DNA from: Symbiodinium sp. CCMP2592
Taxonomy: Eukaryota > Sar > Dinophyceae > Suessiales > Symbiodiniaceae
NCBI GenBank assembly: GCA_905221615.1
Contig: CAJNDT010005996.1
Coordinates: 1-64,000 of the forward strand
DNA: 64,000 nucleotides
Direction: 5' to 3'
Below, one piece after another: positions 1 to 64,000 of this stretch (the first letter of the stretch is position 1; the number at the start of each line of letters is the position of its first letter). The position numbers and the translations under genes were made by a program. The notes under the pieces are model-generated. The model ran no database searches. It had not been told where the DNA came from and worked only from the letters and a program-made list of their open reading frames with translations.

Positions 1-2
1 AG

Positions 3-816
3 TTCTTCGGGTTTGCGGTTGAGCAGTACTCTTTGCTTGCACGGCTTGCACAGCGTGACTTGCGGTCGCGCTATCCGCCGTCCATCGCTGTGTTCGATAC
101 GTGCCACAACTACTTCTCGAACGGGGAGATCTCTTCGGGATTGTTGGTCGAAACTCTATAGAAGGAAAATCCAATGTCTCCCTGGTCGCCTTACAACAGA
201 GTCTGGCGCAGTCGTAGTGGTAGAGTCGCGACTCAAAGGCAGATACACTCAGACATCTGTTCGAGGTCGCCTTTTGGGAAGGTACGCTGTGCAAGCATGA
301 CGCGATCGTGATATGGCTGGCAGTCCGTCTCTTGCTAGATTACGCGGAGCAGCTGCTGCAGGACGTTCCCAGCTTATCCCTGCAGCTGCGCAGTTTGCAA
401 GCCCTGCACCGCTGCTGCCAAGTGCTGGAAGCTTTGCGCAGCGGTTGTTCCGCAGACGGTTGTGCCGAGAGTTCTGCGAGATTTTGGCTGCCATGGCTGA
501 ACTCGAAGCGGCGCAGCTCCAGCCCAAGCAGCATTTTCGGTTGCATCACCCAGAGCAACTGAGGCGTTTGGGATACTATGTCGATATATTTGCCTGCGAG
601 GCGCGTCACAGGCAATATCAGAGGCGCCTATCAGATGATCACTCGCACATGTTCCGTGCAAGAAAGAAGACCGGAGATCTTTCCTGCAGCCTGCTACGCA
701 CAATACTCGCCTTGCAAGTGGAGGCAAACAACGATGGATCTGATGATCTGTGGTTGCTGGCGCCTTTATATACGCATCGAGCTGGAGCTGGGCTTGAAGG
801 ATACCGATGGCAGTGA
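3..816 (+). pseudogene. Decayed transposase-like coding remnant
   Basis: Two open stretches in different frames (about 3-161 and 313-816) look like pieces of one broken gene. The first has an FDTCHNYFSNG-type segment resembling the F-D-x-x-H-x-Y pattern near the catalytic region of large plant/protist transposase-like proteins. The second ends with a K-x-H...HHPEQLRRLGYY...EARHRQY segment, like the G...E-R-K-H motif in the C-terminal part of such proteins. The intervening sequence contains stops in every frame. The family is not firmly identified; the assignment rests on short patterns only. The downstream edge coincides with the change to AT-rich DNA at about 900. Confidence 0.3.
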
Positions 817-899
817 CAAATGCTGCCTCGGCGGCCACGACGTCACCTGCGGCCGCGGCGAGCTGCGTGGGCTTTGCTGCCTTCGTGTACAGAAAGAAC

Positions 900-1639
900 T
901 GAAATAACAGTCGAAACAAAAGGAATTTCGAGTTTTTTTTTACGATTTCCATAAAATTCCATAGTTTATCTTATTTTATCAAAAAATCATCAAATAAATT
1001 ATCAAGAAATTATGAATTTATCATTTAGTGATAAGTTACCTCATAAATTCATAACTTCCTCATAAATAATTGCAAGATAATTTCCTGATACCTGACTTAT
1101 AGGTTCATAAGTGCTTGGCGCCTCTATAATACGGAGGGGGAAAAATGAAAGAAAAGAATCATCTATAATCATGCTCCAATGACCAATCCGTCAATTTATA
1201 ACGCACTCGTCATTATTCTGTCGTAAGATATTTCCGCTCATGCGCCACTCTACGGCAAATCTTAAACCCTAAAATAAACTGTTCGTAGCAGAATATAAGT
1301 AGTAATATTGGCAGCAATAGTGGTGGGACCAGTACTGCTAGTAATACGTAGTGGTACCCCTGAATCCTATATCTCTAAATCCTAATAGTCGTAGAATCCA
1401 CTAGCTAGAATCTTTTCACAAGTGGTGATTGCTATTTTCAGCTAAGAGGATCCAAGGAAAGGGTTTACAAAATGCCGACTAATTTTCTGAGGTGGAGCAA
1501 TCAAATAAGATTTTAATTTAGTACTACATATTCTGATTGATATATTCTGTAACTAAGACAAAGTCTTCAAGGTCAGCTAATTGGTGCCGTAGCTCCTATA
1601 TCTCCTCAGATAAATCTTTCATAGAATATTAAAAAATAG

Positions 1640-1672
<33 letters not shown>

Positions 1673-1736
1673 GATAATGCACATATATGAAAACATGAAT
1701 ATATATATATATATATAACATTTTAGGTGATATTTG

Positions 1737-1767
<31 letters not shown>

Positions 1768-2269
1768 TATATATATATATATATGCTATTTTCTTTCTAA
1801 TAAGGCGTCATCTGTAACTATATATTAGCAAGGAATATCCGAAAGATATAATTCCTAGCGACCGAATCCGCTCACCCACCCCCCCCGACTCAAGTTTCTT
1901 ACATAAACACGTCAGCCCCCTTATACGAAAGACCTAAGCCCGCAAAAGTCGCTCAGATATCGAGCACAATATTCGTTAAATCATATTTATTATTAATTTT
2001 TTAACTGCAGCACATACTAAGAATACCGTAGTGAGCGGGCCTAAGTCATTACCAATCCTGGCTAAAAATATGAAAACTCAATCGAATATTCGGGGGATTC
2101 CCGAGTTTCGATTTGGACACGCCAGTTACTATATTCATGAATATATGATCGGAATATCATGTGAAAAAAGTAGAAGTCTTGTAGCAGAAGTAGCAAATGC
2201 GATGATAACTCACGATTCTTATTCAAGATTATCGCTACCATCGGCAATACTATAATTTACGAGTCCGTT
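900..2269. other. AT-rich non-coding DNA with (AT)n tracts
   Basis: Strongly AT-rich sequence without a credible coding region. It holds alternating AT tracts at about 1640-1670, 1698-1718 and 1738-1785. Short open frames here have no recognisable domain and are expected by chance. Confidence 0.7.
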
Positions 2270-5215
2270 TCAAAAAACCTTTTTGGTTGCTTTATGCTTT
2301 TTTTCCATAGAAAACCCGCATGTCAATAAGAACCACCAGCAGATAGGTGCATTTGTACAGCAGATCTACGTGTTTGTGTAGGAAAGCCATCAAAAAGCCT
2401 GTTATTTTATGCGATTTTCCATAGAAAACCTATATATCAATAGGAACCACCAACAGATAAGTGCATAATTTGTCCAGCAAGTGTGAGCGTTTGTGTAGGA
2501 AAATCCATAAAGCAGCGGTTGCTCTATGCATTTTACCATAGAAAACTCACATGTCTATAGGAACCACCAGGCAGATGCATTTGCACAGCAAATCTAAGTG
2601 TTTGTGTAGGAAAAGCCATAAGGCAACCGGTTGCTTTATGTGGCCAGGGACAACTCTCATGTCAATAGGAATCACCAGCAGATAGGTGCATTTGTACAGC
2701 AAATCTATGTGTTTGTGAAGGAGAAGCCATAAAGCAAACGGTTGCTTTGTGCGTTTTTTCTATACAAAATCCACATATCTATAGGAACCACCAGCAGACA
2801 GGTGCGTTGAAAAGCAAATCTACGTCTTTGTATAGGAAAATGTGTACAGCAACCAGGTGCTTTTTTGCGGTTTTGCATAGAAAACCTACATATCTATACA
2901 CCAGCAGACAGGTGCATTTGCACAGCAAATCTAAGGGTTAGGAAATATCATAAAGCAACCGGATGCTTTATGCGGTTTTTCCATAGAATATCCATATACC
3001 AATAGGAACCACCAGCAGACAGGTGCATATGTACAGCAAATCTAAGCGTTTGGAAAAATTCATAAAGCAACCGACTGCTTTATGCTTTTTTCCATAGAAA
3101 ACCCATATGTCAATAGTAATCACCAGCAGACAGGTGCATTTATACAGCAAGTCTAAGTGTTTTTTAGGAAAAGCCATAAAGGAACCAATTACTTTATGCT
3201 TTTTTCCATAGAAAGCTCATATGTCAATAAGAACCACCAGCAGGCAGGTGCATTATACGGCAAGTCTAAATATTTTTTAGGAAAAGTCGTAAAGCAACCA
3301 ATTACTTTATGCCTTTTTCCATAGAAAACTCATATATCAATAGGAACCACCAGCAGACAGGGGCAATTGCACAGCAATAAATGAAAAGCCATAAAGCAAC
3401 CGGTTGCTTTATTATGCGTTCTTGCATAGAAAACCCATATATCAGTAGGAACCACCAGCAGACAGATGCATTTGTATACCAAAGAAGAAGTATTTGTGTC
3501 GGAAAATCATAAAGCAACATTTGTCCAGAGAAAGACCCATATGTCAATAGGAACCACCAGCAGACAGGTGCATTGGTATAGCAAATCTAAATATTTGTGT
3601 AGGAAAACCTATCACGCAACCGATTGCTTTATACGTTTTTCCATGGAAAATCCATATTCAGGAGGCAGGTGCATTTGCACAACAAACCTATGTATTTGTG
3701 TAGGAAAGACCATAAATCAGTATTATTCTATACAAAATCCGCATGTCAATAATTCAATAGGAACCACCAGCAGACAGGTGCATTGGTACAGCAAAACTAT
3801 GTGTTCGTATATAGGAAAAGCCATAAAGCAATCGGTTGCTTTATTATGCGTTTTTCCATAGAAAATTCCATGTCACTAGGAACCACCAGCAGACAGGTGC
3901 ATTGGTACAATATGCTACAACAAATCTAAGTGCTTGTGTAGGAAAACCATAAAGCAACCGGTTTATTTATGCGTTTTTCCACACAAAATTCTCATGTCAA
4001 TCGGAACCACCCGCAAGCAGGTGCATTTGCACAGCATGCCCAAGTGATTGTAAAGGAAAAGCCATAAGGCAACCACTTGCTTTATAAGCCTCTTTCCATA
4101 GAAAACCCACATGTCAATAGGAACCACCAGCAGACAGGTGCATTTGCACAACAAATCTAAGTGTCTGCGCAGGAAAAACTATCAAGCAACCGGTTGCTTT
4201 ATGCGTTTTCCATGGAAAACCTACATGTCAATAGGAACCACCAGCAGACAGGTGCATTTGTGCAACAAATCTAAGTATTTGTAAGGAAAATCATAAAGCA
4301 ATTGCGTTTTCCAAAGAAAACCCAATGTCAATAGTAATCACCAGCAGACAGGTGCATTTATACCACAAATCTAAGTGTTTGTATAGGAAAAGCCATAAAG
4401 CAGCGTTTTTCCATAGAAAACCATCTGTCAATAGGAAGCACCAGCAGATAGGTGCAGTTGATCAACAAACCTAAGTGTTTTTGCAGGAAAAGCCATATAA
4501 CTAACTGGTTGCTTTTTTGCGTTTTTACATAGAAAACCTATATGATATATCAGTGAGAAGCACCAGCAGAGAGGTGCATTTTTACAGCGAATCAAGGAGA
4601 TTATCTAGGAAAAACTATAAAGCAAGCGGTTGCTTTAATTCGAATCCTACAGAAAATCTACATAATAATGAGAATGACCAGCAGACAGGTGCATTTGCAC
4701 ATCAAATCTAACTGTTTGCGTAGGAATCCTATCAAGCAACCGAATGCTGCATGCATTTTTCCATAGAAAACCTATATGTCAATAAGATTCACCAGTAGAC
4801 AGGTGCATTTGCACAGCAAGTCGAAGTATTTGTGTAGGAAAATCCATAAAGCAGCCGATTGCCTTAGACGTTCTCCATAGAAAACCTCCATATCAATAGG
4901 AACCACCAACAGGCAGGTGCATTTGTGCAACAAATCTAAATATTTATGAAGGAAAAATATAAAGCAACTAATTATTTTATATGTTCTTCTAGAGAAAACT
5001 CATATATTAGTAGGAATCACCAGCAGATAGGTGCACTGGTACAACAAATCTAAGTATTTGTATTTCAAAATTCATAAAGCAACTGGCTACTTGCTGTGTA
5101 TTTCCTCAGAAAATCCGCATAATACCTCAATAAGAACCACCAGCAGATAGACATATTTGTACAACCAAATCCAAATATTTGCAGACGATTGCTTATGAAA
5201 TTTTTCAATAGAAAT
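2270..5215. repeat. Degenerate satellite array, about 110-125 bp units with palindromic core
   Basis: About 26 tandem units, recognisable by the recurring block AGGAACCACCAGCAGACAGG followed by TGCATTTG, then a TAAGTGTTTGTGTAGGAAAA-like block and a palindromic core AAGCAACCGGTTGCTT. The best core, at 3391-3412, is a perfect 22-bp palindrome. Spacing between successive CACCAGCAGA blocks averages about 112 bp. Units diverge by substitutions and small indels and fade near 5215. Short open frames across the array are incidental. Confidence 0.9.
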
Positions 5216-6579
5216 CCATACGAATAGTACTTTTTTATGATTCGGGCTATTCTTATATCACTAGTGACTACGCGGGACTCTGCTGGATCCCTAATTTAGA
5301 TGGGGCGCGCGACTACGCAAGTGCATCATGGAGCAGCCTTACTTACGCGTGCATACTATGAAAAAATAGAAGACATAGTAGTACTTTCAAGCAACCAAGC
5401 TAATTTCTCGAGATTTTAGACTAGCCTCTTATATATTTACTAGCGAAAATCCTTACGCAACGATCAGAATGGCCTTTATATCGAACTAAACGACTAGGAA
5501 ATCCATATTATTTATTATAATTATTTATCGACTAGATTTTTCTATATCTACTATTTTAGAGCAGACTAGAAGAAAGAAGGGTTTTGGAGAAGCAATGGCA
5601 CTACGATGGGCCCGTCTATATTCAAAACAAATTCCGTGTGTACGAAAACGATACTTGCTATAATCTAGAGATTTTAGATTTCCCTATTATATTTGACAGA
5701 ACTTTACATTCAAGATTTTCAGAATTCCCTCCTATAAACTCGGATCTTTCGATTCCACTACGCGACCCTTACCTTACAAACATCCTAGACGGCACTACAC
5801 TCCCCAACTAAAATGACTATAGACTCCCTTATACCGTATAGATATAACCCAAAAAAACATGCTACTCATATATCTATGAGAACCTATACGAGAAAAATAT
5901 ATTTATCTAATAAATCAAAATATTTATATAAGAAAAATCATAAAATAATCGATTTCTCTATATATTTTATCATGAGATTCCATACATCAATAAGAATCAC
6001 CAACAGAAGAAGTACGCGAGCCACTGATCAGACATATTATTTTACCTTGAGACCTTACCTCACCCTCGCAAACTCGACAACCCATCAAGATAACCGTCTA
6101 TAACCAAGAACTATTTACTACGAAAGAACAAATCATCCAAGAAATATTCTATCTCTTATACTTATTTCGCAATCTTCTTTTTCGCTTAGTTATAGTAGAA
6201 ACGAGAACCAAAAAGAATCAAAATAATCAAGAATCTATACTTTATTAGTAATTCTAATTATAAGAGAATCATATTAATTTTTGAGTCATAACTTAACACT
6301 AGAATCCCCTTACTAGAACTAAAAATAAAAGAACCAATTTTAGGATATCTTTTTAATAATAATGAAACCAAACAAGAAAGATACAATAGAATTTAATTCT
6401 TTTATCCAATTCTTTCTAACGATTATAAATAATATGAGAAGAAAGATATGATATTCGTATTAGTTTTTTGAGCTTACGAAATATCTTTCTTATTAATAAG
6501 ATCTATATTTTATATGAATTTGAAAGACGAGAAGAGAGATATATCATGTTTATAAATGTATTATTAATATATCCTTCTG
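5216..6579. other. AT-rich spacer
   Basis: Apart from the outlying satellite unit at 5860-6010 this is AT-rich DNA. A 75-codon open frame at 5584-5811 on the plus strand has no recognisable domain or conserved pattern. I see no gene. Confidence 0.55.
5860..6010. repeat. Outlying, AT-shifted satellite unit(s)
   Basis: The segment repeats the order of the satellite upstream (a TAAATCAAAATATTTATATAAG block, a CATAAAATAATCGATTT core, and CATCAATAAGAATCACCAACAG) but with many positions changed to A or T. It is separated from the main array by about 650 bp, so it is either a dispersed copy or the eroded edge of a once longer array. Confidence 0.6.
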
Positions 6580-8511
6580 ACGGAAAGCGACTTGGCACGA
6601 TTTGAACTTATTCAAACGAAATATCTCCGTGTTATGGCGGGCCAAATCGCTTGTGAGAATATTGTAATTGATGCGTCTGAAATCAAAATCGATGTAGCTT
6701 CCGTAGCTTATAGGGCCAAGTCTAACGAAATTATTCGTGAGACCCTAGGTGGGGACCTCGTTCGCTCTGAGCTGGTGTGTCGCAGATTCAAGTGGTTGCA
6801 GCGGATAGCTGTAAATCCAGCTGATCGCAAAATATTGCTTGCGCTTGTTGCCGGTCGGTTGCAATCCGAGGTAAGCAATACGTTTGATGTCAGTGGCCAA
6901 CCCATACTGACGGCCAGTCCGTAGGCAAAATAATGGCATACAGATTTGTTGCTTCTTCAGGAAACGACTGGTCTCAATTTCTTGCATCCGAACGGGTTTT
7001 GGTCAATCTTTACACCGGATTGCTTGTTCCGGAAACTTGATGCAGGACAGGTGCGAGCTTGGTCGGACCGTGGCAGGGAGCCTCGCCCAGCTACTGTCGA
7101 AGTACTTGCTTGCCCGTTTGTTTTGCCCGGAGGCGTGCAATGTGAGTTTGTTGGCCATAGTAGACTGTCGCTGCAGGTCCACTTGGCTGCAAAACATAAT
7201 ATCCGGAATCCTTTCAAGAATGCTATGATTACCAACCAGTATCCCTTTTGTCTTGCGGTCATCAAAAACGAGCAGAGCGCTCGGCAACACGCAGAGCGTC
7301 GTGGTGCCACAGGGCTTTCCAAGCATGTATGTCGGTATCCGCTTGCTGGTCATATAGATGATGTTGCGCAGCCGATATCCTTGCTATGCCCGTTTTGTGA
7401 CTTCAGTGCCAAATTACCGCAATTACAAGCACATATAGCAGAGCACTTCGCAGGTGGAAGGTCATCTCACTTAGAGGTGCAACTGCGCCGCAAGAAATTC
7501 AGCTCGGTACCCTGCCCTTCCCTAAGTGCCCCTGATTTGAGTGAAGGTCCTGGTTCTGTTGGGGTGTGTTGGTCTGGTTTAAGCACCTCTTGTAACCCCT
7601 CTAAGTCCTGGTATAATGATGCCTGATGGCGTCTGTCGCCAGCCGACGATGCCAAAGAAGTGCGGGAATTGTATGGCATTTCGCCAAAGGAGATATGATG
7701 GTGGCGTTTATCGCCTGAAGAAGAAGCCCGTGAAAGAGCAGAATTATACGGGAGTCATCCTTCGCTAGTTTCGTAACAGAACTTTGCAAACAAGAATCAT
7801 GCGCAAGTCAAGATCATCTCCTTTTTCGTTTTCCGACAGCTCGAGACCAGTTCCAGCAACCTCGCCGGTAGTACTCTTCTTGGCCATGGACCGGTGGTTG
7901 GCAGGCGACGACGCAGAGCCGCGATCGCAAACGGGGATAGGCGGCGAAACAGACCTCGAGCAAATCAAGGAACTTGTATTTCCGTAGCCGAACTCGCTCT
8001 CGCAACAGCAGCCATAATGAGGAATCACGACGCAGCAATCCTACGCACTTGGATGGTTCCTGCGACCAGCGTATACGCCGTGGCGAGCATCAATACCGGG
8101 AAGGACTATCATCAATAAGTGAAGATTTTGGAGCGCTCTCACGACCTCGGGAGTCCTCACCTGCGTATCTGGACCAATTTGGTGATGATAGCCAGAACCG
8201 ACAAAGCTCTCCCAGAGCCACAGCGCACACAGATCTCGGAGCATGCGGACTCCGTGACGGACCCAAAGGATATCGAAGCCTTGGTGGCGATCTGCAATAT
8301 GAAGCCTGCCTATAATAAGGAGTTCTTGCGGATGCAGCTCAAGGTTCATGCGGAAGCGGAATCCCTCGTGGCCATCATCGAGTGAGCGTTGCAGAAGACC
8401 GGCGGGGAGCAGAAGCATGGAATAGCACCTCACGGTCCTAAAGAGCGCAAAATAGAAGAGATTTTGGAGATCATGGGATTGAAGCATACGCCGGTCACCA
8501 GTGAGAGCTGA
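6580..8511 (+). pseudogene. 3' end of a degraded LINE (non-LTR retrotransposon)
   Basis: The remnant continues across several frames. At 6580-6924 lies the region after the RT core (pattern LIQTKYLRVMAG...RRFKWLQRI). At 6946-7626 lies a Cys/His-rich region with paired C-H fingers (QCEFVGHSRLSLQVHLAAKH, CPFCDFSAKLPQLQAHIAEH). At about 7990-8110 is a piece reading AILRTWMVPATS, and at 8119-8511 the extreme C-terminal domain (CNMKPAYNKEFLRMQLKVHA), which has an in-frame TGA at 8383-8385 and then reads on to 8511. This order (RT thumb, Cys/His fingers, helical tail) matches what I associate with dinoflagellate LINE ORF2 C-termini. Frame breaks at about 6925 and 7626 and the internal stop show it is dead. 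It is less AT-rich than the DNA on either side. Confidence 0.6.
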
Positions 8512-8639
8512 AGCTGTGAAACTTTGGTTGGCATCTGCAGCTTAAGAAGGAAGCGTGCAAGTGCTACCATATGTGTCACTAGCGTAAATACCCAATGCTT
8601 GTGCCCCGGACCTCAACGGATCCGTTCACGGAATCGGAA

Positions 8640-8724
8640 TAAGAATAGAATCATATATCCTTATTTCGAATTATCTTTCATATCAATAGAAACGATATTC
8701 GTGCGAAGATAATATCAGAGAAAC

Positions 8725-8759
<35 letters not shown>

Positions 8760-10076
8760 ATTATCTAGAAATATAGAAAGAAAGAAGAGGTCCTAATTTA
8801 ATTAGAATATCAGATAATTAAATAATTTAAAATATAATCGAAGAATATTATTAATATAATAAATATATAAGATTAATTAAATCACTTTTTCTTGATATTA
8901 TACGATATTGGAGATAATTTATATATATATATATATATCTATCTAATACTATAATTCATATTTTTTCCCAATATAAATTGAAATATAATATATAATATAT
9001 TCATATGATATAGGAGTTTCCGAAAATAGGGCCCCCTAATATAGTTCCCTAAATAGTAGGACCCTTATTATAAGGGCCCCCAAATAAGGTACCCCTAATC
9101 GGAAACTCTCATATATATTACATATACAATTACCACCAGATAACCTTTAAAATATATCCCACAACACGCAATACAATACATAGCCAGGCGTCTAGCGTTC
9201 CCAACCCCCCCCTAATGGTATGGTCTGCTAGGGATGGGGCGGGGGGGAGACTAGCGTGGGCGGAACGGGGTCGACGCCGCTATAATTGCCACTAGATGGT
9301 GGAATAGTGCTAACCCTATAATACAACGTGATCCCTTATTTAGAAAAATCTTAATTTATACTTAATATCTTATACCCAACCCTAAATCCCACCTAACCAC
9401 AGGCTCTAAATCTAAAACAAAATATATCGAATAATTCCTCTCTAAGCCCTTATCGATTCGAAACCTTATATCTCAAATCCTAAAATCTCATAACCATCCC
9501 TCAGGGAGAATAGAAACCCGGGGAAATGGGGGGCCGGAACGCGTAATTATATACGCAATCTCACGGCACCATACGCGCACTATACATAATACTAGGCATT
9601 TTCCTTTAGAAGATTTTAGAAAGATCATCAATTTATTTATCATCTTCTACGGATCTATTCACGTAAGAATATCCGACCCTTTAATTGAAATAGATTTTCT
9701 CTTCTAAGTAAAGAAATTCATTTTCCCTCCAATTTACGTTTAATTCTTATAATTTATTCAAATGATATTTTATATATTCAATAGTTTGAACGATTTGTCA
9801 AATATCTCTAAATTTATAATTATCTACTAACTTCTTGAGATTTCTCGATGTAAATTATCAAATCTCCTTTATCATCGTCCGAATTTGTTTTATTAATAGA
9901 TCTCTTGAATTAAATTTTCTTCCAAAACTCTATGAGTAAGATCAGAAAAAGAATATAATACTTAATATTCTTCGTTTTGTATCAACAAGCAAACAAATCT
10001 ATGAAAGTGTTTCGTCTTCTTAAGCAAAGGTTTATCTGAGAGAAAACAGTTTGAAAACAACATATATATATGACTT
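8640..10076. other. AT-rich non-coding DNA
   Basis: AT-rich sequence with an (AT)n tract at about 8727-8757 and shorter ones near 8920 and 8990. A GC-rich interruption at about 9188-9275 has C and G homopolymers. Apart from the MITE at 9012-9110 nothing recognisable is present. Base composition returns to near-balanced at about 10,080. Confidence 0.6.
9012..9110. mobile_element. MITE family 1 (GGGAGTTTCC), copy 1
   Basis: About 99 bp bounded by inverted repeats: the left end reads AGGAGTTTCCGAAAATAGGG and the right end is its slightly shortened complement. It is flanked by the 4-bp direct repeat ATAT (9008-9011 and 9111-9114). It shares its whole body with the copies at 27410 and 62527. It has no coding capacity, so it is a non-autonomous DNA element. 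Confidence 0.85.
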
Positions 10077-11019
10077 ATGGGGCCAAAATTGAGAGCGACT
10101 TGTCACAGCCCTTTCGTATGCGCACCATCATGTGATTCCAATCGAACCTCTGTATGCCCAGCGGTACGTGTTAGCACGATCCGATTAAAAGTGGGAGTCA
10201 GGCACACTCTTTGCTTGGTAATCTGCTGCCTCTTCCTTGGTTGGACCAGCCAGCAGATGGCAAAGATCGTCAATACGACACCCTCAACTCGCGACGTGTT
10301 GTCGCCTAGGATACAGTCGGATACGGGATCCGAGCCATCCTTAAAATCATTGGCTCCAAAACCCGTAAAAACCCTAAAGTCATTGGCTGCAAACAATTAC
10401 GGCGATGCTTGAAACATGGGCATCTCGCCTCAGAAATTCCCGTGCGATTCAGCTTCGGGCTCGTCCTGCCAGCTTAGGGTTTAGAGGGTATAACATAGCA
10501 TCACCTCAGTGTAAGCTGGTTAGATATACCCCTGGTATAGTACAGTACTTGAAGGATCATGGGAATTAGTATGAGAGTCTGACTCCAACAGGCTGCATGG
10601 AGTTATGGTAGTTTCACCGTATGCAATCGGACCTCACGACGCACCTTCCAACCACCCTGCATCAGAGAGGTTGGAAGGACATTATCACTTGGAAGGTGCA
10701 TCCTCGGATTCGTAGTCCGACTCCGGGTCAAGGCCCATCGGCCCGTGCTCGTCATATCGATGGTCTCCCTTCCTGAGCAGAAGCCCAGATCCAAGAGGTT
10801 TGCTGTTGAATGCATGGCACACAAGATCCGACAGTTGCCCTAAAAAGACGGATCATGCCGCGAACTACTCAGCAGTATCAAGAATATGGAACATCACAGC
10901 CCTTTCGCTCCTGCATGTCCAGAACAACAGCTGCACTGGTTCGTGCTCTACGAAGACCACCAGGCTGCTGTCGGGCAGGTTTAGGAACTCAAGGTATTCT
11001 TTAGCGGGCAGTCTTGATT
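10077..11019. other. Non-coding interval left of the CRT-like gene
   Basis: Near-balanced base composition. A family 3 MITE end (ACTTGAAGGATCATGGGAATTAG) lies at about 10,549-10,572 without a clear partner. The 111-codon open frame at 10,077-10,412 shows no recognisable domain. No gene is supported. Confidence 0.45.
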
Positions 11020-11990
11020 TCATGATTTTTTGTTTTTTTGTCGAAGCTTTTGTTTGTACTGGCAATCCTGGGGCCAGCGATGCTGCTTTCGAAATCGGAT
11101 CGAACTCGACACTGCGGCTACGGCCAAAGCCGACACCTCATGGTCAGAAATAAACAATCGAACGTGTATCATAAACCAGCGCGAGTTTATTGTGAACTGC
11201 GTTCTGGTGCTAGCGCACGGCCCAACAAGACAGCGCTGCATGCAAGCTCCTACACACATGAAGCCCAAGACCGAAAGACAACCTTTCAGGCAAAGTCCCT
11301 GTTCTTCCGAGGTCGTGCCGAGCTGCGGCTTCTCGGCATAGACGCTGTTGCCATCGATATCGGTCTCTTCCTCGATGTTGTAAACCCACATGGCAATCGA
11401 GGACAACACTAGCGCCAACCACTGCTCCATGGTGAGCTTGCGTGCGGACGGTCCGGCAAAAATCTCGTACTGGCTGAAGATTCCACAGAGGTTGCCGCAA
11501 AGGATGGAGCCGATGGCCGCCCAGGTACCTGATAGCCGCTTGATGAGCCACAAGAAAAAGAGGTTGAAGAAGACGTTGAAGAGGAGGTAGAAGCCAAACC
11601 ACACATAGGCGGGCTCAGCATCGCAGCTAGTAACCTCGGGCTTGGGGTTCGTTCCCATAAAGCAAGTCCAGGAGTCTGCCAAATCTCTACCCAACTTGGA
11701 GGGAGACTGCTCGTTCTTGCCCCCAGGCTCGGGCCATGGAATCCAGTTGAGCGGGAACATCAAGAAGCCCCAGATCACCTGCCACATCCCAGCCCAGAAA
11801 AAGGACCACATCACGTCCAAGTTCACTTGCTTCAGCTTCTTCTGCTTGTAGCAGTTCGAGAACGCAGAAGGGATGATGGCCACAATAAAGAGGGCATACA
11901 TGAAGAGAAGGATGCCGAAGTCCACATGGACCAGCTCCCCCTGTGCGTTCTTGTAGGGAGGAAGGCCGATGACACCTGCTGCGCTCTCTA
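11020..11990 (-). CDS. CRT-like transporter, large 3' exon (C-terminal half)
   Basis: Encodes the second half of a chloroquine-resistance-transporter-like membrane protein of the drug/metabolite transporter superfamily. In the malaria parasite this family moves peptides and drugs across the digestive-vacuole membrane; plants and algae have relatives in plastid membranes. Seen here: hydrophobic helices (DFGILLFMYALFIVAIIPSA; MWSFFWAGMWQVIWGFLMFP), an extended loop with TCFMGTNPKPEVTSC, then AYVWFGFYLLFNVFFNLFFL, LIKRLSGTWAAIGSIL and a final helix followed by an acidic tail (NIEEETDIDGN). This follows the family order TM5-TM10, including the cysteine-bearing loop. The open frame runs on upstream to about 11,990; an acceptor is likely in GCGCAGCAG at about 11,975. 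The true stop or a further donor near 11,275 is uncertain, because the last 85 codons look atypical. The substrate cannot be told. Confidence 0.72.
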
Positions 11991-13814
11991 CCGGAGAGCG
12001 GCAAGAGTGAAGGAGGCCAAAATTCTACAACCACTGAACTGGTGACGTGGATGGGACTTGGCAGCCCGATGAATTTGCATCCAGAACATCGAGTCTGTTT
12101 TGGGTTGACGGGTCATGCTGATAGGAAACCAAAGCAGGACTGCAAGGTCTTCTTTGGAGCGCTTCACAGCCCTGCTCTGCGCATGACCACCGGACAGGGA
12201 AACACTGCCCGACCTGCTAGTTGCTGAGCCACCCTTCATCCTATGGCAACCTCTTCAGCCTGGATAGGGGTGCAACCGAGCTCGCACTGACCCGATCGAA
12301 ACCAAGCACTCTCCCTGCGGTCTCAGCTAAGGCACAATCATCTGAGGCCTTCGTGACCGTTGCTCGGACCGATTCCGGAACCAGGGCAGCAACCGAAGAT
12401 TGGCTCATGGCTTCCTCAAGGGCCGGTTAAGCTCAAAGAGATATTGAGATGTCATGGAGTCATGGAGATCTACACTGAGCTCACACTGCATGATCATTAG
12501 TATAGGTGCTAGTAATATTCCTGCCGATCTCGACTACTTCTCTATCTTCTCTTTCTGTGTCTTTATCCAGCTACAGCACGGCCTATGCCGGGTATCCCTG
12601 TTCAGCTGCAGTCAGGAGCCTTGCCCGAAGCCAAGATCCTATGCTGTAAACCCAGATAGCCTTACAAATTCTTCCCGAAACATCCCGCCGGTGGCCGTCC
12701 TTCGCCTGTTTCAGCCCCTTGCAAAGGATAGGGTCAGGGCCCTGCAACTCAACCACGACACCCACCTGGACTTTGCGTTGGTTCTTCGTGCTGGGGCCCT
12801 CGAATACCACATCCGCAGGGGATATGGTGGGGGACAGTGGTCCAGCACACGAGGATTTATATAGCTATGGGTATGATGGGCTCCAGGCCTACGCTAATTC
12901 GATGGGGTCTTATGCATGGCTTCTGTTAAAGGGTCTGCATGCAAGGGTTTGGGGAAGGGGGTGGGGAGGGTATGTAGATGAGAAAGCTGAGCTCAACTTG
13001 GCTTGCACTTATAGTTGCACCTTAGGCAGGTATGGGTATGGAAATCAGAAAACTGAGCTGAAGATGTGCGGAGTTGGCTTGCACCTACGAAAGGCTCTCC
13101 TAGTGACTGTGTAGGTTCCGTATGTATCGACAGAGACCACAAAAACCTTTGCAACATAGAGCCGGCATCGAGTGAATCCTATCTGAAACAGAAAGTTCCC
13201 AGGCACGCTCTTTCCAAGTGCGAACATCAGAACCGTCAGGGGCTACAGCACTGTTGACTTGACTGGGACAGATCTACAAGATTTTCGCATCTAGACCCAA
13301 AGTCCCAAAGTTCAGCAACTTCGAGATCCAGCTGTGCAGTGCAAGAAACAAGAGGCACACCCTGCCCCATCATCCACCGAAGGAGGATTTCCGAATCTAC
13401 CAAATCAGGAGACTGCTTCACGTGCATACATGTCGATGTACTAGTACACTTCAGTGTCACCTCTCATGTTCTATGATATACGATACAGATGTGCATTTGC
13501 AAAGGTGTATGTATGGGTACACATGCACCTGTATGTGCGCATGGTTGACTTAGGTTATACTATGTCATGTATTTACGTCTGTATGTGTGTATGTGCATAT
13601 TTGTATGTAATCTCCATACGTATGTCCTTATATATGTATATATGTATATATGTATATACAAATGCATACACAGACATATTGCATATATTGTATGTATTAA
13701 TTACGTATAATTACGTAGTATACATGTATTATATGTGTATGTATGTATACCTATACATATATGGTGGATGTATACATACATATGTATGTGCAACTGAGAT
13801 TTTGAGCACGCGAC
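11991..13814. other. Large intron of the CRT-like gene
   Basis: Lies between two exons of the CRT-like gene on the minus strand. It contains a (TATG/ATAC)n-rich stretch at about 13,500-13,790. Other open frames (for example 12,454-12,864 plus) show no recognisable domain. Confidence 0.5.
13500..13790. repeat. Degenerate (TATG)n / (ATAC)n microsatellite
   Basis: Alternating TGTATG, ATATGTAT and CATACATA motifs over about 290 bp. The 126-codon open frame it produces, rich in Tyr, Val, Cys and Met, is a by-product of the repeat. Confidence 0.85.
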
Positions 13815-13903
13815 GAGGCAGGCACAAAGGATGAGGCTGATTCCGGCATAGTGGACCATCTTGTAACGGGTCTTCAGGTAGAAGAAGGCGATAAAGGCCT
13901 GGT
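13815..13903 (-). CDS. CRT-like transporter, internal exon (TM4 end/TM5 start)
   Basis: The minus strand reads AFIAFFYLKTRYKMVHYAGI followed by SLILCA: a hydrophobic helix, a basic turn and another helix. It is comparable to the LILRYRYHLYNYLG region of CRT proteins. An acceptor is plausible at AACCAG/GCC (about 13,903); the 5' codons could instead extend to about 13,915. It lies in the correct order between the preceding (14,003-14,090) and following (11,020-11,990) exons. Boundaries are by eye. Confidence 0.55.
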
Positions 13904-14002
13904 TGCAGAAGTGATACCCTAACTTCTAAAGGACACACCTAGGCTCCTACGCCCCCCCCTAATCGCAAAAACATCCCAAGCCCGAAACGATGAGGTGTGA
14001 AC

Positions 14003-14090
14003 CGAGAAGCGGTGAAGAGTACGTTCAAGTTGTTCAGCGGCGTCTGCAGTACCATCGGAATGAAAGGACCGGGTGGTGCCTGGTCGCTCT
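14003..14090 (-). CDS. CRT-like transporter, internal exon (TM4)
   Basis: The minus strand encodes PPGPFIPMVLQTPLNNLNVL followed by FTA. The PG...VLQ...N pattern is the one seen at the fourth helix of CRT proteins, where a Pro-Gly turn leads into a helix with Leu-Gln. Exon limits are uncertain. A further piece with TM3 character (ACAAVLDC) is visible at about 14,570-14,612 on the same strand but is too short to list separately. Confidence 0.5.
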
Positions 14091-14970
14091 CAGATGGGGT
14101 AGACTGGCCAGGTATGGATTTGATACGCGGAAGGTCATTGCTGCTACCTGGGTTTGTCCATCCAAGTTGCTATGACAGCGTCGGTGAGACTCTTTATCCG
14201 GCTTGCGTAATGACATCAGGCCACTTGCGACATTCCTGCGACACACCTCTCGCGTCCAGACATGGCAGGTATCTGTCGTGGACCTAACGATGCAATTCAT
14301 CGGCGAGCCCGGAATTCCCGAAACCCCGCACAACCTCCGGAATCGTGGCCGGGATGCGCTGACGATGGCATTCAACTGGTCCCAGAAAGCAAACCTGGAT
14401 ACTCAAAGCAGAGAGACCGCTTCCGAAAGTAGGGTCGTTTCTTCTCGGGATGCCCTCTGAATGCCCTCTGGATGCCATTGCAATGTGCAGAACATAAGAT
14501 CTGCCAGCCTAACGTGAGGCATTCTTTCGTCAGGGAAGAGGCAAATGCCAAAGAAGCTTGAATGCCGAGCGTCTGGGCAATCCAGCACTGCGGCACAGGC
14601 CCCTGCGAGGAAGCCCTGGCAACGGAAAAGACTCAGGATGCGTGACTGTTCGCCTCTTGGCATTCTGTGCTCAAGTAGCCGCGACTCGCCTTGGGCTGAA
14701 GGGAGAGAACCACCTGCAAGGAGGCTTGCTGCCAAGAGGGGAGGAGAGTGCGATCAATGCAACGGTCGTACAACTCAACGTGGAACCAGTAAGGCCAGAT
14801 ATGATATGTCGAAGAAGTAGAGAGCTCCGTATGCTCATAGATAGTTGCAAGATTCCGAAACCTCCTTCACTCCTCAAGGGGTCAACCGGCACCGTGGAGA
14901 TGCAGAGAAACTGTGCTTCGAGAGTCCATCGAGGTTGCCAGCAAGGTACTAGCAAGCTCAATGTTTGTAA

Positions 14971-15048
14971 TATAGGGGCCTGGTTCCGTGTCATAATTAT
15001 AGTGTAACGGGCCCCAAAACCCCATTCTAATTATTAAGGCCCCTATAT
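14971..15048. mobile_element. MITE family 2 (TAGGGGCC), intronic copy
   Basis: Begins TATAGGGGCC and ends GGCCCCTATA, with the internal family motifs ATAATTATAGT and CCCCAAAACCCCATTCTAAT. It lies immediately downstream of the TM2 exon of the CRT-like gene, so it is inside an intron. Confidence 0.7.
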
Positions 15049-15074
15049 CAAGTCGACATGTTGACCCAAGAGCC

Positions 15075-15205
15075 CGGAACCCGGGGCGCCTCATGTTGAA
15101 GGACTTGTCGCCGTCGAGGTAGCGTTTGCGGGCAAGGTACCCGAGAGAGACGAAGAAACACATGAGCTGCACCATCGGGGGCCAGTAGAGGCTCATGACG
15201 ATGCC
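15075..15205 (-). CDS. CRT-like transporter, internal exon (TM2)
   Basis: The minus strand encodes IVMSLYWPPMVQLMCFFVSL, then GYLARKRYLDGDKSFNMR: one membrane helix followed by a basic loop ending in a K-S-F-N motif. CRT proteins carry a closely similar R-S-F-N motif after TM2. An acceptor is plausible at CCAG/GCATCGTC (about 15,205). The 3' end probably lies near the FNMR codons, just before the intronic MITE. Confidence 0.6.
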
Positions 15206-15605
15206 TGGACCAGGTGTTTCGTGGGGTCTCAAAGAAGCCTGGTCCCACGCCAGGCTATGTTTCACGAGGTGTATGTGGAACAAGAAAGGGAGGAATGAGG
15301 AACCCTGGATTTTGTGAGTCCTTAATTATACTTGTGAACGAATCAGGCTTGTCGCAGACATGCGAAGCATCGGGTGCAATTCAACTGGAGGAGGGAACTT
15401 TCCTGTAGGGCAGTACATCGCGAAGCACAGGTTCTCTTCGGATGTGAATCTGTACCGTTATCTACAAGCAATGCTAGAATGCTAGAAGTCCCGTCACCGA
15501 GGCTTCCGACGCCAGTTAGGGCTTCAAGGAAAAGTATTCTGATTCTGACATAAGACATAAGCACACTAGCCAGCGGTGGAACAGCAAAGCATCACCAAGA
15601 TGGGC

Positions 15606-15734
15606 CTGTATAGTTCTGCATGGATTTCTGCACTCTGTAGAGGAAGATGCGATCCATGGCCCGGATCAAGACAAAGAGCACGAACACAACCGGAATCAAC
15701 ATCTTCCTCAGAGCCAGGTCGGCGCACAATTGTG
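15606..15734 (-). CDS. CRT-like transporter, early exon (TM1)
   Basis: The minus strand encodes LALRKMLIPVVFVLFVLIRA then MDRIFLYRVQKSMQNYT. This corresponds to the first helix of CRT proteins followed by the R-x-L-x-x-x-x-N-Y segment. A plausible acceptor is CTCGACAG at about 15,735, and a plausible donor follows ACTATACAG with GC rather than GT; GC donors are common in dinoflagellates. The initiator exon was not identified; an open frame continues to about 15,945 but lacks family similarity. Confidence 0.6.
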
Positions 15735-16078
15735 CTGTCGAGTTGGCGCTTAGAAGCAGCGATACAGATTGGGCAGGGGTTCTGCCTTGATTAAAGAAAC
15801 CGCCTCGGGGCAAAGTGCCAAGACACCGCGTTAGCCATGCACCACGTCCGACAGTTAGCAGGAAACGAAACAGAAACCCAAACTCGCCAAGCTTTGCGAA
15901 AGGCGGCTCTTTGAAGGTCTTCTGCGCCGCATTCTTTCCTGCCAAGGGGTTGCGTCAGGGCCGGCAACTTTAGCAACGAGGGTCGCGGACTGTTCTTCCT
16001 TAAGTCGGCCATGGGGTTCCCTCTAAAGGGCTCTATATAATTATAAGGGTTACAAAAACAGATCTTTCAGGGTACTAT

Positions 16079-16184
16079 AATACAGGGGCCTTGATAATTC
16101 GAATAGGGTTTTGGGGCCCCCTTATATGATAATTATCATAAGGAACCCCCAAAAGAGTATTGCAACTATTTAGGCCCCTATAGT
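16079..16184. mobile_element. MITE family 2, long copy
   Basis: About 105 bp: ACAGGGGCCTTGATAATTCG at the left, internal AATAGGGTTTTGGGG and ATAAGGAACCCCCAAAAGAG, and TTTAGGCCCCTATAG at the right. It is one of the best copies for defining the family. Confidence 0.75.
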
Positions 16185-16473
16185 ATATGCCCTAAGGCAC
16201 CTCGTGATTTGTGTGCCGTTTCAGAGCAAAAAAACAACCAGCACGTAGCCAGGGAGTGACAGCAACGGATGGATGGGGGCCGCTCGAATGCTCAAAAACA
16301 ATCAACTGCAACACGCCAGCATTGTCAGTGCCGTTGAAGCTTGTACGTCAAAGGGCAGGCTACGTGTGGAACACACAACAACAAGAAAAAAACAACCCAC
16401 GACCTAGACGGCCTAGATCTGAAGCCCCTGACTTAAACCCTAAACCCGGAACACCCCAAAGCCACAACACCCT

Positions 16474-16549
16474 AATATAGGGGCCTTATAGACTTCAACT
16501 ATAATAGGGATCCCCCAATATAGTATAGGTAATTATATTATGGACCCTT
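16474..16549. mobile_element. MITE family 2, short copy
   Basis: Starts ATATAGGGGCCTTATAGA and ends TAATTATATTATGGACCC, with internal GGGATCCCCCAATATAG. It is a shortened relative of the copy at 16,079. Confidence 0.55.
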
Positions 16550-16714
16550 TTTTAAATCCCTAAAGATCCCAAAGTCTTCAGCTTTGCACAAAACCCCGGA
16601 GACAGAAGGCGCCTAAGTCGTCATCCTCAGAGACCTCCTGGGCTTCCAACGCCCGAAAGCCTGTGGATTTTCACGCTTTGTTGGGGGTTGTCGGGCTCAG
16701 GGTTCTTAGGGTGT

Positions 16715-16826
16715 ACTTGGAGGATCATGGGACTTAGTAAGTAGGGTGAAAAGTACCCTAATTGGATTATAACTGTACTTACCTTGCTTATAACCCCAGT
16801 TATCAAGTCCCACGATCCTTTAAGTA
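16715..16826. mobile_element. MITE family 3 (GGATCATGGGACTTAG), copy 1
   Basis: About 112 bp with long inverted ends: ACTTGGAGGATCATGGGACT at the left, and at the right the complement of the same motif (AAGTCCCACGATCCTTTAAGT). A GTAAGT lies just inside the left end and CCCCAGTTATCAAG just inside the right end. No coding capacity. Confidence 0.8.
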
Positions 16827-17559
16827 AGGCTTCTGGGCTTGGTTTGGAGTTTAAGCGTTAAGGTGTTCGGATTTATCCTTTGGCTTTGCGGTTTATAGGA
16901 TGCAGTGCATATGAGAATCAGGATGTTTGGGAACAGCGGATGCACTAACCGGTGGATGGCAACACTATCGGGCCTAAATAGTCAGGGGGGGTACTGTACT
17001 ATAACTAAAACCTAAAAACCCTAAGGAACAGCATTGGTGACTTATTCAGACCCACATCTTGCGAGGCCTGGGGCCCAGCCCCGAGAGTGGGGATCCAGGC
17101 TGCCATGCAGCATCTTCATCGCTGAGTCTTGGGGACTTGTTTCGACTGTGTCCAAACGCTAGACCCCAATCCGTTTAGGGTTTCCTTGAAGCTTGCACCC
17201 TGCAACCTTGCGGACCCCGAGGGAAATCTTCTATGTGGTGAGCGGTCTTGTTTCAGCATCCCGCAAAATGCCGAAGTAATATAGGCCCGACGCAGCGCTC
17301 TTGTAATCTTGGGACCCCGAGCCTGAACCTGACACCGCCCAGAGCCTAAATCCGCAACCCCCAAACTTCAAACCCCAAATCTCCAAAAAAACCTCTTCAC
17401 CTCAAACCCCCTGTTTGAACCCTACACGGCCCTTTGTTGAACCCTACACTGCCCTTTTTGAACCCCGGTAACCCCTCTCTGAACCCTAAATAAAAGGCTC
17501 TTGTTGACACCTAGGCGGCCCTAAATCCTAGGTCCGCATGGGGCGAGGCGGGCCTTGAG

Positions 17560-17760
17560 CGGCCTCTTTTGCTGCCCGCGACATGGCGTTGCAGCGGGGG
17601 GCAGGGCGTCTGTCTCGGGCCTGAAGAAGACGGTTTAGGGTGTTGGCTGTAGGACTCAGGGTTTAGGAGTTTAAGGTTTAGGGATGTTTAGGGTTTAGGG
17701 TTAGTCGGGTAGTTTTAAATTTAAGGCTTTCGGGTTGAAGGTTTCGGAGTTCAGGGAGCT
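17560..17760. repeat. Degenerate telomere-like (TTTAGGG) patch
   Basis: Several TTTAGGG and near-TTTAGGG words (GGTTTAGGGATGTTTAGGG, GGTTTAGGGTTAG) over about 130 bp, clearest at 17,630-17,715. The motif matches the Arabidopsis-type telomere repeat also used by dinoflagellates. Confidence 0.6.
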
Positions 17761-17991
17761 CAACGTCAAGGCTGCTTCCAAGGCTCCTTGGCATCATCCT
17801 TGCCCGAAAACAAGAAAGAACAAAAGAACCAAGTCCAAGATCCTCCAAACAGGATCTTGGCCTTACTTACTCCGCGTGCCCCTGGCCTGAGACTCGAAAA
17901 GCCCACTGAACTCAAGGGTGCGGCTTCACTGACGATTTTCCAGGACCCAAGAGCATGCGGTCAAGGCTCGCCTCCTATCTTTCCTCAAAAT

Positions 17992-18060
17992 TTCCGCAAG
18001 GACTCACCACGAGAAGAGCTCCCCAGAATAAAATCATGAACACGACGGTAGCACTCCGAA
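17992..18060 (-). CDS. Exon-like fragment with one membrane helix
   Basis: The minus strand reads RLSIRSATVVFMILFWGALL and ends at a consensus-like donor, GTGAGT. The composition resembles a helix of a multi-pass transporter, but no partner exon was recognised nearby, so the gene is unidentified. It could be chance. Confidence 0.22.
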
Positions 18061-20701
18061 TGCTGAGACGCGTGGAGGAAGTGTAAAGCAAAGGGCTCGT
18101 GGAGCAACCCTGCTGGAAAGCATCGCTACATTGCTGCTTCCCCACTTCCCATCTGATGTGTTTGAGGTCAATGGATGGCGAGTCAACAACCATAAAGAAC
18201 CTGTTTCCACTGACGATTCCGACGGGCAAGCGGCAAATCAGTAATAAATGGGCTTCTGATGACGGCGGGTCCTTTCCGAGCTTCGCAAGTGCCGTCTCGA
18301 TCCTACGCCCACCTTGTGAAGGACAGCCCTTCATCGTCCAAGTGTGAGTTTCAGAGCTGCAGCTGCACCATGCAATCACAGCTTCCTTCAGCAATACTTC
18401 ACATGCCGCACTTTGGGAGAATCGAACACTGGGCAAACCTTCTTTAGAGTTGCCGGTCATCTGCGTGCTTCCGACACCCGGATTCAATCTTTCGGAGACT
18501 AATACATAGGCCTTATAATGGTTACCTAGACGACAGTATTGCGGGGGTTCCTTGTTCTAATTCTTACAGGGGCCTCTATTACCGAAGACCCCGCCCTTGA
18601 GACTTCAGCAACTCTTGGAAGGCCTCCCAAGCTGTATAAGAAGAAAATAGCCTGTTTACAAGCCCCACCAGGTGGCAGCGCCAAAGAATGTGGGTGCTCA
18701 GGGTTTGCAGAAGCATGCAAGAGATTTCCACACATGATCTTGCGCTGCGCTATGGACATGAATGGGAAGAGGTGACTGCAAAGATGAAAGCAGGCTTTGC
18801 GGCAAGTCCAGGTGTCAACGTTCATTCTCTCAGAGCATGAAGGTGTCAGTGTCAAGTGTCATTCACGGTCAGTGTGTACTGCATTGACGAAAGGAAAGAG
18901 CTTGAGTTTCCACACAACTACCTCACGATACTCAGCCAGGTTCCATGCAGTTGAGACTTCCATGAAGTTGAGACCATGCATGAGCGACGCACTACCTTTC
19001 TCTGGCCTGAGACTTGGTACCAAACGAAACGGGGCAAACAGGTGCTTCCATGAATACCAGGCATGTATTGCGCGCAAATGAAGGCCTGAGCACACACCTG
19101 CGCCTGGGGGGCCCCCTCCCTCCACCGTGTTGGTGAAAGGAACGGGGCACTAGATCCCCGAATCTGCAAGCACGTCGTGAAGCGATGAATTTATCTTGAG
19201 GAGTTGTCGCGGTGGTTCTGGATTACAGCCTACAGGAATAGGCAGGATGTAAGGCGTGCGTGTGGGCAACACCCTGTCAATGCCACGGACAGAACATTCA
19301 TCGACTTATTGCTGGTGTTAACGTCATCGACATGGTCATTACTGGTACTAAGGGCTCGCTGACTATGAACTATGGTCCAGATCATTTCATTTGTCAGTAT
19401 ACGTGTGCTTGTGTAGCTCTTTCGGTACTATTGTGCTGTTGGCGCTTCGGGTCTCGCAGTGCTCCGGATGAGCTCCGGCGTAAGGCCTCAAGTTGGCGAC
19501 AAGTCCTTCTATCATCCATCATGTAAGGTCGGGGTTCGGTAGTTAAGGCAGTCTATCAGCCTTGAGAGCTCCGAAGTTATCAAAGCCCCCAAGTCGACGT
19601 GAATGCTTCGGGGCCTGAACTAGGACTCACCAGTCCAGACTCTGCCTTCAGAGAAGCGCAGAGCGGCAAGACATGTGCACTTGCTGGCGGTCTCTCAAGG
19701 GGTCTCCAAAGAGGAGCTTCCGGTATGCCTACGACGTACTAGTTTCATCCAAACCGCTGGGCTTGCGAAATCGTGCGTCTCTGTTTATCCTCATCACCCA
19801 ACGAGAGTCACGTCATGTAGAGCGTGGCGACAAAGACGGGACAAAGACGGCTGAAAACTTTGGGTCTTGAGTTTCGTCACACTATCCTGCAGAAGCTGTC
19901 GTTCTACTTGAAGAAGTGAGAGGGGCAGTGTATGATCGGCAACCATGGTTTTGCAGCTTTCTGACGGCACTGTACCTGTCACTGTCGATGCTGGTGACCT
20001 AGGGTGCACGTGTAACAGTGCAAGGCGTGGAAGAGCATATACCTGCTGAGCGAAAAAGTCACAACAGCTGTTGTCCAGCGAAGTTCGGGTAGCCGTACTA
20101 TTCGACAAACCAGATTCCCAGTGGCCGCCTCCTAACCAAAGTCAGCATGGTATATGCTGTGCCTCTGGTTCTCAGGCATTCCCACCCTCAACTTCCAACT
20201 TCAGTTTCATTCAGGACTCCTGGGGTGAGTTGCCTGGATCGCTAAGTATGGAGCAGCATTGGCGAAACAAAGAGGTGGTGGCTGTATTTGCCTTACCACC
20301 GAACGGGCTCTTCCTGAATATCTGGTGGCTGGCATTCAAAGTTGCCAGCAGCTTCGGCGACTGTGGGCTGCTGGAATGTCCACTGTGCTTCAATGATCAG
20401 AACCCGATCAGTAAGAGAGGCTTGCGATAAGAACGTGACAACGAGGTCGTGCTTGCGCTTTGCGAATCTACTGGGCACAGCTGTTTCCGCACATCCCATC
20501 TGCAGCACGAGATTTCCAGAGCAGCAACTCACGCTTGCACCTCCTACTACTGATCCAGCACACGGCTGCAGCGCTGCGTTCTTTCGTGCCGCAGCCTCCG
20601 CGTTTCGAGAAACATGGGTCAGCTGTGGATGTAGGGCTACCACAGAAGGCGCATGTCGGAACACGGAGGCCCGTGGGTATTCGAACCAGAGCCCTTCCCA
20701 C

Positions 20702-20823
20702 TTGGAGGATCATGGGACTTAGCAAGTAGGGTTATAAGTACCTTAATTAAGGTTATATGTACTTATAGGTGTAGTTAGTTACCTTACTGATGACCCCAAT
20801 TACTAAGTCCCATGATCCTTTAG
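20702..20823. mobile_element. MITE family 3, copy 2
   Basis: About 122 bp. The left end is TTGGAGGATCATGGGACTTA and the right end is the complement, reading ACTAAGTCCCATGATCCTTT. The two ends match almost perfectly over about 20 bp. The centre (TACCTTAATTAAGGTTATAT) is itself nearly palindromic, so a single strand could fold into one long hairpin. Confidence 0.85.
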
Positions 20824-21779
20824 CACTCTTCAAGCACAGTTGCAGGCGGTAGTCCACAGCTTTCCGGGAAGACTCGGAGATTTTGACGACTCGATGTAGG
20901 TTTGGCGGTCTTCATCCTGCAACGCGGCCTGGGCCTGTGTACAGCAGTTTCGTCGCAAATCAAAAGCAGAGATCGAATGCAATTCGGGAGCTCTGCCAGC
21001 ACAGTTCTGCCAAGGTTCCCATGCCCACGTAGGACACTTCCACAAACTGGTGCAATTACTATTGCACATGGCGCTGGGAGGGAGGACAACAGTCACCGTC
21101 CAATCACGGATGGCTGACTATACTTATTCGGGCTGGCACACGCTACATGAGTTGCTAGGCTCTGCCGAGTAATATTTTCGGTGCAGCTTCCAGAGGAAGT
21201 TGTACGCAGAGCTGGCAGCGCTAAAGTAAAACCTGCATATGTCCGCCTGCCAGCCGAGTCCACTCTACTCTGACCCCTAGAGCCAGCAAACCCAATGACA
21301 AGATGCCGACGGTGGGCAGGAAGCAGCTCACAAATCGAACCTTGAGGATTAGCAGCCGTGGTGCCAAAGTGAAGCATGGGACATGGCACAGCTGAGAAAT
21401 CAAAGCGAGAGCCGACGAGGCAATCTAGCAAAGCGTTGAGGGCTCAAACCCTTTGAGTACTGGTAGTTCAGGTGGGTTCAAGAGTGAAGTTGCCCGGTGT
21501 TTTTCTCAAGAGCAGCTAAAGGTAATTGCTAGAATCTGGTAATGCCTGCCTCCTCAGGACCAATCAAAGACCCTTCAGAATAATCCGTGGGCTTCATACT
21601 TCAAGCCTTGACTAGTTCAGCAGTCACAGCTTAGGGCCTAGGGTTTAGGGGACGGTATACGAAGCTGCATAGCGGGATGCCAGCGATTGTCTCGTCTGCC
21701 CCTCTGAGTTCCGAGAGGGATCTTGCGCAACCCAACAGCCACGACCCCACATTCAGAATGAGTTGCAAGAAACACAACG
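20824..21779. other. Non-coding interval
   Basis: Near-balanced composition with several short open frames on both strands. None has a recognisable domain or convincing splice context. One TTTAGGG word lies at about 21,644. No gene is supported. Confidence 0.4.
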
Positions 21780-22285
21780 CACAAACAAACACACGCTCAC
21801 ACAAACACAAACACACACACACACATCTCTGTACATGCACATTTGTATATAGATATAGATATACATGTTTTAATACGTACATACATACCAACCTACCTCC
21901 TACGTACATATGTACATACATGTGCACACACACACACACACACACGCGATCAATCAAACAAGCATACATACAAACAACACAACAAAGTGTGAACAAACAC
22001 ACTGACTCACACACCCACATGAACACACAGAGAACACAACCAAGCAAACAGTCAACCACACAATCACACATGCAGCCAAGCCAGCAAACAAACAAGCCAA
22101 ACCAACCAACCAACTCATCAACCAACCAACCAACCAAACAAACAGACAAAACCATGCGCACACACACACACAGACAAACACAAACAAACAAGCAAACAAA
22201 CACAAAAACCAAACAGAAACATAACCAAGCACGCAAGCACGCTAACAAGCAAGCAAACAAACAAGCAAACAAACAAGCCCACAAA

Positions 22286-22323
<38 letters not shown>

Positions 22324-22625
22324 AACACACCAAACAACCAACCACGCGACCAAGCAACAACACAAACACATAAAGAAACAACCGAACAGGCTAATAAGCC
22401 CACGCACAAGGAACACAAGCAACCAAACACACGAACAAGCAACAACAGAACCAACAATTGCCAAGTAACCAAGAAACCAAACAAATAAGAACACCGAAGC
22501 AAACAGACAAACATACAACTAAACACACAAACATACAAGCTACAAATCAAACAAATAAGCAAAGACAACACAAACAATGATACAAACAAACACACACGCA
22601 CACAAACACACAAACAAGCAATAAC

Positions 22626-22656
<31 letters not shown>

Positions 22657-22800
22657 CGCACGCACAACAAACAAACAACCGAACAAACAAACCTCGTGCG
22701 CACACGCACACACAAGGGTACATGTGTGTGTGTGTGTGTGCAAAAATGCATAGGTACATATCCACACACACACACACACACACAGCTCAGAAAACAGGCG
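21780..22800. repeat. About 1 kb degenerate CA/ACAA simple-sequence region
   Basis: Continuous A/C-biased simple sequence made of (CA)n, (ACAA)n, (CAAG)n and (CCAA)n with short ATAC interruptions near 21,840-21,930. Open frames of up to 229 codons on both strands, rich in Cys, Val and Phe or in Thr, His and Gln, are produced by the repeat and are not genes. Confidence 0.92.
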
Positions 22801-22865
22801 ACAGCGCCTGATTGCTGTAGCCCCAGGTCCCCATGCCATAGCCCTACAGGGAAGGGGGTCGCTCA

Positions 22866-23330
22866 GAAGCCACGGCAGAGGAGTTCGCGGCTGGCTTCAA
22901 GAAGACGGTGGCATTCCAGGTGCGCACCATCAAGCTGAGCAGAGGCTCGTCAGGCGGCCATGTTGAGGAGGACACGCTCGCATGCCACACAGTAGAGGAG
23001 TTTGGGACTGGTTCCAGACTTGCGCTTTCAAGCAGAACATCAGGGGCTCGTCAACAGAGGGCATCTGGATCATCACACGGAAAGCTGGCATACATTGCAC
23101 TTCACGTGATGTGATGGCGCTCATGGGCGAGTGTCACACGCTGTGCAAGTTGGCCATGTTGAACACTGGTATGGACAACACACTCGCATACTACACGGTA
23201 GAGGAGTTTGCGGGTGACTCCAAGAAGACGGAGGCCTTGCAGGTGCGCGTCTTCAAGCAGAGCTGAGGCTCGTCAAGCGAGGACATCCGCATCATGGAAC
23301 TGAGAGCTGGCAACTCTGCAAGTCCTACGG
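22866..23330 (+). pseudogene. Degraded tandem-repeat coding remnant
   Basis: Three related blocks start at about 22,873, 22,991 and 23,200. Each reads like (T/A)VEEF...SKKT...LQVR(V/T)..K.S.GSS, with a shared tail EDIRIMELRAG visible in the third. The frames differ between blocks and there is a TGA after the third KQS. This looks like a dead fragment of a protein built from repeats of some 40-70 residues. The family is not recognised. Confidence 0.4.
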
Positions 23331-25225
23331 AGAGGGATTCGGCACAGACGGCGAGGTGTCGGGTCTGACGACCCTGAGTCCGCATCCTCACTTAGCAAGT
23401 GAGTGATGTAACAGCGATGTTGTCTTTGAGTGTGGAGGTCGCGCAGCTTTCATGCTGTTCAGTGAGCACGGTCGCTGGTTTTAGGGCAGCAGCTTTTTGA
23501 TGTCCGCAATATCACCTCGATGGAGGTGTTTGGACATCCTGGGTATATGAACTGTGTAGGGATTGCCTCATCCGATACCCATGAGGAAGATCCTGCACGT
23601 CTTAGGTCCGTTGCCGATTCTTTTAAATTTGGATTGTACGTTGTCCAGTGCTTTGATGGCCGACTACGGACTACAAAGCATGTAGGAAAGATCCCTCTGG
23701 GGACAGCCTGCTTGGCCACCACCGTCTGATGCTTTGATGGTAGCCTTTTGGTTTTGATCGGGGATGTGCTCCACAGAGATGGCTTTTGCGCACAGCGCTG
23801 CCAGTTGACTCTTTGTGGTTCTTCCTCCGTTATGTGCGACCGCTCAGATTACTGCATCACGCGCTATCAAGTAGGTCGTGAGCGCATACTGGGGATTCGC
23901 ACATTTTAGAATTTGGCTGCATGTGGCGCGTTCACTGAACACAGGCCATCCGAAAGAAAGAAACACACACACACACACATTGACCATATATTCACAGCAT
24001 AAACATGCTTATATACCCGCAATACATAAGTATGTACATAGATAGAGACATGCAGGCATGCACATGTACAGACGGCTTAACTCACATTTGCCTCCGTTTC
24101 CGGGTAACTACTTTCGAGGTGCGGGCCCCAAAGAGACCCTCTCGCGAAATGGAGCCAACGAGGAGCCCTGGGGGCGCGTCCAAATCAGGGTTCCAGTCTT
24201 CTCCAGTCAAGCAGATCTTGATCTTAAGGTCTAGGGTTTAGGGTTTAGGGTATAGGGTTTAAAGGGAAGTCTTGTGCGTCCGGAAGCACGAGGCTTCGTG
24301 AGAAAGATAAGCTCAATCTGTGCACCCCGTGCTGGAAGATGCCCCCCACATGCCCATGCAGAACCCCACTCACGAACTTGCGAGTGGCGCCTTGGGATTG
24401 ATTCGTTTCATGCGGTTAAGTGCTGCACTTTCTTCTGATTCAATACTAAACGGAAGGGATGTTGCAAGTGATCTGCATGTTTATTTGAGTGACTTCGCAT
24501 TCCTGTATGTTCGTCGCACTTGTGTAGCATGTGGCAGGCCTAGCAGGCGACCGCATTGGAAGCTGTCATGACGTCGTAGCTCAGCCTCCTGAGGCCTCAA
24601 CCGGAAGACCTTCCAGTTTACTTCCAAAGTAACAGGGGGTTAATTACGCACTGAGTAGACAACATCCCAGAATCCTAAATGCAAGCCTGAACCAGATTCC
24701 ACAGCCCCGTCTCAGTATCACGCTACTCTACACCCACAAGACAAACCAGAACCTAGCTGCGAAGACTCCTCCACGTAAACTCAAACTCTTGAAGGCCCCT
24801 TTCTGAATTTCCGAGTACTGAGGCCACAACTTGATGGAGATGCGCTCCTTATGTACAATGCCTGGGCATTATTGCAGAGCCTACTGCTCAGCGTGCTTAC
24901 TGTGCAACAATCCACTGACTTTTGGTAGAACAGGATATCTTAGGGGGAACACCGGATGCAAGAAGCAGCAGGATCCTGAGGAATAAAGGCTCAATGCGCA
25001 GAGGTTTCCACGGAAAGCAAACCTTTGAAGTAAATCCACACAGTGTCCTCAGCTCGGTTTGGGGAGGGACCCTGGGGCGTTTCTGAAAACTCCCAAGTGC
25101 CTTTGAGCATCCGCCTTGACAATGCTAGTTCCGGTACTCGGATTTACTACTGCACTATCCTAAATACTACTACTGCTCCTGCTCCTGCTAAAACTAAACA
25201 TAGTAATTGCTACACATAACTACTG
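23331..25225. other. Non-coding interval with a telomere-like patch
   Basis: Contains a short (CA)n tract near 23,966-23,980 and about four TTTAGGG words at 24,228-24,262. The 69- to 88-codon open frames at 23,459-23,729 and 24,320-24,571 have no recognisable domain. Confidence 0.4.
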
Positions 25226-25283
25226 ATGACGGCTGCTGCTGCTGCTGCTTGTACAACAACAACTACTACTTCTACTACTACTG

Positions 25284-25328
<45 letters not shown>

Positions 25329-25430
25329 GTACTACTACTACTAGTACTACTACTACTAGTACTACTACTACTAGTACTACTACTACTAGTACTACTACTA
25401 CTAGTACTACTACTACTACTGCTACTTACC
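25226..25430. repeat. (ACT)n microsatellite with 15-bp higher-order period
   Basis: ACT triplets interrupted regularly by TAG, giving a 15-bp unit TACTACTACTACTAG repeated about six times at 25,325-25,415. A poly-Thr open frame across it is a by-product. Confidence 0.9.
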
Positions 25431-25974
25431 GTTACTGTGGTGCCTGCGCTTGCAGTAGCGGTGGTCGGGGTGGGTTTGTGACGCTAGTTGCGACTGTTCC
25501 TTTTTTACCATGAAAGCTGTTGTGGCAGCTTCTGGTTTGGTTGTAAGAGGCATCCGGCATACTACTTCCATGGCAGAACTGTCAAAAGCACATGGGCCCC
25601 CGGGCTTTGTGCCGAGTGCATTCAAGTTGCAAATCGCTGTCAACGCACTTTATGCTATTCCTGCTACTGGTGGTTACCACTCTTCCAGAACCCGGTGGAA
25701 CTCAGGCTCGCTAGAAGCTCTTACATTTTGCTACTTGGTTGCCCTTTGTATTCAGCATCTCACTCAGCTCTCACGGGAACATGAGTATTCACAGCATTGG
25801 CGGCAAATCAGGGCAAATACCTAGGCCTTCAGCATACGTCCATGGGTTTCCCAAAAGAGTGTGGCAAAGCTCGGGCGTCCACATTGTTGGCTGCCCTTCC
25901 TTTCTTGGCACCTGTTCAGCACTGCACGAACCCAAGGTGGGATTCTGTTCTATACAGACAGCATCGCCCTCGGC

Positions 25975-26060
25975 CTACTACGAATACTACTGCTACTGCT
26001 ACTTCTACTTCGACTTCTACTGCTACTACTACTACTACTACCACCTACAAGCATTGCTAA
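25975..26060. repeat. Degenerate (CTA/CTG)n microsatellite
   Basis: Imperfect triplet repeat with CTACTA, CTGCTA and CTTCTA units. The Ser-, Thr- or Leu-rich frames crossing it are artefacts of the repeat. Confidence 0.7.
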
Positions 26061-27028
26061 TGCTATTGCTATTACCACTGTTCTTTTCACTGCAAGGCCT
26101 TCTTTGTCCGAGGTTGAGAGAGCCTTTGACTTGTGTGCCGAGAGGGGGCTCCAATCTGAGACTCCAGGAACATGATCGAAACCTAGACCCGGCATGCCCA
26201 GTGACGTAGGAATTAAAAGGGCTCCCTTTTTGGTATTGGGTAACCTAATAAGTACTAATAAGGAACCTCGCAGCAGGTTGGCCAGTGTGGGGTCCGATTG
26301 AGATAGTAGCGTTAGCTCCCGAGCAGCAGACGCAAAGTATAAGCTCAATTGCAAGACATACCTGTGATGAGCCGTAGACCTCAAAGGGCGTCACTCGAAC
26401 AATTAGCATGCTGGTTAGTCGCTGAGGCAGTTTGGGTAAACAGCAACCGAGCGCTAATGCTGACCATTGCTTCGACATGGCTGCATGTGCATCACACAAT
26501 CTCGGAAATCCTTATGCATTGCTCACTACTGCTTCATGCAGAAAAAGGGGGGTGCTGATGGAAAGACCCTGCCTCAACCTCGGACCTAAGATTGACATGC
26601 GGACAGGATTGGGGCTTTGTCCCTTCATAGAACGAGTTGAAAACTGATTAAATGACGTGCAATGCGACAAGAAACACAAACGTATGCAAACTGAAATGCG
26701 ACCACGACGTTGCCATCGTGCAGGCAGTGCATCGTCTGCTAGCCCGCACTGATTCGGGCAAGATAGCTGCCACCATCAGGAGTGCCATCATCGACACCAT
26801 CACAATCTCGATGACCGTATTCATCTTTGTCGTTCTTTGTTAAGGATGGTTGCATTTCAATACCCACATGCGCGCCACTGCCGACATGTAGAGCTCACAC
26901 CTCTGTTCGAAGAAGCCCAGGTGCCTGTTCGATTAGCCTCGAACGCCTTTCAACGGGGCGGCAGATGTCTTGCCATTGACCTCAGCAAGCCCGACACAAC
27001 TTGAGAAAAACATCCCGAAGAGCCCCAC

Positions 27029-27199
27029 CGTCTTAGGGCAGCCCCTAATGAAGGGGCCTAACAGGGTGTTGCCGCCCGTTATACCCGTCTTAAGGCAGCA
27101 CCTAATGAAGGGGCCTAACAGGGTGTTGGCGCCCGTTATACCCGTCTTAGGGCAGCACCTAATGAAGGGGCCTAACAGGGTGTTGGCGCCCGTTATACT
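27029..27199. repeat. 57-bp direct repeat, three copies, MITE-derived
   Basis: Three nearly identical 57-bp units start at CGTCTTA(G/A)GG at 27,029, 27,086 and 27,143. Each contains CCTAATGAAGGGGCCTAACA and GGGTGTTG(G/C)CGCCCGTTATA. The AGGGGCC word and the following ATAAGGAGCCCCCAAGATAG and AAGGCCCCTACA at 27,210-27,255 tie it to MITE family 2, so this looks like an internal expansion of one element. Confidence 0.8.
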
Positions 27200-27409
27200 A
27201 TGACCTATGATAAGGAGCCCCCAAGATAGTCTTGGTTTTTTATTCAAGGCCCCTACATTAGTAGGCAGCTGTAGGCTCCAGGATGTCAGTTCTGAGTGGG
27301 GGAGTTGTTCATAGCTCGGCTTTGAGCTCGGAGCTTAGAGAGCCTCATCCTTGCATCTCTCGCATAGCCAGGCTACGCCAGGATCGGGGCCTATTGACGT
27401 GCTGAACAT

Positions 27410-27511
27410 GGGAGTTTCCGAAAATAGGGGACCCTAATATAGTATCCCGAATAGTAGGATCCGTATTATAAGGACCCCAAAATAAGGTACCCCTAATTTT
27501 CGGAAACTCCC
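27410..27511. mobile_element. MITE family 1, copy 2
   Basis: 102 bp. The left end is GGGAGTTTCCGAAAATAGGG and the right end is AATTTTCGGAAACTCCC. It is flanked by the 4-bp target duplication ACAT (27,406-27,409 and 27,512-27,515). It is the best-preserved copy of the family in the window. Confidence 0.9.
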
Positions 27512-30500
27512 ACATACCGCATACTTCTGCTACAACCCGCTCACACTCTGACAACAGCCACCGCGGCTCGGCTACTTGAACAAGGCAGATTTTGCTCGAC
27601 GGTTCAGGTGGCCGGTTCTCAGATCATTTCAGATTCCTCGGGGCTAGCGGCTAAGTCTTCCAGTCATACTGCAACCAGTTGAACTGTAAACAAACACTTC
27701 TTGCATCCTAAACTGCGCTTGGTCGGGCATACTGAACCTCCTTCCAGCACGTCGGGCTTTCTCTTTCTCTCCTCGCCGGACATGGTCTGGCTAGGAAAAT
27801 CGATTCGGAGCGCAGTGTCGCCTCAAGCAAGCCAGGGATCAGAAGGTATGGCTCGGCTTAGACCGACGTGCTGTGCATATGCTCAGAGGAGGCTTGCGAC
27901 AAGGTTTCTCAATATGTTGGAGCCTCGGACAGCTGGGTCGGGACCTGGGAGCACTAGCTCGACTGTGTGACTACTTCGGTGTTGCAGCGAATGTTTGCTG
28001 CAATGATGCTGTGCGCACACTGCCGGATTGAGTCTCACCTGCACAATCCTGCACAACTCTGTGGCTGGTGCTCTCAGGGACCTGTAATTTTGCTAGTGGG
28101 CTCGTCGACCCCAATGGGCTGCAAACTCGCTGCAACCATGTCGATGCGACAAAACCCATAAGGCGGGTGACATCCAGCCACAAGGAAAGATGCAAAGACC
28201 GTAACACAAAACCTCTGAAGACTGTCCAGCACCTCAGTCGGCGCAAGTTGGAATTGGACCACACATGCTGCTTGGCTGCAAACGCCCCACCGGCACATGA
28301 ACTCATTATGCATCCTATACTTCAATAACATTCGACGCATCCTGAACCCTGACTTACGCCTCCTGCTCGAACCATCCGCGCTTTCACAGCAGCAGGGTCG
28401 ACAGGAGCTGGCAGCACCTAGGCTGGTTCAGTGCTACCCCTGGTGTTCCACTTTGTGAAACGTGTGAAGCCCCTAAGATGATAACCAGCCGGTACATCAA
28501 GGGTATATATGCAAAGATTGAGCACATGTGTCTGGGCTGGACAGGAGGAAACTCGATGAGTTGGCTGCAGCTGTTTGGCGCCGCTCTTCAGTGCATGTTC
28601 GACAGTCCTTGTGGAAACAGTTGCTTAGCACAGGTCCAGTAAAACATGACTCATCCAAGTGCTGCTAACCGGGTGAGCAATTATGGGATGACTGCTCAGA
28701 CGTATCTAGAAACAGGACCGCAGGCCTTGCCGATTGTATGAGTTTGCTGACACAGCTTTTACATTTTTCACCGCAGTGTTGCCTCTGAGATGTGACCAAG
28801 TTTTCCTGCCCAGTCAAAAATTTAGTCTTGATTCGCCCGCTGGGCCGTGCTACTGTGGGGGGTTGCTGCCTCTTATTGTTGCTGCTCTTCTCGTAAATCC
28901 AAGGTGCCTGCAACAGGTCCACCTCCATTTTTTCGCGGCCTGCTCAGGTCTCACACGTGACAGCAGGCGCCTGCAACATGTAAAAGCCGAGGCAGCATTT
29001 GCCAACCAAACAAGCCGTCTGCAGGACTGCCACTGAGAATTGAAATCCGCTACCGAACCAGCCTGACGAGAACTGTGGCGACTAGCGAACAAAGACAGCT
29101 GGCCCTCACCGCCCACCGCCTCACCCTTTGCCATCGTAATACAGGGGCAAAGCGAGCACACACAAAGGTTTCTAGACTTCCACAACAGCCAATCCTCCGA
29201 GCTGGGTTGAACGGACGGCCACGCCACGAAGCTCCGATGATCCCGTCTGTCACACCGGCACTCCAGACTCTAGATGGTAAAGCCGGCTAACTGAGGCCAT
29301 TCTCGGGTAAGCCAACCGAGCTGAGTACGGCCTGATGGAATTTCACCTTCGCAGCTCTGACGACCCCCCGGTATCCCCCGGTACCGTGGAAGTGCTAGTC
29401 CCAAGAAAATCTGGTCTTGGATCCAGTTTCGTTTGAGCATTTGAGCTAACGGCTCTTGTCTAAGCAACACCTCGAGCCGGGACACCTGCTACACTAACTC
29501 CATGCATGCGGTCCGCAGGAGTCGGAGAATTACGTGCCGCAAACGATGAACCTACAGCAAAACAAGAAGCACTTCAGGCACCTCAAATCCTGTCGTCTAT
29601 GTATGCAAGACTTATGGGGTCCCCCAGCCCGTGAACCTGCGAACCCACGCAACCTGAAGTTGCCCCTCCGCAGGCCTCTTGCCGCTGCCTCTGGTCCGGG
29701 CGCGAGGCGCAGCGTGGCAGCCGCCACGTCGACTTTGGCGTCCGCACCGTAACCTTGCAAGGCAATCGAAACTTACAGTTGCCCAAGAGTATATACATAG
29801 CGCAAGAAATCAGAAAGGGAAGATACCATGGAAATTCACATATCCGAATTCCTGCATCCGACGCAAATACTTCCGGACTCCCTATCGCTGACTCAGGGCT
29901 TGCTCAAGGAAGCCCTGACATCGTTGCTGTCAGTTGACTGCGATGTCGCAGCCCTTGTGCAATTTGGTTTGAATTTTGGCCAGCTTCGCTGTTCTTTTCC
30001 CGCGAAGTATACGTAGGTGCCTTATTTGATAGAATGTGGTTTTGGGGTGTATTAAACTAAAACTGTAAGGGGAACTGTAACTGTGAGGGGATAAGACAAG
30101 TGACAGCCACTCCGCATTCGTTGTGCCAGTGCTTCAAATGAGACACCCACTATTCAAATACGGGTCCAAGCACATTATCCGGGTCCCGCGGCAAAAACCG
30201 TACAGATGCTTCAAGACCGGCGCGAAACCCACTAAAATCCCAAGGATGCAGATACGCACCAGAACTAGAACCCTCCCTGTCTGAATGACAGACATCCGAC
30301 TAAGCGCCGCACCAAAGATAAGGAGCTGCCATCCTCACAAAGGCCGAAGTGTGTAAACGGCTTGGTCTGGAGGCTATACATGATCTCGGATGTGGGACTT
30401 GAAGGGCTCAGCTGTACCTGGCTTATGGCCATTCGTTCTCGAGGGAAAGATCGTCGTAATCTCCACAAGCAGCTCCGGAAACTTGAACTGCAATTCATAA

Positions 30501-31554
30501 CACTTGGCCACTCCGGCAAACTGTCCCAACCACAACACCACGAGGAGATGATGTCCACAGGTGCAAGGACAGCTTTCCTGTATAGGAGCTATGAAAGCCA
30601 GCATGCAGTAGTTGCTCGTGCAATTCCGCAAGCATTCACAAACACTCCGACTTCTCATCATCTCAAACAATGATTTGCGAGCTTGTGATTGTGTGAGACT
30701 TTCCCACGTGCATGAACCAACTGCTACAGAGCTCGAAGAATATGAAGTGAGGCGAAATCTTGGTCGCCAATTGGAGTTTGCTCCGAACTAGAATCCAATT
30801 TAGGAGGGCTTGTCGTACTTACGGCCATTTGCTATACCCCCCCTGGGAACCATAATAAGAAGATTATTTTCAATATTCTCTTGGGTTTTATATGAACAAC
30901 AACTACTTCTTAGAAGGAGACTATAGTTTGTATCATGGGTGCCTTGCAGCGATTTCCCGAACTTGATCCAACGGTTAACCAAGCAGCCATCCCCCTTTCT
31001 CTTCCACTGGCAAATGCCCGGCTCGTCGGGTCGACCTAGGCTGGGCGCCGGTCTCCGCGGGTGACGGTTGGAAGTCCCGGAGGCTTCCTGTGAACAGATC
31101 CTGTGCAGAATTGAATGATTCGCGGACATATTGGTTAGTTTGCTTCTTGAATGAGGCTTGGGGTCCAAGCAGTTCAAGAAGGTGGCCGAGGCTAGTGCAA
31201 ATGTGCTGCCTCGAAACGGAACCAGACATGAGGACACGACTGCAGCACCTAACCTGCCTCTGAACTCTTGTGTGGCATGGGCCCCCGACAATCCCTGCAA
31301 ATTCCTATTCGCCCAATGCCACCGGCATGCAATCCCCTTCCTGTCTCTCCTTCAAACGAGTAACTCTCCGGCCGTGAAGGTGTCGCTTGTACCTCTGTGT
31401 CGGCCTGCAAACGACAGCTGGATGTTGAAAGGTGAGTCACGAGTTGTGAACATCAGGGTCGTGTCTGCACACACACACACAACCAATAAGCATACGCTAA
31501 CAGTGACAAAGAAAGTCAGACTGGTTTGATGATCGGATATCGAGCATGCATCGC
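27512..31554. other. Non-coding interval left of the copia element
   Basis: Near-balanced DNA. Many 60-170 codon open frames occur on both strands, none with a recognisable domain. One exon-like fragment at about 30,425-30,512 is listed separately. No MITE with two clear ends was seen here. Confidence 0.4.
30425..30512 (-). CDS. Exon-like fragment, unknown protein
   Basis: The minus strand reads FAGVAKCYELQFKFPELLVE then ITTIFPS, preceded by a possible acceptor (TGGGACAG) and followed within 30 bp by a possible donor (AG/GTACAG). It has protein-like composition, but no family is recognised and no partner exon was found. It may be chance. Confidence 0.2.
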
Positions 31555-31559
31555 ACTAC
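31555..31559. repeat. Target-site duplication (left), ACTAC
   Basis: ACTAC directly abuts the left LTR and is repeated at 43,951-43,955 directly after the right LTR. Five base pairs is the usual duplication length for Ty1/copia integrases. Confidence 0.93.
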
Positions 31560-31711
31560 TGAAGTTTCCCAGGCTACCAGCTAGACACGGCAAGTAACCG
31601 GTAAGTCAACCCTTGTGACCTTTTTACACGGGGGACTTGGGCCAAGTGCAGTCGCGTACAGACATAGCTAAGGACCATAGGAATAGCAATGGAGGCAGGG
31701 TAAAATCTACA
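31560..31711 (-). repeat. 3' LTR, 152 bp
   Basis: On the minus strand it starts TGTAGATTTTACCCTGCC and ends GGGAAACTTCA. It is identical, without indels, to 43,799-43,950 (constant offset of 12,239). It is very short for a copia LTR. Confidence 0.95.
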
Positions 31712-31719
31712 CCCCCCTC
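31712..31719 (-). promoter_or_regulatory. Polypurine tract
   Basis: GAGGGGGG on the minus strand directly precedes the TG of the 3' LTR. It has the expected position and composition for the RNase H-resistant primer of plus-strand DNA synthesis. Confidence 0.85.
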
Positions 31720-31860
31720 GCCGTGCTGCTCGAGCTAAGGCGGATAGTACATGGCTCCAGGTTGCCCTGGGCTTCAACGATTTTGAAGACTTGCCAAAGC
31801 GAGCATTTATAAAGCACAACGGGGAAGCCCTGCAGGTCCGAAGCAAATCAAAATGAGGAC

Positions 31861-34800
31861 TCAGCGCCTATGGGTGCGGTTCCATGCATCCCACTCGGCC
31901 TGAGTGTAGCCTCCACGACGCTGGCGATAGTACTCGTCCCACTGGGCCTGAGTATAGCCTCTATACATTGGCTCAGGTGCTGTCGTGCGACCACGTCCCT
32001 TTTGGGATGGGCGGTTCTGGACTGCAGCCTGGCGATTGCGCTCTGCCAAACGTTCCGTTTGGTCTGTCTGGTTCTGAGCACTACGGAGGCTATCGGTAAG
32101 AATCTGGCCGATCTCAGTTGTGATGCCTTCAGTTGTGGTAGCCGACACATAGACCTCGCCGTCGAAAGTCAGGATCCTTTTCGCAGCATCATTCACTGCT
32201 GCCACCTCAGCATAGAGTCGCGGAGGGAGGAATGCTCCGAGGTAGGTCAAGCCGATGGGGACATCCGCGGTATCATCGATAAACCGCAAGTTCCTCAACG
32301 GCTCCACTTCGCAGTGGGCATAATAGACCAACTTCGCTGGCGGGACATTGCCACCACCATAATGGGAGCCGGCACGCAAGTAGCGCTGCTCCTCGCTGCG
32401 TCCTGGATCGGGTAGCACAGCGTTCGACAGGTGATCGAATTTCTGCATGTCCTCGAAGTTGCGGCCCTCTTGCATCATCCTCACGTTGAACTGCGCGTCC
32501 TTCTCGAAGCGGTCGGACACGGTGTCAAAGTTCAACTTGGCGGCCCTGATCTTTCGGTCTTTGGCGTCACGAATGGCGGCAGCCTCTGCGCTCATCTGAC
32601 CACGCTTCTTTGGTCCCTCGCCCAGGCCTCGAAGGTCACTCGCAAGGAGATCATCGATGGGCTTCTGAGCTCCGGTTGCAGCGGTGGCAAGAAGGCGCTG
32701 GCGAAGTCTCGAATTCTCAAAGACTCGCTTCGTGATCTTCTTAGAGTCATCCGTCTGGGGAGCCTTGCAACGGAGGCAGAACAGCATGCCATTGGCGACG
32801 ACTGCTGCGCACTCACGGCATGGGTGTGAGCCAAGTGGGTATGGCTCATTCTCACCCGCATCCGTTGTATCGCCTTCGTCGACTTCAACCTCAACCTCAA
32901 CCTTGGTTTCGTCAAGGTCGAATGCACCAGCATCATCAGCAGGCTCACCCTCGCGGGTGGCTTCATCCAAGTCCATGCTTTCGTCTTTTTCGGCGATTGC
33001 GGCGGGCTTGGGAACCACCTTCGGCATCTTCTTTGAAGCAATCGCTTTGGGAGCGATAGCCGCCTGTTTTGGAGGCGGTGCCGATGATGAGCTTGCTGCT
33101 GCGGCCTCCTCATAGTCGCGCTTGGCGCGGAAAATGCGCTCTGGCTCACCCTCGCGGGCGGCTTCTTTGTGCTCGGCGACATAGAGCGGGAGGTTCTTCT
33201 TGCTGGTGTCGACGGCGGACAGCACGCAATCGGGCGGCACATTGTCCCGTGTGAGGACGCCGTCTGTCTCCGTGACGAAGAAGACACATCCAGCGGCGAT
33301 TGCTCGCTGCGTATCTATCGTCAGCTCGATCGGCTGGTTGGAGCGCATTCCACTCTTGTAGTGGGTGTCGTCCAACTTGTACGGGGACAGGTAGTTGTGG
33401 GACCTGTCTGACCTTGCGGAGCCGGCGATCATGCCATCGCGGAGGATCCCCTTCATTCCCTTTTCATTCGTGCGATGGAAGAGCTTCGGGGGGGTATCCT
33501 CACGGGAGAGTACGGTGACCCCCCTGACGCTGCTCTGCAGGTCGGCCTCGTACTCGGACAATCCGCTGTAGAACCTGGTCGCGAGGAAGAAGTCCGCGTC
33601 CGGGTTATTGCCGATGAGCTTGGAGTTGTGCCCTTGGGCCATCCTCACCCGCACAGGGAATAGCGGCTGACCCAGGGTGTCCTTCATGGGGACATCAATG
33701 CCCAAAAGCCTGATCCGTCCCTTGTTATCGGCTTTCGCTGCTCGTAGCAGCTGCCTCACACCCCAGCGTGCGTTCCGTGCCGTGTTGAAGACCTGGAGCA
33801 GAGTGTCAACGTCTGCCCAGCACCCACGGTCAAAGATCAATGCAGGGAAGTCGTCCATTTCATGGCCACGCAGCAGCTTGGTGAGGAACTTCAGGTCACC
33901 GTGTTTGAACGTCACGTGCCTGTCTCCCACAATGTCCTCCGGATTGAAGGGCTTCATCAAGTGCTTCTTGCCGTTGTAGAAGTACTCATTCGGAAGCTCT
34001 GGCACAGTGGCAGCCCCTTGCGGGGCGCTTTCATCAATGAACATGAGCCTTCGCATGGCGTCCTCATCGCGGTCAGACTTCTTAGTCTTCTTGGGAGGCG
34101 CTGGCTCAATGACACGTCCAATCGATGATGGGATGGGGTCGACTTGGTCGCCCTCATCCACCAGTTCCACCGTGCCCGGGGTATTGTAGGATACCTTACC
34201 GTCTGCGTCCTGGGTGACAATGTCATTGACGCACTCCGCAACAGCACTAACATCAGTGGTTGCACCGATCCTTGGCACATCCTTGCGGATGGCTTTATCC
34301 ATGGGTGGCCCCTCGGAGATCTTGGTGACGTCGGTTGCGTCAGCGGCATCTGGGGCTTCCCACATCTTGTCCTCCTGGGTGACCGGCATTGGCTTTGCCT
34401 GTTTCGGGTTCATGAGCTGGTCCTTCTCCGCACGCCACTGCTTGAAGACATCCTGGAGCACTGGATTGTTGGCACCGGAGCCAGTCTCAAAGTGCTCATA
34501 GCGAACAAGCAAAGCCCTGACACAGGGTGTCATCTTCTGGGCAAGCCATTCGCTCCTGCTTGCATTGAAAGTGGCATGCAAGTAGGTCTGGAATAACTCG
34601 CGGTTGCGAGGGTCTTCACTGGCGTGAAAGCTGTCATACATTTCCAGCTTTTCGACCAAGGAGCTCGCGGTTTGCACTTGCAGACCGCGCTGCCTGAACT
34701 CTTCGAACATTGCGGCATTGAAGTCGTTGTAGGCTGAGTGGAGTTGGAACAAGTCCGCCTCCACCTGCCCAATCACCTTCACAAAACCAATGTCCGGCTC

Positions 34801-37800
34801 GCCCGCGAGGGCGGCTAAAACATCCGCTGCCCTTCTCACTTTCCGGGCGACGGTCTCCGTTGTGACATTGGGATCTCTATAGGCGAGTCCCGGTCCTAGC
34901 CGCGTGGGGATGCAGCCCCACTGGCCGGAGATCTCGTTCCCGCACCACCAGCAGATCACGTCGATGGTGTGGTCCGGATAGTTGGTCCGAAGCTCCTTCA
35001 CATGCTCCTCGACCTGCCAGACAATCCACGCCAAGGTTTTGCCCCAACACATGGTGTAGCGAGTCTGTGCCCATCCCAGCGTCATGCTTGCGATGTTCAC
35101 TTCCGCATCCAAGTCGGCCTTGACGAACACTCCCCGCCTGTTCTTCTTGCAAAGTGCAGTGGAGCTGTCTGACACGACTATGATGGCTCGCTTGGCCTTG
35201 GGGCTCAACCTTGCCGTTGGCTTCAACTTGGCGAGTCCCTCGTCACTGAGGTCAGCCATCAGGCGCAGAGCCACACAGGTTGCGTCGGCATGGGTCAAGG
35301 ATACCCCAGCCGCGCATTGTGTGGATACGCAGCTGTACGCCGACTCCAAGAGCTGGCTCTCATGATCGGCGCCTAGCGAAATGATATCGTTGTTGAGGGC
35401 GGCGGATTGGAGAATGGTTTTCATGGCCTTGGTAACTCCAGCCCTGTCTGCTTCGGAGGTGTTGACCCTGCAGAACTCGTCGCTCACAACGATGGCTGCC
35501 ATCCTGGGGATCGTAGAAGTCTCTTCGGGCAAGTCGGGAAGATCAGAACCAGCTGAAATTGCAATGGCAGGCGTGCACATAAAGGAAGTCAAGATTTCAT
35601 GGTCAAGGCTTGCAGTTTGTTGTGTGTTTGTGCACTCGAGCGATGTGTGTGCAAACGAATCATTTTCGAAACGAGAACACGGTTTGTTAAGCCTACCCCC
35701 CTCATCGAGAGGGGAACCAACACACCTCAAACAAACCATTGCCTTCTGAGCTGGGAGCTTCAACTGAGCCGTAGGCAAGAGGAACTGTGATTGATGTAGG
35801 AATTGCTTTTGCTTTTTGTTGAACTTCTGGTACCCCCCTGAAGAGTAGGCGATGAAGGAATGTCGTTCGCCAGTGTAGGGTTGTACACCATGTTTTGTCG
35901 ATGGATGCAACAGAGTAGGCTTGCGGTATGTGCAATTGTAGCCTTTGTGGTCTTTGCCATGATCATCCGTGTATATTCCCGGTGGTCCCAACTGGCTCGC
36001 GCCCTCAATCCACAGTGTCCCCCCTGTATAGTTACCGAAGGAGAACGTCAGGTTGTACGATTCTTTCTGATTGTACTTATCCGTGTGGATGCGGGCCTTG
36101 CCATTGAAGTTGAACACGAACGAAGTCCATGTAAACCCTTTCGGAGATGATCGCTTAACAAATTCATTCACATACCTGCAAATCCATGGGTAATGTTTTG
36201 TGCGGTTGGTAATACCAAAGCACCCACCATGGACCCAAGCGCCGAATACCAAGTATTTGGATATCTTCTCAGAAGCCATAAACGATCGCGGTTTTGCCAA
36301 TGATGCCTTGAGATTGGTACGAATAAGCCCAGCTAGCTTCTCGAAGGTCTTGAAGCTGTAATCGTTAGCCTCGAACGATTGTTTAGCGAAGTCCTCGACA
36401 ACCTTTGATGCATCCGGAGCTGCTGCTACCGAAACCTTGTTGTCAACCTCGACCTTCGACTCGGGTTTGCACCCGGCTACGTTCGCGCTGGTTGTATGTC
36501 CAATAAGCTTCAAGGCATGCGTCCACTTGTTCTTTTCAGTGAAAGGCTTCGTGAATACATCCGCCACTTGTTCGGCTGTACCAACATTCAGTAGCTTGAA
36601 ATGCCCAACCTCATATTGCTGCTTTAGCCATGAGAAACTCACCCTCTGTGTCCGATCAGTATGTCGTAGAACACCAGCTTGCCCTAGCAACAAAAGAGTG
36701 ATAGTCGCCTGGTTATCCTCCATATGTCTAACCTCGAAGCTTTCAGGAAGTTGGACACAGAGGCCGTTGATGTCTGCGATTGACAACCCATCCGGTCTAG
36801 TGGACCCATAACGAATTTCGTCAAGTTCAGGGTCAATGCGTGCAACTATCGAATCCACCCTCTCAGCCCTTGGCTCGGCCTTGCGGCCGGCATCTCCACG
36901 CCATAGGAAATACCACAAGCTCAGGCAAGGTAGACCTTCGGCACGTAAACCGTGGTTCGCTGCTACAACTTCGGACTCAGTAGAGCTCATTGTGATAGAT
37001 GTTTGTTTCTTGCTGAAGGCATTGAGGGGGAAGTACGTGTTTGGTCTGACCAAAAACATCGCACATCCTGTAGTCGATTTTGAATCGAATTCGCCCGCAA
37101 AGTCGGAATCACTGAACAACCAGAGTCTGCAATCCATTATGCTGTCGCCTATGAAACCGCTCATAGTGACATCAAGCGAAGAGTTTATGTAGCAAACCAA
37201 CCTGTGAAGTCCCAAGTCGCAATCTGGACTCCACTTGGTCACCCTCGACGCCAAAGACTGTGTTGCCCTTAGAAGATCCCATCTGGCCATGCGAGCAGCG
37301 AACAAAATCTTCATTAGCACCTTACTAGCAATAGGTTGCAAGCGCCCTGCCTTCTCTCCTTCGGAAGCTGTTGGCAAAGCCACACGTAGCTCATGGAAGG
37401 GGGTTGCAGCTGGTTTCAGGGTCTTACGCTCTACCTTAGCAAGCTCGCAGTACCGATCGACGCAAGAGTCGAGAAAGTCCTTCATATCGTACGTGATGCG
37501 AGTGACTGGCTTGGTCATAGCACCGGGCTTCTCTTTAACGTCTTGCGACAAGGTAACAAACTTGCTCTGCTTCGCCTCCTTTTTAGCCTCAGACTTGTTA
37601 CGAACCGGCTTGCCCTTGCGGGCAGCTGCAACTGCCAGCTCGAAATCAGACTGTTCCCGGCCTGCGAGGTCGAAGTAGGTTTCGCCGTCCCACCAATCCT
37701 GAAGACAGCGATCGCGCATTTGATTGCAACTGTCAACAACAACTTCCTCCGACTCACCCTTGCGGGTGGCTTTAGCCACCACAGTGTATCTCCGAGGGCC

Positions 37801-39345
37801 AATCCCCGGGAACATTCTAGCATCATCCTCGTTGGGGACATAAAGTCTTTTGCGAGGATAACGGTGATGTCGGATTGCTATGAGATTCTCAGGGTCAATG
37901 TCCCAATAATCTTCTTTTCTAGCAGGAGTTGCAGCTGATGATTCGGGCTCAAACACGTGACGAAAAGGGTGTGCTTCCTTGGGCAGCTTGAGGTTGTGTT
38001 CTTCCTTGTGCATGCACCCAAAGTATCTACCAATGGCTTCCGGAAGATCCATATCAATGACGCTCGAGATCAAGTCCCATCCCTCCTTGATAGAGTTCTT
38101 AGGGCCAGCGAGTTTAAAGTCATCGACGTATACCACTAAAAGCAGCTTCTTCTTCGGGTGGTAGAATACACTCTTCCAAATGTCAGTCAATACTGCCTCG
38201 AACCCGACTTTCTTCAACTCAGCTTCGCAGTGATGTTCCCAAATCCCCCCTGAATCGGGGTGTCCGTAAAGTGCCAATTTGAGTGGAACGACAGGATCTT
38301 TCATGCCCTGCCATGCCTTAGGCCAGCGATTGCGAGGCAACCGTACCCAAGTGGCAACTCCTTGGAACAAGGCTTGGGTGTATGCTTGCTTGGCGTCGGC
38401 CTGCTGGATGACGTAACCAGGTTGTGAGCCGAAGACGTCTAGAATCTTTCCTGCTTCCATAGATGCAGGACTGCTCGACATCTCCGCGAAGAGCGCGTGA
38501 TCGGCGTTTTCGTCAAGTACTTTGTTTCCCTGAAATACCGAACGTCCCTTATACTTACGATTAGGGTCACCTTCTTTCAGCTCGGCTCCCTTTAGGGTAC
38601 CAATCTCAAAAACATTGCCAAAGTGAACCTTGGTTTGAGATTTCTTAGCTTCGTTGGCAACCGACTCGAACTCCCTGACTTTGCCTTGTACCCAGCAGCC
38701 CTTGTCAACCAATTTCTGCCACTCCTTGTCCATGGCAGCCTGCGCCTTAGGGTTTGTTGAAATCTCCTTAGACGACAGGACCTTGGCGACAACAGCATAC
38801 ATCTCGTCTGCGATCTGAAAAAGCTTCTTGTCATATAGCCCTTTAAGTCGTTCCCGATGTTCCTCGCTACACCCATGTAGGACTGGCATTGCAGGTACCA
38901 CCTTTACAGCTTCACGGTACAGTGCCTCATTCTCCTCATGTAGCTTCTTCTCATGTTCTGCAATTGCTGTTGCTCTTTGTCTTTTCGACATAGACTTCCA
39001 TGCAGTATGATCAATAGCGTCAGGGCGGTTCTTGTTGTTCTTTTTGACCAAACATTCCCCACTCCACGCATAACCATACGGTGGTTCTTGCGCTGCTACT
39101 GCTGCCCTGGACTTCAGCTTCTGCTTCACAGAGAACGGAACATCATCAAGCAATGCTGCACGGGAATCAGACTTTGACTCACCCTTGCGGGTGGCTTCTT
39201 TCGCGTCCTTCGGCGGAGGATCTTTATCACGATCAGGACCAAATAGCTCTGGGAACATTTCATCCAGGTCTTCGCTAAGTTGTTCCTGAATTGTGGCTTC
39301 ATCGTATCCCCCCTTCCTCCAGAGGAGGATGCGGGTTTTGCTCAT
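31861..39345 (-). CDS. Copia Pol C-terminal polyprotein: RT, RNase H, dioxygenase-like, SGNH-like?, Tpt1/KptA-like, zinc ribbon
   Basis: The frame is open from 39,759, but the first ~140 codons overlap integrase in another frame, so the real part starts near 39,345-39,298. Residues are numbered from codon 39,759. RT spans about 340-610, with the catalytic YVDD at 544-547 and the LALYGHPDSGGIW segment of copia RTs. RNase H spans about 875-1060, with D884, E928 and D1015. A 2OG-Fe(II) dioxygenase-like domain spans about 1136-1310, a possible SGNH-like region about 1524-1685, and a Tpt1/KptA-like domain about 1945-2165. A low-complexity acidic/Ala-rich linker follows, then a zinc ribbon (C2314, C2317, C2328, C2331), a basic helical region and a C-terminal duplication (YTQAQWDEYYR / YTQAEWDAWNR). 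The product acts in reverse transcription; the role of the extra domains is unknown. Stop at 31,861. Confidence 0.9.
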   Translation of the reverse strand: MSKTRILLWRKGGYDEATIQEQLSEDLDEMFPELFGPDRDKDPPPKDAKEATRKGESKSDSRAALLDDVPFSVKQKLKSRAAVAAQEPPYGYAWSGECLVKKNNKNRPDAIDHTAWKSMSKRQRATAIAEHEKKLHEENEALYREAVKVVPAMPVLHGCSEEHRERLKGLYDKKLFQIADEMYAVVAKVLSSKEISTNPKAQAAMDKEWQKLVDKGCWVQGKVREFESVANEAKKSQTKVHFGNVFEIGTLKGAELKEGDPNRKYKGRSVFQGNKVLDENADHALFAEMSSSPASMEAGKILDVFGSQPGYVIQQADAKQAYTQALFQGVATWVRLPRNRWPKAWQGMKDPVVPLKLALYGHPDSGGIWEHHCEAELKKVGFEAVLTDIWKSVFYHPKKKLLLVVYVDDFKLAGPKNSIKEGWDLISSVIDMDLPEAIGRYFGCMHKEEHNLKLPKEAHPFRHVFEPESSAATPARKEDYWDIDPENLIAIRHHRYPRKRLYVPNEDDARMFPGIGPRRYTVVAKATRKGESEEVVVDSCNQMRDRCLQDWWDGETYFDLAGREQSDFELAVAAARKGKPVRNKSEAKKEAKQSKFVTLSQDVKEKPGAMTKPVTRITYDMKDFLDSCVDRYCELAKVERKTLKPAATPFHELRVALPTASEGEKAGRLQPIASKVLMKILFAARMARWDLLRATQSLASRVTKWSPDCDLGLHRLVCYINSSLDVTMSGFIGDSIMDCRLWLFSDSDFAGEFDSKSTTGCAMFLVRPNTYFPLNAFSKKQTSITMSSTESEVVAANHGLRAEGLPCLSLWYFLWRGDAGRKAEPRAERVDSIVARIDPELDEIRYGSTRPDGLSIADINGLCVQLPESFEVRHMEDNQATITLLLLGQAGVLRHTDRTQRVSFSWLKQQYEVGHFKLLNVGTAEQVADVFTKPFTEKNKWTHALKLIGHTTSANVAGCKPESKVEVDNKVSVAAAPDASKVVEDFAKQSFEANDYSFKTFEKLAGLIRTNLKASLAKPRSFMASEKISKYLVFGAWVHGGCFGITNRTKHYPWICRYVNEFVKRSSPKGFTWTSFVFNFNGKARIHTDKYNQKESYNLTFSFGNYTGGTLWIEGASQLGPPGIYTDDHGKDHKGYNCTYRKPTLLHPSTKHGVQPYTGERHSFIAYSSGGYQKFNKKQKQFLHQSQFLLPTAQLKLPAQKAMVCLRCVGSPLDEGGRLNKPCSRFENDSFAHTSLECTNTQQTASLDHEILTSFMCTPAIAISAGSDLPDLPEETSTIPRMAAIVVSDEFCRVNTSEADRAGVTKAMKTILQSAALNNDIISLGADHESQLLESAYSCVSTQCAAGVSLTHADATCVALRLMADLSDEGLAKLKPTARLSPKAKRAIIVVSDSSTALCKKNRRGVFVKADLDAEVNIASMTLGWAQTRYTMCWGKTLAWIVWQVEEHVKELRTNYPDHTIDVICWWCGNEISGQWGCIPTRLGPGLAYRDPNVTTETVARKVRRAADVLAALAGEPDIGFVKVIGQVEADLFQLHSAYNDFNAAMFEEFRQRGLQVQTASSLVEKLEMYDSFHASEDPRNRELFQTYLHATFNASRSEWLAQKMTPCVRALLVRYEHFETGSGANNPVLQDVFKQWRAEKDQLMNPKQAKPMPVTQEDKMWEAPDAADATDVTKISEGPPMDKAIRKDVPRIGATTDVSAVAECVNDIVTQDADGKVSYNTPGTVELVDEGDQVDPIPSSIGRVIEPAPPKKTKKSDRDEDAMRRLMFIDESAPQGAATVPELPNEYFYNGKKHLMKPFNPEDIVGDRHVTFKHGDLKFLTKLLRGHEMDDFPALIFDRGCWADVDTLLQVFNTARNARWGVRQLLRAAKADNKGRIRLLGIDVPMKDTLGQPLFPVRVRMAQGHNSKLIGNNPDADFFLATRFYSGLSEYEADLQSSVRGVTVLSREDTPPKLFHRTNEKGMKGILRDGMIAGSARSDRSHNYLSPYKLDDTHYKSGMRSNQPIELTIDTQRAIAAGCVFFVTETDGVLTRDNVPPDCVLSAVDTSKKNLPLYVAEHKEAAREGEPERIFRAKRDYEEAAAASSSSAPPPKQAAIAPKAIASKKMPKVVPKPAAIAEKDESMDLDEATREGEPADDAGAFDLDETKVEVEVEVDEGDTTDAGENEPYPLGSHPCRECAAVVANGMLFCLRCKAPQTDDSKKITKRVFENSRLRQRLLATAATGAQKPIDDLLASDLRGLGEGPKKRGQMSAEAAAIRDAKDRKIRAAKLNFDTVSDRFEKDAQFNVRMMQEGRNFEDMQKFDHLSNAVLPDPGRSEEQRYLRAGSHYGGGNVPPAKLVYYAHCEVEPLRNLRFIDDTADVPIGLTYLGAFLPPRLYAEVAAVNDAAKRILTFDGEVYVSATTTEGITTEIGQILTDSLRSAQNQTDQTERLAERNRQAAVQNRPSQKGRGRTTAPEPMYRGYTQAQWDEYYRQRRGGYTQAEWDAWNRTHRR
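33265..33927 (-). other. Domain: Tpt1/KptA-like RNA 2'-phosphotransferase
   Basis: Both halves of the family fold are visible. The N-terminal winged-helix part has LKFLTKLLRGHE...GCWADVDTLL, a K-G-R-I-R-L strand and VRMAQGH, which matches the family signature IRAxQGHS. The C-terminal ADP-ribosyltransferase part has LFHRT, GILRDGM, SGMR, a FFVTETDGVLT strand-turn and NVPPDCV. Of the family's essential Arg-His-Arg-Arg set, the three Arg are present (R1964, R2039, R2139). The His that normally follows the first Arg is Gly1965, with a His one residue later. Known members transfer an RNA 2'-phosphate to NAD+, and some ADP-ribosylate nucleic-acid ends. Finding one inside a retrotransposon polyprotein is unusual. 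Confidence 0.82.
34705..35190 (-). other. Domain: possible SGNH/GDSL-like fold
   Basis: The order AIIVVSDSST (S1532), a later WWCGNE (N1608) and LHSAYNDFNAAMFEEF (H1674) resembles blocks I, III and V of SGNH hydrolases. The block II glycine and the usual D-x-x-H spacing are not clear. A shorter upstream stretch (AAIVVSDEF) has a similar strand. I treat the assignment as a guess from motif order; it may be an unrelated Rossmann-like domain. Confidence 0.25.
35830..36354 (-). other. Domain: 2-oxoglutarate/Fe(II) dioxygenase-like (DSBH)
   Basis: Residues about 1136-1310. The iron-binding triad is visible as H1225-T-D1227 and H1290, with R1299 nine residues later, the usual place for the 2-oxoglutarate-binding Arg. 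The strand after HxD reads SYNLTFSFGNYTGGTLWIEG, the G...GG-x-L pattern shared by prolyl-hydroxylase-like and TET/JBP-like oxygenases; HGVQPYTGERHSF is the typical distal strand. Substrate class is not settled by eye. TET/JBP-like nucleic-acid oxidation is attractive because dinoflagellate DNA carries much 5-hydroxymethyluracil, but a protein hydroxylase is equally possible. Confidence 0.72.
39298..39345 (-). other. Integrase/RT frame junction with G6 run
   Basis: In the sense direction a CCTCC-TCT-GGAGG palindrome (39,316-39,328) is followed by AAGGGGGGATACGATGAAG. Integrase stops here, and RT continues in the frame reached by a +1 step. One base fewer in the G run would fuse the two. It is either a homopolymer indel (biological or technical) or a second recoding site. 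Confidence 0.7.
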
Positions 39346-40642
39346 CAAGGACATTGTGATGTTGTGCATCAAGGCTTGGTGGTTTATCCAAGGCAGGCTC
39401 TTGCAACAAAGGAAACTTAAAGTCACCATCTGGTAGCTCCAGTCTCTTAGTGCGAAACACACGTAGATCTTCGTTTTCCAACGCGGCTTCGATGTTGTGT
39501 AGGGGAGCAACAACGTACTCAAGCTTGAAGATAAAACCAGGTTGGATGTGATACCCAAGGAATATACCTTCAATCCCTGCGCCAGAAAACTTGGATCGTT
39601 CAGGCTTGCGTTGCTTCTTCGGGGCCCAATAGAGGACTTTCGCTCCAAAGGGAATGCGCGTGCCGTTGAACTTTTCACCGTACCTGATTTCCCACGGAAT
39701 CTGACCATTGTCAATCCTCGCAGTGATGTTAAGACACATAGCATGATGTTGCGATGCAAGAGGCCAATAGCGATCTGGAAGTCCTGATTGCACTAAATTG
39801 GCCCGTGTGCCTTCCAAAATGGTTCTGATTTCTCGCTCGATTACGGCCTTATGTTCGTTCACATACTCCCTAGAAGTGTTGTGACGAGCGCGAAGCTGTC
39901 TGGCCGCAAAGTCAAACTCCAACGCATTGTCGGAATATATAACCTTTACCTCATCATCTGTACCAAGGAAGTGCAACATGTCTTCGTAGCACTGCTCACC
40001 AGACTTTGTCTTGGAAGGGTACACGTATCTAAACTTAGAATACACGTCCTTCACAACATGAGCCACGGTTTCATCTTGGAACCCATAATCCTTGGCACCA
40101 GCGGTCACGATGTGATCTACTGTGATGTGGTCACCGAACGATTTACTGTAGATTGTAGAGGATCCACCAGATTTACGCGCCTGGGGCGCATACATCTTGG
40201 CCCTTTGGCAAATTGGGCAGAACGGATTCTTTGGTCTATGGGTAAGTCGATGTTCCAAAGACACAGCCTCAGCCCTCAAGGAAGCTTCGTCCTTTTTAGA
40301 CTTTGGCATTGTGTATGGCTCGACATCGCTGTCGGCTTGCGCCTCAACTTCCCCTTCAGGCAAAGCAAACAATGTGATAGTCGCAATAGTCCCTTCAGGT
40401 ACTTCCCCATAGATTCCGTCCAATTCGTCAATGTTGACTGAATCCTCCAACAAAGACCACACGTCATCCTTGAATCCCCAAGTAGTCCGGATTCTATACC
40501 TTGGGAACTTAGGAGCCGGTGTTCGAAGCGTCTTTGGGAAATGTGCCACCTTAGCAGCGGGGCTGCCGTTGATGACAGTCCAACCTGCCTTTAGCAGTTG
40601 CCTCGTTTCCACCCCAGGAATGGGAGGAATGCAATTCGCCAT
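39299..40642 (-). CDS. Copia integrase (with zinc-binding and DDE core)
   Basis: Inserts the DNA copy into the genome. Residues are counted from the first ATG at 40,642; the frame is open upstream to the -1 shift site, so the protein is probably made as a Gag-Pro fusion. The zinc-binding motif is H131-x3-H135-x6-C142-x2-C145. The catalytic triad is D176 (ITVDHI), D238 (YSDNALEF) and E269 (AVIERE), 30 residues after the second Asp. The C-terminal part has KVLYWAPKK and GIFLGYHIQPG, as in copia integrases. It ends at 39,299 in a stretch where the RT frame overlaps. A G6 run 5' of the stop suggests that a single extra base separates integrase from RT. Confidence 0.93.
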   Translation of the reverse strand: MANCIPPIPGVETRQLLKAGWTVINGSPAAKVAHFPKTLRTPAPKFPRYRIRTTWGFKDDVWSLLEDSVNIDELDGIYGEVPEGTIATITLFALPEGEVEAQADSDVEPYTMPKSKKDEASLRAEAVSLEHRLTHRPKNPFCPICQRAKMYAPQARKSGGSSTIYSKSFGDHITVDHIVTAGAKDYGFQDETVAHVVKDVYSKFRYVYPSKTKSGEQCYEDMLHFLGTDDEVKVIYSDNALEFDFAARQLRARHNTSREYVNEHKAVIEREIRTILEGTRANLVQSGLPDRYWPLASQHHAMCLNITARIDNGQIPWEIRYGEKFNGTRIPFGAKVLYWAPKKQRKPERSKFSGAGIEGIFLGYHIQPGFIFKLEYVVAPLHNIEAALENEDLRVFRTKRLELPDGDFKFPLLQEPALDKPPSLDAQHHNVLDEQNPHPPLEEGGIR

Positions 40643-40718
40643 CTTTTCGATGGGATCTTCTGCCGCGCCAGCTGGACCTTCAGGTTCATGTTCGTGCTCT
40701 CCCCTAGCTGGTGCGGCG

Positions 40719-40750
40719 TGCCCTTGCGGGCAGCTGTTTACCGAAAACCC
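40719..40750 (-). promoter_or_regulatory. Programmed -1 frameshift site (Gag-Pro to integrase)
   Basis: Sense order: slippery heptamer G_GGT_TTT in the Gag-Pro frame (40,750-40,744), CGG, stop TAA (40,740-40,738), then the hairpin TGCCC-GCAA-GGGCA (40,732-40,719). The spacer is about 11 nt, or 9 if the stem is extended with one bulge. The heptamer fits X_XXY_YYZ, and the downstream frame is exactly -1 and open into integrase. Confidence 0.72.
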
Positions 40751-43635
40751 GAACCGGACTTGACAGAGGTCGGTGCAACCTTGCTGCCATCAGATTCTGA
40801 GGACTTTGCCGCTAAGCATGCCATCAATGGTCCTCGGTCGCCAAATACGGGGACATTGCCTCGGAGTTGGCAAATCATCTTCTGACCGTCTGGGCAAATG
40901 AAATATGGCGCCTCACCCGCTGGCCAGTGGAAAGAGAACCCCTGTTCCATGCACTTCTTTCCTACAGAGCAAACTGCAGGTGTGTTGGGGAGCTCAACGA
41001 ACTGCAATGGGTTCCTCAATGACTCAATGTAGACCTCATGCTTGGTATCAGCGTCTACTGGTCCGTTAGCAGTGATCAAACTCACTGGGTTGGAAGCAAC
41101 CTTCTTAGCCTTGCCCTTGAAATGGGCCTCCAAATCAGAGTGACTAATCAGATCTTCCTCGCTACCGGTGTCTGCGATGATTTCGAGGTTTTCACCTGTC
41201 ACCGCCGCTGCAGCAAGTTGGGGCAGGGGAATTGCTTCTTTGCAGTGAGTGCAGAATCCTTCTCTACCCCGACACCTGTAGTTACACTTGACCCGAACCT
41301 TAAGCTTCATCCCGTTCACTGCTGATTCCAAGTGACGGGCATTCTGCAAAGCTTCTTCGGTGTCCTCTGGAATTGATGGCGGGCATAGCTCCGCAGACTT
41401 GTACCTGAATTCGAACTTGTGCTTGTCTGGTACGAAGCTCCAACCTTCACCTTCAGGCGGGATGTCAATGATTTCTGGCCTTAGGAACTGGACCTTTCTG
41501 CTTCGGGGCTTTCCGGCAGGGCCCTTGCGGGCTGCTACTGCGTAGGCTTTCCCAGCATCGGCCGGTGGCTCACCCGTGAGGGTGGCTGTGAGGGAGAGAC
41601 AGCATGCGGCTGGCTTGTCCTCACTCTTTGGCCTTTTCTTACTGGGTCGCCTGCGCTTGCCGGAAGGCGATCTCTTCCCGTCCTTGCCAGCCTTATCGCC
41701 TTTGGCCGGGACAGAGGGAGCGGCATCCTTGTGCATGAATGGGCAATTCTTACCGTTCTTGCAGGTGCCTTTGGGGAAAAAGATGCAAGGAATCTTGGAG
41801 GTGTCCTTCTTCTCCCCACCTTTACCGCCTTTACCTCCACCTTTTCTCGAAGGGGTACGTGGAGGTGTTCTGCCCCTTGTCTGTTCAGGAGTAGGCTTCA
41901 CGTGCTTGTATGGGCACTTATCACCTCGTGGGCACTTCCCACGCTGGAAAGCGTAGCAGGGCTTATCCTGGCTTCGGCCGCGAGGGGTGTTCGGGGTATC
42001 CGAAGGAGCAGGGGCACCGAATCTAGCACCGTGAGCTTTGGCGATTGCTGTGCGGTTTTTGCGAGTCCTATCTCTTGCCAACAGCTCTTTCACGCGTTTG
42101 ACCAAGTAGTCATAAGTGCGCTGCTCTGTTCCTTCCTTAGCCCTGTCGTAAACTTCCAGATCAAACTTGAGCTTGCTAGCATTGCGAAGCTGCCGAAGTA
42201 GAATATCTCTCAGTGTAGTCTCCTCGGGTTGGTGGTTCAACCCCGCGATGACCGACTCCCAATTGTGAATGAAAGTGCTAAGGTCATCACCATTCAACTG
42301 CACCTTGAGAAGATCTTCTACAGAGTAGAGGGAACCTGCTTCCTCGTTGGTCTTAAAGTAGTGTTCGAACATCAGTAGAACCTGTCTACCACGAACGGCC
42401 CTACCAGCAGCTGCCTCAGACTCTTTGTAGTTAATGATCTGTCGTCCAAGATCACCTCTTGCGACCCTCGAAAGCGCCGAAAGGATCTTTGTGTCCAAAG
42501 TGAGGAATTTACCCGTGTCCCTCAACTTCTCCGGATCGGCGTCCCTGGAGTAAACCTCTTGAACCCATTTGAATGCCTCATCGGGTCTGTCCGATGCTGC
42601 CCGAACGGCCTCCCTAACCGTGATCTTCCAACTCCTGTAAGTCTCCGGGTTAGGGAAGTCGGGTAGCTTCACCGTTTCGGCTTCCTTAGCCTTGGGTTTG
42701 TCATCGTCAGGCTTCTGGATAACCGACTTGAGTGCTTCAGCGAGAAGTACGCTAGGCTCTTTGTTTTCAGTAGCTTCTGCCGGTTCTTTGTTGTCACTCT
42801 GTTCAGCAGCAGATACCGCTACATTGTGGGCCTTGGAATCCTCAGGCTCACCAATGTCATACCGTTGGGTCCTTCCCAAAACCGTCCGAAGCGACACAGG
42901 AATCTCCCTGGGGTTCGGAAGGGTCGGAATCCATGAATGACTAGGACCCTGAACAAGCGGCGCTGCGGCACCACCTTGCGGTGGGCTTGGTTGAAGCTTG
43001 GAGCTCTCACTGGGATCGACTTTCACCGGCACGGCACCACCTTGCGGTGGGCTACTCTCCGCTGTCGACAAGACAGTCCTGAGTGAGTCGACCTCAGCTA
43101 TAAGCTCCGCATTCCTGTCCTGCAGGTCATCAACCAAGCTATCGTACTGCTGTGCCTCAGAGGTTAGCCTATGGTAGTACTCATTCTCTTCCCATTGAAG
43201 CTTTTCCTCAAACTCAGACCCTAAAAAGGCAATCATCTCACTGTGGTTTTCTTCGATACTCGAGCGCAATTCCGCGAAACGGCGTTCATGCTGTCTGTTT
43301 TCCGCAGTGAGCGTGCGCGCTGCTGCTTCCAGCTCGGACCGATGTGCATCAAACTGCATGGCCATAGACCTTTCATCATGACTTTCCCTTTGTGCGCGTG
43401 CCAGCTGTGCCTGCAGCTCATTGGCTGATTGTCGTTCTGCTCGGGCGATTGTCTCTAGCACTCGTACTTCGTTGTGTAGCTGTCCCACCAACAGGTGTGT
43501 GGATTGGCTCACAAATGCTAGCTGTTGACGATGATTCGCACCCGCTGTTGCCTCTAGGTGTGCAATGTATGCATTGGCTTCGGCGTACACGTTGTCCAAT
43601 ACAAATCGATGTCTTTGTTCCGCGCGAAGCTCCAA
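40738..43635 (-). CDS. Copia Gag-protease
   Basis: Structural protein plus processing protease of the retrotransposon. Residues are counted from 43,635, where the codon is TTG; the frame is open to 43,728 without an ATG. An ATG at 43,772 lies in a different frame with a protein-like start (MDIVPFTTAAGNNG), and a C5 run near 43,650 may hold a lost base. About 1-190 form a long coiled coil. The Gag core spans about 310-540. Two CCCH fingers (C-x7-C-x5-C-x3-H, from C560 and C617) take the place of the usual CCHC knuckle. A basic region and then an aspartic protease with A-D822-T-G-S follow. It ends at TAA 40,740-40,738, six nt after the slippery site. Gag is normally in one frame with Pol in copia elements, so the -1 arrangement is notable. 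Confidence 0.9.
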   Translation of the reverse strand: MELRAEQRHRFVLDNVYAEANAYIAHLEATAGANHRQQLAFVSQSTHLLVGQLHNEVRVLETIARAERQSANELQAQLARAQRESHDERSMAMQFDAHRSELEAAARTLTAENRQHERRFAELRSSIEENHSEMIAFLGSEFEEKLQWEENEYYHRLTSEAQQYDSLVDDLQDRNAELIAEVDSLRTVLSTAESSPPQGGAVPVKVDPSESSKLQPSPPQGGAAAPLVQGPSHSWIPTLPNPREIPVSLRTVLGRTQRYDIGEPEDSKAHNVAVSAAEQSDNKEPAEATENKEPSVLLAEALKSVIQKPDDDKPKAKEAETVKLPDFPNPETYRSWKITVREAVRAASDRPDEAFKWVQEVYSRDADPEKLRDTGKFLTLDTKILSALSRVARGDLGRQIINYKESEAAAGRAVRGRQVLLMFEHYFKTNEEAGSLYSVEDLLKVQLNGDDLSTFIHNWESVIAGLNHQPEETTLRDILLRQLRNASKLKFDLEVYDRAKEGTEQRTYDYLVKRVKELLARDRTRKNRTAIAKAHGARFGAPAPSDTPNTPRGRSQDKPCYAFQRGKCPRGDKCPYKHVKPTPEQTRGRTPPRTPSRKGGGKGGKGGEKKDTSKIPCIFFPKGTCKNGKNCPFMHKDAAPSVPAKGDKAGKDGKRSPSGKRRRPSKKRPKSEDKPAACCLSLTATLTGEPPADAGKAYAVAARKGPAGKPRSRKVQFLRPEIIDIPPEGEGWSFVPDKHKFEFRYKSAELCPPSIPEDTEEALQNARHLESAVNGMKLKVRVKCNYRCRGREGFCTHCKEAIPLPQLAAAAVTGENLEIIADTGSEEDLISHSDLEAHFKGKAKKVASNPVSLITANGPVDADTKHEVYIESLRNPLQFVELPNTPAVCSVGKKCMEQGFSFHWPAGEAPYFICPDGQKMICQLRGNVPVFGDRGPLMACLAAKSSESDGSKVAPTSVKSGSGFR

Positions 43636-43783
43636 GGCACTTTGAATGCGGGGGTCAGTATATTCTCCTGCAACAAATGCAAGAAGTACTGGTTCGCTTC
43701 CTGCTCCTGTCTGCCACCAATACCACCGTCACCGTTGTTGCCCGCGGCCGTTGTGAACGGCACGATGTCCATTACGGAGCTAA

Positions 43784-43798
43784 CTACGGCTGATAACC
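43784..43798 (-). promoter_or_regulatory. Primer-binding site, possibly for a half-tRNA
   Basis: Directly after the 5' LTR the sense strand reads GGTTATCAGCCGTAG. Its complement CTACGGCTGATAACC folds as a tRNA anticodon arm: stem ..CGG / CCG.., loop CTGATAA with U33 and A37, anticodon GAU. Drosophila copia is primed by an internal tRNA fragment cut in the anticodon stem, and this looks like the same strategy. The tRNA identity is inferred. Confidence 0.55.
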
Positions 43799-43950
43799 TG
43801 AAGTTTCCCAGGCTACCAGCTAGACACGGCAAGTAACCGGTAAGTCAACCCTTGTGACCTTTTTACACGGGGGACTTGGGCCAAGTGCAGTCGCGTACAG
43901 ACATAGCTAAGGACCATAGGAATAGCAATGGAGGCAGGGTAAAATCTACA
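43799..43950 (-). repeat. 5' LTR, 152 bp
   Basis: Same sequence as the 3' LTR at 31,560-31,711. It should contain the promoter and polyadenylation signals; no clear TATA box is visible, which is normal for dinoflagellate genes. Confidence 0.95.
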
Positions 43951-43955
43951 ACTAC
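43951..43955. repeat. Target-site duplication (right), ACTAC
   Basis: Matches 31,555-31,559. The empty site can therefore be written as ...GCATCGC-ACTAC-ACCTCCTCC.... Confidence 0.93.
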
Positions 43956-46070
43956 ACCTCCTCCGGCAGGCCTTCCCTGCTACAGCCATATGAAACCTAA
44001 ACTTTGCCTCGGTGCGTGGCGCCCGAAGATGCCAGCCATGGCTTCGGAGGCGCTGCAAAGCCGCGCTCACGCGCTGCGCCGTCGCCAGGGAAGTCTGGGC
44101 GACACAGGCGCTCCGGATTCTGTGGCGTCTGTTGAGGCGACAGGGTCTAGGAGTTGTGGTCTTTTGGGCTGAAGGGTTTCAGAGTTTAGAGGTTGTGGCT
44201 GATCTTTCGGCTTCGAGGTCTTAGAGCTTGGTTAGGGGTCTTGATAAAGATCAGCGATCCTAAAAAGTGACTTTCGAGGGCGCGGGCATCAAGGGCGTTT
44301 AGAGCTAGCTGAGGCTTTGTGCAGTTTGGGGAACGGAGAATGTGGTGAAGGGTTTGATTTTTCGGGGTTCATGGATTTCATGGACTCTTCGGTAGGACCA
44401 GCGTTCCGTGTCAGAGCGCCGGCTACGTAACGTGGAGAGAGTCGAGTGCAGAACTCCCAATACAGAACTCTTGTTTGTAGGACCCGTATTAACGCAATGC
44501 GCAAGGACCTCCGGATAAGGCACCCCTAACTTTACGCCATTTCAGCCTGAGGGACAATGGGACCCTGGCCCTTCTCCGGGGGCGACATGGCCTGCCAGCG
44601 AACGGTTCTTCTGCACACTCTTAGTCGTCATTGTAATCGTCGTCACAATGATGCTGCTCTGAGCGTCGTCGCAGTTATCATCATAAATCAGTTGGGGGAG
44701 GACCTACCTCATGGAACTCCATGGGGTCATGGCCTCACCGCGCAGTCCCAGCTTCCACCCAGACTCTCTACACGCTAGGCTAAGAGGCCATTGCTGAATG
44801 CAGACAAACCCCATCACGCAGCGCTTTTGATCTGACAAAGAGGTGGTCATGAAGGTGAAGGATGGCGAAGCTGGCTGTCGATGTACTCTGACGCAACTAA
44901 ATGAATTCCACCCGAGGCTCAGGCTCAATGAAGAGGCTGTAAAGTTGGGCTCCGGTCAGTATAATTTGCATCATACTTGCTGATCATACTGCTATTGCTT
45001 CATCATTCCCATGATTATCTATCATACTGCTGTTGCTCCATTATTCTTATCTGTATTGCTGCTATAGGTGAGTATCGGCTTCATTTCAGGCACCGCGAGG
45101 AAGGCATCCAGGGCGGCAGAGTGCTCCGGTCCGCTGAAGCGCGTGAGTCGCTGGACGGACGCCTCATGCACTCGACAGCAAAGCTGAAGGTTTACAGTGG
45201 GTTTAGGGTGCAGGCTTAGGGTTTAGTTAAAGCTTGCAACATGCAGATTCACTATAGGTTGGGGATGATGACTCTTTTTTCAAGAAACGTGGAAAGCCCG
45301 CAGACCCAGGAAAAGAGGACATAAGCAGCTTCAAATTGGAACCACGACAGACATGTTTCCTTCGTCGGGGTAAAGCTCGGGAAGATCAAGATCTGCAAAT
45401 CACATGTTTTCGTCCATGGGTCCTAGGCACTAGATAAGACACACTGAACTCCGTGTTATAAGGCGCAAATGAACAACTGGATGCAAATATGTGTATGGTT
45501 TACTTCGCTACATATACTCAGATACACTTTACACTTGTTCGACGATTCGACTAAAACGGAATGCGACAAACGCAGCTCCTCGCCTGCAATTTTGTTGTCA
45601 TTTTCACAGCAAGCTATGCCCAGTAGCAGGCCAGTCGGCGTGGTCGCTGACCTCGACTGTCCCGAAACGCCATGCGATTTCATCCGGTATACAAGCACAC
45701 TAGACACGTTGCATATGGATCTTTGGCAATCCGATGTCATAATGCTTCTCCGAGCCAACAGTGACAATGATCCGGCGCTTAACTTCCAGAACGTCATTTT
45801 AAGCTGAACATGCCGCCTGCAAAACGCCGTGGCGACCAAGCCTTGGGTGTGAGCTGATGCAGACATGCAGCAGCATGCGAATACTACCCATGCATGACGG
45901 ACATAGCAGAGCTTTTCGAGGATGGCTGCAGCTCCGATTTGTTCCCCAAGGAAGGTATCGTGCCCTGCAAATGACACAGACACTCAACCTGGGGCCTTAA
46001 GACAGGCATCATCCCTCCGACTCTGCCGGCTATAGATAATGCCTTAGCTTGCAATTTGAAATATGATAGC
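43956..46070. other. Non-coding interval right of the copia element
   Basis: No recognisable coding region. Open frames such as 45,456-45,983 (minus) lack domains. A single TTTAGGG word lies near 45,220. Confidence 0.4.
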
Positions 46071-46079
46071 GATGGCGAA

Positions 46080-46260
46080 CATGGAAATGTGCGTACGTAT
46101 GCCTGCACACAGAGAGAGACACACACACACACACACACACACATCGCGTACATACACATCCATACAGGCAAATAATTACCCTTGCATACCCCATGACATC
46201 TGTAAAAAATAAGTAAGACATACATACATAAATACATACATGCATAGTTACATGTTTACA
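46080..46260. repeat. (CA)n and (ATAC)n simple repeats
   Basis: A GAGAGACACACACAC tract at about 46,110-46,143 and CATACATA motifs to about 46,250. Confidence 0.8.
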
Positions 46261-46798
46261 CAACAAGACGACGTAGTTAGTGTGTCCTGGACATCCGGGG
46301 CCGGAATTGCACAATGAGCTGAAACTCCGAAGTCTGGCACGCGTCGCTCCCAGAAGCCCGCGTATGCCAAGAAGCCATGCCGACCACACCTTGTTCAGTC
46401 CAGTCGGGATTTACTTTCCTAGGGGGAGGAATATCCTCAGGCTGCCTCTTGCCCAGACTGTGGAACATACCGATATGATATGGAGGGTTGCATCTCATGC
46501 AGCGACATTCAAGCATGTTGATGCGTTTCCTGAATGAAGCGGTTGGAAGTGGCAGCCGATTAGAGGCCTCAATGGAGCGTACAACCAATGCAAACTTCCC
46601 GCAAGAGTTGCGGTATCTTAGATTCGTTTACAGTATAAAGCTTAAGAGGCGGGCAAAGTTGTCCTACAACGGCAGATGGGTGCATGTGTATATATGTACG
46701 TATGTCAGCACATATGTCCGCACGTATGTCTGCAGGTCTCAAAGTCTACCTCTCTCAGCTAATGAGCTAATAATCTTTCTAAACAAAAGCGAGAAGGG

Positions 46799-46799
<1 letters not shown>

Positions 46800-46848
<49 letters not shown>

Positions 46849-46865
46849 AGAGAGAGAGCGAGAGA
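46800..46865. repeat. (GA)n microsatellite
   Basis: Mostly GA dinucleotides, with a few AAAG interruptions. Confidence 0.9.
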
Positions 46866-47021
46866 AACAAAGAGAGCGAGCATGTTTGTGCCATTGTACT
46901 TGCTATCCGAAAGTCTGGTATAGAAACCTGATCATTTACCACGACTGTTCCTCGGGTTCCGAGTTCTACCCATAATACGTACCATGTAGCCCAAAATACT
47001 CTTGTACTCACACAGGCCCCT

Positions 47022-47110
47022 ATAACCCTAAACCCTACACCTTAAACCCTAAACCCTAGACCCTGAACCCTATACCCTGAACCCTAAACCCAATACCCTA
47101 AACCCTAGAG
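47022..47110. repeat. Interstitial telomere-like array (CCCTAAA)n
   Basis: About 12 consecutive heptamers, most CCCTAAA with variants such as CCCTAGA, CCCTGAA, CCCTATA and CCCAATA. It is preceded by AGGCCCCTATAA, a family 2 MITE end. It is the longest telomere-like run in the window, in the C-rich orientation. Confidence 0.85.
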
Positions 47111-47210
47111 TCCCAGAGTAAAAGGCCCCAAGAGATCCACCCTTCGGAGCCTGATCCAAGGCTTCTGGTGCAGCTGCGGGCGAGGCAGCGAGGAAGCGCT
47201 GAAAAGCCTC

Positions 47211-47312
47211 GCTTGGGTTTAGGCTGTAGGGGTTCAGGGTTCGAGGTTCAGGGGTTAGGGGCTTGGGGTTTGTGGGTCTGGGGTTAGGGGTTCAGGGTTT
47301 AAAGGCTCGGGG
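47211..47312. repeat. Telomere-like patch (TTTAGGG variants)
   Basis: Degenerate GGGTTTAGG, GGGGTTCAGGG and GGGGTTAGGGG words in the G-rich orientation, 100 bp after the C-rich array at 47,022. The two form an inverted pair. Confidence 0.6.
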
Positions 47313-47924
47313 AACATCGCAACCCTCGAAGAAAAAGGCACGTGGGTATTTGATTTAGTCTAGAGTCGCAACTGCAAGGGGTGGATGGTGCCAATGCCCA
47401 GAATTAATGCCAAGAAAAGCCTTCGAGAAGGCTACAGCAGCTTGTTGAACATATGGCGCATGTGAGATCACCGGTTGGATATGTACCCAGCTTTCCCAGA
47501 CCTCCCATCCCAGAACCATAAGCAACCCTACACCCGAAACCCCCGTCCCAGAACCCTAGTTGGGCTCCTCTCTGCGCTGCCCCGTCGCATGGTTTGCGGG
47601 CCGAGTTCATGATGCAGGGCTGCAGGGCTTCGGAGTGGGTGCTGTGATCATCTACAGCTTCTATCTGCGTATCGAAAGGGTATGTATCGCCAGGCGACTG
47701 CGTGGAGGTGGTTTGGTGAGCAGGGCTCCACCTTCTGCAGGATCTTGCAAACCTCGCAAGTCGGCAGAGGTCTTGCTGGGCTTCGGAATTGCAACTTAGG
47801 TGGCCTGAGGGCTCTGGATACCCTATACCTACACGCCTAAACCCTAAACCCTATACTCCTAAACCGTTAAGAAGAGAGCTTGAAAGGTTAGGGGATATTT
47901 TTTTGAGTGTGTGTGTTGTTTTTT

Positions 47925-47970
47925 TCTTTGGGGGGGGGGGGAGGGGGGCGCGGGGGGGGAGGGGGGGGCC
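47925..47970. repeat. G homopolymer-rich tract
   Basis: Runs of 12, 6, 8 and 9 G separated by single A or CGC. Potential G-quadruplex, or an assembly weak point. Confidence 0.8.
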
Positions 47971-48091
47971 TGCATGTTTCGGAGTCGGTGCAGGCCTACA
48001 AGCAGGACATGGCTTTGAGACCTCCGAAGGACCGGGGGTCTGATGACGACATTAACCGTCAGAATAGGATCTGGGGGTGGTTACAATATTT

Positions 48092-48121
48092 TTGTATATA
48101 TATATATATATATATGTATGT

Positions 48122-48163
<42 letters not shown>

Positions 48164-48175
48164 TTATATATTTAT
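48092..48175. repeat. (AT)n microsatellite
   Basis: Alternating TATA with one GTATGTATACA interruption. Confidence 0.9.
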
Positions 48176-48957
48176 AGGAACGAAAAGGCTGCTTTTTGTG
48201 CAAGTTGTCCAGGCTTCTATACTATGCTAAACGATACGCGCTGCAAAACACCGATTGAGGTGCTGCGGAGCAGACATCTCACTCACACTTGCACACCCTT
48301 TTTAAACAGCAGGACGGTGGCAAACTGTTAAATATTTGGTTAACTATTGGCATAAAATAGCGATCCTTCGTTTGATTCCGCCCCAATGATTCTATACTGG
48401 ACGCTTCGTGAGAGCAAGATGCGGGCATCGGCACCCTTTTAGCACTTCATTGGCACCTGAGGGCATGCGAGTCCCGATTCTAAACTGCATAGTCCCTGTA
48501 AACCCCTCTTGCGAGACTCTCCTGTTCCGAATAAACAACCGTGAAGTTGATGCCTTGTTCTGAGACCCGGAATACCTGCTCCTCGACGAAACTCTTGAAG
48601 CCCTGAAGCCTACACCAAGCAACTGGCACCACACTCACGCACTTTGAATCTCCTCTTCCCACAGGGCATCGGCAGGCATTCCGAGTCCCAACCAGACCCT
48701 CTGCTATACTGAGCTCTACAACTTCCTCATGCTTTCAATCTCTGAAGCCTTAGATCCTTGGCAGCATTATCAAGACATCCGAAATTGCATAGAAAACCTA
48801 TATAGACGTATAAAACATCACAGAAACCGATTGCGAATCCTGCATTTGAAGGAGCCCAAGCCCCAAAAGCCGTGTGCGAAGGGAGCCAGTCAGTTCGAGG
48901 CGCTTCGTCCCAGGCCTCAAAGCGCCGACTGGGCCCGGCAGCCTGCATCTTCATCTT

Positions 48958-49260
48958 CATATATATATATATATACATACATATACACATACATACGTCT
49001 ATTTGTGTATGTGTGTATGTTTGTATGTATGTCTGAATACTTGTCCGTGTGTCTGTATGTCTGCATGTCTGTATGTGTGTATGTATGTACGTATGTATGT
49101 GTTATATTATGGGTTTAGGGTTCAGGTCTGTCTGTGCAGGGCTTGAGGCATTGGACTCAGGTTTGAGGGGTATGGTTTAGCAACTTTGGTTTCTGGGCTT
49201 AGGGTCCAGCCTATGGGATTCAGCAGGATGGTTTTAGGCTTTGGGGTTCGGGTGGAATTT
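48958..49260. repeat. (AT)n, (GTAT)n and telomere-like words
   Basis: ATATATAC at 48,958-48,980, then GTATGTATGT motifs to about 49,105, then GGGTTTAGGG and degenerate relatives to about 49,260. Confidence 0.75.
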
Positions 49261-51112
49261 GAGGCTAGTTTTTAGCTTCAGGTTCACCTCTTTTCTTCGG
49301 TACCTTCGTCCTCTTGGAAGGGCCGAAAGTCTCACCTTCAAGGGCTAGGCTTCTTCAAGGCTTCCTGTGAGGTTTTAATATGTAAGGTGAGGTACAGGGG
49401 GCTGTAGTGCTTTGGGCTCGGGGCGGGGATCTGAGTTGCTCATGGCTGATAGGCGTTTTCTCTTGTCAGGGCTTCTACAGGCATCAGCCAAACCTCTGTG
49501 CCCAAGTCCAGGTTCTGAACTCCAAACACCAAAGCCCCACACCACGAAATGCGAAGCCCTGTACTTGCCCGGAAACCCAATGGCCCAAACCCAATTCCGC
49601 ACATCCGGGCCCGGAAACCCTTGACCCTAACGCCTGTTCCGTGGCCATGGCTCGTGCAACGAAAACCGATGCATAGCTGGCCAGCAGAGCCTGCGTTTGT
49701 TTACTGGGGTTTCAACGGGGGCTGCTGCTCCTGCTGTGTTTGGACTGTTTGGATTCATGTAAGGTGCAATTGGGTTTTGTGAAGCTTTCATCGTATACGC
49801 AGACTAGTGTGGGGTCCACTTGCAGGTTCCGAGGCATTCGTACACATCGGGGTTGAAGCAACCATCCTAAGGAGAACTACACCGTCTGACTTCTAATTTA
49901 CAAGCATTTTCGTCGGTAGCCAGGAGAGATGAGGCAAGGTGCTAAGCCAAGAAGAAGCCCCATGTTTGAACCGCATCAGCTTTTATCCGATTTGTTGGCG
50001 TTCCGGGTCGTCGGAAGGGTTTGCAAATCAGAACAGCCACTGCGATAACACAATAACCGCAAGAGCAGCAGTACTTTGAGTAGTACCGCTTCAGACACTC
50101 GCGCGCAGAAGCACTGCAGTAAGAACTACCCTTCATCTCTTGCCAGTTTTCAGGCTTTCGTTGTATGGGCATCGATCGGCTTCCGACGAACCCTCGCGCG
50201 TGAAACTTTCGGTCCTGTCCCAGATTAACACTAGCCATTGAAGACAAGCCTGTGGAATAAGGTCGATACTCCTGATTATGAACCTGTCAGGCCTCTGTGA
50301 CGCAAGCTGCATCTGCATCTGGCGTCGCTGCAGCCCAGTGCGATGCGCAGGAGCTGATCTCGCGACCTGAGAAGGCTGCAGTCACATATCTAAGGACACA
50401 CATCTGCTCAAAAACCTGGCGTAGGCATGGAACAACAAGCCTGAACCATAAAACATCATCCTCGGATGAACAGTAGGTTGGCAGACATCTGGATTCAGGG
50501 CATCGGAACCTAAACTTCTACAGCACGCAAGTCTGATACAAGGCTAGGCGTTGCTGCTCGCTTTCATTATACGCCATTCTGCGAAAGTAAACAGGTCGAA
50601 AAAGACACACCAATACTTTCAGACAGCATCGCATGCAGTTGCACACAAGGACGCGCAAGCCAGGGAGACATTCTTGAACCAATACATTTCGCCGTGAAAG
50701 TATGTGTTTAGTCACTCACCCACTCACCGCCAGCATGCATGCATGTATGCATGCAGTTGCATGTACAAATACATAAATGCTTGTGTCGCTTTCAAAAGAC
50801 GGCAACATTAGCACTCAGGCACAGATGGCTATGTGCAAGTAATCGACTCAGGCCCGAGCGGGTGACGGCAGCTACCTGTGACGGCACTCGCGACAAAGAC
50901 GGGTTGCGAGGGGCACGTGGCATGTCTGCTCAGGCTGCGACGGGTTGAAGAATATTGAATCCAGGAACAAGCTTGAGTTCATGTTTAGCGATTCAGCAGC
51001 GACTACGTAAAGTCTATACTGCTTTATCGCCTTCTATCTCTGCTGGTTTGTGCGCGTAGGCATCCCGTGGTTATATATAGGTCTGTTTGCGTAGATATCT
51101 ACAGACATACAT

Positions 51113-51215
51113 GGGTGGCTGTCAAAATTAGGGACCCTTTTTGGGTACCTTAAATATTAGGTGCCGTATTATATTAAGGACGTTTAAAAAGGGACCCTAA
51201 TTTTGACAACCGCCC
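51113..51215. mobile_element. MITE family 4 (TGTCAAAATTAGGG), copy 1
   Basis: 103 bp. The left end is GGGTGGCTGTCAAAATTAGG and the right end is CCTAATTTTGACAACCGCCC, an inverted repeat of about 30 bp with two mismatches that continues into CCCTTTTT / AAAAAGGG. It is flanked by the 4-bp target duplication ACAT (51,109-51,112 and 51,216-51,219). Confidence 0.88.
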
Positions 51216-51389
51216 ACATGTATACACACGCGTTTATGCACTCCGGTAGTGTGTGTGCTTTGATACGCTGGTGGGCTCCTCGCCTCGTCCAAGGCTGCCA
51301 AGAAGTCTTCAGGCTTTAGCTCCTCGGCACGGGGAGATTCGCAGATATGCAAACCATTAGTTAGTTGATGTATATACACAGATAAAAAA

Positions 51390-51400
51390 TGAATAAGTAC

Positions 51401-51451
<51 letters not shown>

Positions 51452-51875
51452 CGCATATGTGTTGTATATGTAAATGGAGACACACACGCACACATATCTT
51501 CTCACCTGTGTTTTTATGTATCTCACTACTTCTCTGTCTGTCTGTCTATCTGTCCTCCTACCTAGCTATTAATCTATCTATCTGCTCATCTATTTATCTA
51601 TCTATCTAGCTGTGTACCATCCATCTATTTGCGACTCTACGTCGCGCTACATTAGGAATAAGTTTGTGCCTAGCCACCTATCTGTCTACATATCTATCTA
51701 TCTATCTATCTGTCCATTTAAATAAAGATTTACATGCATACATACATGCTTGTCTGTTTGTAACCATGCTTGAAGTTCCTAGACGCGCAAAAATGTATTT
51801 GTATGTGTATGTATATACATATATGTATATATACACACACTTATATACACTAACACACACACACACACACACATT
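51390..51875. repeat. Cluster of (AT)n, (TG)n, (TCTA/TCTG)n and (CA)n tracts
   Basis: Successive simple repeats: AT/GT at 51,400-51,460, TCTG/TCTA tetramers at 51,530-51,720 and ATAC/CA at 51,800-51,872. No coding. Confidence 0.85.
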
Positions 51876-52159
51876 AGCTCATCTGCTGACATGCTGTTGA
51901 AGATGCTGCTTACTACCACGGAAACGCGTTCCGTGTGATCTTGAATACGAGTGCTTTAAGTCTTGTAGCAATCTAGGGCAACAATGAAAGCCAGAAGCTT
52001 GTGCACCTTCAAAGACAATCCTGCATCTGCTGTAACAGATAGTCAGCCACCGTTACTGAATACTACACCTTAAGAAGCACCGAAATTCGATAAACAAGAA
52101 CATCTAGATAGATGGGAAACATGGGTAGATAGATAGATCGACAGAGCAATAGGGAAAGA

Positions 52160-52203
52160 CAGTTGCATAGGTGGATGGATGGATGGACGGAGGGAGACAG
52201 AGA

Positions 52204-52243
<40 letters not shown>

Positions 52244-52261
52244 CAGAGAGAGAGAGGGACA

Positions 52262-52297
<36 letters not shown>

Positions 52298-52365
52298 CAG
52301 AGACAGAGACAGAGACAGAGAGAGAGACAGAGACAGAGAGAGAGAGAGAGAGAGGGGGGGAGAAA
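52160..52365. repeat. (GA)n / (GACAGA)n microsatellite
   Basis: About 200 bp of purine-rich repeat with GAGA blocks and a regular GACAGA hexamer section at about 52,280-52,320. The Ser/Leu and Arg/Glu open frames across it are artefacts. Confidence 0.92.
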
Positions 52366-52663
52366 GAGCTACATGGATTGATGTGTAGATAGACTGATAG
52401 ATCAATCAAATCAAAGGGATGTAATTACTCAATTCTTCACACACGCATACATACATACAAGCACACAGACAGGCATGTGTATACACACGTATGTGCCCAG
52501 GCGCCAGCTTGGCAGCGCGCTGCTGCACGTGGAGAAGCCGTTGGGCCAGCTCAGCCGGACTTGGCTTTAACAGTGCTGCTGACTGTAGGGGAATTATTGG
52601 AACAGGGCTCCGGAAAAGGGATCCTGAAAAGGGTTCCAAAAGGGATCTATAGTAGTGGTTCTA

Positions 52664-52768
52664 TACTGTAGGGGCCTTGACAAATAGAACAGGGTTTTGG
52701 GTATATTATACCGTAGTTACAATAAGGAATCCCCAAAAGAGTATTGGTAATCATTTTTGCTACTACAT
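52664..52768. mobile_element. MITE family 2 copy with eroded right end
   Basis: CTGTAGGGGCCTTGACAAAT at the left, with the family body AACAGGGTTTTGGGTATATT and ATAAGGAATCCCCAAAAGAG. The right end has lost the GGCCCC word. Confidence 0.65.
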
Positions 52769-53564
52769 TAAGCTTGAAGGTTTGGGGTTGACAGGTCATG
52801 ATTGCTCTAGTCGATATTCGAAGATATGCCGTAGCGACACTAACATAAGTAAGTTCTGACCTATATGAGCGATTAACTAGTAGTCCTCAGCGCTTGAGGG
52901 ATAGAAACTACTATGATATGATACCAGGCTCCAGTTTTTGTTTCAGCTTCAGGACGAGGGCTTGCTGTGGGCATTCGTGTCCAGGGTCGCTTACAAGCAG
53001 TTTACAGATTGAAGCCTGCTCTAATCTTGAATTGCCTTTCTCATGTACTGCGTATTCATGTGCACGCAGGCAGACATGCAGGCAGGCAGCGCCGGCGCCG
53101 CTCCTACAACTTACCTGCAGTTTCAAGGACCACCTGTTCACGGCTGGAGCAGGCATGAGGGACAAGAAAAAGAGTCATGAATTTCAGGCCTGGACTTTGC
53201 TCCACTGGTTACCACAACCTCCGGAATTACTGCTGGCCAAGGAGTCCTCGACTCCACCCGAGCAAAGGCCCTGAAACCCAACCTTGCTCAACAGATCCCT
53301 GCACCCCAATCCGAAAGCCACATAGTAAAAGATATCCCTGTGCCAGGTCGAGACTCATAGCTTCAGCTTCGAGAGTGCATCGCTTGCACTGGCAGTCGAA
53401 GCCTGCACGGGAGCCCCGTTGGATTTTGAAGATGCCGTGGTATGCTTTTGATGGCTCGCTAGTCTATCACAAACCCCGGTTCGAACCCCAAGACCCCCGT
53501 CTCGAAACAGTCTTACTATGAAAAAAACTCAGAACCACACTAGCTACTCAGGGACCTGTGCGGA

Positions 53565-53745
53565 AACCCTACTACTACTACTACTACTTACTACCACTAC
53601 TAGTACTCCTACTCCTACTCCTACTGCTACGCTACTGCTACTGCTACTGCTACTGCTACTGCTACTGCTACTGCTACTGCTACTAATACTACTACTAATA
53701 CTACTACTGCTGCTGCTGCTGCTACTACTACTACTACTGCAAAAC
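53565..53745. repeat. (CTA/CTG)n microsatellite
   Basis: Triplet repeat with CTACTA, CTGCTA, CTCCTA and CTGCTG blocks. The poly-Leu or poly-Thr frames it produces are not genes. Confidence 0.9.
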
Positions 53746-54109
53746 CTACATGCCCCCTAGGAAAACCCACATTCGAACCCCTCAACAAGGTTTCTTTTCA
53801 GGCCTTTTTGACGCCGGAGTTCGGTGCGGCGGAGCTCCACTGGCATCATCAGAGTGCCTGAGGTCTGGATGAGGACTTCAGGGTTCCAAGAAGAGGGAGT
53901 AAGGGCTTCGAGCTTAGGGGTCAAGGCTGGCTTCGGGACTTAAGGGTTTAGAGTTTGCGGCTTCAGGGGTTCAGGATGGTTTAAAAATCGAGTTATGCAC
54001 GGCTCTGGGAAGGAGTCCTTCGGGGCCCTGTAGATTCGTTAGGGGGCTGATGCCTCACGTGCTCGTCTCATCCATGCTGCATGCAGACCGGTGACAGAGA
54101 GGGGATCTA

Positions 54110-54215
54110 ACATAGGGGCCTAACCGATTACCAATAATACTATTGTGGGAATTCCTTATTTTGGTTATAGAATAAGATACCCAAAACCCTATTCTAATCA
54201 TTAAGGCCGCTACAG
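54110..54215. mobile_element. MITE family 2, reverse-oriented copy
   Basis: CATAGGGGCCTAACCGATTA at the left, internal ATTCCTTATTTTGGTTATAG, and ACCCTATTCTAATCATTAAG-GCC at the right: the family body in the opposite orientation to the 52,664 copy. Confidence 0.75.
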
Positions 54216-54593
54216 TAGGCTAGCACTGCAGCCCGTCTGACTGAAATCATGCAGATGCACGGTGCAGCTTTTGCCTCTGTCTTCAGCCAACGGAGGGCCG
54301 AGTCTGTGCCAAGATGTGGCAGGTACTTTAGCTTTGGGTGTCAAACATCGAGCACTGGAACAGCGCCTGGATATGGCGAAAGCTATGTGTAAAATTTAAA
54401 TGGCATAGCCGAGGACGTCGCTATACAGGCCCTCGCGAAACTGTAACTGATGGCTGCTGACTCTTGCATCGCAACAAGCAGCAGCAGGCCTGTTAAAGAA
54501 GCGTGGCAGTTGGAGCTGTCACTTGCATCAGCGAACATTTGGCAATGACTGTGTCGCCGATGCACTCTCTCGACGATTTAGATGAATGATAGC

Positions 54594-54672
54594 TATACTA
54601 TAGTACCCGTATAGATCCCTTATAGTATCCCTTAAAAGGAACCCTATTCTAATCATTGAGGTCCCTATGATA
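54594..54672. mobile_element. MITE family 2, short derivative
   Basis: Ends in ACCCTATTCTAATCATTGAG followed by GTCCCTATGATAG. The left part is diverged. Confidence 0.45.
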
Positions 54673-54810
54673 GCCGCAACTGCCAACTCTGAGAGAGCAG
54701 TTTGCCATCCCTGTGCTGGTCACCTGTACAAGCCGCACAGGGAGGCCTCAGGCAAATTTCTCACAGGGTGTTCCTTGGCGAGGCAGCTTGGAAAGCGGGC
54801 TGTCGTAGTA

Positions 54811-54885
54811 ACATAGGACCCTTGATAATTACAATGGCGTTTTGGGGTGTATTGCATGATGCTATTAATGAAGACCCCTAGGTAT
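54811..54885. mobile_element. MITE family 2, internally deleted copy
   Basis: ACATAGGACCCTTGATAATTA, then GGCGTTTTGGGGTGTATTG, and AATGAAGACCCCTAGG at the right. About 75 bp. Confidence 0.55.
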
Positions 54886-55499
54886 AATGTCAACTTCCGA
54901 GTCCACATGACCCCCAAGTAGCGACTGCAGAGTCAACGCATTCGTGATAGTCGAACGATGAGCAACATGTGGATCCCAAAACGCCAGGAGGTGTGAAACC
55001 CTACTTAAAGCAGCAAGCAGGAAACACTGCAAGACCATTGCATACGCTGTGACCTTTCGGAACCATTGCGTTTTTTTAAACACAAATTAATACAGGACTG
55101 AAAGAAATTCACCAGAAGCACCCTCTTGGACTGAAGTCAACGGAGTCTTCGTCGAAGGCAAGCCATGCCGATGCCTAGTTACGGCCATTCCAATTTGTTG
55201 TAAGCTTTGATGAGAAGGCCAAAGACCAACAGGTCCAAGAGTCCAAAAATTCGTGATGTAGGCGCTCCAGCTTTCATCTTGGTCTTTCTGCGGCGTCTTG
55301 TATGCCTCATCATGTCATGCTTTCTGCATGGAAAAGAACGGCGCGTTCTTACTGCAACTATCCATGTCCCCAGTCACCATGGTCAGGACTTCTCATGGTT
55401 GTGGGTTGGCAGGACAGGTATCAGTTTCAACTTTTAGGGTTTAGGGTTTGGGCACTCCGAACATGTCGGTCCCTAGGCCCTAAACCTCCAGACCACGGT

Positions 55500-57200
55500 T
55501 GCCCCCTAACTCCCCCGGGCCCCCAATGCAAGGATGCTGCGAGCTCTAATGCCGCATTCCCATCAACGACCAGGAGCTGCTCGAACCTGCGGTTTCTGGT
55601 TCTGGGGTTTCAATAGAGCTTATGTAGGCTTATTCGGGGTGTTTATAAGGGTATATTGAGTGTACATAAGGTTTAAGGCTTTTGACTGAGGTTTTATTAG
55701 GACTCACCTCTCAGAATCACTGGCTCTTATATCCGATGGCATACGGACGACGATGCAGGACTTCGACGGCTGCTTGGCCCTCTAGTATGTCTGAATGTCG
55801 CTCCAATCAGCACCTCTTGAATTGCTTTAACCCCGCATTTTTGATCCCAAATCCTGACCCTTAAACCCTACAGCGCCTCGGGGATGTAAGCCCTCAAATC
55901 AGTGCCCCTGTGACGTCGTCTTCTGTATCTACAACAAGATGGATCTGAGCCTCATTGCCACAGATCAAGAGGGTTGCTCTAACTCCCAGCCTTTTCAACG
56001 AATGAAACTACTGATTAGCGACGGTGTACCTCAAAGGCAACCCTGAGCTGCAGCGAGCCGCCAAGTACCCCAACCGCAATCCGACGTCGAAGCTAACAGC
56101 GCGCTAGTGTAAGGTTCAACTTGAAGGTGCTAATATAGCCCTCGTGATCTCAAGACTGCCAGATGCTGCCCAGAAGCCGCCAGCGCTGACCACTGCGCGG
56201 CATTTTTGACTTCACGCCCATGTTCTTCGAGGGCCTCTGTTCGCTTTGCTCGGGTTGCAGCTAGATGAAGCATTGGCCTCCTGCCTTCTGGCTTTTGGGT
56301 GTTCTATGCCACGGTTTGCAGGCTACATACACCAGCAACGGACGGGAATGGGCAGCCTCCCTTTGTGGGTTGCATGTAGCAATGCGTTGTGAGCGGAGTT
56401 CTCGTGAATAGAACGAAGAAGATGATGGTGGTGGTGGCCGTCGTAGACTAAGTGGTCATTAAGATGAAGATAGTGTAGAACAGACAGTCTTGCTAGGTTT
56501 CAATAGTTGCAATGATGAAGGAAATTCTGATGGCGCCAATGGCCGTCGCAAAGCTTTTGATGTTGCTGATGCCGTGGTTGTGGCCGCGATGGGCCAGATT
56601 CTGTTGCTGCTTCGTACGGCAGCCGACTCCGGTGCCCGTTACATTCTGACCCACCTGCCACGTCCTCCACTTGTTGTACACAATCATTCTGTTGACATTC
56701 TGCAGGGAAAAGCAATCGAAAGAATCAGAAGGGGGACTCACAAACCCACAGTAAGAAGATGCGATGCTGAAGCTTTTGCAAGCATTTGCTGGCAGCTCGA
56801 CATTCACACTTTGGGTGATCATTCTGCAAGCTGACGCATTGTGAGACCCGCGCGCTTTCGACGGCGGAGGCATTGATGCGAAGTCAAAGTCCTCATACAA
56901 AACGGCAGCATCGCGGACATGGATCTGCATGCAACAACTCGTGTTTGGCACGAATCTGAACCGCGATTTTGTGAAATCTATCGTCTTGGCATGTGGCATG
57001 GGTTTTCTCTCCACGTTCGAACCTACTCCAGCCGAGGCCCTGTGAATTCCCCACTGGCCTTTAAGTGCCAAGCTGCTGCAAATATACTGATGCTTACTGG
57101 AGTGTACGTAGTTTCTACATAGTTGCAGCCTCCGAAAGCAATCTCCATAACATTTTGTGACCCTTCATATGGTCGTCTGTGTGGCAGTGCATCTGTTGTT
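55500..57200. other. Interval without a supported gene
   Basis: A 192-codon open frame at 56,493-57,071 (minus) is the longest non-repeat frame outside the copia element and the CRT-like exon. It shows no domain, no codon-pattern support that I can judge, and no splice context. Telomere-like words occur near 55,435-55,450. Confidence 0.35.
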
Positions 57201-57217
57201 CGTAGAACGTCTTCTTT

Positions 57218-57370
57218 ACATATTATTATTATTATTGTTATTCTTATTCTTCTTCTTATTATTATTATTATTGTTATCATTATTATTACTACTATTCTTC
57301 TTCTTATTAACATTAATATTATTATTATTGTTATATATGTTGTACATGCTATGTAACATATGTTATACAT
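57218..57370. repeat. (TTA/TTC)n microsatellite followed by ATGT repeats
   Basis: ATTATTATT and CTTCTTCTT blocks to about 57,330, then TATGTTATACATG motifs. Confidence 0.85.
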
Positions 57371-57644
57371 GTTATGTATGTATATGCTCACATGCACATA
57401 GCCTTAGTTCATTGCAGGTTCGACAACTTTAGCTCTGGTGATACGGTGTTTCCGAGACCATATTGACGAGTGAATGGTCTGGGTATGGAGCCAGCCCATA
57501 CCGTCATTAAGCCCGAAGCCCCTAAAGTGAAAGATTGATGTGCGCTGTAACTTCTGCCCTACAACCTAAACCTTTCCTTGGGCACCACCTCATCTCCGGT
57601 CTCGTGGTTCACCACCGTGGGCTGCTTCTGAGCGAAGGTTTCCA

Positions 57645-57736
57645 CCTGTGACATTAGGGTCCTTTTTAGGGTCGTTTTTATAAGGGTGCCGTACAAGTGT
57701 TGTTAAAAAGGGACCCTAATCTAGAGAACTGCCCAT
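57645..57736. mobile_element. MITE family 4, diverged copy
   Basis: Contains ATTAGGGTCCTTTTTAGGG and GTTAAAAAGGGACCCTAATC with a right end GAACTGCCC. The left terminal ~10 bp are missing, so it is an old or truncated copy. Confidence 0.55.
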
Positions 57737-57844
57737 GTGCCCTCTCCTTCCCCTCGACCCTGAAACCTGAAAAGCCGAATAAACAAGGCAGCCTCAACCG
57801 AGTCTGGTCCTCTGGCCCTCCCTAAACCCAAAACACCCGAGAAG

Positions 57845-57928
57845 AGCACCATAATAAGAAGTGCCTGCTTCAGGGATCCGGTGAAGTTCACTTCGTACTG
57901 ATCTGGGAAGGACACCTGGCGGTTTGGA
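57845..57928 (-). CDS. Exon-like fragment with a membrane helix
   Basis: The minus strand reads VSFPDQYEVNFTGSLKQALL then IMVLFSG, preceded by CCGCCAG (acceptor-like) and followed by GTGTTTTG (donor-like). It reads like a real exon of a membrane protein, but no family is recognised. Confidence 0.22.
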
Positions 57929-58454
57929 TTCAAGGCCACGGGTGCTGAGTGCCTGCGGCTTGCAAATGGCCGCGCGGTGTACAATGCCAAGCAGTTTCTA
58001 GGACTTGTCCACTCCAATATGCTTACGGCATCCGTAAGAGCATATCAGCAATGCCCTGTGCCTCAACGCTCAGTGCCGCGATGGGGACATCCACTCCTAT
58101 GGTCACACTGCTCAAAATCAGGTCAAGAACAGTGAGACACTTCGGTTCAAGATACCTGAAGGGCCTGTGCCCAATCATGTATTGTGATATCATCGATGTA
58201 ACCCAGTAATCCATACCTGAGTAGCTGGAACCCTGGGGACATGGTTGAACGAAGCCACAGCCCCCCATTCCTGAGACGGAGTCGGAAGCCCGACCCCGTA
58301 GCAACCCAAACTTTCGCGGAGCACTGAACTCGTAGGGACCCCTATAGAAACCTCTCCGCCCCAGACGTTGTCCTAAATCCTACACCCTCAAGCATATAAT
58401 TAAGCCTTAAAGCCCTCTCCCTACACCATAAGGCCCTGCAGTATGCCGTAACCT

Positions 58455-58510
58455 ACTTAAAGGATCATGACGAAGTACCCAGGAACTAAGTCCCTCATCT
58501 TCCAAGTACA
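58455..58510. mobile_element. MITE family 3, minimal copy
   Basis: About 56 bp: ACTTAAAGGATCATGACGAAG at the left and GGAACTAAGTCCCTCATCTTCCAAGT at the right. The two inverted ends are almost directly joined. Confidence 0.55.
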
Positions 58511-58935
58511 CGAACCCTAGGTCTGCAAGGCGCACGTGGTGGGTCCAAGCGCAGGGTGCCGTTTGCTGCCAAGGGCGGGATGGAGCTGAGCCAAGAGACC
58601 TCTTCTCAAGTTGAAGGGCGTGCAAAGGTTTGTAGGTCTAGAGGGCTTTGTGTGATTTGTCGAGTTCGCGGTCTCGGGAATTCTTTTCGATAATGCTCGG
58701 ACGTCCCAACAGAACCATGGCAGTCTCAAGCCAGCCCAGCATTCATAAGTACCATCGTACATCCTTATCAGCATACATTCCCAAAGTTCCCAACACTTTC
58801 AAAAGCAGATCCCCTAATTTGGGGCCCTATACTACGAAAAGAACCCTGGGTCGAAGGGAAAGTCCCAGGGCCTCCACGGAGGTCTTGGCCTGGAGGGCAG
58901 CCGCAGCCGCATTGCCCACCATCCTCGGCAGGGCT

Positions 58936-59110
58936 CCGCGCTTAGGGGTTCAGGGCTCTAGGGATTGAGGGATTCATTAGTTCAGGGTGGTTTAGGGCTT
59001 CGGATGTCAGGGAAGTTTAGGGGTTCGGGTTTCAGGGTTTAAGGTATGGATCTAGGCTTGGGGTGTCCGGGCCTTTTGGGGTTCAGGAGATCTGGTTTAG
59101 GGTGTAAGGC
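58936..59110. repeat. Degenerate telomere-like patch
   Basis: GGTTCAGGG, GGTTTAGGGC, GGGTTTAAGG and GGTTTAGGGTG words over about 170 bp, G-rich orientation. Confidence 0.6.
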
Positions 59111-59998
59111 GGCTTTGTGAGATATTGCTTGAAGCTGCTTGCGAGCATGTGAATGTAAGACCGACGGCCATCCAGTCATGATCTCTGCTCGAAATCGTAA
59201 AAACTCAGACCAGGCTGTACGATGGTCAGACGACGCGGAAGCAGCGTTCACTGGTTTCGACTGAGTGCTGCCGTCAGTGGCAAGCCGCAGTATCTCCCAG
59301 GACTCGTGTGTCAAAGACTGTCTGACGCTGAATCGCCAGGCAGCGCTCGGACATGGCATGGGATGTCTCTCAGCCAGCAGATGACTCTCGATTTGCGAGG
59401 GAGGGTGGGGGGACAAGGCCCTTCGCTGACAAGTGGAAGGATTCACTAACCTGGCTCGCCACCATGCCAGCAATGTCGTGCATGTACCCTTGCACGGCTC
59501 TTGTCAGAGATGGCAGTCATTACCTCGCCTACTCACTGAAGCTGGCTGTGACCCCCGCACAACCCAAGTCCGAATGGGACGGTGCAACCTTGGCGTTTGT
59601 TGATGCACTCCGATACCGAAGCACATGGGGCATGCATGGTAAGGCCACAACCGAACAGGCCTGAATGCGAAGTAACAAAAAGCAGTGCTATGCCCGAGCC
59701 CAGGTTCAAGGGAAGAAGGAGCGATCCACTTCGACCCCGCACAGGCTTGGCGGAGACGCTGTTGACCTCAGATCTGCCATGAAATGCATGAGAAATGACG
59801 TTCCCGAAGGGTCCTACGGGTTGTTATTCTGGGGGATACTTCCCCAAATCATAATAGTGATTCCTAATATGGAAACCCTACATTCTACTATATCGGTACT
59901 TTGGACCCTCTGACATTGTCAGCACCAGTTAAGACATCTTCCAGACGCTGATCATGGGGTCCAAGATGCCATGGGTGGAAACCCTGGGATAATGTTAA

Positions 59999-60086
59999 TA
60001 TAGGGGCCTAGGGTATTGGGGCCGATTACACTATAACTATAATAAGGAACCTCCAACTAGTATTGGTAACTAGTAATGCCCCTAGA
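59999..60086. mobile_element. MITE family 2 copy
   Basis: ATATAGGGGCCTAGGGTATT at the left, internal ATAATAAGGAACCTCC and GTATTGGTAACTAGTAATGCC then CCTAG at the right. Confidence 0.7.
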
Positions 60087-60439
60087 TTGGTGCGCCCTTT
60101 GTTTCAAACCTGGACCAATTCTCCTTGGGCAAACCACAACTTGGCACAGGCACTCGGGTTGTCCAAATCGTCGCTGCTTCAGGGACTCCTGCAGGACTGA
60201 GCAGTTTAGTTTTACGTAAGGATGGGCGTCTAAACTCTGCAAGATACGGGGCTACTTAAGAAGGACCGGAGAGACAGTGTAGAGTGGTGCCGGTCCTTGT
60301 ATCTCCATGTACTGCCTTTGGGTGTTCTGCAGCGTGAGCAGAAGGCTGTGCATGACCTGGTTGTCGACCTGAGGATGCGCAGCACGAGGTACGCTCTTTC
60401 GAGCCGACTCAAAATTGTGGCCCTGACCCGGTATTCTTC

Positions 60440-60857
60440 ACACGGTCGGACTCTCAAGGGCTGATGACATCCAGAGCATGGCAGATTGGTGCAGGCAAGA
60501 GCCCCTCCCCCCCGGTCCTGCAAAGCACTCGCAACAGGACTCCACATACAGTTGGACTACAGAGAGCTTTGCCGAGGGTGTATTTTTGGTCCAAGAGCCG
60601 TCAAAGTGCAGGGCGTATGGGTCAAAGTGCACAGGACAGTACCGCGCTATCACAAAGTATCCCCCTACACTCCTCAGGGTGGAGCCATGGAGCAACCGCC
60701 GTGCAGAGTGAAGCACTCCTCTCTGCCAGGTGGCCACCAGCGTCTTGTACAGCGCCGCATCCGCCAATGCCTCCAAGGTGGGTAGTTCGCGGTGGTGAAT
60801 CACCTCAGCAATCCGCGAAGCGTGTGGCTGATCCATCCGCAGAGCGGCACACCTCAT
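60440..60857 (-). CDS. Open frame of 139 codons, unidentified
   Basis: The minus strand has a protein-like stretch (AEVIHHRELPTLEALADAAL, YKTLVATWQRG, VGGYFVIARYCPVHFDPYAL) with balanced composition. The plus strand is also open over the same region (172 codons, Ser/Pro-rich), which weakens the case. No domain is recognised. Confidence 0.2.
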
Positions 60858-61127
60858 CTCAAGCCAAGCCTCAATCTACGGCGTTCGCTTTACCCCTTTC
60901 AGAAGAATCAACTCCTCTGAGTGTTTTACATCCCGATGCTGCCAATGTCGCCGACTCCCAGACCACTTTCGAACCAAGGTGATTCTAGATCGTTCTACAA
61001 CAGCCGGCGCCCCGAATCCGGGATGCCAAGTGCAAGCAAGATGCGGAAAGCACTACCTCGTGCACAGGAGCTAGGAACCTCGGAAAGACAATCCAACTCC
61101 ATGCAGGCCGTTGTCGGACCCCGCTCT

Positions 61128-61252
<125 letters not shown>

Positions 61253-62129
61253 CCTGTGCAAGGGGCTTGTAGGCCAAAACGATGGGCCGGCCAGCTTTGC
61301 TCGACACGTGTGTGGGCACCTGGCAGGAAGCCGCAAGCATCTGCACGAGCAATGCCTCTGGTGAACGAACTTCACTGCACCGTCTCGTGACTGGAGTAGG
61401 TAGAAACCAAACCCCCAAAGCGCATGCCATTGCTTCTGGTGCTGCCAAGCTATAGATTCAAACAGAGCTGAATGCGTCCTCGCATTGCTGCTATGGCAAC
61501 CATGCGTCTGTGAGAGTACGGTTTTGTCAACGAGAAGCCGTCCTGTCCAGAAAAGTACCGTCCTAGCGAAGGCAACGTGCATGACATGTTGTACATATTG
61601 TTGCCGAGCCCTCGCTACAAGGATGGAGCAAGTAAAGTCGCCTGACTTGAGAAATGGCTCAACGGCTGCAAGAGATATTACTGCGACACCATAAAGATTT
61701 TTGTTGTTGTTATTGCGGAAACTGTTTTCGCATTGCTGCTTGCTTAATTACTGCTATGAGTAGTGTTCGTGTTACTGTCATTATTGTTGCCGTCAGTGTT
61801 GTAACTCCCTATTGAGGCCCTATTGTTACTATTGGTGTAATTAGCATGTTTTGGCGTTCTCATGAGTATTATTCCTATTCTTCTTGTTCGCCTTCTTCGT
61901 ATTTCCGCACATATTCAATTTTTATATCGCTAGTGTTATTCCGGCTATTGCAATTATACTTGTGCGAGTGATATCTGTGTAATGACTATTACACACATGC
62001 GACACCTGTTCGACGCCCATGCGTGCTGCGCCGACCGCCGACTTCTGATGGACCTCGACATTGGCCAGCTTCACAATACCTTCAGAAGCAGTGCATTCAA
62101 GTGTGCATTGGGATGCTTAGGGGGATGCC

Positions 62130-62215
62130 TCATATGGGGCCATAATAATTGGTCATTACAAGAAGGAGCCCCTTAAAAAAGAACAGTATAGGTAATTATT
62201 GAGGCCTCTATATTC
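62130..62215. mobile_element. MITE family 2 copy
   Basis: CATATGGGGCCATAATAATT at the left, internal AAGGAGCCCCTTAAAAAAG, and GTAATTATTGAGGCCTCTATA at the right. Confidence 0.6.
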
Positions 62216-62526
62216 GGGATATTTAGGGTTCAGGGTCACAGGCGTCTTCGAGGATCATGAGCTGACTGCCCCATCGGCCAGCCAAATCAGACAAACTGGT
62301 TTAGGGTCTAGGGTTCCCTGAAAGGGTTCTGATTTAAAGGGTGTATAAGGGTTAATAATAAGGGCTACTGAAAGGGTTTAGTAGAGAGGCCTGTGAGATT
62401 GCTGCCTAGGACAAGTCACTGTGAGCACTTTGGCGCCCCTGGCTTTTCGAGAGTTTAGAGTCCAGAGGCCTAGTGGCCGCAAGCAAGAGCCACAAACTGA
62501 CTCCGCCATTGCGACCCATCTAATTT

Positions 62527-62629
62527 GGGAGTTTCCGAAAATAGGGGACCGTGATGTCGTACCCTAAATAGTAGGATATCCTTACTATAAGCCTCCAAAA
62601 TAAGGTACCCCTGATTTTCGGAAACTCCC
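62527..62629. mobile_element. MITE family 1, copy 3
   Basis: 103 bp with GGGAGTTTCCGAAAATAGGG at the left and GATTTTCGGAAACTCCC at the right, flanked by the 4-bp target duplication ATTT (62,523-62,526 and 62,630-62,633). Confidence 0.9.
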
Positions 62630-62633
62630 ATTT

Positions 62634-63983
62634 AAACCAATTTCAGCATCCCTTGCCCCATCTCCCAGCTCCTGTTCCTTACGATGAGGATCGAGGCAAC
62701 TGGCTTGCACTAACGCCAGACTGCTCCTTCTTTAATAGGGGTCCTTTAAAGGGATCCTTAAAGGGTTCTATGAGGAATCAATAGGGATACTATAGTATAT
62801 AGGGGAGGTTTTCCACAAACAAACTTGAGGGTGTCCGTGCCCAGCAAAAGAAGCGAAATGCCACATAAGGTCGATATCCCAGCAGCCGAAAGTCCCGGAC
62901 TGGCGCAGCACATGCTGACAGACCGCCGTAGGCACTGCAACCTGCTCCTCGGTGCTGCAAAAATGGCTCCAACCGACGGTACGGCATGGAGGGCAGGAGT
63001 TCATGCACGTGGAGCGTAAACCTTTCCTGGCAGCGCACCTGTTCAAGGCTCTTGAAATCCCTCCACTGAAGCTGCATACGTCCTGAAGCTCCGACCGTAC
63101 AAAGCGATCAGGCACCTCAGACCCTGCACCAGGCCTGGGAAACATTGAAATCGAGCTCCGTCGTGACAAGAACGACCACCTCCTTCCAAATTTGAGGCAG
63201 GAGCAAAATCGTCCTGAATACCGATCGTCTTGAATACGGATTGCCTCGCTCCGGAAACTGTGTGATCGGTTCTCGTCCTAAGGTTGCTGGAATGGCGTCC
63301 CTCAAGAGCAATAGTCCCAATAACCCTATGGGCAGCTACAGAAATCGCATCTCCGGCATATCGTGGAAAATACCCATGCCAGGGAATGTTGAGGCCTTGG
63401 AGATGGCAGAGCTCTTGAAGGACACTTGCACCGCGCTGCCCTCCACTTTGGAGGCATTCCCCAATGGAACCTGGGCTGAGTCGGGCTGAGGATGGAAGCT
63501 TTCGGTTGTCAGAATCGGCAGCACATGATGCCTATTAAGGGCTCTGTGGGGAGAGGGGAGGGGGCATCAATATACTATACTACCGCTACTTCCACGTCAT
63601 CTCAGAGAAGCCGTCTTCCAATTCGTCATTCCATGTGCGACCACGCTGGAGATCCGGGCCTCCACTCAGGCTCTCCAGGCTCCAGGGAGTGGGGCTCTAG
63701 AGCAACTTCATGCGCTAATACGATGATGTTGGGGGTTTAGGGGTGTAGCAGTGGTAGTCGCCGCCTTTGCAGCACATGGGTAGCTAGCCCTTCTAGGGCA
63801 GAAGTCATCGTCGACATTGTAGTATATGGCATTGGTGAGTATCGTGATATCTGGACCTACAGCCCCTGTCGCTGGATCATTTGACCTTCTGTGGATCAGC
63901 AGAACCTTAAACAATTGGGAAGCTTTCGCCGCATGCCTTTGAACTTCGCCTACTTTTGTAGCTGCTGACACGCTCTAGTACAT
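62634..63983. other. Non-coding interval
   Basis: Several open frames of 60-130 codons on both strands without domains. A GGGGTCCTTTAAAGGGATCC palindromic stretch at 62,739-62,760 may be a further MITE relic. Confidence 0.4.
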
Positions 63984-64000
63984 GGGTGGTTGTCAAAATT
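63984..64000. mobile_element. MITE family 4, left end cut by the window edge
   Basis: GGGTGGTTGTCAAAATT matches the left terminus of the copy at 51,113 with one difference and is preceded by ACAT, the same target word. Confidence 0.75.

Follow-up and report, generated by a model that had tools for sequence, protein, structure and literature searches.

What is an RNA 2'-phosphotransferase-like domain of the Tpt1/KptA family doing inside the Pol polyprotein of a retrotransposon? The locus that raises this question lies in the window, the whole stretch of 64,000 nucleotides of Symbiodinium sp. CCMP2592 DNA that was analyzed. The domain is carried there by a long terminal repeat (LTR) element, the features of which are given below in the order in which the minus strand is read.

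43951-43955, no strand assigned: target-site duplication on the 5' side, GTAGT on the minus strand (read from the sequence)
43799-43950, minus strand: 5' LTR, 152 nt, TG...CA (direct-repeat comparison, ends read)
43785-43798, minus strand: primer-binding site GGTTATCAGCCGTA, immediately inside the 5' LTR (sequence and tRNA pairing)
40738-43635, minus strand: Gag frame, 965 aa, with two CCCH zinc fingers (open reading frame, Pfam)
39299-40642, minus strand: integrase-like frame, 447 aa, by eye (H..H..CxxC, D..D..E)
31861-39759, minus strand: Pol open reading frame, 2632 aa, its TTG start assigned mechanically
38017-38562, minus strand: reverse transcriptase RVT_2, aa 400-581 of Pol (Pfam, E 2.6e-8)
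36490-37359, minus strand: RNase H region, aa 801-1090, named and delimited by eye (conservation in relatives)
35800-36282, minus strand: 2OG-Fe(II)-oxygenase-like segment, aa 1160-1320 (HTD...H...R), by eye only
34465-35202, minus strand: SGNH-hydrolase-like segment, aa 1520-1765 (SDSS, GNE, DSFH), by eye only
33247-33891, minus strand: Tpt1/KptA-like (PTS_2-RNA) domain, aa 1957-2171 of Pol (Pfam)
32740-32844, minus strand: zinc-ribbon-like CxxC...CxxC, aa 2306-2340, by eye (alignment with relatives)
31560-31711, minus strand: 3' LTR, 152 nt, identical to the 5' LTR (direct-repeat comparison, ends read)
31555-31559, no strand assigned: target-site duplication on the 3' side, GTAGT on the minus strand (read from the sequence)

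The first-pass annotation had placed a Tpt1/KptA-like domain within Pol and named a profile search and a structure prediction as checks, and both bear it out. The span that it reported without a strand, 33265-33927, corresponds on the minus strand to aa 1945-2165 of the 2632-aa frame; the plus-strand frame across the same positions contains stops. PTS_2-RNA (PF01885) matches with an E value of 2.2e-12 and 47.8 bits against a cut-off of 26, covers profile positions 8-176 of 177, and extends a few residues beyond the low end of that span. This match and the RVT_2 match are co-linear in one copia Pol frame. The motifs also follow one another as originally read, with LLRG-H at aa 1962 (33876), VRMAQGH at aa 2038 (33648), FHRT at aa 2094 (33480) and SGMR at aa 2136 (33354), all on the minus strand. 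When the single domain sequence was searched against the PDB with phmmer, all six of the matches listed at E<=1 were Tpt1/KptA chains, the best of them (E 1.9e-5) scoring in the C-terminal lobe only. The predicted structure has a two-lobe fold, consisting of an RNA lobe and an NAD lobe, and its nearest solved structures are those of TRPT1.

Under the reference Tpt1 numbering used here (R18, H19, R68, H101, T103 and R121, His19 being that of CthTpt1), the key residues of the window domain are R1964, H1966, R2039, H2095, T2097 and R2139. The first Arg is followed by Gly and then by His, giving RGH instead of RH, and this one-residue displacement, already noticed in the first reading, is a property of the family and not of one copy. 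Residues were counted in 37 loci of the same kind, kind A (L024-L060), taken from the genome: R18 is present in 36, the displaced His in 36, R68 in 37, H101 in 37, T103 in 36 and R121 in 37. Counting against full retention are one locus without R18, a different single locus without the displaced His, and one without T103. Because the Arg-His-Arg-Arg tetrad has a non-canonical spacing, with its inserted Gly, and because the related families A2 and A3 are without the His and the second Arg, the window domain is, on its sequence, labelled a divergent Tpt1/KptA homologue and no canonical 2'-phosphotransferase.

The element itself has the marks of Ty1/copia: TG...CA LTRs, a 5-bp target-site duplication, and an RVT_2 match above the cut-off (34.2 bits against 31.6). 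A direct repeat of 153 nt, with 100% identity to 31559-31711, underlies the LTRs; as these are mutually identical and accompanied by the 5-bp duplication, the insertion looks young. In the Gag frame, Pfam gives zf-CCCH over two stretches (E 1.5e-10), with Torus/zf-CCCH matches. The motif of the 447-aa frame resembles that of an integrase by eye, and Pfam gives only SH3_retrovirus for it (E 0.044, below the cut-off). In the window copy it does not share the reading frame of Pol, although the LTRs are identical. Stop to stop, the window Pol frame is 2643 aa, and 11 of the 139 genome matches to the domain lie in frames of exactly 2977 aa. Given the shorter Pol and the displaced integrase-like frame, the window copy is probably non-autonomous. 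The RNase H region (aa 801-1090) has no profile match, and the zinc-ribbon region has a weak DZR match, in an A2 relative only (E 0.21, below the cut-off). The two remaining segments of the extension are conserved, aa 1160-1320 at 71-75% identity and aa 1520-1765 at 58-73% across three relatives. Neither the 2OG-oxygenase nor the SGNH reading is supported by the PDB and Pfam profile searches, and both are by-eye leads only; a joint AF2 model of the two segments has a pLDDT of 36.

Kind A is accompanied in the genome by the copia families A2 and A3, and the sizes given for all three are hand counts and lower bounds. Among the 139 genome matches, at least 33 rows belong to kind A at >=95% identity and at least 77 to A2, which is 32-34% identical to the window domain; for A3, at least 99 rows of a separate search rank above the first row under 85% identity. 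A2 frames mostly reach up to about 3190 aa, and many A3 frames are about 3166 aa. One A2 copy (L072/L073) sits on the window's own contig. Stops in several of the 139 rows indicate that some copies are broken. An A2 frame combines PTS_2-RNA (2.9e-8) with a sub-threshold RVT_2 match (0.041; 13.9 bits), the PF01885 profile reaches 8.4e-10 on A2 (positions 30-176) and 3.1e-10 on A3 (positions 21-172), and the RT/RNase H of one A3 locus (L078) is 60% identical to that of the window. As far as they were read, A2 and A3 have the same layout as kind A. A genome survey with RVT_2, in which the best 150 of 5766 candidates were scored (all >=96.5 bits), is uninformative on the share of copia elements with KptA, since kinds A and A2 score 34 and 14 bits.

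The active site is altered in these two families. The residue set comprises 11 loci (ten A2, one A3; the wrecked locus L071, 40% identical to the window domain, was excluded), and R18, H101, T103 and R121 are each present in 11 of 11. The His19 position is occupied by Asn in ten loci and Ser in one, and the R68 position by Gly in ten and Cys in one. In the aligned rows of A, A2 and A3, Tyr takes the place of the second His in RxHxH. As a point against the reading preferred below, kind A has no Arg at the Arg139/Arg140 positions, and neither has E. coli KptA.

The domain is under purifying selection. By the Nei-Gojobori method, dN/dS is 0.04-0.11 in 18 of 21 pairs among seven kind-A loci, the other three pairs having saturated synonymous sites, and 0.05-0.17 in 15 of 15 pairs among six A2 loci. 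A seventh A2 locus, L061, gives saturated pairs with the other six, and comparison with the A3 locus yields either saturation or values of 0.26-0.39. By these values the constraint on A2, which has neither His19 nor Arg68, falls little short of that on A. Three protein relatives, taken from other sources, are 72% (P0017), 68% (P0021, which covers the N-terminal half only) and 61% (P0019) identical; LLRGHE is kept in all three, and HRT and SGMR also in P0017 and P0019. Conservation of the KptA lobes in these relatives (53-73%) equals or exceeds that of the linkers within each protein (44-65%) and falls below that of the RNase H region (91-94% in P0017, P0019 and P0021).

The domain is not confined to copia elements. 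A genome-wide PTS_2-RNA search, in which 150 of 1550 first-look candidates were scored, gave at least 152 matches, and KptA occurs in six element families of this genome. Kind B has a frame of 665-667 aa in which PTS_2-RNA matches at E 6.7e-41 and a PARP half-match stays below threshold (4.8e-4); at locus L011 (3-1061 and 3138-5138, plus strand) an upstream frame matches UCH, ubiquitin C-terminal hydrolase (4.4e-11), and at L009 the frame downstream of the KptA frame matches RVT_1 (1.3e-22), with an endonuclease match below the cut-off (0.0044). Kind C has PTS_2-RNA (1.2e-44) and Exo_endo_phos (1.3e-10) in a single 1501-aa frame, and kind D has PTS_2-RNA (1.7e-39), Exo_endo_phos (1.2e-5) and RVT_1 (1.3e-18) in adjacent frames. 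Among annotated proteins, P0023, of kind C, combines PTS_2-RNA, Exo_endo_phos and RVT_1, and P0027 adds UCH. From the endonuclease and RVT_1, kinds B, C and D appear to be LINE-like. The full tetrad was read by eye in all 15 B/C/D loci examined, while a partial kind-B protein, P0037, is without the LRH stretch; kind-B proteins were also found from S. microadriaticum, KB8 and CCMP2456. In twelve diverged pairs (those with L019 or L001) dN/dS is 0.09-0.17, and it is on these that the selection conclusion for the LINE-like kinds rests; among close pairs, those of kind C reach 0.64 (dS about 0.06) and one of kind B has 0.28, high values being expected for recent copies.

One further locus, L002, looks like a host gene for TRPT1, in which a probable intron follows an LLRH exon. 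In trees from which some rows were left out (B_P0037 in one; B_P0037, B_P0036 and C_P0023 in the other), the copia KptA domains form one clade (support 100/99), and those of the LINE-like elements cluster with the host-like gene (91/82), away from four bacterial or phage rows. An AU test weakly rejects a single retroelement clade that leaves out the host-like gene (p-AU 0.021); the LINE rows alone give 0.027 and the C, D and E_L001 rows together 0.119, for groups chosen after the tree had been inspected. With long branches in these trees, separate origins of the copia and LINE domains are suggestive only.

The preferred reading, to which a probability of about 0.5 is given, is that a Symbiodinium copia lineage captured a Tpt1/KptA-like domain, within a Pol extension of roughly 1500 aa after RNase H, and that this domain takes NAD+ and ADP-ribosylates a phosphorylated RNA end while the element replicates. 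Its substrate would likely be met inside the particle, as either the half of a cut tRNA-Ile or RNA of the element itself. In Tpt1, R18 is required in both steps and R68 mostly in step 2, to which H19 adds little in the Runella enzyme, as described in PMC6333775. In kind A, with its Arg, displaced His, Arg and Arg, the reaction may thus proceed to full removal of a 2'-phosphate; in A2 and A3, where this His and the second Arg are gone, it would mostly be expected to halt at the ADP-ribosylated RNA end. As R18, HxT and R121 are kept and H19 and R68 dropped, the simplest reading of these two families is that they still transfer ADP-ribose yet no longer resolve it. The LINE-like elements, with the full tetrad, would apply the same chemistry to their own RNA ends. 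A broader proposal can be entertained tentatively: at least two independent captures within one dinoflagellate lineage, by LTR and by LINE-like elements, would point to a general RNA-end step in how these elements replicate, with the copia enzyme turned from a remover of 2'-phosphates into one that leaves primer or genome RNA capped or tagged with ADP-ribose. That Arg68, a step-2 residue, was lost while purifying selection continued suggests this conversion.

It may instead be that the domain heals the primer: it would strip a 2'- (or other) phosphate from the 3' terminus of a tRNA-Ile half made by nuclease cutting, which reverse transcriptase could then extend. Half-tRNA priming has a precedent in Drosophila copia (PMC5371799). 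The 13-nt core of the primer-binding site, GTTATCAGCCGTA, directly follows the LTR end in four of the four other kind-A copies examined, and is also found in the A2 element L079, with divergence setting in right behind the core. Genes for tRNA-Ile(AAU) were located by a genome-wide tRNA pattern search, one being confirmed with ARAGORN. Their anticodon arm, TACGGCCAATAACC, pairs with the site at 12 of 14 positions, and only 1 of 2000 shuffled primers pairs equally well in the tRNA-Ile(AAU) gene. A34 accounts for one of the two mismatches and, if converted to inosine, would pair with C. However, tRNA-Ile(GAU) is nearly equal (11 of 14), and the AAU gene has C33 and two mismatches in the seven positions of its acceptor stem, so that a better primer gene was possibly missed. 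The suspicion of a half-tRNA primer voiced in the first-pass annotation is therefore upheld as to type: the pairing supports a primer ending near nucleotide 40, with tRNA-Ile(AAU) as a candidate donor. ARAGORN found no tRNA within the window, and Rfam gave nothing at gathering scores in its 26-46 kb region.

Two observations concern these tRNA genes alone. The tRNA-Ile(AAU) genes with C33 recur about 8.2 kb apart, in the manner of a tandem array, on contigs such as C2009, C2384 and C2639. A tRNA-Ile with a GAU anticodon, which is unusual for a nuclear eukaryotic tRNA-Ile gene, lies on a 3-Mb contig (L082, C5051:1840800-1841000).

Kind A, which has counterparts of the four tetrad residues, would suit primer healing well, but A2 has the identical core without His19 and Arg68, and the LINE-like kinds keep the domain although LINE-like elements use no tRNA primers. 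The half-tRNA of copia is, moreover, thought to be made by RNase P, which leaves a clean 3'-OH. Of the primer-tRNA repair first suggested for this locus, the half-tRNA-type site thus stands, and the repair itself is doubtful; nucleic-acid end capping or ADP-ribosylation, raised alongside it, appears to fit the whole set of elements better.

A role in counter-defence is unlikely, whether by reversing or blocking a host defence based on RNA ends or ADP-ribosylation or by ADP-ribosylating a host target. More than one type of element in this genome does carry the domain, in LINE kind B it is accompanied by a UCH protease and a PARP half-match below threshold, and KptA is found in picorna-like and nidovirus polyproteins (PMC9503650), but the low dN/dS speaks against an arms race at the domain surface, without excluding one.

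It is rather improbable that the copia domain, above all in A2 and A3, merely binds RNA ends or ADP-ribose. His19 and Arg68 are gone from all 11 A2/A3 loci, and in human TRPT1, Ala at any one of the four tetrad residues abolishes 5'-end ADP-ribosylation, H41A and R86A both losing activity on 5'-phosphates (PMC6582358); by analogy, A2 and A3 may be inactive enzymes kept for binding. Against this, R18, H101, T103 and R121 are retained in 11 of 11 A2/A3 loci and in 36-37 of 37 kind-A loci, despite the 32-34% identity between A and A2, and H101 and T103 hold the adenosine ribose of NAD (PMC6333775). Chance fusion or the decay of a functionless host gene, for which the copies broken by stops and the out-of-frame integrase-like part could be cited, can be dismissed, since dN/dS of 0.04-0.17 among diverged relatives rules it out if the loci are representative, many long frames are open, the domain is found in six families, and the diverged relatives examined do not show the degradation by which the first-pass annotation would have recognized such a fusion.

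The preferred reading, ADP-ribosylation of an RNA end during replication, bears on a wider puzzle, for the persistence of Tpt1/KptA in organisms without a known 2'-phosphate pathway has been called elusive (PMC6582358). Mobile elements that constrain KptA in several families of one genome provide a natural, testable setting, in which the substrate should be an RNA end arising in retrotransposition, and capture of the domain together with strong selection suggests that RNA-end chemistry matters to element copying. A coral-symbiont alga, Symbiodinium sp. CCMP2592, is thus host to retrotransposons with a captured RNA-end enzyme gene. In the open-licence literature surveyed, no report was found of KptA in retrotransposons, or of a retrotransposon-borne RNA ADP-ribosylation or 2'-phosphate enzyme.

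The domain resembles Tpt1/KptA/TRPT1 (PF01885) in its modelled two-lobe fold, its LRx..VRxxQGH..HxT..SGMR order, its significant profile match and its nearest structures. It differs in its location within a retrotransposon Pol, in the Gly between Arg and His, in insertions in the RNA lobe, in the Tyr at the second His of RxHxH in A, A2 and A3, and in the loss of His19 and Arg68 from A2/A3. The element shares RVT_2, TG...CA LTRs, a 5-bp target-site duplication and a half-tRNA-type primer-binding site with Drosophila copia and Ty1/copia, but has beyond RNase H an extension of about 1500 aa with KptA and two further conserved segments; plain copia is not known to have such an extension. The KptA domains of a Beihai picorna-like virus and a Botrylloides leachii nidovirus similarly sit within a polyprotein made by a replicating RNA element, although the hosts there are RNA viruses and here retrotransposons, and "retrotransposon" and "retroelement" have no occurrences in the main text of that report (PMC9503650). 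The other close parallel is the capture of cytosine methyltransferases by dinoflagellate and charophyte retrotransposons (PMC5890265), which likewise represents recurrent enzyme capture in Symbiodinium. The enzyme is a different one, however, and whereas the Symbiodinium Copia elements of that account are without any DNMT domain, it is copia that carries KptA here.
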